48,096 bases of DNA. It comes from Streptosporangiaceae bacterium. GTDB lineage: Bacteria; Actinomycetota; Actinomycetes; Streptosporangiales; Streptosporangiaceae. Where the stretch lies: contig JAICUO010000003.1 in assembly GCA_025935815.1 (NCBI GenBank), positions 1-48,096 on the forward strand, read 5' to 3'. Shown piece by piece: positions 1-48,096 of this stretch. The notes under the pieces were generated by a model. That model worked only from the letters and a program-made list of their open reading frames with translations, did not search any database and was not told the DNA's origin. A program made the translations under genes and the position numbers. How positions within the stretch are numbered: the first letter of the stretch is position 1; the number at the start of each line of letters is the position of its first letter.

Positions 1-1
1 C

Positions 2-232
2 TGGTACACGGCAACCGGCCTGCGCGTCTACGACAAGGGCGGCACCCTCATCGAGAACTTCCGCCCGCCCGTCGACGGCCGGGGCATGCAGTACCAGGCT
101 GTGGAGGCGGAGCAGCTGGTCAGCGCGGGCCAGATTGCCAGCGACGTCCTCCCGCCGCGGGAAACCGTCGCGATCATGGCGACCCTCGACACCATCCGCG
201 AGCAGATCGGCCTGCGCTACCCCGGCGAGTGA
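2..232 (+). CDS. C-terminal fragment of Gfo/Idh/MocA-family oxidoreductase (truncated by window start)
   Basis: Open frame from window start ending TGA at 230-232: WYTATGLRVYDKGG...ETVAIMATLDTIREQIGLRYPGE; the ending is typical of the family C-terminus. Confidence 0.7.
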   Translation, partial: WYTATGLRVYDKGGTLIENFRPPVDGRGMQYQAVEAEQLVSAGQIASDVLPPRETVAIMATLDTIREQIGLRYPGE

Positions 233-318
233 CCACCACCCCGCGCCCGGCTGGCAACGCGCGCCGCCAGTGTCCGGGCCGGGCCCGCGCCCTCCAGCTG
301 ACCTGCGAGGATCACGGC

Positions 319-705
319 ATGGAGGTACTCAGCAGCCGCATCCTGCTGCGCCCGGTCGACCTGGACCGGAGCCGGCGCTTCTACCGTGATGTGCTGGGCC
401 TGGCGGTCTACCGCGAGTTCGGGCCCGCCGACGATCCCGCCGTCGTGTTCTTCGTCGGCCAGGGACTGCTGGAGGTGTCCGGGCGCGCGCCCGGGCCCCC
501 CGGAGCCTCGATGAGGATCTGGCTGCAGGTCCGGGACGTCCGCGGCGAGCACGGCCGGCTGGCCGCCGCCGGGGCCCGCGTTCTCCGGGAGCCGGTCCAG
601 GAGCCGTGGGGCCTGGTGGAGATGTGGATCGAGGACCCTGATGGGATCCCGATCGTGCTGGTCGAGGTTCCCGCCGGTCATCCGCTGCGCCGTGACCCGC
701 GCTGA
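319..705 (+). CDS. VOC (glyoxalase/bleomycin resistance) family protein
   Basis: MEVLSSRILLRPVDLDRSRRFYRDVLGLAVYREFG...WGLVEMWIEDPDGIPIVLVEVP; internal ATG at 319 preferred over the longer ORF. Confidence 0.85.
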   Translation: MEVLSSRILLRPVDLDRSRRFYRDVLGLAVYREFGPADDPAVVFFVGQGLLEVSGRAPGPPGASMRIWLQVRDVRGEHGRLAAAGARVLREPVQEPWGLVEMWIEDPDGIPIVLVEVPAGHPLRRDPR

Positions 706-729
706 CCTGCCCGGGTCACGGCCGGAGCT

Positions 730-1317
730 ATGGTTGGCCGTGTGGACCCTCAGGGCGGGCAGGACGCGGCCGCTGGCGCCGGGGGCATCGTGATCCGCGG
801 GTCACGGCTGCTGCTTCGCGCGCTGCGGCCCGCTGAGATCGATGACGAATGGCGCGCGATGGTCACCGCCGATCCGATGGCCATCGCCACGCTCCCGGAC
901 GAGGCCGGCTTCCGGGCCCGGCTCCAGCAGTCGGGCCAGATGCGCGACGGCTGGCTGGACCTGGCCATCGACTTGGACGGGGCCTCGATCGGGCGGATCC
1001 AGACGTTCGTCCCGCCCGGCCGCCCGATCCCCCCGGGGACCTACGAAGTCGGGATCGGCCTGCGCGGGGACACGCGCGGAAAAGGCTACGGCCGCGAGGC
1101 CCTCGCGCTGCTCACCGACTGGCTCTTCGAGCACGCGGCGGCCCAGGTCGTCGAGGCGCCCACCGATCCCGCCAACATCGCGATGCGGACGGTGTTCCAG
1201 CGGGTTGGCTGGACGCTCGTCGGCCCGCTGACCGAGTTTGACCGCCAGTGGGTGATGTACAAGATCACCAGGCGCGAATGGGAGGCTCGCCCCCGGCCGT
1301 TCGCTCAGCGGCAATAG
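730..1317 (+). CDS. GNAT-family N-acetyltransferase (start possibly GTG 790)
   Basis: RGSRLLLRALRPAEIDDEW...GIGLRGDTRGKGYGREALALLTDWLFEH...VFQRVGWTLVG. Confidence 0.85.
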   Translation: MVGRVDPQGGQDAAAGAGGIVIRGSRLLLRALRPAEIDDEWRAMVTADPMAIATLPDEAGFRARLQQSGQMRDGWLDLAIDLDGASIGRIQTFVPPGRPIPPGTYEVGIGLRGDTRGKGYGREALALLTDWLFEHAAAQVVEAPTDPANIAMRTVFQRVGWTLVGPLTEFDRQWVMYKITRREWEARPRPFAQRQ

Positions 1318-1370
1318 CCGGTGTTATTTGCGTGGCGGCAGCGTTATGGCTGCCGGTATTGTTCGGGTTC

Positions 1371-2033
1371 GTGGCGATAACTTTGGGCGATGCCTTTAAC
1401 AGGCGCAAGAAGCTGGCCGCCGACCTGCAGACCTGGATCGGCCGGCTCGGCCTGGCCGGCGCCGAGCGGCGCACCTACCGCACTTCGGTCCTCGAAGGCG
1501 ACCACGCGTACCAGCCCGACCCCGGCACCGAGAAGGTCGGCACCCGCCAGTACACGGTCCAGGAATGCCGGGACAAGATCGCGGAGATCCTGGAGGAGGA
1601 CGAGCGACTCGCGCTGCGGATCTCCAGGACCAACCAGCAGGCGCGGGCCGAGATCGTGGACCTCAGCGGCCGGGCGCGCGTGCTGTCGATACCCGAATTG
1701 CTCGTGCTCAAGGATGTCACGATCCCCAAGATGGAGCAGGCCGCGAGGGCGGTCCCGCTGCGCGCGGATGACGTGAGCGTGTACGACAGCGGCGACGCCT
1801 GGGTGCGGTACCGGCAGGTGAAGAAGGTCGAGCGGAAGAAGGAAAGCTTCAGCGACAAAGGCCTGAAGGTCGAGGAAATCGAACTGCTCGGCTACGACGT
1901 CGTCGAGGTTACCGATTACGGGGTGCCCCGCCGCGAGCAGTGGGACATCATCGACCGCATCGGCGAGTTCGCCCAGCAGGTCAAGCAGGCGATTAGTCAG
2001 GCGAACAAGACCGACCTGGTCGAGCTAGACTGA
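1371..2033 (+). CDS. Conserved hypothetical protein, charged/helical, possibly distantly DIP1984-like
   Basis: ORF 1248..2033 with plausible GTG start at 1371 (VAITLGDAFNRRKKLAADLQTWIGRL...ISRTNQQARAEI...SIPELLVLKDVTIPKMEQAARAVP...INQANKT-like end). Confidence 0.65.
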   Translation: MAITLGDAFNRRKKLAADLQTWIGRLGLAGAERRTYRTSVLEGDHAYQPDPGTEKVGTRQYTVQECRDKIAEILEEDERLALRISRTNQQARAEIVDLSGRARVLSIPELLVLKDVTIPKMEQAARAVPLRADDVSVYDSGDAWVRYRQVKKVERKKESFSDKGLKVEEIELLGYDVVEVTDYGVPRREQWDIIDRIGEFAQQVKQAISQANKTDLVELD

Positions 2034-2196
2034 CATAACGCGGGGTCGGCCCACCGAAGTGTCGGTTCGTAGCAGGTCACCGGTAACACGTTTCGTGTCT
2101 ATCCGCCTACCACTCACTCAGCAGGTGTTTTTGTTGTAGCAGGTATCGCGTATTTACGTCATCTGTCACGAGTCCTGAGTAAGCGGTAACACCTAG

Positions 2197-4341
2197 ATGA
2201 GGGCAACCACACGCCCTGGCCAGGGTCGGCCCCGCCCCAGCCCGAGTGCGCGAAGATCACGCCGCGGCAAATCCATCGATGTTACGGTTGGTCGGGTGGA
2301 TGCTGGAAGCACTGAAATCCAGGGGGCCACTGTCGTCGGCCCAGCTGTCTCCGACAGTGAGCCCGCGAGCCCGGCCAGGCTTGCGTTCGCGAGCTTCCTC
2401 ATGCTGTTCGTGGAACTCGCGCTGATCCGGTGGGTCTCCGCGAATAACGTCTTCGTGAACACGACCTCGAATTTCGTGCTCCTCGCCAGCTTCCTGGGGA
2501 TAGGGATCGGTTTCCTTAACGCGCGCGGCGAGCGTGATTACGTGCGCTGGACGCCGGTCGCGCTGCTCGTGCTGGTGGGTTTCGGGCTGGCGTTCCCCGT
2601 GGACCTGCGGGCGCTCAGCGGGCCTGACCCGTATCACGGCCTGGGCATGAAGGCGCTTCCGCAGAACCTGAGCCTCGCCATCGTGTTCGTGCTCGTCGTG
2701 GGCGTGATGGTGGGACTCGGCCAGGCCGTCGCGCGGACCTTTGTCAGGTTCAAGCCGCTGAACGCCTACCGGCTGGACATCCTGGGCAGCCTCGCCGGGA
2801 TCGCGGCGTTTTCCCTGCTGTCCTTCCTCGACCAGCCGCCGGCCACCTGGGGGGTGGTCGCCGGGGCCGGCCTGGTGGTGCTGGTGCTGCCCCGGGCGCG
2901 GTGGTGGCAGTTCGCGGCGGCCGCGGGCGTCATCGCGCTGCTGGTCGTGGAATCGCTGTTGCCCGGGCAGATGTGGTCACCGTACAACAAGCTGTCCATC
3001 GAGCACCGGCACGAAGACGGCCAGCCCGCGGTCTCGGTGAGCGCGAATAACATTCCCTACCAGACCGCCGTCTCGCTCGGGGCGATGCGCGACAACCACC
3101 CCTCCTATTTCTACCCGTACCGGCACGTGACCCGGGCCGATCTGGGCAACGTCTTGATCATCGGAGCGGGGACGGGCAACGATGTCGCGGTCGCCCTGTC
3201 CCAGGGAGCCCGGCACGTTGATGCCGTGGAGATCGACCCGTTGCTGCTGCTGCGGGTCGGCCAGGCGAATCCCAATCAGCCCTACCGAAGCGACCGGGTC
3301 AGCATGCACGTCGGCGACGGCCGCGCCTTCCTGGAGGACACCCGCCAGCGGTACAACCTGATCCTGCTGGCGCTGCCCGACTCGATGACCGCGCTGGCCG
3401 GGCAGTCCGCCCTCAGGCTGGAAAGCTTCCTGCTGACCGAGCAGTCGCTCGCCGCGGCCAAGTCGCGCCTCGCGCCCGGCGGCACTTTCGCGATGTACAA
3501 CTACTACCAGCCGTTCCTGCTGAGCAGGTACGCGACCACGATCGAGGACGTCTACCATCAGGCCCCCTGTACCGAGCTTCAGCCCGGGAGCCTGGGCGGC
3601 CGGGTGCTTGCCGTCCTCACCGTCCACCCCGGCGGGCCGGTGCCGGGCTGCGCTACTTACTGGCACGGCCCCCGCCTCGCGGCCGCGACCGACGACCACC
3701 CGTTCCCGTACCTGCAGAAAGACCAGATCCCCAGGAACTTCCTGTGGATGCTCGGGGCGATCTTGCTCGGGTCGCTGCTGCTCGTACGGCTCGGCGGCGG
3801 CCGGTTCACGGGCATGCGCTCCTACATTGACCTGGCGTTCATGGGAGCCGCCTTCCTGCTGCTGGAAACGAAGAACATCGTGCAGTTCGCGCTGCTGTTC
3901 GGCACCACCTGGCTGGTGAACTCCCTCGTCTTCGCCGGGGTCCTGCTCGCGGTGTACCTCGCGGTCGAGACCGCCCGGCGGATACGGCTGCCCCGCCCGG
4001 CCGTGCTGTACGCCGTCCTCATCGCGTCGCTGGCCCTGACCTGGCTGGTCCCCCAGGACTCGCTGCTCGCCCTGCCGGTGATCGCGCGGTTCTTCGCGGC
4101 CAGCGCGCTGGCCTTCGCGCCGATATACCTCGCCAACCTGGTGTTCGCGCAGCGCTTCTCCGACGTGCACAATTCGGGGACGGCGTTCGCCGTTAACCTA
4201 CTCGGCGCGATGGTCGGCGGCGCGCTCGAGTACCTGTCCCTGATCACCGGCTACCGCGTCCTGCTCATCGTGGTGGGCGTTCTGTACGGGCTGGCCTTCG
4301 TGACCGGCCTCCGGCGCGGCCCGGCCGCCCAGCCCGGGTGA
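2197..4341 (+). CDS. Spermidine synthase-like SAM-binding domain flanked by multi-TM regions (membrane aminopropyltransferase-like); real start may be near 2298
   Basis: NVLIIGAGTGNDVAVALSQGARHVDAVEIDPLLL...VHVGDGRAFL core with hydrophobic TM runs on both sides. Confidence 0.75.
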   Translation: MRATTRPGQGRPRPSPSARRSRRGKSIDVTVGRVDAGSTEIQGATVVGPAVSDSEPASPARLAFASFLMLFVELALIRWVSANNVFVNTTSNFVLLASFLGIGIGFLNARGERDYVRWTPVALLVLVGFGLAFPVDLRALSGPDPYHGLGMKALPQNLSLAIVFVLVVGVMVGLGQAVARTFVRFKPLNAYRLDILGSLAGIAAFSLLSFLDQPPATWGVVAGAGLVVLVLPRARWWQFAAAAGVIALLVVESLLPGQMWSPYNKLSIEHRHEDGQPAVSVSANNIPYQTAVSLGAMRDNHPSYFYPYRHVTRADLGNVLIIGAGTGNDVAVALSQGARHVDAVEIDPLLLLRVGQANPNQPYRSDRVSMHVGDGRAFLEDTRQRYNLILLALPDSMTALAGQSALRLESFLLTEQSLAAAKSRLAPGGTFAMYNYYQPFLLSRYATTIEDVYHQAPCTELQPGSLGGRVLAVLTVHPGGPVPGCATYWHGPRLAAATDDHPFPYLQKDQIPRNFLWMLGAILLGSLLLVRLGGGRFTGMRSYIDLAFMGAAFLLLETKNIVQFALLFGTTWLVNSLVFAGVLLAVYLAVETARRIRLPRPAVLYAVLIASLALTWLVPQDSLLALPVIARFFAASALAFAPIYLANLVFAQRFSDVHNSGTAFAVNLLGAMVGGALEYLSLITGYRVLLIVVGVLYGLAFVTGLRRGPAAQPG

Positions 4342-4375
4342 ACCGCCCCGGCGGCAAGTGCCGGTAAGCGCCGGC

Positions 4376-5704
4376 TCACTGGCCGTTGCCGGGGTCAAGA
4401 TGGTGGCGGTACAGGCCGGCGACGCGGAAGGCCAGGTCGAGGGACTGGCTGCGGTTGAGCCGGGGATCACACGTCGTCTCGTAGCGGTAGCTGAGGTCGC
4501 TCTCGGCGATGTGATGGCCGCCGCCGAGGCACTCGGTGACGTCGTCGCCGGTGAACTCGATGTGGATGCCGCCGGGATGAGTGCCGAGCGCGCGGTGTAC
4601 CTCGAAGAATCCGGCGACCTCGTCCAGCACGTCGTCGAAGTTCCTGGTCTTGCGGCCGCTGGCCGCCTCCACCGTGTTGCCGTGCATCGGGTCGCATACC
4701 CACACCACCGCGGCCCCGCTGGCGGTCACCTTCTGCACGAGCGGCGGCAGCGACTGGCGGATCCGCCGTGACCCCATCCGGGTGGTCAGGGTGAGCCGCC
4801 CTGGCTCGCGGTCCGGGTCCAGGGCTTCGATCAGCTCGAGCACGTCCTGCGCGGCGGCGTCCGGGCCGATCTTGACGGCGACCGGATTGCGGATCTGGCG
4901 GGCGAACTCGACATGCGCGCCCCGGGGATCGCGGGTGCGCTCCCCGAGCCACAGCAGGTGAGCGGACAGGTCGTAGGCGTGCCCGTTCCGCGCGTCGGTC
5001 CGGGTCAGCGCCCGCTCGTAATCCAGCAGCAAGGCCTCGTGGCTGGAGTAGAACTCCACCGCGCGGAACTCGCGGGGGTCAGCCCCGCACGCGTGCATGA
5101 AAGCGATCGCCCGGTCGATCTCGTCCGCCAGCTGCTCGTAGCGCTGCCCGGCCGGGCTGGCGACCACGAAGTCCTGGTTCCAGGCGTGCACCTGGCGCAG
5201 GTCGGCGAAGCCGCCGCTGGCCAGGGACCGGCACAGGTTCAGCGTGGCCGACGAGCAGTGATACGCCTCGAGCAGCCGCCCCGGGTCAGGCGTGCGCGCC
5301 GCGGCGGAGAACTCGATCCCGTTGACCGCGTCGCCCCGGTAGACCGGAAGTTCCACGCCGTCTCGCACCTCGGTGACCGCCGACCGCGGCTTCCCGAACT
5401 GGCCCGCCATCCGGCCAATCTTCACCACCGGCACGCTGGCCGCGTAGGTCAGCACCACGGCCATCTGCAGCAGCGTCTGGAACTTGCCGCGCACGCTGCC
5501 GGCGCTCGTGCTGGCGAAGGTCTCCGCGCAATCACCGCCTTGCAGCAGGAACGCCTCACCGCGCGCCACCGCGGCCAGCCGCTCCTTCAGCTGGTCGCAC
5601 TCGGCGGCCAGCACCAGTGGCGGCAGCCCCTCCAGGCGGCGCACCACCGCCTGGAGGTGATCACGGTCGGGCCACTGCGGCTGCTGAAGCGCGGTCAAGG
5701 TCAC
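4376..5704 (-). CDS. Class II 3-deoxy-7-phosphoheptulonate (DAHP) synthase
   Basis: WPDRDHLQAVVRRLEGLPPLVLAAECDQLKERLAAVARGEAFLLQGGDCAETFA...VWVCDPMHGNT...GGIHIEFTGDDVTECLGG. Confidence 0.95.
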   Translation of the reverse strand: MTLTALQQPQWPDRDHLQAVVRRLEGLPPLVLAAECDQLKERLAAVARGEAFLLQGGDCAETFASTSAGSVRGKFQTLLQMAVVLTYAASVPVVKIGRMAGQFGKPRSAVTEVRDGVELPVYRGDAVNGIEFSAAARTPDPGRLLEAYHCSSATLNLCRSLASGGFADLRQVHAWNQDFVVASPAGQRYEQLADEIDRAIAFMHACGADPREFRAVEFYSSHEALLLDYERALTRTDARNGHAYDLSAHLLWLGERTRDPRGAHVEFARQIRNPVAVKIGPDAAAQDVLELIEALDPDREPGRLTLTTRMGSRRIRQSLPPLVQKVTASGAAVVWVCDPMHGNTVEAASGRKTRNFDDVLDEVAGFFEVHRALGTHPGGIHIEFTGDDVTECLGGGHHIAESDLSYRYETTCDPRLNRSQSLDLAFRVAGLYRHHLDPGNGQ

Positions 5705-5738
5705 GAGCTTCAGGTTACGTGGCGGGCGCGCTCGTCAT

Positions 5739-5879
5739 TCACTGGACGCGGTTACGCTCACCGACCACGATCGGCCCATGGAGATAGGCCCAGGTCCCGC
5801 CGAGGAGGCCGCCGAACAGCTCCCAGCCGCCGGCCAGAGCCGGCGTGCCGATGGCCAGATGATCAAGGACCGCGGTCAT
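5739..5879 (-). pseudogene. Isolated 46-aa N-terminal remnant of a VOC-family protein
   Basis: Minus strand ATG 5879: MTAVLDHLAIGTPALAGGWELFGGLLGGTWAYLHGPIVVGERNRVQ*; resembles the first beta-alpha unit of a VOC domain, then stops. Confidence 0.5.
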
Positions 5880-5947
5880 GAGACCTCGCGATACGGCCAG
5901 CCGGGCCGTCGCCAGGCCAGCGAAGTCGCTACTGGTATCCCCGCCTG

Positions 5948-7129
5948 CTATCGGGTGACGGCGTCGTAGATGGCCTGCCCGTAGGTGGCGCTTCGGTCAG
6001 AGCCGATGATTCCCGGTGCCATCTTGTTCATCATGTAGGAGATCGTCAGGCGGCGGCCGGTATCCATGATGATCATGGAGCCGCCCCACCCTCCCCAGAA
6101 GCAGATTCGCTCGTCGGGGATCCACGGCAGCAAGTCTGGCCGGGGCAGCCCGTAACCGATGCCCATCCGCAGCGGGACGCCAAGCACCAGGTCGACGCCG
6201 CTGACCTGCTCACGGAAAATCAAGTCGATGGTATCCGGGCTGAGCAGGCGAACTCCGTCGACCTGGCCGCCCCGCGAGACCGCGGACATGATCCGGGCCA
6301 CCGACCGCGCGTTCCCGTGCCCGTTCGCCGCGCCTATGTCCGCCAGCCGCCAGCCGGGCGTGTTGGCGGCCGCGGCGTCGACGGGCGGCCCGGTCATCGT
6401 CTTGACCGCCGGGCTGTCCGGGCCGAGCGCCTGCAGGTCGAACGGCAACGGCGGCGGCGGTACCACGTCGGCGATCCGCGGCCAGTCGCTTTCGGCGGCG
6501 CCGATCTGGAAATCGGCGCCCAGCGGCCCGGCGATCTCCTCGGCGACGAACTGCTTGAGCGGCTTGCCGCTGATCCGCCGGACGAGCTCGCCGACCAGGT
6601 GCCCGTAATTGAGCGCGTGGTAGCCCGACGCGGTGCCCGGCTCCCACCACGGAGCCTGGGCGGCCATCCGCGACGTCGCCTTCTGCCAGTCGTAGAGATC
6701 CTCCGTCACCGCCGGCTGATCCAGCCCGGAAACGCCCGAGGAGAACGACATCAGCTGGCGGACCAGGACGCCCTGCTTGCCGTTGGCGCCGAACTCCGGC
6801 CAGTACGCCGCGACCGGGGCTTCGACGTCCAGCTCGCCGCGATCGGCCAGCATCAGCGCGGCCAGGCTGGTCACCGTCTTGGTGGACGACCAGACGTTCG
6901 TGATGGTGTCCTTCGACCACGGGATCGTCCGGGCCTGATCGCGGAAGCCGCCCCACATGTCGATGACGATCTCGCCGTCAATGTCGACGACAAGCGAGGC
7001 GCCCAGTTCCTCGCCAGCGTCCAGGTTCCGCGCCAGCGCGCCGCGCACCGCCTCGAACGGCCCCGCGCACACGCCATGGATGTCCGCCACAGCCGTCCCC
7101 CTCGCCGAAAGGCCACAACTCACCGTCAT
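5948..7129 (-). CDS. Serine hydrolase / class C beta-lactamase-related esterase
   Basis: SxxK motif in [43 protein letters not shown]-terminal GWGGSM. Confidence 0.9.
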
Positions 7130-7173
7130 CGTCCTCTAGGGAGCAACCGCCGTCAACATGACCAGGCAGGTGC

Positions 7174-7950
7174 TTACCCCGCGGTCGCGAATCCCATGTA
7201 GGAGATCGCGGTGCTCCTCACCCGGCCCACGTCCAGTCGCCGGCTGAGCTCCCCGTAGGTGATCCGCCCGCGCCGGGCGCTGATGAAGCCGCCGAGCACG
7301 GCAAGGGGCCTCGCGCGCGCTCCCAGGCCGGTCATCTCGCCGGGGACGAGCCCGTGGCGCTCCAGGGTGCCGGCCAGCTCGGCGGGCGTGATGAACATGT
7401 CCCAGTCGTGAATCGCCACGTCGGTCAGGCGGGTCAGCGGCCACTGCTGCATCGCCTTGATCGCCAGCAGCTTGCTCGCGTGGGTGCGGTTGATGGTGTC
7501 GAACAGGTACAGGCCGCCAGGTCGCAGCGCGCGGGCCGTCTCGGCGATCACGCGGTCGACGTCGGACACGTGCTCCAGCACGTCACAGCAGTAAGCCAGG
7601 TCGAAGGCCGCGTCCGCGACGGGCAGGTCCTCGCCGGCCCCGACCCGGTAGTCGATGCGCAGGCCGCGCCCGGCCGCGTGGGCGCGCGCGACGCCGATCG
7701 ACACCGGCGACGGGTCAACCCCGGTCACCTGGCAGCCGAGGGCCGCGAACTCCTCGGCCAGGAACCCGCCGCCGCAGCCGATGTCCAGCGCCCGCAGCCC
7801 GGCCACCTCCGTACCCAGCCGCCGGGCGAGCACGCCGCGGAAGTAGGCGAACCGGCCCGGGGTGATGCTGCCATGCAGGACGTTGAGCGGGCTCGCCTCA
7901 TCCCACCACGTCTCCCCCAGCCGGTCGTAAACCTCATTATCGACCGCCAT
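7174..7950 (-). CDS. UbiG-like class I SAM-dependent methyltransferase
   Basis: WWDEASPLNVLHGSITPGRFAYFR...ALDIGCGGGFLAEEFAALGCQVTGVDPSP...LFDTINRTHASKLLAIKAMQQWP. Confidence 0.85.
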   Translation of the reverse strand: MAVDNEVYDRLGETWWDEASPLNVLHGSITPGRFAYFRGVLARRLGTEVAGLRALDIGCGGGFLAEEFAALGCQVTGVDPSPVSIGVARAHAAGRGLRIDYRVGAGEDLPVADAAFDLAYCCDVLEHVSDVDRVIAETARALRPGGLYLFDTINRTHASKLLAIKAMQQWPLTRLTDVAIHDWDMFITPAELAGTLERHGLVPGEMTGLGARARPLAVLGGFISARRGRITYGELSRRLDVGRVRSTAISYMGFATAG

Positions 7951-8069
7951 CGCGCACCTCCGCGGCCGCCAGACGACTCCGGCTGGATACTACCCAACCC
8001 CTCCACCAGCCACCCAGCCCGCCAGCCCCTGACCCAGCGCGGCACGCATCCCAAGTCCGCGGCGGCCCG

Positions 8070-9470
8070 TTATCCCCGGCGCAGCCAGTACCACCTGCGT
8101 GTTCTGCGATTGGTTATCGCATTCAGGTTGTCCCGGGTGCTGCGGGTGTAGGGGTGGTCGGCGCCTAGCACGTGCTCGAAGTCAGCCAGGGCACGCTCCA
8201 GGAGCGGGATCGCCTCGGCTGCCCGCCCGGCGTCCTGGTAAGCGTAGGCAAGGTAGCCCCGAGAGGATGCGGTGTGCGGGTGGTCGCCGCCCAGTAGCCG
8301 TTCTCGGTCGGCGAGCGTCCGCTCCAGGAGCGGGATCGCCTCGGCCAGCCGCCCGGCGTAGTGATATGCGAGCGCGAGGTTGCCGCGACAGGTCACGGTT
8401 TGCGGGTGGTCGGCGCCTAGCACCCGCTCAGAGTCAGCCAGGGCTGGCTCCAGGAGCGGAATCCCCTCCGCCGCCCGCCCCGCAAACTGATAGGCCGAGG
8501 CAAGGTTGTTACCCGAGGCCAGGGTATCGGGATGGTCGCCGCCCAGTAGCCGTTCCCGGTCGGCGAGCGTCCGCTCCAGGAGCGGAATCGCCTCGGTTGC
8601 GCGGCCCGATTCCTGGTAGGCACCGGCGAGGCTGCTGCGGGAAGACAGGGTATGCGGGTGGTCGGCGCCAAGCACCCGCTCGAAGTCGACAAGGGCACGC
8701 TCCAAGTGCAGGATCGCCTCGGCAAGCCGGCCTGCATCCTGATAGGCAAGGGCGAGTCCGCAACGGGACAGCGCCGTATTCGGGTGATCGGCGCCAAGCA
8801 CCCGGGCGCTGTCGGCGAGGGCCTGCTCTAGGAGCAGGACCGCCTCGGCCGACCGCCCAGCATCCCGGTAGGCGAGAGCGAGGTCGGCCCGGGCGGCCAG
8901 GGTATCGGGGTGGTCGTCGCCAAGCAGTCGCTCGAAGACGGCCAGAGCGCGCCCGTAGAGCGCGATCGCTTCGGTAACCCGCCCCGCACGCTGATAGGCG
9001 AAAGCAAGGCGGGCACGGTAGTCCTCGGTGAACGAGTGGCCGGCGCCCATGACCCGCTCGAAGTCGGCGAGCGCCCGCTCTAGGAGCGGCACCGCCTCGG
9101 CTATCTGCCCCGCATCCAGATAGGCGTTAGCCAGGTTGCCCCGGGCGGCCAGGGTATCGACGTGGTCGGCGCCCAGGACCCGCTCGCGATCGGCGAGGGC
9201 CTGCTCCTGGACCAGGACTGCCTCGACTATCCGCCCTGCATCCCGGTAGGCGAGAGCTAGGTTCCCACGAGCGGTCAGGGTGTCAGGATGATCGGGGCCA
9301 AGCAGCCGCTCGAAGTCGGCCAGAGTCCCCTCAAGGATCGGGACTACCTCCGCTACCCGCCCCGCATCCAGATAGGCGTTAGCCAGGTTGCCCCGGGCGG
9401 CCAGGGTATCGACGTGGTCGGCGCCCAGGACCCGCTCGCAGTCAGCGACCAGGGACTCGCCCAACTCGAC
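8070..9470 (-). repeat. 126-bp tandem repeats encoding 42-aa TPR units
   Basis: Recurring GCCCGGCxxCCTGxTAxGCG...GGGTGGTCGGCGCC...CGCTC pattern every 126 bp. Confidence 0.9.
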
Positions 9471-10889
9471 TGCCTGCGCGAAGCTATCGCCGAGGTCGTT
9501 GAGGCAGGTGAGCACCCAGTTACGCAAGTACAGAAGGATCTTGGCCAGTTCGGGGTCATCACCATCCAGGCACCCGTCTAGGTACTCGCGCACCGCGGTC
9601 ACCTGGCCGATTGCATCCCGGGCCACTTCCCGGTTCGACCGGGGGTCGCCCATCGTCTCCGTGACCCCGGCCAACAGGTCACAGACTCGCATGCCCAGGT
9701 CATGGAGGGTTCCCTGCTGGGCACAGCGTTCCCGGGCCACGCGCATCACCAGACGGTGCGCAATGACGGAGGAGCCATTGCCGCTGAACGCCAGCAGCGA
9801 CCCCCCGGCCAGCAGCCCGAGTGCCTCGTCCACCGAGCGGGCCCCCGCCGGGCTGCCCTCCGCGCCCGGCGGGGCGAATAGCCCGGCCTCCCCGGCCGCA
9901 TACAGCAGAAGCCGCGGAGCACCCGCCGCAGACAGCAACGAGACCACCTCAAGCACCCCCCGGCACAGCCCTGCCTCATCGGCGGCCATCACGGTGTCCA
10001 GGGACAGCAGCACCGCCTCCGCGACCCCGTGCGGGTACGGCTCGCCGTATCCCGGGGTCAGGTACTCACGCAGCGGCAGCGACCGCAGCCGCTCCAGGTA
10101 CACCTCGTACGGCAGCTGCTGGGCGGCGATGACCGCGCCCGCCTGCGCTAGCGCCAGCGGCAGGGACCCCAGCTCCCGCGCCACCGCCAGCGCGCCGCCG
10201 TCATCAGCCCGCCGAGTGCGCCCGGCCAGGAACGTCACTGCCTCCGCCTCGGTAAACACATCCACGGGCACGACCGGGCCCAGCCCCGGCGCTTGGCTTG
10301 CTGTGGTGATCACCACCTGCGACTGCCCCGCCGCAGGCAGGAACGGGCGCAGCCCCGCCTGATCGGTCATGTCGTCAAAGACGACCAGGCACTGGCCGCC
10401 GTTCACCTCCAGGTGATGACGCACCAGGCGCGCCGTGTCTTCCAGTGGTATGCCCGCCTCCCCGATTCCCAGCTGGTCCGCCACCTTCGCCAGTCCGGTG
10501 AGTACCTCGGACGCGTCACCGGCGCTCAGCCACGCGACCAGCCGCCAGCCCGCGTCGATGCGGCTCCGGGCGTACGCCGCCGCCACGTGGGTCTTGCCCG
10601 CTCCTCGCATCCCTGTCACCACACGCACCACCGCACCACCGGAGCCGGCCTCGCGTAGCTCCTGCAGCAACCCGGCGCGCGGCTGGAATGCGGCGGGCGG
10701 CAGCGGGACATCCCCCACCACCATCCCCGCCCCGGCCGCCCTCGGTCCAGCAGTGCCCTCCTGATGGACGTACTGGGAGATGTAGTAGTTGTACTGCGTG
10801 TTGTTGTCGCCGACCTGCACGGCCAGCGGTCCGGCAATCGTGAGCGCATACGTTCCGGCGCGCCCGCGGCCCGTATTCACCAGTTCCAT
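8070..10889 (-). CDS. STAND/NLR-like NTPase with C-terminal tetratricopeptide repeats and an N-terminal RHIM-like segment
   Basis: Walker A GMRGAGKTH, Walker B CLVVFDD, VVITTAS, GSLPLALAQAG; about 11 copies of 42-aa (R/L)LGxDHPDTLxxRxNLAxAYxxAGRxxEAIPLLE; N-term LTIAGPLAVQVGDNNTQYNYY. Confidence 0.93.
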   Translation of the reverse strand: MELVNTGRGRAGTYALTIAGPLAVQVGDNNTQYNYYISQYVHQEGTAGPRAAGAGMVVGDVPLPPAAFQPRAGLLQELREAGSGGAVVRVVTGMRGAGKTHVAAAYARSRIDAGWRLVAWLSAGDASEVLTGLAKVADQLGIGEAGIPLEDTARLVRHHLEVNGGQCLVVFDDMTDQAGLRPFLPAAGQSQVVITTASQAPGLGPVVPVDVFTEAEAVTFLAGRTRRADDGGALAVARELGSLPLALAQAGAVIAAQQLPYEVYLERLRSLPLREYLTPGYGEPYPHGVAEAVLLSLDTVMAADEAGLCRGVLEVVSLLSAAGAPRLLLYAAGEAGLFAPPGAEGSPAGARSVDEALGLLAGGSLLAFSGNGSSVIAHRLVMRVARERCAQQGTLHDLGMRVCDLLAGVTETMGDPRSNREVARDAIGQVTAVREYLDGCLDGDDPELAKILLYLRNWVLTCLNDLGDSFAQAVELGESLVADCERVLGADHVDTLAARGNLANAYLDAGRVAEVVPILEGTLADFERLLGPDHPDTLTARGNLALAYRDAGRIVEAVLVQEQALADRERVLGADHVDTLAARGNLANAYLDAGQIAEAVPLLERALADFERVMGAGHSFTEDYRARLAFAYQRAGRVTEAIALYGRALAVFERLLGDDHPDTLAARADLALAYRDAGRSAEAVLLLEQALADSARVLGADHPNTALSRCGLALAYQDAGRLAEAILHLERALVDFERVLGADHPHTLSSRSSLAGAYQESGRATEAIPLLERTLADRERLLGGDHPDTLASGNNLASAYQFAGRAAEGIPLLEPALADSERVLGADHPQTVTCRGNLALAYHYAGRLAEAIPLLERTLADRERLLGGDHPHTASSRGYLAYAYQDAGRAAEAIPLLERALADFEHVLGADHPYTRSTRDNLNAITNRRTRRWYWLRRG

Positions 10890-11315
10890 GACTGCACGAG
10901 CGGCGGCCGCCCGGCTGGCGTCGTCTCTTGCCCCTGCCCGCGCCCGACCGCACCCGGCGTCCCGTCCCGGACTGGCGCGTCAGAGCACGCCGCCAGCGCC
11001 GTAACGATCAAAGCGATCGGGTCCACCGTCCCGCCCCCTCCCGGGCCTAACGGCACATAGTCTCACGTACCTGCCAGCAATACGGCCAAACCGGCATTAC
11101 CCCGAGCATGACCAGCCGTTTTACGCGTGACGCTTTCCTTCATGACCTGGCGAGGCAGGAAACCGGGTCCAGAAGCCCTCGGGAATTCTGCACGGAATGT
11201 AGGGAGCGTCAATAACTTTTGATCCAGCCCTCACCTGAGCGAACAATGACTGTGGGCGCACCCGGAGGGATCCCGGATGCCAGCTGTGGCCCGGCAGCGG
11301 TAGAGTCGCCGCCCG

Positions 11316-12430
11316 TGAGCATTTCAGCGCCTGAGGCAGCCGCGAACCCCGGTGAACTGGCCGTAACCGCCCAGCGATGCGCGTCGCAGCTGCTCAGCGG
11401 CGATCCGGCGGACACCGTCGCTGAGGTGACCCGGCGGCTGCTGGCCGTCCAGGCGCAAGACCCGCGAGGAGCGCGGCTCACCATCCGCGCCCGCTCGGCC
11501 GGGCTGACCGCCGCTGATGTCGATTCCGCCCTCGCCGACCGCTCGGTGGTCGTCTCCTGGCTGAACCGCGGCACCTTGCACCTGGTCCGCGCCGAGGACT
11601 ACTGGTGGCTGCATCCGCTGACCACCCCGCAGCTGCGCACCGGGAACTCCCGCCGGCTGGCCCAGGAGGGCGTGTCTGCGCCGGACGCCGAGCGCGGGGT
11701 GGCCGCCGTGGAGGCCGCGCTGGCCGCCGACGGTCCGCTAACGCGGCCGAAGCTCCGCGAGCGGGTGGCCGCCGCCGGGGTGCCGACCGAGGGCCAGGCG
11801 CTGGTGCACATCCTGCTGCTGGCCAGCATCCGGGGCCTGATCGTGCGCGGCATACTCCGTCCGGCCGCCGGACGGAGGATGCGGGACCAGGCGTGGGTGC
11901 TGACCCGGGACTGGCTGGGCGCGCCCCCGCCGCCGCTGGGCCGTGAGGCCGCGCTCGGGGAACTGGCCCGGCGCTACCTCGCCGGGCATGCCCCGGCCGC
12001 CGACCGTGACCTCGCCCGCTGGGCCGGCATCGGGCTGCAGGACGCCCGGCTCGGCCTGGCCCGGTGCGGCGCGGTGCCGCGCGCCGACGGCCTCGCCGAC
12101 CTGCCCGCCAGCTCGGCGGCCAGGTCGGCGAGCAGGTCGGCGAGCAGGTCGGCGAGCACTGCCGCGCTGCCGCCGCCGCGGCTGCTCGGCGCGTTCGACC
12201 CGCTGCTGCTCGGCTGGGCCTCCCGCGACCCCATCACCGGCCCGCACACGCACATCGTCACCACCAACGGGGTATTCCGGCCGTTCGCCCTGGCCGACGG
12301 CCGGGCCGTGGCGACCTGGACGTTCACCGGCGGGCGGGTGACGCTGGCGCCCATCGCCCCCCACGGTGCCCAGACCCAGGCGGCGCGGGACGCCGATGCC
12401 GCCGACCTGACCCGGTTCCTGGCCGGATAG
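11316..12430 (+). CDS. Winged-helix DNA-binding (HTH_42 / AlkZ-like DNA glycosylase family) protein
   Basis: GTG start 11316: ...RLLAVQAQDPRGARLTIRARS (QxQ) ... SWLNRGTLHLVRAEDYWWLHPLTTP. Confidence 0.85.
12121..12156 (+). repeat. Three exact tandem copies of 12-bp CAGGTCGGCGAG
   Basis: 12121-12132, 12133-12144 and 12145-12156 are identical; in frame they encode ARSASRSASRSAS. Confidence 0.95.
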
Positions 12431-12449
12431 GCACAGTTGCGCTCACCGT

Positions 12450-12469
12450 AAACACGACATATCGTGTTT
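12450..12469. promoter_or_regulatory. Perfect inverted repeat AAACACGA-CATA-TCGTGTTT, probable operator
   Basis: 8-bp arms, 4-bp spacer; overlaps a candidate promoter (TTGCGC at 12437-12442, TATCGT at 12460-12465, 17-nt spacing). Confidence 0.6.
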
Positions 12470-12522
12470 CTGGCTGTCGGGGCCAACGACAGCTCACCCG
12501 GGGAAGGGGCGTCCAAGAAGCC

Positions 12523-12801
12523 ATGTTTGCCATCATCGTGATGCTGATCGTCGGGCTCATCGCCGGCGCGATCGCCCGCCTGCTCATGCCGGGCCGTGAC
12601 CCGCTGGGGATCCTCGGCACCATCGTGCTCGGCGTCGCCGGCTCGTTCGTGGGCGGGTTCCTGCAGAACCTGGTCCAGTTCCACTCGCTGAGCATTCACA
12701 GCTTCCACACCGTCGGCCTCATCGGGTCGATCATCGGCGCGTGGGTGCTGCTGCTGTTGCTGCGCCTGTTCAAGATGGAGCCGGGCCGCCGCCGCGCCTA
12801 A
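12523..12801 (+). CDS. GlsB/YeaQ/YmgE (transglycosylase-associated) stress membrane protein
   Basis: MFAIIVMLIVGLIAGAIARLLMPGRDPLGILGTIVLGVAGSFVGGFL...LLLLLRLF. Confidence 0.9.
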   Translation: MFAIIVMLIVGLIAGAIARLLMPGRDPLGILGTIVLGVAGSFVGGFLQNLVQFHSLSIHSFHTVGLIGSIIGAWVLLLLLRLFKMEPGRRRA

Positions 12802-12831
12802 CGGCTCCGCGGGGCCCCCGCCCCGCCGCAG

Positions 12832-15696
12832 TCACGGCCCGGCCAGCAGCGTCGCCAGCGCCAGCGCCGTGTCCGGATGGCGGCCGGCCAATGCCGCGCC
12901 TGGCCGGCCGCCATCACCTGTCGCCCAGGTTCCGTTGCCGCCGAGCAGGGTCGCCACCGCGTCGCAGGTGGCCGGGTGCGCGGCCAGCAGCGCGATCCCC
13001 TGGCCGGCGCCAGGGCCCCGAGCCGCCCGCGCGGGCACCGCGTCCGCGCCTTCCGGCACCGGCTGGGCCCGCCACGGCGGGACCCACTCATCCAGGGCCG
13101 CGAGCCGCCCGGGGAAGGTCCGCCCGGCCTCGCGGACGAGGAGCGGGGCCAGTTCCGCGCCACCCGAGCGCAAGGTAGTGATCAGGATCGGCAGCCAGGG
13201 CAGCAGCACCGGGTCGGGCAGCCGCCCGAACGCGTTCGACACCGTCTCCACGACGAACCCGGCCAGGCCCGGGACCGGCTCCAGGGCGTGCAAGAAGCCG
13301 CTGAGGTAGCGCGGGTACGCGGGCACCACCAGGGGATTGCCGAGCAGCTGGTCGCAGCGGCCGCGCAGCTCCGCGCGGGACAGGTGCCCGAGCTGGGTCT
13401 GGGCCGCCCACAGCAGCGCCGTCTTGGCCGGGTCCTGCGGGTGCGACTGGGCGACCGCCAGCTCCAGCTGGGCCCGGTCGCAGCCCAGCGACAGCGCCAG
13501 GCTCTCCATGCTGAACAAGAACCCCAGCATCGCCGCCACCGGGCGGACGGTGGCGTCCTCGTCGGCGAAGGCCGTCGGCAGCAGCGTGCAGTAGTGCGCG
13601 TAGCCGGCCTTGACGAACGACTCGATCCATCCGGGCAGCGCCGCCTCGCTGGTGCGGTAGTGGGCCAGCAGCCGCCGGGCGCGCGCCAGCACCTCCGGCG
13701 CCCCGGCGACGGTGCGCTCGGCCGACAGCACGTCCAGGGCGCGGGCGCCCAGCTCATCAGCCAGGCGCCGGCTGCGCAGGTACAGCGTCGCGTCCTCGAC
13801 GGCCGCCAGGACCGTCGCCGCCGTGGCCTGCGGGCCGTAGGCCGCGCGGCGCAGCCGCTGCTCCAGGACCTGCTCGATGCTGACGCCCTCGTAGCCCAGC
13901 TCGATCAGCGCCCGCTGGTGGGTGCCCAGCGCCAGGTCCCATGACTCCTGGATCGGCCGCTCGCCGAGCCGCCGTTCCCCCATGATCGGCCGCGCGGCGC
14001 CGTGCGGCATCAGGTAGCGCAGCATCCACAGCACGTCGGAGCAGCGCCCCAGTTCCGGCTGGGCGGCGATGTTCAGCAGCGCCCGCTGCATTCCGCGCTG
14101 CTGCAGCTTCAGGTTCAGCGCCGCCAGCCGGTCGTGCACGTCGCGGGCCAGCGGCGGCAGCGCGTCGTAGCCGACCTGGCCGATGCGGTCGCCGCCCATC
14201 ATGATCTCCACCAGGCGGCGGACGTCCCGCCGGCCCGGCACGGAGTCCTTCTCGATGCAGGTGACCGCCGCGTCCTGGAAGTCATAGGGGGTGGGCTTGG
14301 CGCGGTCGCGCATCCCGGCCAGCAGGATCGACGTCTCGAACACCGCGATGGCGTCCGCGGTCGAGGCGAGGTACCCGTTGCGGCGGGCGGCGCGGACGAT
14401 CTCCACCGACCAGTCCAGCAGCTCGGCCTCGTCCAGGTAGTCCAGGGCGGGCGGCCGCCGCAAGAACCCCGTCAGCTTGTCCGCGACCGGCAACGACCCC
14501 TCCGTTGCCGGGACGACGGCCTTCTTGGCCACTGCCTTCTTGGGCACTCCCTTCTTGGCGCCCGCCTGGCCTTCCAGGCGGTACGGCGTCGTGCCGGTGC
14601 GCCTGACGTTCTTCGCCCATACCGTCGCGGCGATCGACACCGAGCCCGCGGCCAGGCCGAACTGCGCCTCGATGGCCGCGTGGCTGGACGGGATCAGGCC
14701 GTGCTGCCAGGTGGTGGCGGTGCGCGGGCTGATCTCGAAGGTGCCGCTTCCGTGGACGCCGAACTCGGCGACGCGGCTGGCCGCGTGGAAGGCGCCGCAG
14801 ACGTACAGGCAGTCCGCGGGGTCGGCGCCGGTCGCGGCCAGGTGCTCGCGCATCCGCGTCCACATGTAGCGCTCGCGGTCCTCATCGACGCGCGTCCGGT
14901 GCGGGTCGCCGGGCGCCAGCCGCCGGAAGAGGCTGCCGATCAGGAACATGACCTGGCGATAGGTGTCGTGGTCGCTGACGCCGAGCGGCTGCTCGACGTA
15001 CTGGTGCCACCACTCCGACCAGTGCCGCACCCGGCCGTGCCGCAGCAGGTGCTCCTCCAGCTCGGCGAAGCGCGGCCGCAGGTCGCCGATCTCAACGCCG
15101 ACCGCGTCCCCGTGCAGCCCCGCCTCCTCCCCGGCGGGCGCAATCTTGGCGGGCGCTATCGTGGCGGGCGCTATCTTGGCGGGCACTGCGTCCGGGGCGG
15201 CGGCGCCCTCCCCGGGGGGCGCCGCCCGCTCGTCCCACTGGAACACGTGATCCGACGAACGGTCGACGAGGACCAGCTCGACGCCCGGCATGTCCAGCGC
15301 GTAGGCGATCGCCTGGTACTCCGCCGAGGCCTCGGTGATCGGCGCGATCACCGACAGCGGGGACCACTCAGCCGGGAAGCCGTCAACCTCGCTGGCGAAC
15401 GCCTGGACCGCCACCGGGAGCCGGCAATTGCGCAGCTCGGTCAGCAGCGGCGCCATGTCCTCGCACAACTCCAGGTACACGACCTTCGGCTGCTTGTCCC
15501 GCAGGCGCCGCGCCATCGCGATCGCCGAGGCGGGCGAGTGGTGGCAGACGGGGAAGATCTCCAGCGGCTCGCGCACCGCGCGGTCGACGTCATCGACGAT
15601 GCCCAGCAGGATTCCCTCCAGGGCGCCGGGCCCGTCGGCGAACGTCGCCGCGGCCTGGTGCAGCTGCCCGCGCAGTGCCTCAAAGGTCCCGCTCAC
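12832..15696 (-). CDS. DUF5682-like large protein with TraB/ChaN/TIKI-like N-terminal motifs
   Basis: GTG 15696 overlaps the MoxR stop (GTGA). EIFPVCHHSPASAIAMARRLRDKQPKVVYLELCEDM...DCLYVCGAFHAASRVAEFG. Confidence 0.8.
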   Translation of the reverse strand: MSGTFEALRGQLHQAAATFADGPGALEGILLGIVDDVDRAVREPLEIFPVCHHSPASAIAMARRLRDKQPKVVYLELCEDMAPLLTELRNCRLPVAVQAFASEVDGFPAEWSPLSVIAPITEASAEYQAIAYALDMPGVELVLVDRSSDHVFQWDERAAPPGEGAAAPDAVPAKIAPATIAPAKIAPAGEEAGLHGDAVGVEIGDLRPRFAELEEHLLRHGRVRHWSEWWHQYVEQPLGVSDHDTYRQVMFLIGSLFRRLAPGDPHRTRVDEDRERYMWTRMREHLAATGADPADCLYVCGAFHAASRVAEFGVHGSGTFEISPRTATTWQHGLIPSSHAAIEAQFGLAAGSVSIAATVWAKNVRRTGTTPYRLEGQAGAKKGVPKKAVAKKAVVPATEGSLPVADKLTGFLRRPPALDYLDEAELLDWSVEIVRAARRNGYLASTADAIAVFETSILLAGMRDRAKPTPYDFQDAAVTCIEKDSVPGRRDVRRLVEIMMGGDRIGQVGYDALPPLARDVHDRLAALNLKLQQRGMQRALLNIAAQPELGRCSDVLWMLRYLMPHGAARPIMGERRLGERPIQESWDLALGTHQRALIELGYEGVSIEQVLEQRLRRAAYGPQATAATVLAAVEDATLYLRSRRLADELGARALDVLSAERTVAGAPEVLARARRLLAHYRTSEAALPGWIESFVKAGYAHYCTLLPTAFADEDATVRPVAAMLGFLFSMESLALSLGCDRAQLELAVAQSHPQDPAKTALLWAAQTQLGHLSRAELRGRCDQLLGNPLVVPAYPRYLSGFLHALEPVPGLAGFVVETVSNAFGRLPDPVLLPWLPILITTLRSGGAELAPLLVREAGRTFPGRLAALDEWVPPWRAQPVPEGADAVPARAARGPGAGQGIALLAAHPATCDAVATLLGGNGTWATGDGGRPGAALAGRHPDTALALATLLAGP
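14515..14562 (-). repeat. Imperfect 15-bp repeat encoding a Lys/Ala-rich linker (AKKGVPKKAVAKKAV)
   Basis: CTTCTTGGCCACTGC / CTTCTTGGGCACTCC / CTTCTTGGCGCCCGC within the DUF5682-like ORF. Confidence 0.75.
15133..15177 (-). repeat. 15-bp tandem repeat GGCGGGCGCTATCTT, three copies plus partial
   Basis: 15133-15147, 15148-15162 and 15163-15177 near-identical; encodes AKIAPATIAPAKIAP. Confidence 0.9.
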
Positions 15697-16835
15697 GAGA
15701 GGGTGGCGATCGTGTCCCGGCCGCCCGCCAGGAACTCCGGCCACGACCCGCCCTCTTCCTTGCTGCGCGGCTCGACGACGCCGTGCAGGTACTTGTTGAG
15801 GATGGCCAGGTCCTCCGGCTCGCGCCGGGCCAGTGACCCGACCAGTGAGGAGGCCAGCGCGCGGGCGGTCAGCGCCCGCGCGCCGAAGAAGTTGCTGTGC
15901 AAGATCGCGTCCTCGAGCACGCCGATCTGCTCGGCGGTGGACAGCGCCGACTCCAGCTTCTCATCGTCGCTGCCGGCCGCGGCCGCCGCCGCCCGCAGAT
16001 CGGCGAAGCTCTGCAGCAGCACGTCGAGCAGCGTCGGCGGCACGTCCAGCTCGATCTGGTGGCGGCGCAGCAGCTCCTCGGTGCGGAACCGGACGATCTC
16101 CGCCTCGCTCGACTTCTTCGTCACCACCGGGATGCGGACGAAGTTGAAGCGGCGCTTCAGCGCCGACGACAGGTCGTTAACGCCCCGGTCGCGGCTGTTG
16201 GCGGTCGCGATGATCGAAAAGCCCGGCTTGGCGAAGACGATGCCGTCCCCTGTTTTCGAATCGCTGCCGAGCTCGGGGACGGAGACGTACTTCTCGGACA
16301 GGATCGAGATGAGGGCGTCCTGGACGTCGCTGGTGGACCGGGTGAGCTCCTCGAAGCGGCCGATCGCGCCGGTCTCCATCGCGGTCATGATCGGCGAGGG
16401 GATCATCGACTCCCGCGACTGGCCCTTGGCGATGACCATGGACACGTTCCAGGAGTACTTGATGTGGTCCTCGGTGGTGCCCGCCGTGCCCTGCACGACC
16501 AGCGTGGAGTTGCGGCTGATCGCGGCGGCCAGCAGCTCGGCCAGCCAGCTCTTGCCGGTGCCGGGGTCGCCGATGAGCAGCAGCCCGCGGTCGGAGGCCA
16601 AGGTGACGATCGAGCGCTCGACGAAACTGCGGTCGCCGAACCACTTCGGCGAGATCTCCCGGTCCAGGCCGTCAGAGCGTTCGGAGCCGAGGATGAACAG
16701 GCGGATCATCTTCGGCGACAGCCGCCAGGAAAACGGCCGGGGGCCGTCGTCGACGGACTCCAGCCAGTCCAGCTCCTCCGCGTACTTGATCTCGGCGGGC
16801 GCGCGCAGCTTAGCCGGGGGCAGTAGCTCAGACAT
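15693..16835 (-). CDS. MoxR-like AAA+ ATPase
   Basis: LLIGDPGTGKSWLAELLAAAI (Walker A); RFEELTRSTSDVQDALISILSEKYVSVPELG; SIIATANSRDRGVNDLSSALKRRF. Confidence 0.9.
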   Translation of the reverse strand: MSELLPPAKLRAPAEIKYAEELDWLESVDDGPRPFSWRLSPKMIRLFILGSERSDGLDREISPKWFGDRSFVERSIVTLASDRGLLLIGDPGTGKSWLAELLAAAISRNSTLVVQGTAGTTEDHIKYSWNVSMVIAKGQSRESMIPSPIMTAMETGAIGRFEELTRSTSDVQDALISILSEKYVSVPELGSDSKTGDGIVFAKPGFSIIATANSRDRGVNDLSSALKRRFNFVRIPVVTKKSSEAEIVRFRTEELLRRHQIELDVPPTLLDVLLQSFADLRAAAAAAGSDDEKLESALSTAEQIGVLEDAILHSNFFGARALTARALASSLVGSLARREPEDLAILNKYLHGVVEPRSKEEGGSWPEFLAGGRDTIATLS

Positions 16836-16856
16836 ATCAGAAGGCCCTTCTAGGCA

Positions 16857-18248
16857 TTAGGCGAGGAACGTCTTGAGCTCGTGGATGAGCTTGCGGATAT
16901 GACCGGAGACCACCGGCGTTCCGAGGTCCTTGAAGCGCTCGCGGAACCACGGGTTGACGCTGCCCGGTCCGGCGCTGCTCACCGAGCCGACCGGGATGAA
17001 CTTGGCCCCGGAGCGGTGGATCGCGGTCATTGCCTCGAACAGCTGCTCGCTGCGCGATTCGTAGAAGTCGGAGATCCACACCACCACGGTGTTGCGCGGC
17101 TCGGCGACCTTCGGCTGGACCAGCGTCACGGCGACGGTGCCGTCGGTGCCGCCGCCTAGCCGGGTGCGCAGCAGGGTCTCGAACGGGTCGTGCGCCCAGG
17201 GGGTGAGGTCGAGCGCGCGCGTGTCGTAGGCGATCAGGTGGACGTCGACCTTCGGCAGCCCGGCGAAGATCGACGCCAGGATTGTGCAGTTCACCATCGA
17301 GTGGACCATCGAGCCCGACTGGTCCACCACGACGATCAACCGCTGCGGCAGCGCCTTGCGGGCGGTGTGCCGGTAGTACAGGCGATCGACGTACAGCCGC
17401 TCCTCTTCAGGGATGTAGTTGGTGAGGTTCTTCCAGATCGTCCGGTCCAGGTCGAGGTTGCGGTACACCCGCTTGGGCGGGACCGAGCGGTCCGGGGCGC
17501 CGACGGTCGCCTTTTCCACCTGGGTGCGCAGCACCTCGGCCACCTCGTCGACGAACCGGCGGATCAGCGCCTTGGCGTTCGCCAGGGCCAGGCCGGAGAG
17601 GTTGCCCTTGTCCCGCAGCAGCTGCTCGATCAGCGACATGCTCGGGATCAGCTGCGCGGCCAGCTCCGGGGTGGCCAGCACCTCGCGCAGTTGCATCCGG
17701 TGAACGAGGTCGCCTTCGATGGCGCCCAGCTCGGGGCCGATCACCGGGATCAGCTGGCTGAGGTCGGGGGCCGCGCCCGCGACGCCGGCGCCAACCGGGC
17801 TGACGCCCGGTCCCGCGCCCCCGCCGCGCAGGCCGCCCGGCTGGCAGCCGAACGCGCGCTCCAGCCAGCCCGCGTCGGCCTGCCAGCGCGCCAGCTGCCC
17901 CGCGGTGACCGGGCCGGATCCGGTGGCGAACACGTTCAGCAGCAGCTTCGACGCCAGCGCCGCGCGCCGGACCTCAGCCGCCCGGTCGCGCGCGTCATCG
18001 GAGCCCGCCTCGGGCACCATCAGGCGGTCGAATTCGGTGGCCAGCTCCGGGTGACGTTGCACGATCACGTCGATGGGCGCCTGCGGGTCCAGCAGCGCGC
18101 CCGGCAGCCCGCTGTCCTCAACGACCGCGAGGCTCGCCGATTCCAGGGCCGGGTGCTCCTGGGGGTCGAACAGGCGGGCCAGCAGCCGCCAGTACAGGAC
18201 CTGGCGGCGGTTCTCGCCGGGGTCTGCCCCGAGCGTGCTCTCGGTCAC
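16857..18248 (-). CDS. VWA-domain protein with intact MIDAS
   Basis: VVDQSGSMVHSM (DxSxS), GGGTDGTVAV, VVWISDFYES; GTG 18248 forms a GTGA overlap with the upstream stop. Confidence 0.9.
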   Translation of the reverse strand: MTESTLGADPGENRRQVLYWRLLARLFDPQEHPALESASLAVVEDSGLPGALLDPQAPIDVIVQRHPELATEFDRLMVPEAGSDDARDRAAEVRRAALASKLLLNVFATGSGPVTAGQLARWQADAGWLERAFGCQPGGLRGGGAGPGVSPVGAGVAGAAPDLSQLIPVIGPELGAIEGDLVHRMQLREVLATPELAAQLIPSMSLIEQLLRDKGNLSGLALANAKALIRRFVDEVAEVLRTQVEKATVGAPDRSVPPKRVYRNLDLDRTIWKNLTNYIPEEERLYVDRLYYRHTARKALPQRLIVVVDQSGSMVHSMVNCTILASIFAGLPKVDVHLIAYDTRALDLTPWAHDPFETLLRTRLGGGTDGTVAVTLVQPKVAEPRNTVVVWISDFYESRSEQLFEAMTAIHRSGAKFIPVGSVSSAGPGSVNPWFRERFKDLGTPVVSGHIRKLIHELKTFLA

Positions 18249-19651
18249 TTGCGCAGCAGCCTTCCCGCGCGCTCCCGCAGCACCGACGTGGCGTCGGTGG
18301 CGGCCTTCTCGGCCTTGACGCCGGCCGCGTCGGTCGTGCCCCCTGCCCATCCCCCGGCCTGCACCGCGACCGCCTTCTTCTTCACTGTCGTCTCAACGGC
18401 CAGGGGTTGGACGCTGAATGACCCGGCGTCCCAGCGGAGCAGCCCGATGCACGCGCCGGACGCCGCGACGGCCTCGGGGGTGAGCGGTCCGGCGACGGGG
18501 ATGCGGTCGGTGTCGACGGCGAGCGGGCGCCCGGTGACGGTGAACACCAGCGCGTCGTCGTCCTGGCGGGCGGCGTAGCCCTCCAGGAAGACGGGCACCG
18601 CGATGCGCGCCGGATGCCGGTCCAGCGGCGCGGTCGCCATGGCGGTGGCGGTGGGCAGCGCGACCCGGGCGGCGGCGAAGGGGGCGGCGGGCTCGCCCAG
18701 GCGGGCGTGCTCGTCGCTCCAGATCAGGTCGCCCTCGGCGGTGACCGGCATGTCCGCCAGGTCCATCGACCGGCCTTGGCTGACGGCGGCCAGCAGCGAC
18801 ATGCGCGGGCGGAGCAGCTGCCAGACGCCGGCCCCGATGACGGTGTCCGGCTTCGGCACCGAGACGGTGGCGCGCACCAGGCGCGGCCCGCCGCCGTCAG
18901 CGGGCTCGAGTACCGCGTGGACCTGGGCCTGCGCGGCGGTCGGGTGCTCGGTCAGGTCGATGCCGAGGGGCAGCAGGCGGCCGGTCACCGTGCCGGTCGC
19001 CGGGGCGCCGGCCGCGCCCGGCACCGTCAGCAGCATCCCGCGCGACCACAGGTCGGCCCAGCGGCGGGCCGGGACGCGCTCCAGGGTCGCGCCCGGGCAG
19101 GACGCCGCGAGCTCGGCCGCGAAGCCGTCCAGCAACGTGGCCAGGCGGCGCAGGGCCGGCTCGGCGAGCATTGCCGAGACGACCGGCGCTGACTCGGAGA
19201 CCACGCCGGTGTCGAGGCCCCGCCATCCGCCGCGGGCCAGGTCCGACAGCCACGAGCGCGCGGCGGCGAGCACGTTCGCCGCCTGCCGCGCCGAGGTTCC
19301 CTGGCCGGCCTGCTCGCTGGCGGGGTAGTCGCCGCCGCCGGGCCGGCCGGTCGCCTCGGTGACCTGGGTCATCAGCGCGTCGTGGACGGAGCCGAGCAGC
19401 GCGGTCCGCGCGGCGGCCAAGGCGACCAGGTGATCCTCGCTCGCGACTCCGGCCGCCGCCTTCTCGGCCGCCTCCGCGACCCGGGCCGCGAGCGGTGTCC
19501 CCGTGACCGCGCCGGCCAGCCTGGCTAGCCCGGCGGCCTGGGCGGGCTGCGGACGGAGCAGGCCGGCGGTGAGAACCTGGTCGAAGGCGTCGACGGCGGC
19601 CAGGGCCTCGTCGATCCCGTCGATGGTCTCGGCGAGCAGGTCGGCGCGCAT
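18245..19651 (-). CDS. Uncharacterised about 468-aa protein of the MoxR/VWA operon
   Basis: ATG 19651 overlaps the SWIM-like stop (TGATG); MRADLLAETIDGIDEALAAVDAFDQVLTAGLLRPQPAQAAG... Confidence 0.8.
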   Translation of the reverse strand: MRADLLAETIDGIDEALAAVDAFDQVLTAGLLRPQPAQAAGLARLAGAVTGTPLAARVAEAAEKAAAGVASEDHLVALAAARTALLGSVHDALMTQVTEATGRPGGGDYPASEQAGQGTSARQAANVLAAARSWLSDLARGGWRGLDTGVVSESAPVVSAMLAEPALRRLATLLDGFAAELAASCPGATLERVPARRWADLWSRGMLLTVPGAAGAPATGTVTGRLLPLGIDLTEHPTAAQAQVHAVLEPADGGGPRLVRATVSVPKPDTVIGAGVWQLLRPRMSLLAAVSQGRSMDLADMPVTAEGDLIWSDEHARLGEPAAPFAAARVALPTATAMATAPLDRHPARIAVPVFLEGYAARQDDDALVFTVTGRPLAVDTDRIPVAGPLTPEAVAASGACIGLLRWDAGSFSVQPLAVETTVKKKAVAVQAGGWAGGTTDAAGVKAEKAATDATSVLRERAGRLLRK

Positions 19652-20154
19652 CACGCCTCCGCCCTCGTCGGCGGGAACCACTGCATCTCCGGCACGGGCG
19701 CGGTGACCGGGGCGAGCTCCAGGTAGGCCAGGTGGCGCAGGAACCGGCTGAAGACCGGCGCGGCGAGCGCCGTATCTCCCTGAGCCGGGCGGGTGACGCT
19801 CATCCCCCGGGTGATGCTTGGCGCGCTCGGCTCCTCGCCGCCCAGCTCGACCCGCAGGTAGCGGGCGACGCGCTCGGCGCCGTACTGCAGCACCGCCTCG
19901 TTGACCAGCGCCAGTATGTGATTGCAGAATGAACCCCGGGCGCCGCCGCAGGGACGGTTGTTGTTGGTGCTGCAGGCGAACGTGTAAGTGCTGGCGGCGA
20001 CCGACGAGACGTAGACCCGCTCGATGTCCGAGCCACTGGACACCACGCCCTGCAAGCGCCCGTCGGCCAGCTCGGCGAACGGAACCTTAGCGAGCTTGCG
20101 CGGCCGGGCGAGTGGTATCACCCGCGCCGTGCTCAACTTCTCCCAATCTGGCAT
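19651..20154 (-). CDS. SWIM-like zinc-finger small protein
   Basis: YTFACSTNNNRPCGGARGSFCNHILALVNEAVL: C-x7-C-x7-C-x-H. Confidence 0.75.
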   Translation of the reverse strand: MPDWEKLSTARVIPLARPRKLAKVPFAELADGRLQGVVSSGSDIERVYVSSVAASTYTFACSTNNNRPCGGARGSFCNHILALVNEAVLQYGAERVARYLRVELGGEEPSAPSITRGMSVTRPAQGDTALAAPVFSRFLRHLAYLELAPVTAPVPEMQWFPPTRAEA

Positions 20155-20355
20155 CAGAGCATCTCCTACGCATCAGGGGGACTACCGCACCGCAGCGACG
20201 GGCATGAGCGCGAACATACACGCGACCACCGACATTTCACCGCCGATCGCCGGCCCCGCACCGCGCTGCGCGTCGCCGCCAGCGGCCACGCGCACCTCGG
20301 CCGCCTCGCCGCCCGCCTCGCGCGGTGATCGCAGCCCCCGAAGAACGCTCACCCG

Positions 20356-21861
20356 TTATCCGCGGGTATAGCGGTGCTTCACCCCCGCCGGGAAGAACTC
20401 GCGGTCCTCGAACGGCCGCACCTGGACCTGCGGCAGCTGGCGGTCGGCGGGCACGTAGTGCGCGTACTCGCTGTTCAGCCGCAGGAGCTGGTCGCGGATG
20501 GACACCGCCAGGTGGCCGGCGTCCCCGTCCCGCCCGGGGGCCAGCTCGACGGTGACCCGCAGCCGGTGGTCCCCCTCGGCATCCTCGGTCACTTCCAGGA
20601 CGAACTTCCCCGTAACGAAGTCACTGATCCCCGGCTGCTCCAGGCCGACGGCGACATTCTCCGGGTAGACGTTGGCCCCGTAGAACGACACGGTGAACAG
20701 CGAGCGGCCGAAGACGAACACGAACGGCAGCCCGCCGCCGGTGCTGCCCGACGCGGCGACCGGGTCGAATCCGTGCCGGGCGCAGAAGTCGAGCATCGCC
20801 TGGTATCCGATCAGGCCGCCCTCGTCCGCGATGTGGTAGCGGACCAGCGGCACGCCGCCGTCGCCGGTGAACAGCAGGGTCCCCGCCCGGGTCTCGAAGA
20901 ACCGGCTGGCCGGATCGTACTGCGCCAGGGTCGGCAGCCGTGACTCCCCGAACGCCTCCTTGGCCAGGGCCGGCCGGCTGGCCAGGAAGCGGCGCACGGT
21001 GACCGACAGCGGGGTCTCGTTGGCCAGGACCCCGGCGTCGGCGGTGCCGTACAGCGAGGCGCTGCCACGGGCGGCGTCGGCCAGGCCGGCCCGGCCGGCG
21101 ACCAGCTCGCGCCACTGCTCGCTGAAGACCTCGCCGGCGAACACGAGCTTGATCTGGTAATCCGCCCACGGGATCCCCTCGGCGAGGCCGGAGTCGATCA
21201 CGTTCTTCAGGAACGGCGGGTACCCCAGCAGCACCACCTGCTCGAAGTGCGGCGCCAGCTCCGGCAGCACGCGCAGGATCTCGGCCTTGTTGTTGCCGGG
21301 CGCCACCGTGGTCACCGGATACCCCTTGGCCGACAGGTGCCGCACGCACGCGGTGGTGAACAGGCCGCCGACCCACGTGCCCAGCGGGAAGCAGACCACC
21401 GCCAGGGTGGTGCGCTGGCCGGCCTGGAACCCGTCCCGGAAGACCTGCTCGAACCGCCGCGCGACGGCCAGCTCGTCGGCGACCGTCCGCGGCCAGATCG
21501 TCGGCGACCCGCTCGACCCGGACGACACCGACACCAGGTCGCAGCCGTCCAGCCGGCCGTCCCGGCACCGCTGCGGCAGTGGGTACCGGCGGTGGTAGGA
21601 CTCCTTGTCCATCATCGGCACCCGGCGGAAGTCATCAAGCGACTCGACCCCGGCCGGGTCGATCCCGTGCGCGCGCAGGAACTCCCGGTAGGCCGGCACG
21701 GTCGCGGCCGTGCGCCGGAACAGCTCCAGCGCCGCGCGCCCGCCGTCTGCGTGGTGCCCCCCGGCGCAGTCACCGCCGGCCGCGTCGTCGCCAGGCTGAG
21801 CGTCGGAGAGGAAGGCGCCGAATGCCGCGGCGACGCGGCGTGCCCTCGCGGTATCTATCAC
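20356..21861 (-). CDS. Phenylacetate-CoA ligase / CapK-like AMP-forming adenylate ligase
   Basis: GTG 21861; VSVSSGSSGSPTIWPRT (AMP-binding), LFTGDGGVPLVRYHIADEGGLIGY. Confidence 0.8.
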   Translation of the reverse strand: MIDTARARRVAAAFGAFLSDAQPGDDAAGGDCAGGHHADGGRAALELFRRTAATVPAYREFLRAHGIDPAGVESLDDFRRVPMMDKESYHRRYPLPQRCRDGRLDGCDLVSVSSGSSGSPTIWPRTVADELAVARRFEQVFRDGFQAGQRTTLAVVCFPLGTWVGGLFTTACVRHLSAKGYPVTTVAPGNNKAEILRVLPELAPHFEQVVLLGYPPFLKNVIDSGLAEGIPWADYQIKLVFAGEVFSEQWRELVAGRAGLADAARGSASLYGTADAGVLANETPLSVTVRRFLASRPALAKEAFGESRLPTLAQYDPASRFFETRAGTLLFTGDGGVPLVRYHIADEGGLIGYQAMLDFCARHGFDPVAASGSTGGGLPFVFVFGRSLFTVSFYGANVYPENVAVGLEQPGISDFVTGKFVLEVTEDAEGDHRLRVTVELAPGRDGDAGHLAVSIRDQLLRLNSEYAHYVPADRQLPQVQVRPFEDREFFPAGVKHRYTRG

Positions 21862-21918
21862 GCCTCCATCGAACCATTCCCAGTTCCTCGCGGCCGTTGA
21901 GGCGTAAATTTCGAGAAC

Positions 21919-22605
21919 GTGGCAGACCAGGAAGTCGAAGAGGCCCTGGCGCGCAGCTTCCTCGCCGAGCTGCCGCCGGAGCTGACTGGCGCGCTGCGGG
22001 CAGATGGCGAGCGCGCCGACTACCCGGCGGGCACGACGGTGTACCAGGCGGGGGGCGAGCCCCGGGCGGCGCTGGTGGTGCGCGGCCTTATGCGCGTGTA
22101 CCTGAGCTCGCCCGGGGGCCGGCAGGTCACCATCCGCTACGCCCGGCCCGGCGACGTGCTGGGGGTCGCCGTCCTGGTGGGCGGCCCGGGCGACTTCGGA
22201 GTGCAGGCCGTGGAGCCGTCGAGCGTGTTCCGGATCAGCGCGCGGACGCTGCTCACGACAGCGCAGCGCGATGCCCGCGTCTCCTGGGCCATCGCCGGGG
22301 AGCTGAACCGGCGCCTGTTCGAGGTGCTGGAGCAGACCGCCGTCATCGCGTTCGGCTCGGTGCGCCAGCGCGTCGCCGCTCACCTGCTCGACCTCGCCTC
22401 CGAGCAGCAGCGCCCGCACGGCCGCCTGGTGGCCCGCGTGTCGCAGCAGGAGCTGGCGGACGCGGCCGGGTCGGTCCGCGAGGTGGTGGCCCGGACGCTG
22501 CGCGACTTGCGGGTCGCCGGGATCGTGGCCACCGCGGCCGACAGCGTGGTTATCCTCGACCCGGCCCGGCTGTACGCCGAATCAGGGATTGGATCCGGTC
22601 CGTAA
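21919..22605 (+). CDS. Crp/Fnr-family transcriptional regulator
   Basis: cNMP-binding-like YPAGTTVYQAGGEPRAALVVRGLMRVYLSSPGGRQVTIRYARPGDVLG plus C-term HTH VSQQELADAAGSVREVVARTLRDLRVAGIV. Confidence 0.92.
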   Translation: MADQEVEEALARSFLAELPPELTGALRADGERADYPAGTTVYQAGGEPRAALVVRGLMRVYLSSPGGRQVTIRYARPGDVLGVAVLVGGPGDFGVQAVEPSSVFRISARTLLTTAQRDARVSWAIAGELNRRLFEVLEQTAVIAFGSVRQRVAAHLLDLASEQQRPHGRLVARVSQQELADAAGSVREVVARTLRDLRVAGIVATAADSVVILDPARLYAESGIGSGP

Positions 22606-22680
22606 CTTTAGTCACCCGCCCGGCGACTGAGGTCGCTGATGCGGGCGCCCGGCCGCGGCAGCCTGGGTCCCGTGACCGCT

Positions 22681-23550
22681 ATGTCCCGGGCCGAGCCCGG
22701 ATCCCCGGGGCCGGTGAAGGCGGTGTCGGTGATCAGCACCGGGACCGTGCGGATCCGCCCCGAGCACCCCGGCGGCAGCCGCGCGCCGCTGCCCTGGTGG
22801 CTGCTGACCTCCCGGCGCTGGACGCCGCCCCAGCCGATCAACGTCTACGTGATCGAGCACGCCCGCGGCCTGATCTTGTTCGACACCGGGCAAGACCGGG
22901 CCTCGGTCACCGACAGCGGCTACTTCCCGGGCGGCCTCCCCGGCTACCTGCAGCGCCGCCTGGCCCGCTTCGACGTCGGCGAGCAGGACACCCTGGCCGC
23001 GCAGCTCGCCACGCTCGGGTACGCCCCCGCCGACGTGGACATCGCGATCCTGTCCCACCTGCACGTGGATCACGTCGGCGGGCTGCCCGAGCTGGCCGGC
23101 TCCCGGCTGCTGGTGTCCGCCGCCGAATGGGCGCAGCTGGCCAGGCCCGCCCCCGAGGTGCGCGGCTTCCCGCGCCGCCACATCCAGCTGCCCGGGCTGA
23201 GGTGGCAGCCGGTCACCCCGGAGCCCGTCGGTGACCCCGCCCTGGCGCCGTTCACCGCGGCAACGGACGTGATGGGCGACGGGTCGCTGCTACTCCTGCC
23301 GACCCCCGGTCACACCCCGGGATCGGTATCCCTGCTGGTCCGCCGGACTGGCCGGCCGCCCCTGCTGCTGGCCGGGGACCTCACCTTCGGAGCCGGCCTC
23401 CTGGCCAGCGGCCAGCTTCCCGGCATCGGCAGCCGGCGGCAGCTCGCGGACAGCTCCCGCAAGGCCCTCGCCCTCGCGCGGCAGCAGCCGGGCCTGGTCA
23501 TCTTGCCCGCCCACGACCCGACGGCCGCCGCCCGGCTGCTGGACAGCTGA
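22681..23550 (+). CDS. MBL-fold metallo-hydrolase
   Basis: ILSHLHVDHVGGLPEL (HxHxDH), PTPGHTPGSVSLL, LLAGDLTF. Confidence 0.9.
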   Translation: MSRAEPGSPGPVKAVSVISTGTVRIRPEHPGGSRAPLPWWLLTSRRWTPPQPINVYVIEHARGLILFDTGQDRASVTDSGYFPGGLPGYLQRRLARFDVGEQDTLAAQLATLGYAPADVDIAILSHLHVDHVGGLPELAGSRLLVSAAEWAQLARPAPEVRGFPRRHIQLPGLRWQPVTPEPVGDPALAPFTAATDVMGDGSLLLLPTPGHTPGSVSLLVRRTGRPPLLLAGDLTFGAGLLASGQLPGIGSRRQLADSSRKALALARQQPGLVILPAHDPTAAARLLDS

Positions 23551-23570
23551 CATGCGATCTGGAGACGACG

Positions 23571-24542
23571 ATGGAAATCGACAAGCTCGAGCCGGTGCGG
23601 CTCGGCGACACTACCCAGTGGATCCGGGTCCGGGCCAGGACCGCCGGCCAGCCGCCCCTCCTGCTCGTGCAGATGGGCCCGGGCCTGCCGATGCTCAGCG
23701 AGGTTCGCACGTTCGAGCGCCTGCTGGCGCTCGAGGACGACTTCACGGTCATCTACTGGGACCAGCGCGCCATCGGCCGCTCGCTGCGCTCCGGGGACGC
23801 CCCCGGCGACGGCAGCCGGGTCGAGGCGATGGTCGGCGACACTGAGGCGCTCCTGGCGATGGCGCGCGAGCGGTTCGGGGCGCCCGCGCTGGTGGTGGGC
23901 TTCTCGATGGGCGCGATGATCGCCGCGCGCGCCACCGCGCGCCGCCCGGACCTGGTGGCGGCCCTGGTCACAGTGGGACTGGACATTGACGGCCCCGCCG
24001 CCGAGCACGGCGCCTATGAGTTCGCGCTGGCCACCGCGCGGTCCCGGAAGAACCGCCGGGCGATCCGGCAGCTTGAGGCCATCGGGCCGCCACCCCACCT
24101 GCGGCAGGAGGAATTCGCGACGCGGGTGCGGTGGGTCATGAACTTCGGCGGCGCGCGCGTCGGCCACACCTACAATTCCCTCGCCCGCGGCCTGCTGCTG
24201 AGCCTGCTGCGCTCCCCCGACTACTCGCCCGGCGACGTCATCCGGGCCCTGCGGGGGATCACGGCGGCCCAGGCCGCGCTGCAGCCGGAGCTGGCCGTGC
24301 TTGACCTGACCGGCACGCTCACCCGGCTGCCCGTCCCCGTCGTCATGGTCCAGGGACGCCACGACCAGGTCGCGCCCGCCGCCGCCGCGCAGCGCTACGC
24401 CGACCTGCTGCAGGCGCCCGGCAAGCAGCTCATCTGGTTCGAGCACTCCGCGCACATGCCGCACGTGGAGGAGCCCGCGCGGTTCCGGGAGCTGCTCGCG
24501 ACGGTCCGGCTCACCCTGCCCGCCAGCCCCGTCCGACCGTAG
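23571..24542 (+). CDS. Alpha/beta-hydrolase
   Basis: VIYWDQRAIGRS, nucleophile elbow VVGFSMGAMIAARAT, VMVQGRHDQVAP, FEHSAHMPHVEEP. Confidence 0.92.
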   Translation: MEIDKLEPVRLGDTTQWIRVRARTAGQPPLLLVQMGPGLPMLSEVRTFERLLALEDDFTVIYWDQRAIGRSLRSGDAPGDGSRVEAMVGDTEALLAMARERFGAPALVVGFSMGAMIAARATARRPDLVAALVTVGLDIDGPAAEHGAYEFALATARSRKNRRAIRQLEAIGPPPHLRQEEFATRVRWVMNFGGARVGHTYNSLARGLLLSLLRSPDYSPGDVIRALRGITAAQAALQPELAVLDLTGTLTRLPVPVVMVQGRHDQVAPAAAAQRYADLLQAPGKQLIWFEHSAHMPHVEEPARFRELLATVRLTLPASPVRP

Positions 24543-24554
24543 GAGAGGTACCTC

Positions 24555-25532
24555 ATGACCACCGCATCGACCGAAGTGCTGCTGCTCGGGGCGGCCGGGA
24601 ACAGCGGCCAGCTCATCGCGGCCGAGCTGGCCGCCCGCGGCGTGCCCGTCCGGCTGGCCGGCCGCCGCCGCGGCCCCCTGGACGACCTGGCCCGCGCCCT
24701 GGCCGCCGGCGGCGCGCCGGCCGGCGTGCGCGTCGTCGACATGAGCGACGCGGCCTCGCTGGCCGAGGCGATCAGCGGCACCGGCGTGGTGCTGTCCACC
24801 GTCGGGCCGTTCGCGCGCCTGGCCGGCCCGGTGATCGACGCCTGCCTGGCCGCCGGCGTGTCCTACGTGGACATCGCGAACGAGTGGCCGGCGGTCCGGG
24901 CCCTGCTCGACCGCGACGAGCAAGCCCGCGCGCACGCGGTCACGCTGGTCACCGGGGCCGGGTTCGGGCCCGCCGCGACCGAGACGCTGGTGCTGCGCCT
25001 GGTCGAGCGGACCGCCGGGACGCCGGAGCGCGTCCGGGTCGCCGCCGCCGCCGGGGTCGCCCGGCAAAGCGACGGCGTGCGCCAGACGATCCAGGAATCC
25101 CTGCCCGAGGGCGCCATCACCTACCGCGACGGCCAGCTGGTCCGCGAGCCCCTCGGCAGCGGCGCCACCACGGTGACCTTCGGCGGCACCAAGCGGCAGA
25201 TGCTCCCCGGGCCGGTCGCCGACCTCGAGGCGGCCCGGCTGGCCAGCGGGGCACCCGACGTGGTCGCCTACATCGCGGGCCCGGCCGCCCGGGCCGCGGG
25301 AACCGACTCCTTCACCTGGGCCGAGGTCACCGGCCCGGACGGGCGGGCGATCACCGCCGAGCTCCGCACCGGCGAGGGCGTCCGCGCCACGGCGGCCATC
25401 GCCGCCGAGGTCACCCGGCGCGTCCTGGCCGGGGCCAAGCCGGGCGCCTGGACCGCCGGCCAGCTCCTCGGCGCCGGCCTCGTCACCGACGCCATCGCCG
25501 CCCAGGTGACCGTGCACGAGCGGCGGCCGTAG
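24555..25532 (+). CDS. Saccharopine dehydrogenase NADP-binding-like / trans-acting enoyl-reductase-like protein
   Basis: EVLLLGAAGNSGQLIAAELAARGVPVRLAGRRRGPLDDLARAL...GVVLSTVGPFARLAGPVIDACLAAGVSYVDIANE. Confidence 0.9.
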   Translation: MTTASTEVLLLGAAGNSGQLIAAELAARGVPVRLAGRRRGPLDDLARALAAGGAPAGVRVVDMSDAASLAEAISGTGVVLSTVGPFARLAGPVIDACLAAGVSYVDIANEWPAVRALLDRDEQARAHAVTLVTGAGFGPAATETLVLRLVERTAGTPERVRVAAAAGVARQSDGVRQTIQESLPEGAITYRDGQLVREPLGSGATTVTFGGTKRQMLPGPVADLEAARLASGAPDVVAYIAGPAARAAGTDSFTWAEVTGPDGRAITAELRTGEGVRATAAIAAEVTRRVLAGAKPGAWTAGQLLGAGLVTDAIAAQVTVHERRP

Positions 25533-25667
25533 CCCCCGGTCAGCTCGGGCCCTGGCGCCCGACGAGGCGCAAGGCCCCGCCCGCGCCACCAGCGTCTCGT
25601 CACCACCCGGCGGGCTTTGGCTGTTGGCACTTGACCTGTCTTGCGCGCAAGCGTACGTTCCTGACTG

Positions 25668-25684
25668 TTAGGAAACTTTTCTAA
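25668..25684. promoter_or_regulatory. TTAGGAAA-C-TTTTCTAA near-palindrome (GTTAGGAAACTTTCCTAAC-type operator)
   Basis: 7 of 8 arm positions pair; resembles a motif often seen ahead of secreted hydrolase genes in streptomycetes (recalled, not checked). Confidence 0.5.
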
Positions 25685-26104
25685 TAATGGGGTCGGGGGA
25701 TACCGCGGCGCCCCGATGGCGTCCAAGGCGGCACTGTGAACCGGAAGCTCTTCCCGCCCGCCAGGCTCGCGGGCCTCGGTGGCTGGCTCGCCGCGTCCGC
25801 CGCGTTGGTGCAACGCCGCCCCCGTCACCGCGGACTTCACCGCGCTCTGGCGGTAGCGCTCTGGTTCCGCAACGCGGCAGCGGCCGACGGTAAGCCCGCA
25901 GCGCGCCTGGTGGCTGTCATCTCCGGGGGCTATGCTTGGTGTGGCAGCTAACACACCTGCCTGTCTCCGAGTTGCCCTGGCCCGGCGCCGGCGGTAGCGG
26001 TTTAGGACAAGAGCGGCTCAGCCCTCGTGTGAGTTCCCTCCCTTCCATCGTGATCGTCCTGCGGTGGCCGGGCGCCGGGACGCGGCCACCGGATCGGGTA
26101 AACG

Positions 26105-26659
26105 ATGGCGCACGACAAGATCAAGGCGGCCGCCCGCAGGCGCATGGCGACGACCGGCGAGTCCTACAGCGCCGCCCGGCGCGAGGTCATCAGGCAGTTC
26201 CGCGATGCCGCGAGCAGCGACCCGTCCGGGGAGCCGCAATGGTTCGCGATCAGCTACCAGGACATGGGCCCGGTCTCCACCTGGGCCGACACCCTGCTCG
26301 GCGGGGGCCCGGCCGGAGGGCGGATCGAGGTCGGCGCCGGCGAGCTGCGGCTGCGGATGGCCGACTTCAAGGTCGACGTGCCGCGCGCCTCCGTCCGCCG
26401 GGCCGCCCGGTCCGCACACCAGGCCAGGGGAACGATCGGCGTGCACGCCAAGGGCAGCCGCTGGCTGGCGAACGGCTCGGCGGACGGCCTGGTGGAGATC
26501 GAGGTCGACCCGCCCTGCCACACCGAGCGCAGCCTCAGCACCTTGTTCCGCCGGATGAAGGTCACCCGGCTGATCGTGAGCCTCGTCGACCCGGACGGCT
26601 TCATCGCCGCGCTCGGCGGCGATGAAGCTTATCCGCCCGCCGGCTCCCGGACGGAGTGA
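26105..26659 (+). CDS. Hypothetical protein with N-terminal RRRMATTGESYSAAR module
   Basis: ORF starting MAHDKIKAAARRRMATTGESYSAARREVIRQF; coherent codon usage. Confidence 0.7.
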   Translation: MAHDKIKAAARRRMATTGESYSAARREVIRQFRDAASSDPSGEPQWFAISYQDMGPVSTWADTLLGGGPAGGRIEVGAGELRLRMADFKVDVPRASVRRAARSAHQARGTIGVHAKGSRWLANGSADGLVEIEVDPPCHTERSLSTLFRRMKVTRLIVSLVDPDGFIAALGGDEAYPPAGSRTE

Positions 26660-26682
26660 CCAGCGGTCGTGGTGAACCTGCG

Positions 26683-27306
26683 TCAGGCCGCGCCGAAGTC
26701 GAAGCCCTGCGGCTCGGCGGCCAGCGGCTTCCCCTCGCCCCCGGTAACCGGCACGTCGGTGCCGACCGTCTCGAAGCGCGGCCTGGCCAGGTCCACCGCC
26801 CCGGCTCCGCTCAGCAGGACGCCGAAATGCACGGAATCCGCGTCCTCGCCCACGTCGAGCACGTTAGCCGCCTCCGTCCACGCGGTGGTCCCGCGCAGCG
26901 CCCGGTCCTGCATGTTGTCAAGCGCCCTTTCACCGCTGGCCCTGTCGACTCGCAGCCAGATGCCAGCCCAGTGCCCGATCTCCTGGCCCCGGATCACGGC
27001 ACTGAAGCGGACCCGCAGGCCCCGGTAGCGCGCCGCGTCGATGCTCTGCATGACGGTGCCGAAGCCGCCCGGCGACCCGGCGATCCGGAAGCGCAGCTGT
27101 ATCACGCGCTTGCCGTCGTAAGCGCAGGCCCGCGGTAGCAGCCCCGCATCGTAGTCCCCCGGATGGCTCCCGGCCATGAACCACCCGCCTGGCAGCGTAT
27201 CCAGCGTGGCCTCGCTGAGCAGCGCGGTCAGCGCCTGGGTGTAGTTCTCCCCGGTCTCGTCCATGCGGGCGCGGACCAGTCGCTTGAGATCCTTGTGCTG
27301 CGGCAC
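26683..27306 (-). CDS. Hypothetical protein with the same N-terminal module (RARMDETGENYTQA) and a beta-rich C-terminal domain
   Basis: GTG 27306: VPQHKDLKRLVRARMDETGENYTQALTALL...GWFMAGSHPGDYDAGLLPRACAYDGKRVIQLRFRIAG. Confidence 0.7.
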   Translation of the reverse strand: MPQHKDLKRLVRARMDETGENYTQALTALLSEATLDTLPGGWFMAGSHPGDYDAGLLPRACAYDGKRVIQLRFRIAGSPGGFGTVMQSIDAARYRGLRVRFSAVIRGQEIGHWAGIWLRVDRASGERALDNMQDRALRGTTAWTEAANVLDVGEDADSVHFGVLLSGAGAVDLARPRFETVGTDVPVTGGEGKPLAAEPQGFDFGAA

Positions 27307-27501
27307 GGTAACAACCTCCGTCGCGGCGGCCGCCCCAGCGCTCGGTGACCCAGAGCCGGCCAGACGGAAGTCCGGCATGCTGCATGCAACCGGTCCGGGA
27401 GTACGCCCCCCTTCGGCCTGACATCGCCCCGCTGGGGAAGGGCTGCCAGCCTTGGCGTCGAACCGCGCCGCCTTCATCATGAGCGAGCGCCCGGCCCCGG
27501 G

Positions 27502-28005
27502 TCAACTGGAGGTCATCGTGAGCCCCGGCGGGTGAGCTAGCGTCTGGTAGACGACGCAATAGCGCTCGGTGAGGCGAATCAGCGTCTGGACCTCCTCGGC
27601 GGTCGCCTCGGTGTCCAGCTCGAAGGCCAGGCGGATGGAGCTGAACCCGACCGGCGCCTCCTTGCTCACCGCCAGGGTGCCGCGGAAGTCCAGGTCGCCC
27701 TCGGCGGTGACGGTACCCCCGGCCACGGTGATCCCCAGCGAGGTCGCCACGGCCCGCAGCGTGACCCCGGCGCAGGCCACGAGCGCCTCCAGCAGCATGT
27801 CCCCGGAGCACAGCAACGAGCCGTCCCCTCCGGTGGCCGGGTGCAAGCCGGCCACCGCCAGCTGCCGTCCCGTGTCCACCGAGCACGCGATGGCCTGGTC
27901 GTCGAGCTGGCCGCGCGCCCGCAAGGTGATCAGCGCCTCGCGGGGGTCATCGCGGTAGGCGTCCTTGAGCGGCTGCTGCACGGCGCGCAGCTCTGAGCTA
28001 TCCAT
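27502..28005 (-). CDS. OsmC-family protein
   Basis: LLCSGDMLLEALVACAGVTLRAVATSLGITVAGGTVTAEGDLDFRGTL...YCVVYQTLAHPP. Confidence 0.88.
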   Translation of the reverse strand: MDSSELRAVQQPLKDAYRDDPREALITLRARGQLDDQAIACSVDTGRQLAVAGLHPATGGDGSLLCSGDMLLEALVACAGVTLRAVATSLGITVAGGTVTAEGDLDFRGTLAVSKEAPVGFSSIRLAFELDTEATAEEVQTLIRLTERYCVVYQTLAHPPGLTMTSS

Positions 28006-28142
28006 CCTGGTACTCCTCCCGCGGTGCCTGCGCGCCGCCCGAATGCGTTACCCCCCACGGTACGACGCGCGCGCACCCGGCGGATGCCGTGGAGGTGCCG
28101 CCGGCCGCTGGCGCCCGAACGCGGGATCGTAGAGTTGCCCGG

Positions 28143-29498
28143 GTGAGCGATCTGAGGAACCGTGTCCGTGATCTCCTGCCCGGCCTGATCGGCGACCTTG
28201 AGGATCTTGTCCGGATCCAGTCCGTCAGCGCCGACCCGGGGCGCCTGCCCGAGGTGGAGAAGTCCGCGCGAAAGACCGCCCAGCTGCTCGCGGCTGAGGG
28301 GGTTGCCGCCGAGATCGTCCGGGCGGGCGATGGCGCCCCGCCGACCGTGCTCGGCGAGCGGAAGGGACCCGCGGGCGCACCCGTCGTCCTGCTTTACGCG
28401 CACCACGACGTCCAGCCGGAGAACGACCCGGCCGACTGGGACAGCCCGCCGTTCGAGCCCGCCCGCCGCGGCGACCGCCTCTACGGCCGGGGCGCGGCCG
28501 ATGACAAGGCGGGGATCGCGGTGCACGTGGGGGCGCTGCGCGCCCTGGGCGATGACCTGCCGGTCACCGTGCGGTTCTTCATCGAGGGCGAGGAGGAGGT
28601 CAATTCCGCCACCCTTCCGCACCTGCTGCGCCAGTACCGCGACCGGCTCGCCGCCGACGTCATCGTGATCGCCGACGCCGGAAACTGGGACATCGGCGTC
28701 CCGTCGCTCACGACCAGCCTGCGCGGCCTGGTCCGGGCGGACGTGGAGGTCCGCACCCTCGCGCACGCCGTCCACTCGGGCATGTGGGGCGGCCTCGTCC
28801 CGGATGCCATCATGGCGCTCACCAGGCTGCTGGCGACGCTGTGGACCGAGGACGGCAGCCCGGCCGTCGACGGCCTGACCGGATCTGCCGCCGCCGACGT
28901 GGACTATCCCGAGGAACGGCTGCGCGCCGAGTCCGGCGCCGCGCCCGGGACCCGCTGGATCGGCGCCGGCTCGGCCGTCGAGCGGCTGTGGGCCCGGCCC
29001 GCGATCACGGTCACCGGGATCGACGTCCCGAAGGTCGACGGCGCCTCCAACACCCTCGTCCCGGTCGCCCGCGCCCGCGTCACCATCCGCCTCGCGCCCG
29101 GGGACACCAGCGCCAACGCCATCGCCCGCCTCCAGGAGCACCTGGACAAGCACGTCCCATGGGGGGCCCGGCTCACCACCACCGTCGTCGACGCGTGCGA
29201 GCCGACCGTGCTGCCGACGGCCGGGCCGGCCTACGCCGCCGCGCGCTCCGCGCTCGCCGAGGCGTGGGGCGTGGCACCGGTCGACATGGGATGCGGCGGC
29301 TCGATCCCGTTCATCGCCGAATTCCAGGAGGCGCTCCCCGGCGCGAGCATCCTCGTCACCGGCGTTGAGGACCCCGACACCCGCGCCCATGGCCCGAATG
29401 AGGGACTCCACCTGCCGGAGTTCGAGCGCGCCGTCCTCGCCGAGGCCCTGCTCCTGCGGCGCCTCGGCGAGGCCGGCGACAGCCCGCCGGGAAGCTAG
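28143..29498 (+). CDS. M20-family dipeptidase/metallopeptidase
   Basis: VLLYAHHDVQPENDPADWDSPPFEP...LYGRGAADDKAGI...IEGEEEVNS. Confidence 0.95.
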   Translation: MSDLRNRVRDLLPGLIGDLEDLVRIQSVSADPGRLPEVEKSARKTAQLLAAEGVAAEIVRAGDGAPPTVLGERKGPAGAPVVLLYAHHDVQPENDPADWDSPPFEPARRGDRLYGRGAADDKAGIAVHVGALRALGDDLPVTVRFFIEGEEEVNSATLPHLLRQYRDRLAADVIVIADAGNWDIGVPSLTTSLRGLVRADVEVRTLAHAVHSGMWGGLVPDAIMALTRLLATLWTEDGSPAVDGLTGSAAADVDYPEERLRAESGAAPGTRWIGAGSAVERLWARPAITVTGIDVPKVDGASNTLVPVARARVTIRLAPGDTSANAIARLQEHLDKHVPWGARLTTTVVDACEPTVLPTAGPAYAAARSALAEAWGVAPVDMGCGGSIPFIAEFQEALPGASILVTGVEDPDTRAHGPNEGLHLPEFERAVLAEALLLRRLGEAGDSPPGS

Positions 29499-29504
29499 CC
29501 GGGC

Positions 29505-30773
29505 TTGGTGGCCAGACGATCCCTGGGGCGGCAGTTCGGCTGGCTGTGGGCGGCCTACGCGGTCAGCGCCTACGGGTCCGGGTTCGGGTTCGGCGCGTTC
29601 CCGCTGATCGCCGTGCTGGCGTTGCATGCCGGCCCCGCTGAGGTGTCCGCGCTGTCCGCGGTGGGGCCCGCGGTCGGCGCGCTGATCGCGGTGCCGCTGG
29701 CGCCGTGGGTGGAGTTCCGCCGCAAGCGGCCGGTCATGATCGTGATGGACCTGACCCGGTTCGCGGTCATGGCGACCGTCCCGGTCGCTTACGCCCTCGG
29801 CCGGCTCACCTTCCCCCAGTTGCTGCTCGTCTCGGCCGTGGTCGCCGCGGCCAAGATCGCCTTCAACGCGGCCAGCGGCGCCTACCTCAAGGCCATCGTC
29901 CGGCCCGCGGACCTGCTCGTCGCCAACGCCCGGTTCGAGTCCACCAACTGGAGCTCCATCGCGGTCGGGCCGCCGCTCGGCGGCGCCGCGATCGGACTGT
30001 TCGGACCGGTCGTCACCGTCATGGCCGACGCGCTCAGCTACCTGCTCTCCGCGCTGGGCATCACCGCGATCGGCGGCCGGGATGAAGCGCCGCGGCTCAC
30101 CGGGCAAGGGCCGGTCCGGGCGGGCGCGCTGCTCGACGGCTGGCGGCACATCCTGGGCCATCCCGGCCTGCGGCCGCTCTGGCTCAACAACATGCTCGTC
30201 GCGGGCCTGATCATGGCCACCGAGCCGCTGCTGGCCGTGCTCCTGCTCCGCCAGCTCGGCTTCCCGCCCTGGCAGTACGGCCTCGCCTTCGCCGCCCCCT
30301 GCGCCGGCGGGCTCATCGGCTCTCGGCTCGCCCGCCGGGTCGTGGCCCGCCACGGCCAGCACCGGATCTTCCGGACCGTCGGCACCCTGCGCGCCATCTG
30401 GCTGATCGGCCTGGCCTTCGTCCGCCCCGGCCTCGCCGGCCTCCTCACCGTGATAGCCGTCGAGCTGGCGATCATCATCAGCATGAGTCTCTACAGCCCC
30501 GTGCTGGCCACCTACCGGCTTGAGAACACCCCCCGGCACCGCGTCGCCCGCACCCTGTCGGCCTGGTCAATCGGCCAGCAGGCGTCCATCGCCATCTTCA
30601 CCGCGCTCGGCGGGCTGCTCGCCGGCCTCACCAGCCCCCGCACTGCCATCACGGTGGCGGGGCTGCTCATCCTCGCCACCCCGCTGCTCCTGCCCCGCCG
30701 CCCGCGTCCCGCGCCCGCCGCCGACCGCGAGCTGGCCGCATCCGGCTCACCCGCCGCCCAGGACCCCTGCTAG
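29505..30773 (+). CDS. MFS transporter
   Basis: Multiple TM runs; QFGWLWAAYAVSAYGSGFGFGAFPLIAVLAL...RFESTNWSSIAVGPPLGGAAIGLFG. Confidence 0.92.
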   Translation: MVARRSLGRQFGWLWAAYAVSAYGSGFGFGAFPLIAVLALHAGPAEVSALSAVGPAVGALIAVPLAPWVEFRRKRPVMIVMDLTRFAVMATVPVAYALGRLTFPQLLLVSAVVAAAKIAFNAASGAYLKAIVRPADLLVANARFESTNWSSIAVGPPLGGAAIGLFGPVVTVMADALSYLLSALGITAIGGRDEAPRLTGQGPVRAGALLDGWRHILGHPGLRPLWLNNMLVAGLIMATEPLLAVLLLRQLGFPPWQYGLAFAAPCAGGLIGSRLARRVVARHGQHRIFRTVGTLRAIWLIGLAFVRPGLAGLLTVIAVELAIIISMSLYSPVLATYRLENTPRHRVARTLSAWSIGQQASIAIFTALGGLLAGLTSPRTAITVAGLLILATPLLLPRRPRPAPAADRELAASGSPAAQDPC

Positions 30774-31067
30774 CCCGCGTTTCCGCCCGCGGGGTCTGCC
30801 TGAGCCGGACATGACAGCGCCCCCGGGAGCCTGTGCTCACGAGGGCGTGCCCTGGCCGGCGCGCGCAGGTCGCCTCACGGCGAAAGGCGCAACATGGCTC
30901 CAGCCGGACGGTATTCCATGAAGGCAGTGATTTGAGCCCGGGGGACACGAACGCACCGACGCAGAGGAGGAACGCAAGGGCCGCCAGCCCTATTCCGGGG
31001 CGTCGGCCCGCTCGCCCCGCGGCTGGCATAAGCGGCGAGCGCGCGGCTCAGGGGCAAGCCGCCGGGG

Positions 31068-31325
31068 TCAGGCGGGCGCCCCGAAGACGCCGCGAAACCG
31101 CGGCGCCGGCCGAGGCTTCCTCGGCTTCTTAGTGCCGGCCGCCTGGTGCTCGTGGAGGACCTCGGTCGCGCGCCGGGCGATCTCGGTGATCTCCGCATGG
31201 AGCTTGCGGACCTCGCGCGCCCCCCAGATCGGCGCGCTGAACCTGTGGTGGGTGATCGCGGTAACCATGAGGAACCGGGCGTCGGCCGGGTCAACGCGCC
31301 CGTCCAGCCAGTCAGCTCGCTCCAT
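31068..31325 (-). CDS. Small hypothetical protein
   Basis: MERADWLDGRVDPADARFLMVTAITHHRFSAPIWGAREVRKLHAEITEIARRATEVLHEHQ. Confidence 0.55.
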   Translation of the reverse strand: MERADWLDGRVDPADARFLMVTAITHHRFSAPIWGAREVRKLHAEITEIARRATEVLHEHQAAGTKKPRKPRPAPRFRGVFGAPA

Positions 31326-31602
31326 TCCGTCTCCTTCTGCGTATGCCGTCGTCCTCGCCGGGACGGCGGTCACCCGGCCGGCCGGAGCGGAAAGTGCTCA
31401 AGGGTGGCGATCGCCGGCGCGTCAGCGCGGCCCGGCGGAACCAGCCTCAGTCACGGAAGTATAACTTCCCCGACCTGCGCGGCGTCCCCTTCGGGCGTGC
31501 TGATGCCCGCGCGCGGCCCGTCCAGCGGCGCGCCGCCCGCCGGGGTTGTTGACTGGTCACAACATGACCGAGCTCCCGCTGGTGCGGGCCGCGGGGCGCC
31601 GC

Positions 31603-32298
31603 TCAGCTGCCGGCCGGGTGGCGCTCGGTCGCGCCGAACGCCTCCCCCAGGCTGGTCAGGTCAACCGGGTGCCGCGCCTGCCCGGGCTCGTCGCCCAAAC
31701 GCGGGCGCATGGCTTCCAGGGCGGTGAGGATCTCGCGGCCGACCTGCTGTCTCGGGAGCATCGCGTCCACCGAGACCAGGATCCCGCGCTCGCGGTACCA
31801 GTCGATGATGGGAGCGGTTACCTGATGGTAGAGGGCCAGCCGCTGCCCGATGACCTCCGCGGTGTCATCCGAGCGGTGCTCAAGCGCGGCCCGCGCCAGC
31901 AGCCGGCGGGTGACCTCGGCATCGTCGGCGTCCAGGTGCAGCGCGACATCCGCGGTCATGCCGAGCTCGCGGCCGATCGTGTAGGCGGCGCGGGCCTGCT
32001 CCATGTTCCGCGGGATCCCGTCCAGGACGTACCCGCCCCCCGCGGCCTTCGCCGCCACCAGCGCCTCCCGCACCATGTCCAGCACGACCTCGTCGGGGAC
32101 CAGCCCGCCGCGGTCGAGGTACTCCCGGACGGCCACGCCCAGGGTGGTCCGCCGCGCCACGTGATCGCGCAGCAGCTCCCCGGTCGCGATGTGCGCGATG
32201 CCGAAGTGCGCGGCGATCAGCGCGCCCTGGGTCCCCTTGCCCGCACCCGGCGGGGCGATCATCAAAACCCGCATCCTCGTTGCCTCCCCGCTCATCAT
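31603..32298 (-). CDS. Adenylate kinase-like nucleoside monophosphate kinase (short LID)
   Basis: LMIAPPGAGKGTQGALIAAHFGIAHIATGELLRDHV...GGYVLDGIPRNMEQA...RSDDTAEVIGQRL. Confidence 0.9.
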   Translation of the reverse strand: MMSGEATRMRVLMIAPPGAGKGTQGALIAAHFGIAHIATGELLRDHVARRTTLGVAVREYLDRGGLVPDEVVLDMVREALVAAKAAGGGYVLDGIPRNMEQARAAYTIGRELGMTADVALHLDADDAEVTRRLLARAALEHRSDDTAEVIGQRLALYHQVTAPIIDWYRERGILVSVDAMLPRQQVGREILTALEAMRPRLGDEPGQARHPVDLTSLGEAFGATERHPAGS

Positions 32299-32406
32299 CT
32301 CGCCCGCCGCCCGCCAGCCGGCACCCGGCTCCGCACCGGATGCCGTCCGGCAACCCAGGTGCGCGCGGGCGCCGAGTCACCCGTCCGCTACCCTGGGCAG
32401 ATCGTC

Positions 32407-32883
32407 ATGGGAGGGCGCATGCCGTACGTCGTCGACTTCGAGAACGTGTCCGCCACCGGCTTGGAATCATCCCCGGTCGCGGCGGCCCTGGCCGGATTGC
32501 GCGCCAACGAGGCGCGCTACTTCAAGAACAAGTACGATCACGTCTTCACGGTGACCCCCGCGAGCGAGGCACCGGAGATCCTCGGCTGGGTGAACCGCAT
32601 CCTGTCCGATGAGCGCGGCATCGTCATCTCCGCCCGCCCCCTCGAGGTGACTTCCTTCGAAGCGGGCGGTTTCCGGATGGCTTACGTGTTCTACGAGTCC
32701 GGCCTGTCCGTCAACGTGATGTACGGCATCCAGGACGGGGATAAGCGCGCCGTCGGGTTCAAGCTCTCCGAAGGCATGGAAGTCCCCGGGGAACTGGCGT
32801 CAAGCTTCAAGTTCGCGCGCCAGAAGTCAAAGCTGGCCGGCGTGATCCGCGGCTCTTTCTTCGTGATCAAAGGCGAATACTGA
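32407..32883 (+). CDS. Conserved-looking hypothetical protein (start 32407 or 32419)
   Basis: MPYVVDFENVSATGLESSPVAAALAGLRANEARYFKNKYDHVFTVTPASEAPEILGWVNRILSDERG... Confidence 0.65.
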   Translation: MGGRMPYVVDFENVSATGLESSPVAAALAGLRANEARYFKNKYDHVFTVTPASEAPEILGWVNRILSDERGIVISARPLEVTSFEAGGFRMAYVFYESGLSVNVMYGIQDGDKRAVGFKLSEGMEVPGELASSFKFARQKSKLAGVIRGSFFVIKGEY

Positions 32884-32899
32884 CACTTCTCAACGCCTG

Positions 32900-33775
32900 T
32901 CAGGCCAGGCGCTCGAAGAGCGACGCCGCTCCCAGCAGGTAGGCCGTCACCGCCGCTGGCTCCCAGCCGCCGGTCGCGAAGACGCACCAGTCCAACAGGG
33001 CGCTAGCCAGGCACACGGTCGTGACGGCGGCGCCATCACGCTCCAGTGCGTATGCCGCCAGGCGGGTAAGGACGGACTCCGGAGCCGCCTGGCGGCCGTG
33101 CACCGAGAACAGCAGCGTCGCGACGTCGATCGCCACTGGTCCGCGGCCGATCCCCTCCAGATCGACCACCGCCGCCACCTCGCCGTCCCTGAACAGCACG
33201 TTGTGGAGGCCGAAGTCCATGTGGACGAGGTCGGCGCCCGGCAGTCGGACGCCGCGGAACGGCGCCGCGCGGCGGGCGATGGCCTCGCCCGCCTCCAGCG
33301 CCTCCGGTGACTGGCGCCGCAGGGCTGCCCGCCACCCGGAGCCGTCCAGGAAGACCGCGCGCCAGGCACCGCTGACCCGGTCAGCGCCAGCCTCGCCGGC
33401 CAGGCCCCGCTGCCGCTCCAGCACCGCCAGCAAGGCGTCCAGCGCGACGTCGTCCATGCTGTCGAGGTGCTCGCCCGCCACCAGCTCGGCCAGGACGTAG
33501 GGGCGCCGCCGCCCGTCCATGCCCCAGGCGAGCCAGGCCGGGGTCGGCCAGCCGCGGGCCCGGGCATGGGCCACGAGGGCCGCCGTGCCGTCCAGGTCCC
33601 GGCGGGTCGAAGCCAGCGGGTGCCACTTGAGGACGGCCCGGGCGCCGTCGCCCGCTTCGACCACCCAGGCGCCTGTCTTGCGCCCGCCGCCCAGCCGGCC
33701 CACCAGGTGCCACGTTCCGTGGCCCTGGCGGTTCAGCGAGTCCAGGACGCCGGCCGCCGCGAAGTCACCGGCCAC
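32900..33775 (-). CDS. Aminoglycoside phosphotransferase/kinase-like (APH) protein
   Basis: LVHMDFGLHNVLF (HxDxxxxN) followed by AAVVDLEGIGRGPVAIDVATLLF; GTG start 33775. Confidence 0.85.
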   Translation of the reverse strand: MAGDFAAAGVLDSLNRQGHGTWHLVGRLGGGRKTGAWVVEAGDGARAVLKWHPLASTRRDLDGTAALVAHARARGWPTPAWLAWGMDGRRRPYVLAELVAGEHLDSMDDVALDALLAVLERQRGLAGEAGADRVSGAWRAVFLDGSGWRAALRRQSPEALEAGEAIARRAAPFRGVRLPGADLVHMDFGLHNVLFRDGEVAAVVDLEGIGRGPVAIDVATLLFSVHGRQAAPESVLTRLAAYALERDGAAVTTVCLASALLDWCVFATGGWEPAAVTAYLLGAASLFERLA

Positions 33776-33898
33776 GCGGTCATGGTACGCACCCGGCCAG
33801 CTGCGGGTGAAACCGCGGTGAAACCGCGGTGGATCCGGGTGGGGGCATCGTCGGGGGTGTTCGCGGCCACCAGGGCCGCGGGGACGGACCCGAGGGAG

Positions 33899-34267
33899 AT
33901 GGCTGAGATGGCCGCAGGGGGGATGGAGCAGAAGAGGCGCTACCGGGCCTACAAGGCGCGCACCGAGCGGCTGCCCGCGCCGTACCGGGCGGCGATCGAC
34001 GCGCTGGAGCGGTACACGCAGTTCTTCGGCCCGGGGGCCAGCGATGGCGTGCTGGCGATGCTGGAGGAGCTGGCCGGCCGGTTTGAGCAGGGCGCGGCGG
34101 ACGGGGTCCCGGTGCGGGAGCTGACCGGCGATGACCCGGTGGAGTTCGCCGAGGCGCTGCTCCGCGACTACCCCCAGGCCCAGTGGATCACCCGGGAACG
34201 GCACCGGCTGGCCGCCGCCATCGCCGGCGCCGCGGAAGGCACCGTCAGTGAAAGGACGGCATCGTGA
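33899..34267 (+). CDS. DUF1048-like small protein
   Basis: MAEMAAGGMEQKRRYRAYKARTERLPAPYRAAIDALERYTQFFGPGASDG; sits directly upstream of DrrAB genes, GTGA overlap at 34264-34267. Confidence 0.75.
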   Translation: MAEMAAGGMEQKRRYRAYKARTERLPAPYRAAIDALERYTQFFGPGASDGVLAMLEELAGRFEQGAADGVPVRELTGDDPVEFAEALLRDYPQAQWITRERHRLAAAIAGAAEGTVSERTAS

Positions 34268-35031
34268 TGACGACGCAAGCGATCCGGGTGCGGGGCCTGG
34301 AGAAGTCCTACAAGGACCTGCGCGTGCTGCGCGGCGTCGACTTCGAGGTGGCGCCGGGCACCATCTTCGCGCTGCTCGGCTCCAACGGCGCCGGCAAGAC
34401 CACCGTGGTGAGGATCCTCTCGACGCTGCTGAAGGCCGACGCCGGCACCGCCGTCGTCAACGGCTACGACGTCGCCGCCCAGCCCGCGAACGTGCGGGAG
34501 TCCATCAGCCTGACCGGCCAGTTCGCCGCCGTCGATGAGGTGCTGACCGGGCGGGAGAACCTGGTCCTGGTCGCCCGGCTGCGCCACGCTAAGAACCCCG
34601 GGAAGATCGCCGGTGACCTGCTGGAGCGTTTCCAGCTCACCGACGCCGCCGCCCGCAAGGTGGCGACGTACTCCGGCGGCATGCGCCGCCGGCTGGACAT
34701 CGCGATGAGCCTGATCGGCGACCCGCCGGTCATCTTCCTCGACGAGCCCACCACCGGCCTGGACCCCCAGGCCCGGATCGAGGTGTGGAACAGCGTCAGG
34801 GACCTCGCCGGGCGCGGCACCACGGTGCTGCTGACCACCCAGTACCTCGACGAGGCCGAGCAGCTCGCCGGGCACATCGCCATCCTGCACCAGGGCACCA
34901 TCATCGCCAGCGGCACCCTCGCCGAGCTGAAGCAGCGGTTCCCGCCCGCCACCGTCGAGTACGTCGAAAAGCAGCCATCCCTGGAAGACATCTTCCTGGC
35001 CATCACCGCAACGACCGCGAAGGAATCATGA
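34264..35031 (+). CDS. DrrA-like ABC transporter ATP-binding protein
   Basis: LLGSNGAGKTTVVRILSTLL, YSGGMRRRLDIAMSLIGDPPVIFLDEPTTGLDPQAR. Confidence 0.95.
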   Translation: MMTTQAIRVRGLEKSYKDLRVLRGVDFEVAPGTIFALLGSNGAGKTTVVRILSTLLKADAGTAVVNGYDVAAQPANVRESISLTGQFAAVDEVLTGRENLVLVARLRHAKNPGKIAGDLLERFQLTDAAARKVATYSGGMRRRLDIAMSLIGDPPVIFLDEPTTGLDPQARIEVWNSVRDLAGRGTTVLLTTQYLDEAEQLAGHIAILHQGTIIASGTLAELKQRFPPATVEYVEKQPSLEDIFLAITATTAKES

Positions 35032-35798
35032 TGACCACGCACTTCATCGGCGACACGGCCGTGCTGCTGGGCCGGTCCATGCGCCACATCACCCGCAGCC
35101 TCGACACCATCATCACCGTCTCCGTCATGCCGATCGCCCTCATGCTGCTGTTCGTGTACGTCTTCGGCGGGGCCATCGCCCCCGGCGGCGGGCCCGGCCG
35201 TTACGTCACCTACCTGCTGCCCGGCATCTTGCTCATCACGATCGCGATGGGCATCTCCTACACCGCCTACCGGCTGTTCACCGACCTGCAAAGCGGGATC
35301 TTCGAGCGCTTCCAGTCCATGCCCATCGCCCGCTCCGCCGTGCTGTGGGCGCACGTGCTGACCTCCGTCGTCTCCAACCTGATCTCGCTGGTCATCGTCG
35401 TGCTGGTCGCCCTCGCGATGGGGTTCCGCTCCGGCGCGGGGCCCCTGGCCTGGCTCGCCGTCATCGGGATCATCGTCTTGTTCACCCTGGCGGTGACCTG
35501 GCTGGCCGTCATCGCGGGCCTGTCCGCGAAGTCCACCGACGGCGCCGGCGCGTTCTCCTACCCGATCATCTTCCTGCCGTTCATCAGCTCGGCGTTCGTC
35601 GCCACCCGCACCATGCCTGGCCCGGTGCGCGCGTTCGCCGACAACCAGCCGGTGACCTCCATCGTCAACGCGACCCGCGACCTGTTCGCCCAGCAGCCGG
35701 TCAGCGCCAGCATCTGGACCGCCCTGGCCTGGTGCCTCGGCATCGGCATCGTCGCCTACGCCCTGGCCATGGTCACCTACCGCCGCAAGATCAGCTAG
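35028..35798 (+). CDS. DrrB-like ABC-2 type permease
   Basis: ATGA overlap with the ATPase gene; TM-rich LMLLFVYVFGGAIAPG...YVTYLLPGILLITIAMGISYTAYRLFTDLQSGIFERFQSMPIAR. Confidence 0.93.
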   Translation: MMTTHFIGDTAVLLGRSMRHITRSLDTIITVSVMPIALMLLFVYVFGGAIAPGGGPGRYVTYLLPGILLITIAMGISYTAYRLFTDLQSGIFERFQSMPIARSAVLWAHVLTSVVSNLISLVIVVLVALAMGFRSGAGPLAWLAVIGIIVLFTLAVTWLAVIAGLSAKSTDGAGAFSYPIIFLPFISSAFVATRTMPGPVRAFADNQPVTSIVNATRDLFAQQPVSASIWTALAWCLGIGIVAYALAMVTYRRKIS

Positions 35799-38700
35799 CC
35801 GTCCCGGTCCGCGCCGCCAGCGCGGCGCGCAGGGCGGCCCGCAGGGCCTTCGGGCCCAGGCCGGCATACGACGACACCGCGTCGCCGTAGGCCGGCCCGG
35901 CGGCGGCTTGCGCGGCCTGCCGGGCGGCGGCGGGCGACGTGGCTGACCGGAACCCGTAGCCGATACCGAAGCGCTCGGCTAGCGCGATCATCTGTGCTCC
36001 CAGCCGCGCCGCGCACTCGTCCCCGTCGCGCCGCGCCCGGTCCAGGTCCGTCATCGCCAAGGCCAGCAGCAGCAAGCCCCAGACGGTAAGGCCCGGATAG
36101 GACTCAGCGGTCGAGTCGGCCGGCCGCCCCGCGTCCGCGGTCAGCGTCGACAGCAAGGCGGGCAGCGCATCGGTGATCTCCGCGACCTGGCTGAGCTGGC
36201 CGTGCCGGGCGTGGGCGACCACCGCGATCGCCTGAACCTCCTGCGCCCAGGGCTCCAGGCCGGCCAGGTCGCCGCCGGGCTCCTCGCGCCGCGGGTCCCG
36301 CAGCGCGGCCGCCGCCGTGCGCCACAGGCGAAGGCCGGCATCGACGTCGCCGCGGCCGAGCGCCACCTCGGCCCGCACCGCGTCGTCGAACATCGGCAGG
36401 TCGCCCGCGTCCCAGCCAGCCGGCGTCGTCAGCCCCAGCTCGCGCTCTGCCTCATCGAGGGCGCCGCGCTGCAGGTGGGCCGCCACGATCGACGCGCGCA
36501 GCCGGTTTACCGTGGACCGCGCCCCGAACGCCTCGGCCACCGCCAGCGCCGCGTTCAGGTGGCGCACCGCCTCGTCGCCCGAGCCGGCCTCGTCAGCTCG
36601 CAAGCACAGTTCGCCGATCTGGGAATGCGCGCCGGCCCGGAGCCAGGCACTGCCCCGGCGCTCGAACGCGGCGAGCGCTCGCCGCGCCGCCGCCAGCGCG
36701 CCGTCCAGGTCGCCCGCCCCGTCCCAGGCGTAGCTGGCCATCATGTTGGCCATGCCCGCGAGCAGCGGCTGGTCACTGCGGCCGAGCGTGTCCAGGCTCG
36801 CCATGAAGGCCTCGGGCGACTCGGCCAGCGCGTTCAGCGCGGCCTGGGCGGCCCGGGCGAAGGTGTCCGGCGGGCCGGGTGGCAGCCGCCGCAGGCCTGC
36901 CAGGAACCGGGCCGGGTTCGGCCCGCGCAGCAGCAGCCCGCTCACCGCGCCGAGAACCTGGCTGGTCCGGCTGGCCTCGACGAGCGCGGGCTCGGGCCGG
37001 AACGACGGCAGGATCCGGGCCGTGTCCCGGGTCAGCGCGGCGAGCCGGGCGAAACTCGACTCAACCAGCCACAGCCCGCCCAGCACGGCCGACACCGCCG
37101 ACACCGCCGCGGCGTCCTTGCGGTCCAGCCCGAGCCGCAGGGCCAGGACCAGGTTGTCGTGCTCGGCCCTGACCAGCGCGAAGGCCGGGAGGTCGTCACC
37201 GGTGTGCACCCAGTCGTGGTGCGCCGCGCCGAAGTCACGGGCCCAGGCGAGGAACCGGCCGGTCACCCGCTCGGCCTCGCCGGCGTCCCGCGAGCGCGCC
37301 GCGGCGAACTCCCGGACGGTCTCCAGCATCCGGTAGCGGGCACCCGGCGCGGTGTCCGCGACCTTGAGCAGCGACTGATCGGCGAGCTGTTCCAGGACCA
37401 GCAAGACGTTGCCGCCGAGCAGGTGCCGGGCGGCGTCGGCGGTGAACCCGCCGGGAAACACCGACAGGGCGCGCATCGCCGCCTGCCCGGCCGGGTCGAG
37501 GAGGTTCCAGCTCCAGTCGATGACGGCGTGCAGCGTGCGGTGCCGCTGCGGCGCGTCCCTGGCGCCGCCCCGCAGCACCGCGAACCTGTCGTCGAGGCGG
37601 CGGGCGATCTCGGCCACCGACATGATCCGGACCCGCGCGGCGGCCAGTTCCGCGGCGAGGGGTAGCCCGTCCAGGTGGCCGCACAGTTCCCACACGGCCT
37701 CCGCGGGCAGGTCGGCATCGGGCCGGGCCGCCCTCACCCGTTGTTCGAACAGCTCCGCCGTGGTGGACAGGTCCAGTTCGGGCAGCAGGTACACCGATTC
37801 CGACGACAGGCCCAGCGGGGCGCGACTGGTGGTGAGGACGCGCAGGTCCTTGCTCAGCGACACCAGGGCGTGCACGAGGTCCGCGGCACCCTGCACGACG
37901 TGCTCGCAGTTGTCCAGCACCAGCAGCGCCGGGCCGGGGCCCAGGGCGGCCACGATCCCGGCCAGGCGCTGCGCCGGGACGTCGCGGCGGCCGCCCGGGT
38001 TGCCGCCTTCCTCGCCGACGCCGAAGGCCGACGCGACCTCGGCGGCGACATCGCCGTCGGCGGCGACGCCCGCGAGCTCCACGACGTGCACGACGCGCTG
38101 CTCGGCCAAGATCGCGACCGCGTGCGCGAGGCGGGTCTTGCCCAGGCCGCCGGTGCCCACGATCGACGTGACCCGGGACGTGCGCAGCAGGCCGGCCACC
38201 GCGGAGATGTCGTTGTCGCGGCCGAGCAGCGGGTTGGGCTCGTGCCGGACGCCCCGGCGGATCACGGGCACGTCGGCCTGCAGCAGTTCCTGGTGCAGGC
38301 GCTGCAGCGCGGGGCCCGGGTCGCTGCCGAGCTCGTCACGCAGTTGCCGCTGGTAACCGGCGTACCTGGCCAGGGCCGCCGCCGACCCCGCGGTGGCCGC
38401 CTCGCAGCGCAGCAGTTCGGCCAGGACCTCCTCGTCCCGGGGGAACCGCCCGATCAGCTCGCCGAGCGGTCCGGCCGCCTCGGCTCGCCGTCCGAGCCGC
38501 GACAGTGCCAGCGCCCGGCTGCGCAGCAACGACCGGTAGGCCGGAACCCGTGCCGCCCGCAGCACCGACAGCGGGTGGTCATCCCCGGTGTCCCAGCCCT
38601 GCGCGCCATCGCACAGCGCGAGCCCGGCCTCGGCGTGCCCGAGCGCCGCGAGATGGTCACCCGCCCGGGACCGCTTCTCACTCTCGGACGCGCTGAGCGC

Positions 38701-38991
38701 GACCGCGCAGGCATCGATCTGGTCCGCGCGCAACGACAGGCGGTATCCGCCGGGCGTGCTCACGATGACCTCGGGACCGAACCGGGCCCGGGCCCGGGCC
38801 ACCAGGACCTGCAGGGCCTTGAGCGGGTGCTCGGGCTGCTCGTCGGGCCACAGCGCCTCCACCAGCCGCGAGGCGCTGCCCCCCGCGTGCGGGTCCTGCG
38901 CCAAGAGCGCGAACAGGCCTTGCAGCCGGGACCCAGTGATCTCCAGGCTGCCATAACAAACCCGCGACAACAGGGTCAGCTCAACGGTCAT
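35791..38991 (-). CDS. AfsR/SARP-type regulator: BTAD winged helix + STAND NTPase + TPR-like C-terminus
   Basis: LWPDEQPEHPLKALQVLVARARARFG, LRDELGSDPGPALQRLHQELL, SIVGTGGLGKTRLAHAVA, LLVLDNCEHVVQGAADLV. Confidence 0.93.
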   Translation of the reverse strand: MTVELTLLSRVCYGSLEITGSRLQGLFALLAQDPHAGGSASRLVEALWPDEQPEHPLKALQVLVARARARFGPEVIVSTPGGYRLSLRADQIDACAVALSASESEKRSRAGDHLAALGHAEAGLALCDGAQGWDTGDDHPLSVLRAARVPAYRSLLRSRALALSRLGRRAEAAGPLGELIGRFPRDEEVLAELLRCEAATAGSAAALARYAGYQRQLRDELGSDPGPALQRLHQELLQADVPVIRRGVRHEPNPLLGRDNDISAVAGLLRTSRVTSIVGTGGLGKTRLAHAVAILAEQRVVHVVELAGVAADGDVAAEVASAFGVGEEGGNPGGRRDVPAQRLAGIVAALGPGPALLVLDNCEHVVQGAADLVHALVSLSKDLRVLTTSRAPLGLSSESVYLLPELDLSTTAELFEQRVRAARPDADLPAEAVWELCGHLDGLPLAAELAAARVRIMSVAEIARRLDDRFAVLRGGARDAPQRHRTLHAVIDWSWNLLDPAGQAAMRALSVFPGGFTADAARHLLGGNVLLVLEQLADQSLLKVADTAPGARYRMLETVREFAAARSRDAGEAERVTGRFLAWARDFGAAHHDWVHTGDDLPAFALVRAEHDNLVLALRLGLDRKDAAAVSAVSAVLGGLWLVESSFARLAALTRDTARILPSFRPEPALVEASRTSQVLGAVSGLLLRGPNPARFLAGLRRLPPGPPDTFARAAQAALNALAESPEAFMASLDTLGRSDQPLLAGMANMMASYAWDGAGDLDGALAAARRALAAFERRGSAWLRAGAHSQIGELCLRADEAGSGDEAVRHLNAALAVAEAFGARSTVNRLRASIVAAHLQRGALDEAERELGLTTPAGWDAGDLPMFDDAVRAEVALGRGDVDAGLRLWRTAAAALRDPRREEPGGDLAGLEPWAQEVQAIAVVAHARHGQLSQVAEITDALPALLSTLTADAGRPADSTAESYPGLTVWGLLLLALAMTDLDRARRDGDECAARLGAQMIALAERFGIGYGFRSATSPAAARQAAQAAAGPAYGDAVSSYAGLGPKALRAALRAALAARTGTAS

Positions 38992-39021
38992 CGCCCGTTA
39001 GATTAGCCGGTCGCCGCGCAC

Positions 39022-39714
39022 TTAGGTCCTGACGTGGATGATGGTCAGCCACTCGGCGCTGCTCGCGATGTACCCGTGCCGGCCGCTGAGATGATTGGAC
39101 ACGGCGGGCATGTGGGCCGCGCCGAATACGATGCCGACCGTGAGCTGCTCGGTCGCCTGGTCACGGTGAACCTCGTCGAGCACGCCCATCAGCCTGGCAT
39201 CGCGGACGGCGACGATGTTGTGCTCCAGCAGCCGCTCGAGCCAGCTGCCGGTCAGGTTCTCCGCGCTCTCGTCGTAGGCTTCCGCCTGGTCCAGGCTCGG
39301 CAAGCCCCGGGGCTCGGGGTTGTAGAACTTCCGGGCCAGCCCGATGGTGGCCGCCCCGGCGATGTCGGCCGCGTGGGACGTGAGCCGTTCCCTGGTCGAT
39401 CGCGGCTCGGCATGCGGCCCGGCCTCCCAGCGCACCGGCACGCCCAGGGTCTCCAGTCGCAGCGCGGCCACTTGGTCGACGAGGTGGCCCCAGTGATGCC
39501 GCGCCATCCAGCTCTGCGCGGGAACGTCCGCGACCGGGACGCCCTCGGCCACCAGGAGCTGGCACAGCCGCGCCCGGGCCGCCACCTCGTCGTAAAACGC
39601 CTGCTCCCCCACGTGCACCATGGGAAAGAGGATGAACTGCAACGGAGTTTCCCGGTGCGTCATGGTGATGACCGCTGAGCGCAGTCCCACGATGGACGAC
39701 TCAATGAACTGCAT
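39022..39714 (-). CDS. TraB/PrgY/TIKI-like family protein
   Basis: LQFILFPMVHVGEQAFYDEV...AVRDARLMGVLDEV...TVGIVFGAAHMPAVSNHLSGRHGY. Confidence 0.65.
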   Translation of the reverse strand: MQFIESSIVGLRSAVITMTHRETPLQFILFPMVHVGEQAFYDEVAARARLCQLLVAEGVPVADVPAQSWMARHHWGHLVDQVAALRLETLGVPVRWEAGPHAEPRSTRERLTSHAADIAGAATIGLARKFYNPEPRGLPSLDQAEAYDESAENLTGSWLERLLEHNIVAVRDARLMGVLDEVHRDQATEQLTVGIVFGAAHMPAVSNHLSGRHGYIASSAEWLTIIHVRT

Positions 39715-39808
39715 GCCCCGCTCCCGCCGCCGGCCCCTTTCCTGGTAACGGCGAGCTAACGGCCTCAGGTTCCTGGGCGCCGCGAGTTTCGCAGGCATCG
39801 CGGTGCGT

Positions 39809-41182
39809 TCACGCCCCGAGCATTTCCCCGTCCGGAACGTGGCGCGGGCCGCGCACCCGTGCCTGGCCTACCACCACCACGCCCGCGCCGAAGGTGACGT
39901 CGCCGTCGACCTGGAGCTGGCGGCAGCGGCGCAGCGAGGGCGGCCCGGCCGGGAACCGCTGGTCGAAGTCGGGCAGCAGCTTGTAGTAGTCCGGATCCAG
40001 GGTGGCGACGGGCCCCTGGCCGTCGAAGGTGGCCCTCATCTGCCCGTCGCTGGTGAGCTCGTAGGCGTCGGAGCGGACGACGAGCAGGTCGTTGGTGGTC
40101 TTGACGGGGGCGAACCGTGAGCGCGGAACGCAGATGGCCCGGGCGCCGGGCACGGAGCTGATCGCCGCGCCCATCGCGGACTCCAGCTGGATCACCGGGG
40201 TGCTGTGCGGGTCGCGCGGGTCGACGGTCTTGCGGTTGAGGATCAGCGGCAGGCCTGGCGCCGCCGGGTCGGCGGCTTGCAGCTCGTTGAGCGCGCGCAA
40301 GTCGATCCAGATGTTGTTCGTGTTGTACCAGCGCCAGCGTTCGACGTCGGTGAACGAGACATCGCCGTCGGGCACCTGGGCCGTCTCCCGCAGCACCAGC
40401 TGCCCCTGGTAGCTGGCGAGGTGGCCGCCCTTGCGGTCGGCCGGCGTGCCGCGCACCGCCTCCAGCGCGAACGGTGCCCGCTGCGCGGCCATCCAGGCGG
40501 CGATCCGCGCGTCGGCCAGCGCGCCGAGGTTGTCGGAGTTGGAGACGAAGGCATAACGCAGGCCGGCGCCGAGCAGCGCGTCCAGCATCCCCGACGCCGC
40601 CAGCGACGGGTAGATGTCACCGTGCCCGGGCGGGCACCACTCCAGCTCCGGGCAGGCCGGCCACGACACCGGCGTGAAGTCGTCGGCCCGGATCTTGGGC
40701 TGGTGGCCCTGCAGGAAGTCCAGTGGCACGCCCGGCACGCCCAGGCCGTCGTAGCGGCTCAGCACCTTCAACGAGGGGTCGCGGGTCACCTCGGAGTTCA
40801 TCAGCACCAGCGGCACCCGCGCGCCGTGCCGTTCCCGCAACGCCAGCACCTGCCTGGCCAGGACATCGAGGAAACTCGCGCCCGGCTTGACCTCCAGCAA
40901 CGACTTCGGGCCGGACAAGCCCATGCTCGTCCCTAGCCCGCCGTTGAGCTTGACGATCACGAGGCCATCGAGCACGTCGCGGACCTGGCTCGGTGACGGT
41001 TCGGGCAGCTCGTCCAGGCGTGGCAGGTCCGCGATCGGCTCCAGGACCTCGCTGGGCAGCAGGCCGGCCTGCTGCCCGCCCAGCAGCTGCAGGCGCCTGC
41101 GCAGGGCGGCCAGCCCGGCCCCGTGCACGCCGCCGGCCTCGGCCTTGGCCATGACCGCGGTGACGTAGCCGGGCATATTCAT
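39809..41182 (-). CDS. UTP--glucose-1-phosphate uridylyltransferase (UDPGP / eukaryotic-like family)
   Basis: GLVIVKLNGGLGTSMGLSGPKSLLEVKPGASFLDVLARQVLALRERHGARVPLVLMNSEVT...FVSNSDNLGA. Confidence 0.92.
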   Translation of the reverse strand: MNMPGYVTAVMAKAEAGGVHGAGLAALRRRLQLLGGQQAGLLPSEVLEPIADLPRLDELPEPSPSQVRDVLDGLVIVKLNGGLGTSMGLSGPKSLLEVKPGASFLDVLARQVLALRERHGARVPLVLMNSEVTRDPSLKVLSRYDGLGVPGVPLDFLQGHQPKIRADDFTPVSWPACPELEWCPPGHGDIYPSLAASGMLDALLGAGLRYAFVSNSDNLGALADARIAAWMAAQRAPFALEAVRGTPADRKGGHLASYQGQLVLRETAQVPDGDVSFTDVERWRWYNTNNIWIDLRALNELQAADPAAPGLPLILNRKTVDPRDPHSTPVIQLESAMGAAISSVPGARAICVPRSRFAPVKTTNDLLVVRSDAYELTSDGQMRATFDGQGPVATLDPDYYKLLPDFDQRFPAGPPSLRRCRQLQVDGDVTFGAGVVVVGQARVRGPRHVPDGEMLGA

Positions 41183-41238
41183 GCGCTGATCCTCCGCTCA
41201 GCACGGCATCGAAGGACTTAATTCTAGGCCGTTGGGTA

Positions 41239-41955
41239 TCACGCCCCCGACTCGCGGGTGAGCCGCACGGCCTCGGCCACGCCGCCGTCCCAGGCCGGGC
41301 CGTGACCTGGCAGGACCCAGGTCGCGTCGACGGCGCTGAGGTGGCCCAGGGAGGCCAGGGCCTGTCCAGGCTCGAGCGTGAACGGCGCCGGCTTGGGCCC
41401 GGTCGCGCCGGTGAGCACGTTGCGGGTCGTCATGGTGTCCCCGATGAACAGCGCGTCGACCGCCGGGACGTGCACCGCGATGCTCCCGGGCGTGTGGCCG
41501 GGCACGTGGATGATCCGGGGCGCACCGGGGACGTCGAGCACCTGGCCATCATCGACTGGCCGCAGCTCGCCGGCCGGGCGGATCCGCAAGCCCCCCTGGC
41601 GCGCGGAGTACCACAAGAAACCGGCCAGCGGCCCCGCCTTGACCGGCCCCCAGCCGCTGTTGGGCTTCTTCACCTGCAGCCGGGCGCGGCCGTCGTCGGC
41701 GGGGTGCAGGTAGGCGGGGATGCCCTTCTCGCGGTGCAGCCGGGCGGCGAAGCCAATGTGGTCACTGTCGCCGTGCGTGAGGACCAGCGCCCGCACGTCG
41801 TCCAGCGTCAGGCCCAGTTGCGCGAGCTCGCTGCCCAGCCGCCCCCAGTACCGGGGCAGCCCCGCGTCGATGATCGTCACGCCGTCTCCGCTGACGACCA
41901 GGTAGCTGTTGACGATGTCCGAACCGATCCGGTGCAGACCCTTGGCTATCTGCAT
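41239..41955 (-). CDS. MBL-fold metallo-hydrolase
   Basis: LVLTHGDSDHIGFAARLH, HVPGHTPGSIAVHVP, LFIGDTM, WVLPGHGPAW. Confidence 0.92.
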   Translation of the reverse strand: MQIAKGLHRIGSDIVNSYLVVSGDGVTIIDAGLPRYWGRLGSELAQLGLTLDDVRALVLTHGDSDHIGFAARLHREKGIPAYLHPADDGRARLQVKKPNSGWGPVKAGPLAGFLWYSARQGGLRIRPAGELRPVDDGQVLDVPGAPRIIHVPGHTPGSIAVHVPAVDALFIGDTMTTRNVLTGATGPKPAPFTLEPGQALASLGHLSAVDATWVLPGHGPAWDGGVAEAVRLTRESGA

Positions 41956-41993
41956 GGCACGGCCTCCATAGCACTGCCTCCCGGACGTATCGT

Positions 41994-42038
41994 AAGGCTA
42001 CGGTTATTAGCCTTTGCAAGGCTAATATAGTTAGCCTT
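41994..42038. promoter_or_regulatory. Four alternating AAGGCTA(A)/TTAGCCTT half-sites: likely TetR operator
   Basis: AAGGCTA 41994-42000; TTAGCCTT 42007-42014; AAGGCTAA 42018-42025; TTAGCCTT 42031-42038. Confidence 0.8.
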
Positions 42039-42088
42039 CACGGCGGTCCGCAACCGGATTGCGGCTTCTCAAGGGACAGGAGGCCGGG

Positions 42089-42649
42089 ATGCCCGCGCAC
42101 CCGCAGACCTCGACCGCCGCCATCGTGGCCGCCGGGCGGCGCCTCCTGGAAGAACGCGGCGTGGACGCGCTCACCATGCGCGACGTGGCCGACGCCGTCG
42201 GGGTGCGGGCGCCGTCGCTCTACAAGCGGGTCCGCAACCGCTCGGACCTGTTCCGGCTCGTCCTGGAGGACGTGGCCGACGAGCTGACCGGTGTGCTCGA
42301 CGCGGCCGCCATCTCCGGTGACCCGGTCGCCGACCTGCGCGCGATGACGGCCGCCTACCGCGGGTTCGCCCACGCGAACCCGGTCACCTACACGCTCATG
42401 ATGGCGCCGCAAGCCGTCCCCGGCGCGACGGCGCGATCCGTGCGCTCCTCAGCCACGTTCTTGAACATTGTCGCGCAGCAGGCCGGCCCGCGGCACGCGC
42501 TGCCGGCGGCCCGCACGATCGTGGCCTGGGCGCACGGCTTCATCACGATGGAGCTCGCCGGGGCGTTCCGGCTCGGCGGCGACGTCGAGCAGGCCTGGGA
42601 CTTCGGCCTGGGCCGCCTCCTGACCGCCATCCGCAGCCCCGCCGACTAG
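42089..42649 (+). CDS. TetR/AcrR-family regulator with WHG-like C-terminal domain
   Basis: TSTAAIVAAGRRLLEERGVDALTMRDVADAVGVRAPSLYKRVRNRSDLFRLVLEDVADEL. Confidence 0.93.
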   Translation: MPAHPQTSTAAIVAAGRRLLEERGVDALTMRDVADAVGVRAPSLYKRVRNRSDLFRLVLEDVADELTGVLDAAAISGDPVADLRAMTAAYRGFAHANPVTYTLMMAPQAVPGATARSVRSSATFLNIVAQQAGPRHALPAARTIVAWAHGFITMELAGAFRLGGDVEQAWDFGLGRLLTAIRSPAD

Positions 42650-42733
42650 GCTACGCGGTCGCGGGCGAGTCCAGCCGGGCTAGCGGCCTGCGCCCGCGCT
42701 GATGCATCATTGCCTCCAGTGCGGGAGGTGGGG

Positions 42734-43162
42734 ATGTCAGCCGATGACAACAAGCGGGTCGTGGCCGAGTTCGTGGAGCGTTGCCAGAACCAGCACGACC
42801 TAGCGTTCGCGGATGAGGTCTTCCACCCCGCGTTCGTGAACCACTACCGGCCGGGCGGTCAGCCCATCCCCGAGACGGCCCGGCCCGCGGGTGGCTTCCA
42901 GGCGTTCTACGGCGCGCTGCTGCGGGCGTTCCCGGATGCCACCATGGAGGTCAACGAGCAGCTCGCCGAGGGCGACCTGGTCGCCACCCGCAAGACGCTC
43001 CGGGGCACGCACCTCGGTGAGCTGTGGGACCTGCCGCCGACCGGGAACCGCGTGGAGTTCGAGTTCATCGACATCTTCCGGATCAGCGACGGCAAGCTGA
43101 TCGAGCACTGGACGTCAATGGACCTCGCCGCGCTCCGGCACCAGATGCGCGCCCCCTCGTAG
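42734..43162 (+). CDS. SnoaL-like ester cyclase family protein
   Basis: NKRVVAEFVERCQNQHDLAFADEVFHPAFVNHYRPGG...FRISDGKLIEHWTSMD. Confidence 0.88.
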   Translation: MSADDNKRVVAEFVERCQNQHDLAFADEVFHPAFVNHYRPGGQPIPETARPAGGFQAFYGALLRAFPDATMEVNEQLAEGDLVATRKTLRGTHLGELWDLPPTGNRVEFEFIDIFRISDGKLIEHWTSMDLAALRHQMRAPS

Positions 43163-43183
43163 CCCTCGCCGGGGTCAGCGGCC

Positions 43184-43213
43184 GGGCGAAATGCCATGGG
43201 AATGGTTTCGCCC
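43184..43213. terminator. Hairpin GGGCGAAA-(14)-TTTCGCCC
   Basis: Perfect 8-bp arms, just 3' of the SnoaL-like gene. Confidence 0.5.
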
Positions 43214-43268
43214 CTGCCGATGGCGGTAGGGAACCAAGTGCTGCTGGGGCGGGGCCGGAGGTGATCGC

Positions 43269-43928
43269 ATGGCTCGCTTCGCCGACCGGGCGCGCGCTGG
43301 GCGGGCGCTGGCCGGGCGGCTGGATGACCTTCGCCTCCAGTCGCCGGTGGTGCTCGGGTTGCCGCGCGGCGGGGTTCCCGTGGCGGCCGAGGTCGCGGCC
43401 GGGCTGGACGTGCCGTTCGACGTGCTCGTGGCCCGCAAGGTCGGCGCCCCCGGCCAGGAGGAGCTCGGCATCGGCGCGGTCGCCGAGGGCCGCGAAGAGC
43501 CGGTGATGACCGCCACCGCCACCGCCCTCGGCCTCGGCCCCGCCGAGGTGGACGCGCTCGTGCGGCGCGCGCGGCGAGAGGTCTCGCGCCGGGTGGAGCT
43601 CTACCGGGCTGGCCGGGACCTGCCGGAGATGCGCGAAGCCGACGTCGTGCTCGTCGACGACGGCCTGGCGACCGGCTCCACCGCCGAGGCGGCCCTGCGC
43701 GCACTGCGGGAGCGATGCCCCCGCCGGCTGGTGCTGGCCGTGCCGGTCGGCGCCCGCCAGGCGGTTGCCCTTCTCGCCGAAGTCGCCGACGAGGTGGTGT
43801 GCGTGCGCGAGCCCTCCTATCTGGTCGCCGTCGGGGAATGGTACGAAGACTTCTCCCAGGTAACCGATGACGAGGTCCTCAGGCTGCTGGCGCGGCAACT
43901 CAGCGGACGGCCGCCCGCCGGGCAGTGA
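43269..43928 (+). CDS. Phosphoribosyltransferase family protein
   Basis: PRPP loop DVVLVDDGLATGSTAEAALRAL; LGLPRGGVPVAAEVAAGLDVPFDVLVARKVGAPGQEELGIGAVAEG. Confidence 0.93.
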   Translation: MARFADRARAGRALAGRLDDLRLQSPVVLGLPRGGVPVAAEVAAGLDVPFDVLVARKVGAPGQEELGIGAVAEGREEPVMTATATALGLGPAEVDALVRRARREVSRRVELYRAGRDLPEMREADVVLVDDGLATGSTAEAALRALRERCPRRLVLAVPVGARQAVALLAEVADEVVCVREPSYLVAVGEWYEDFSQVTDDEVLRLLARQLSGRPPAGQ

Positions 43929-44020
43929 TCCGCGCGGTGGCCCGGTGACGTAGTAAGGGTGAGGGGGGGCGCCGCGAGGGCGTCCCGTGCGCGGAGGGGT
44001 GGCCGCGCTGAGGGCGGGCG

Positions 44021-44053
44021 CGGCGAGGCCCAGGGGGGTGCTGGCCCTCGCCG
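44021..44053. terminator. Hairpin CGGCGAGGCCCAG / CTGGCCCTCGCCG (12 of 13 pair)
   Basis: Inverted repeat 44021-44033 / 44041-44053, 7-nt loop. Confidence 0.6.
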
Positions 44054-44065
44054 TCCTCCTTTCGC

Positions 44066-44105
44066 CCTGGCCGTCCCCCGCCGGGGACGGCGGGGGACGG
44101 CCAGG
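44066..44105. terminator. Perfect 17-bp stem hairpin CCTGGCCGTCCCCCGCC-GGGGAC-GGCGGGGGACGGCCAGG
   Basis: Exact reverse complement arms between convergent genes ending at 43928 and 44114. Confidence 0.85.
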
Positions 44106-44113
44106 CGCGGCGG

Positions 44114-45604
44114 CTAGGCGAGCTCGATCAGCGGGAACGCCCGGTGCCTGCGCGGGGGCATGAGGAAGTTCTGCCGGCGCGTGGCGGTCAGGAAGCGCTC
44201 CAGCCCGTTGTCCTCGGGAGCGACGCCGAACTGGTTCACCAGGTCCAGCGACGCCTGGTTGACGCGCATCACCCGGAAGAACTCCGCGGTCGGGGTGAAG
44301 ATGCTGAACTGCAGCTTCGGCTGCGCCGAGCCGTTCGGGACGTCCAGGCTGTCCAGGCCGGGCCCGTCCATCCGGGCGTGGATGGGCGTCCCGTCGGCGG
44401 CCCGCGAGGAGCGTTGCAGCCCCGACAGGTGCCCCATCCGGTGCTCGCCGTTAAAGGTGTTGATGGCCTGGGCGTTGGCGGCCGCATCGCCGGCCCCCTG
44501 GAAGTTGTTGGGCAGGTAGGCCGGGCCGCCGCCATTGTTGAACTGGTTGCTGTTGCCCAGCGACGGGATCGGGTTGGAGCGGAACATGTACTGCACCCGC
44601 TCTTGGTAGGTCTCGCCGTCCGGCGGGTCGGCCGCGGGCGGCGCGTAGAACTGGGCCAGGTCCTGGATGACGTGCGAGAGGTGCTGGACGGAGGCGTTGT
44701 CGAAGTAGTCGCCGGCGTTCGCGTTGGTCAGCTTGGCGGACGCGTTGCCGACCGCCGTGCAGATCGGGGCCGGCCCGGCGCCGTTGGTGTGCTGGTCCAG
44801 GAATCCCATCCACATGGGCGAGTCGGCGTTGATCGACTGTGAGTACGAGAACCCGTGCGTCTCGGCCATGTTGCGCGGCAGCGATATCCCCACGAACATG
44901 GCGCGGCTGGAGGTGACGGTCGCCAGGCCCTGGAACAGGGCGGGTGAGGGGACCGCCGCGTTCTTGAGCCGGTTGCTGCCGCCCAGCCAGGCCATCACAT
45001 CGCTGATGATGGTGGAGTTGTCGCTGCGGAGCGTGATGAGCAGGTCGTTGGCCTCGATCCGGACCGGGACGTTGAAGGTCTCCTTGGTGATCCCCGGGTT
45101 GGCCGGGCTGACGTCGGTCGGAGAGGGCACGGCCTCCTCCAGCATGTACCGGCTGGTGTTGGAGGTCAGCCGGGGCATGTGCGAGGCGACCAGCGTCCCG
45201 TTCACCCCGCCGGGCAGCTTGTTGAAGTACGGGATCCCGTAGGCGAGGAAGGTGAAGATCCCGTCCGCGCGGAACGGGTAGGTCGCCTCGATGGTCGCCA
45301 GGGCGTTGGCGAGGTTCGTCTGGTCCGCCCTTGTCGGCGCGCGGTGGAGCGCCGCGGTGATGAACACCGTGTGCACTGGCGGCAGTTGCGCCGTTATGGT
45401 CCCGCCACCATCGTTAAAGGTGCGCGGCGCGGCAATAAAAGCGCCAATGTCGAATTGGATATCGGGCAGCGAGGAGGCTTCGAGCACCATGCGCTGCGGG
45501 GCGATGGCGTGCCGGCCCGCCAGTTCTACCGTGCCCAGGGCTAGGGCAAGGGCGCCCGCGCCTTTCAGCGCGATGCGCCGGCTGATCATTGGGGGTGATT
45601 CCAT
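44114..45604 (-). CDS. Tat-exported conserved hypothetical protein (start 45604 or 45589)
   Basis: MISRRIALKGAGALALALGTVELAG twin-arginine signal; C-term NGLERFLTATRRQNFLMPPRRHRAFPLIELA. Confidence 0.75.
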   Translation of the reverse strand: MESPPMISRRIALKGAGALALALGTVELAGRHAIAPQRMVLEASSLPDIQFDIGAFIAAPRTFNDGGGTITAQLPPVHTVFITAALHRAPTRADQTNLANALATIEATYPFRADGIFTFLAYGIPYFNKLPGGVNGTLVASHMPRLTSNTSRYMLEEAVPSPTDVSPANPGITKETFNVPVRIEANDLLITLRSDNSTIISDVMAWLGGSNRLKNAAVPSPALFQGLATVTSSRAMFVGISLPRNMAETHGFSYSQSINADSPMWMGFLDQHTNGAGPAPICTAVGNASAKLTNANAGDYFDNASVQHLSHVIQDLAQFYAPPAADPPDGETYQERVQYMFRSNPIPSLGNSNQFNNGGGPAYLPNNFQGAGDAAANAQAINTFNGEHRMGHLSGLQRSSRAADGTPIHARMDGPGLDSLDVPNGSAQPKLQFSIFTPTAEFFRVMRVNQASLDLVNQFGVAPEDNGLERFLTATRRQNFLMPPRRHRAFPLIELA

Positions 45605-45898
45605 GAGCGCGTCCTTCCTTGGGTAAGGCTGAGGCTGCGCTGATCGTAGGCTCTGCCAATGCTGTGCCAGATGCCCTGCAAACGCGTTTTGGCCGCCGCG
45701 AAGAATCCGTTTTTAGATTCGCCTCATAGGGCTCGCAGAGCGTTGCCAGAGGTACAGGGGGGAACTCGTGCAGTGCCTGGAGCATCACAGGCAGCAATCG
45801 CAGATCGCGCCACTCTGACCTCAGAGGTAAAACAACTGAAAATTTCACGATCAGAGCGGATCCAACATCTACCCGCGCGAAGATGCGCGAAATTGCGC

Positions 45899-45934
45899 GG
45901 GATCCGCGAAGCCGCCGCAGGCTCCGCGGATCCC
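45899..45934. other. Stem-loop GGGATCCGCG-a-AGCC-GCCGCA-GGCT-c-CGCGGATCCC
   Basis: 10-bp outer plus 4-bp inner perfect stems in a 748-bp intergenic region. Confidence 0.75.
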
Positions 45935-46245
45935 GCCGTACCACCCGCTAGAAGCCCGGCCGGCGGCCACCCGGCCGGCCGGCGCCGCACCTCCCAGGCG
46001 AGCCGCGCGCCGGATGCCAGCTGCGCTCACGCTAGGTTCCGTCAGCTAAACCGGTCAAGTTAAGGGGCGGCTGGCCGGCCTCCACCTGCGGCGGCGGCGG
46101 CAAGGACCATGAAACTCTCATGAAAACCCCGAGCGGGACCACAGCAGCTCCGGTGCCGCCGCGCCTGCGCTCCCGCCCCCTCGCGACCACGTCATCGCAC
46201 GCCACGCGGCGGATCGCGACGGCGCATCGCGTCCCGGGCCGCCGC

Positions 46246-46259
46246 CGATTGCGCAATCG
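46246..46259. other. 14-bp perfect palindrome CGATTGCGCAATCG
   Basis: Read directly from the sequence. Confidence 0.8.
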
Positions 46260-46352
46260 CTTCGCGCAAAACGTATCGTTTTCGTAAATATCGTGCACTA
46301 CAGCGTGTCGTATGCGCATTCACCGCGCTCCCTGGCGAGGCCGGCGGGACGG

Positions 46353-47495
46353 TTACTGGCCGATCCCGTGCACGGCCAGCAGGGTCGACATCCGGCTGAT
46401 CGCCACGGTCGGGTTAGGGAGCAGCCCGGCGTAGTCGGCGAGCCGGAAGACCTCGGCCAGGTGCAGCAGCGAGCGGGCGGACTGGGCGCCGCCGATCATC
46501 ACGAAGGCGTCCTGGTATCCCGCCAGCCAGGCCAGGAACACCAGCCCGGTCTTGTAGTCACGGGTCGGCGCCTCGAACACCTTGCGCGCCAGCGGCACGG
46601 TCGGCGCCAGGACCTCCTCGTAGCGCAGCTTGTCCCCGTCATCGAGCGCCCGCAGCGCGGTGGCCGCCGCGGGCGCGATCGCGTCGAAGATGCCCAGCAG
46701 CGCGTGGCTGCCGGTCGCGATCAGCGAGGGGTAGTTGAAGTCATCGCCGGTGTACAGCCGCACCCCGGCCGGCAGCGCCGTGCGCAGCGCGATCTCGTGG
46801 TTGGCGTCCAGCAGCGAGACCTTGATGCCGTCGATCCGGTCGGCGTTGTCCCGCACGAGCGTCAGCAGCGACTGGGTGGCGGCCCAGACGTCGCGCGCGC
46901 CCCAGTACCCGGCCAGCCACGGGTCGAACATCTCCCCCAGCCAGTGCAAGATCACCGGCCGGTCTGACTGGGACAGCACCTGCGCGTACACCTCGTGGTA
47001 GTCGCCGGGACCGCGGGCGATCGCGGCGAGCTCGCGGCTGCCCATCAGCACCGCGCTGGCCCCGGTCGCCCGGATCGCGGCCAGCTGCTCCAGGTAGGCG
47101 TGGGTGACCTGCGCCAGGCTGTCGGCGTACCGGGCGTGGTCGGTGCCGACGCCGACGGCGACCAGCTCGGCGGGGTCGCCGAAGTCGCGGGCGGCCGCCG
47201 CCGTGCGCGCGGCCAGCTCGCGGGTGGCGTCCCACTCCAGGCCCGCGTTGCGCTGGGCGGTGTCCATGCCGTCGGCGACCCGCAGCCCGTGGCTCCACAG
47301 GTGCCTGCGGAACCGCAGCGTCGCGTCCCAGTCCAGCGCGGCCGGCGCCGGGCCGGCCAGCGGGTCGGCGACCACGTGCGCCGCCGCGTACGCGACCCGC
47401 GACCGGGGCAGCTTGCCTTGCATCTGCCACTGCGGCGGCGGGTGCACCTGGTAGGCCTCCAGGGTCCCGTCCGCCCGGGGCAAGGTGATCCTCAT
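46353..47495 (-). CDS. DUF993 / dihydrodipicolinate synthase-like family protein
   Basis: ATG 47495: MRITLPRADGTLEAYQV...LIHWLGEMFDPWLAGYWG-type segment, IDGIKVSLLDANHEIALR, LYTGDDFNYPSLI. Confidence 0.8.
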   Translation of the reverse strand: MRITLPRADGTLEAYQVHPPPQWQMQGKLPRSRVAYAAAHVVADPLAGPAPAALDWDATLRFRRHLWSHGLRVADGMDTAQRNAGLEWDATRELAARTAAAARDFGDPAELVAVGVGTDHARYADSLAQVTHAYLEQLAAIRATGASAVLMGSRELAAIARGPGDYHEVYAQVLSQSDRPVILHWLGEMFDPWLAGYWGARDVWAATQSLLTLVRDNADRIDGIKVSLLDANHEIALRTALPAGVRLYTGDDFNYPSLIATGSHALLGIFDAIAPAAATALRALDDGDKLRYEEVLAPTVPLARKVFEAPTRDYKTGLVFLAWLAGYQDAFVMIGGAQSARSLLHLAEVFRLADYAGLLPNPTVAISRMSTLLAVHGIGQ

Positions 47496-47564
47496 GGGCT
47501 TTCCCCGCCCCCGTTGTCGCCCTCCATCCCCCAAACCATACTGACCGGGAAGGGATGTGGAGAC

Positions 47565-48096
47565 ATGTACGTTCCCACGCATTTCGCGGCGGATGACGCG
47601 GCTGTTCACGATTTGCTGCAACGGCACGGCGCGGCTGACCTTGTCACGCTGACGGCGGACGGGCTGGTGGCCACGATGCTGCCGTTCAGCTACGTGCCCG
47701 CCTCGCCGGATGGGCCGGCCGCGCTGCACGGGCACCTGGCCAGGAACAACACGCAGTGGAGGCTCCCCGCGCGCGGCGAGGCGCTCGCGATCGTGCGCGG
47801 GCCGGATGCCTACATCTCGCCGTCGTTCTACGCCGAGTCCAAGCCCGCGCACGGCCGGGTCGTCCCCACCTGGAACTACGTGACCGCGCACGTGTACGGC
47901 GAGCTGGTCGTGCACGACGACCCCGGGTGGACCGAGAGCGTGGTCCGCCGCCTGACCGCCAAGCACGAGGCGGGCAGCCCCCGCCCGTGGGCGGTCGACG
48001 ACGCGCCGGCCGCGTTCATCGCGGGCCAGCTGCGCGCCATCGTCGGCGTCGAGCTGGTGATCAGCCGGATCGAGGCCAAGGCGAAGCTGAGCCAGA
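47565..48096 (+). CDS. FMN-binding PaiB-like protein (truncated by window end)
   Basis: MYVPTHFAADDAAVHDLLQRHGAADLVTLTADGLVATMLPF...ARNNTQWRL...YISPSFYAESKPAHGRVVPTWNYVTAHVYG. Confidence 0.88.
   Translation, partial: MYVPTHFAADDAAVHDLLQRHGAADLVTLTADGLVATMLPFSYVPASPDGPAALHGHLARNNTQWRLPARGEALAIVRGPDAYISPSFYAESKPAHGRVVPTWNYVTAHVYGELVVHDDPGWTESVVRRLTAKHEAGSPRPWAVDDAPAAFIAGQLRAIVGVELVISRIEAKAKLSQ

Follow-up and report, generated by a model that had tools for sequence, protein, structure and literature searches.

A conserved five-gene actinomycete operon related to E. coli yehLMPQ, with a split SWIM component and a putative MoxR-VWA remodelling role

The window analyzed here, a stretch of 48,096 nucleotides from a Streptosporangiaceae bacterium (contig JAICUO010000003.1), carries a five-gene minus-strand operon that is related to the yehLMPQ genes of E. 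coli. We give an even chance to the reading that this operon is a divergent actinomycete relative of yehLMPQ, here called clade D, in which the SWIM component is split in two, the MoxR-VWA pair would remodel a DUF5682-like protein, and the SWIM-like protein together with its neighbor P4 would serve in targeting. The clade names A to D were coined in this analysis.

Re-reading of the five genes directly from the window sequence, from 20154 down to 12832, bore out the predicted layout in full, including the gene overlaps and the 21-bp gap between VWA and MoxR (Table 1). The SWIM/P4 junction is TGATG, with the P4 ATG at 19651-19649, and the P4/VWA and MoxR/DUF5682-like overlaps are both GTGA, at 18248-18245 and 15696-15693, respectively. 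The gap at 16836-16856 separates the VWA stop from the MoxR ATG, and protein lengths are counted from the coupled starts. Since the third-position G+C is 0.89-0.95 across the operon, all five genes are supported as real.

Table 1 Coordinates of the operon genes and of the SWIM/P4 split point in the window.
Feature	Length	Position	Strand	Remarks
SWIM-like zinc-finger protein	167 aa	19651..20154	-	N-terminal part of the split YehQ-like component; ligands C61, C69, C77, H79
P4	468 aa	18245..19651	-	Completes the split Q-like component in our reading; in the model, a helical N-half precedes two small beta domains in OB-like order
VWA (CoxE-like)	463 aa	16857..18248	-	YehP equivalent; MIDAS DQSGS, then T or N, then D; Pfam VWA_CoxE 7.8e-29, motif counts
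MoxR AAA+ ATPase	380 aa	15693..16835	-	YehL subfamily by sequence; atypical Walker B RFEE; AAA_5 8.8e-38
DUF5682-like	954 aa	12832..15696	-	YehM equivalent; N-terminal alpha/beta domain, then long helical tail (model)
TGATG split point SWIM/P4		19649..19653	-	In-frame fusion takes its place in other strains

A one-genome-per-species scan returned 351 relatives of the DUF5682-like protein, of which the best 80 were fetched, and 20 more divergent relatives were added, picked from whole-genome searches. Gene content, order and strand were identical in all 94 loci in which the script resolved all five genes. The SWIM>P4 overlap of -1 was kept in 72 of 96 loci, the P4>VWA overlap of -4 in 66 of 94 and the MoxR>DUF overlap of -4 in 91 of 100, counts that lean somewhat to the window's layout because the start codon nearest to the expected place was taken in each relative; the length of the VWA-MoxR gap was variable. 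Flanking ORFs were not common to the relatives, with no cluster in more than 8 of the 80 loci (simple ORF caller; antisense frames inside the operon excepted). The fixed order and strand, together with the unshared flanks, thus define these five genes as the conserved unit, and the co-conservation whose lack would have weakened the original prediction is present. That five unrelated genes merely happen to be adjacent is hardly credible: the variable VWA-MoxR gap is the only point in its favor, whereas order and overlaps are kept while the flanks are not, and equivalent partners are retained in E. coli and in three other actinobacterial clades with differing gene orders. The conserved overlaps suggest translational coupling. 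They had been taken as the sign of one stoichiometric unit, of which the single co-conserved unit stands, while stoichiometry does not follow from overlaps.

The Pfam matches to AAA_5 and VWA_CoxE, together with the counts of the MIDAS motif, agree with the MoxR-VWA core that had been recognized from the letters. Between seven and nine MoxR subfamilies are recognized, YehL among them (PMC3893208, PMC11432383), and judged by its sequence the window MoxR is a YehL-subfamily ATPase. It shares 40-47% identity with YehL and the actinobacterial relatives of YehL, as against 16-24% with RavA and four further AAA proteins from the window's genome (RavA 17%). In a MoxR tree of 37 rows, clade D forms one group (100/100) that is joined with the clades including YehL (98/98). 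Since this tree carries the tool's long-branch warnings, we lean on sequence signatures: an unusual Walker B (R[FV]EE where DE is the rule) and the signature ATAN.RD[RK]GV..[LM]S.AL[KR]RRF occur in YehL and in clades A-D but not in RavA.

The E. coli genes yehL, yehM, yehP and yehQ encode MoxR, DUF5682 (YehM, 2.4e-98), VWA_CoxE and SWIM proteins. Homologues or equivalents of all four are present in the window operon, among them both the DUF5682 partner and the VWA_CoxE partner with its MIDAS. The E. coli and clade D systems are alike in their MoxR, DUF5682 and VWA components, with a SWIM-like protein as the putative fourth, and in the atypical Walker B and sensor signatures. However, their gene orders differ, their DUF5682 proteins are remote (20-25% identity), the clade D SWIM protein is divided between two genes and its finger is expanded, and clade D lacks the DUF4132 (yehI) neighbor; yehLMPQ is core in E. 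coli, whereas clade D is apparently mobile. Of 5426 complete E. coli genomes, 5165 (about 95%) contain yehL, yehM and the start of yehP. Full-text searches, with most subscription journals outside their reach, yielded gene lists only and no function for yehLMPQ, and no paper on DUF5682 or DUF5691, in keeping with the claim of a poorly described system.

For the DUF5682-like protein, a whole-protein hmmscan against Pfam gave no DUF5682 match, so routine annotation could overlook clade D. A trimmed segment nevertheless matched PF18934 at 1.9e-26 (93 bits), a genome search with DUF5682 (PF18934) found the window protein at 90 bits, and profile-profile comparison of the window family with other DUF5682 proteins gave E 7.5e-31 over 682 columns; the proposed kinship is thus upheld, though it is remote. 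The same contrast between whole protein and trimmed segment belongs to the open frame at 12832-15744 on the minus strand. Counted from the GTG at 15696, the residues invariant in 62 sequences of clades A-D include H52, H53, E76, E126, D145, R274, E275 and H304. In the AlphaFold2 model (pLDDT 81.3), an N-terminal alpha/beta domain leads into a mostly helical stretch of some 500 residues; H52/H53 lie just past strand 1, E76 within strand 2 and H304 just past a late strand. This N-domain recalls the TIKI/TraB/erythromycin-esterase enzymes, which have a 2His/2Glu site (PMC6254334), with the invariant H52/H53, E76, E126 and H304 as a candidate site. The best alignments to the TIKI/TraB/Ere families are in register, at E 0.088 and 0.37 against 0.24-0.51 for controls. 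With scores barely or not apart from those of the controls, the putative hydrolase kinship is not significant, and the assignment as a TIKI/Ere hydrolase was not adopted. Foldseek with the whole model, a search swamped by helical repeats, gave no PDB match. We regard the protein as a putative hydrolase or metal binder that carries a helical tail.

The label "SWIM-like" is a fair one: across about 80 unfused relatives the finger reads C-x7-C-x7-C-x-H, its three Cys and single His being near-invariant, though this spacing is unlike the classic C-x-C-xn-C-x-H and Pfam SWIM does not match the window protein. Compared with YehQ and the clade A SWIM protein, its profile aligns best on the finger, though weakly (E 0.07). 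P4 had been proposed as an undescribed adaptor; a role as an adaptor of its own is not supported, since 19 of 99 clade D loci have P4 joined in frame behind the SWIM-like protein. There one open frame of 637-704 aa spans both, finger first, close in size and layout to YehQ (614 aa). The split or fused state changes 10 times on a quick tree, and at least 5 of these changes are forced by supported branches. Given these in-frame fusions, the operon is best understood as a machine of four components whose Q is divided between two genes, and we read P4, from its sequence context, as the second half of that Q-like protein. Profile comparisons detected no sequence homology between P4 and the YehQ C-terminus, so the equivalence rests on fusion and position; nor did they detect a relation between P4 and DUF5691. 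On these grounds P4 was rejected both as a DUF5691 protein and as a recognizable homologue of the YehQ C-terminus, and no Pfam, NCBIfam or PADLOC family matched it. In the AlphaFold2 model of P4 (pLDDT 87.6), helices precede a pair of small domains whose strands and helices follow the order seen in OB folds, and Foldseek listed CST, RPA70 and SSB proteins among the top matches at E 0.05 or worse. As the layout fits but the matches are at this level, P4 as an OB-fold nucleic-acid binder is a lead only, and a nucleic-acid role of SWIM-P4 may be proposed with the motif and the weak fold hints as its sole basis.

The other clades arrange related genes differently. Clade A is SWIM-DUF5691-MoxR-DUF5682-VWA and adjoins genes resembling sucCD in several Streptomyces; clade B is DUF4132-MoxR-DUF5682-VWA-SWIM, the E. 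coli order, and is also present in actinomycetes; clade C is as clade B with a giant gene in place of DUF4132; and clade D is the type of the window operon. Clade A has the same four core families as clade D, but it contains DUF5691, lacks P4 and has an unlike gene order. The window's own genome has clade A genes as well, on contig C429, where TetR-type and patatin genes lie between MoxR and DUF5691 of this DUF5682 system (locus L084, 5857-14880). At four clade C loci (L170, L171, L172 and L176), giant open frames of about 1600-1950 aa stand before MoxR.

Actinomycetes are the sole class in which clade D was seen, and it is patchy there: 37 of 395 sampled Actinomycetes genomes match the DUF5682-like protein (about 9%), two of them weakly, and P4 is confined to Actinomycetes in a phylum-wide sample, bar one marginal match. 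In the DUF tree, the window lies among Streptomyces-type sequences, apart from other members of its own family. This placement suggests horizontal transfer, and the window's operon looks horizontally acquired. Clade D also occurs in five plasmid-collection records, some of which are very large replicons. In the phage collection, one unannotated record (MT835988.1, uncultured faecal 'Bacteriophage sp.') encodes at 12861-13919 a YehL-like MoxR 42.5% identical to the window's, and this may be host DNA.

A working model can be drawn by analogy with NorQ-NorD, in which the pore of the ATPase takes up a finger of the VWA protein and a linker undergoes remodelling (PMC13036017). By this analogy, the MoxR ring and the VWA protein would cooperate in the manner of NorQ and NorD, and the pair would remodel the DUF5682 protein, switching it between inactive and active states. 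The N-domain of the latter would hold a hydrolase-like or metal-binding center and its helical tail would be a docking scaffold, while SWIM and P4 would form a targeting arm that binds a nucleic acid or protein target and brings the machine there. We base this remodelling-machine reading on the conserved locus, the yehLMPQ domain content, the DUF5682 homology, the YehL signatures and tree and the SWIM-P4 fusions, together with the invariant His/Glu/Asp set at the strand ends of the N-domain and the NorQ-NorD precedent. Counting against it are the negative comparison of P4 with the YehQ C-terminus, the non-significant hydrolase scores of DUF5682, the long-branch warnings on the MoxR tree and the weak fold hints behind a nucleic-acid role of SWIM-P4. 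The roles suggested earlier for DUF5682 as effector and for the SWIM-like protein as sensor are conjectural. NorQ-NorD, CoxD-CoxE and RavA-ViaA have the general MoxR-VWA working principle in common with the operon, but they are other MoxR subfamilies, and no DUF5682 or SWIM partner is described for them.

The main rival, which we find somewhat doubtful, is a maturation chaperone in which MoxR-VWA would load a metal or cofactor into DUF5682 or into a client enzyme encoded elsewhere, the service that NorQ-NorD and CoxD-CoxE perform for their own clients. Such a chaperone would leave the SWIM and P4 parts unexplained, and comparison of the flanks found no metalloenzyme operon common to the relatives, although the VWA is of the CoxE type and the characterized MoxR-VWA pairs mostly have this task (PMC3893208, PMC13036017). 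The invariant His/Glu/Asp set could bind metal, but a metal site in DUF5682 is itself putative; the core status of the E. coli relative suits housekeeping. That same core status argues against the third reading, an unlikely one, of a conflict or anti-phage system in which MoxR-VWA would set the threshold, SWIM-P4 would sense the invader and DUF5682 would be the harmful effector. MoxR-vWA ternary conflict systems do exist and are defined by third components, namely VMAP, iSTAND, FtsH and beta-propeller (PMC7159879), and a MoxR-VWA core plus further proteins is a feature they have in common with the operon. However, Pfam matched none of these third components in the five proteins (bpMoxR, at E 0.089, was below the cut-off). 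Among VMAP-type motifs sought by eye in the MoxR N-terminus, WxhapG is absent and a PFSWRLS stretch partly resembles PsWRxa. The suggested affiliation with the published conflict systems is not supported: none of the third components was found, the MoxR clusters with YehL, and the relative in E. coli is core. The patchiness of clade D, its tree at odds with host kinship and its plasmid-collection records would suit a conflict role, but PADLOC gave no system match beyond a weak generic ATPase, and the sequences are strongly conserved, not diversifying. A defence-island survey by PADLOC and Pfam, covering 140 neighboring ORFs called by a simple G+C rule at 20 loci without a matched control, gave no clear enrichment, the neighbors being mostly metabolic or regulatory.

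We consider it quite unlikely that clade D serves as a mobile machine for immunity or stress, with a split SWIM/OB-type arm that senses nucleic acid and a MoxR-VWA ring that licenses DUF5682 as a new TIKI/Ere-type hydrolase family. If this were true, yehLMPQ would be a widespread, unrecognized ATP-gated hydrolase system. The YehL subfamily is without a function in the literature searched, yet most of yehLMPQ is present in nearly all complete E. coli genomes. Clade D is a compact, self-contained and conserved version with a defined parts list and invariant candidate active-site residues, and its natural SWIM-P4 fusions tell which parts belong together; the question of function is therefore directly testable in laboratory Streptomyces and E. 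coli K-12.

Elsewhere in the window, a 939-aa STAND-like NTPase candidate lies near the operon at 8070-10889 on the minus strand, with a weak NB-ARC match, about ten TPR repeats and the N-terminus QVGDNNTQYNYY. A 714-aa protein at 2197-4341 on the plus strand has weak matches to Spermine_synth (6e-4) and PADLOC mad2 (5e-12), probably generic methyltransferase similarity, and 4376-7950 on the minus strand encodes consecutively a Class-II DAHP synthase, a beta-lactamase-fold protein and a methyltransferase.
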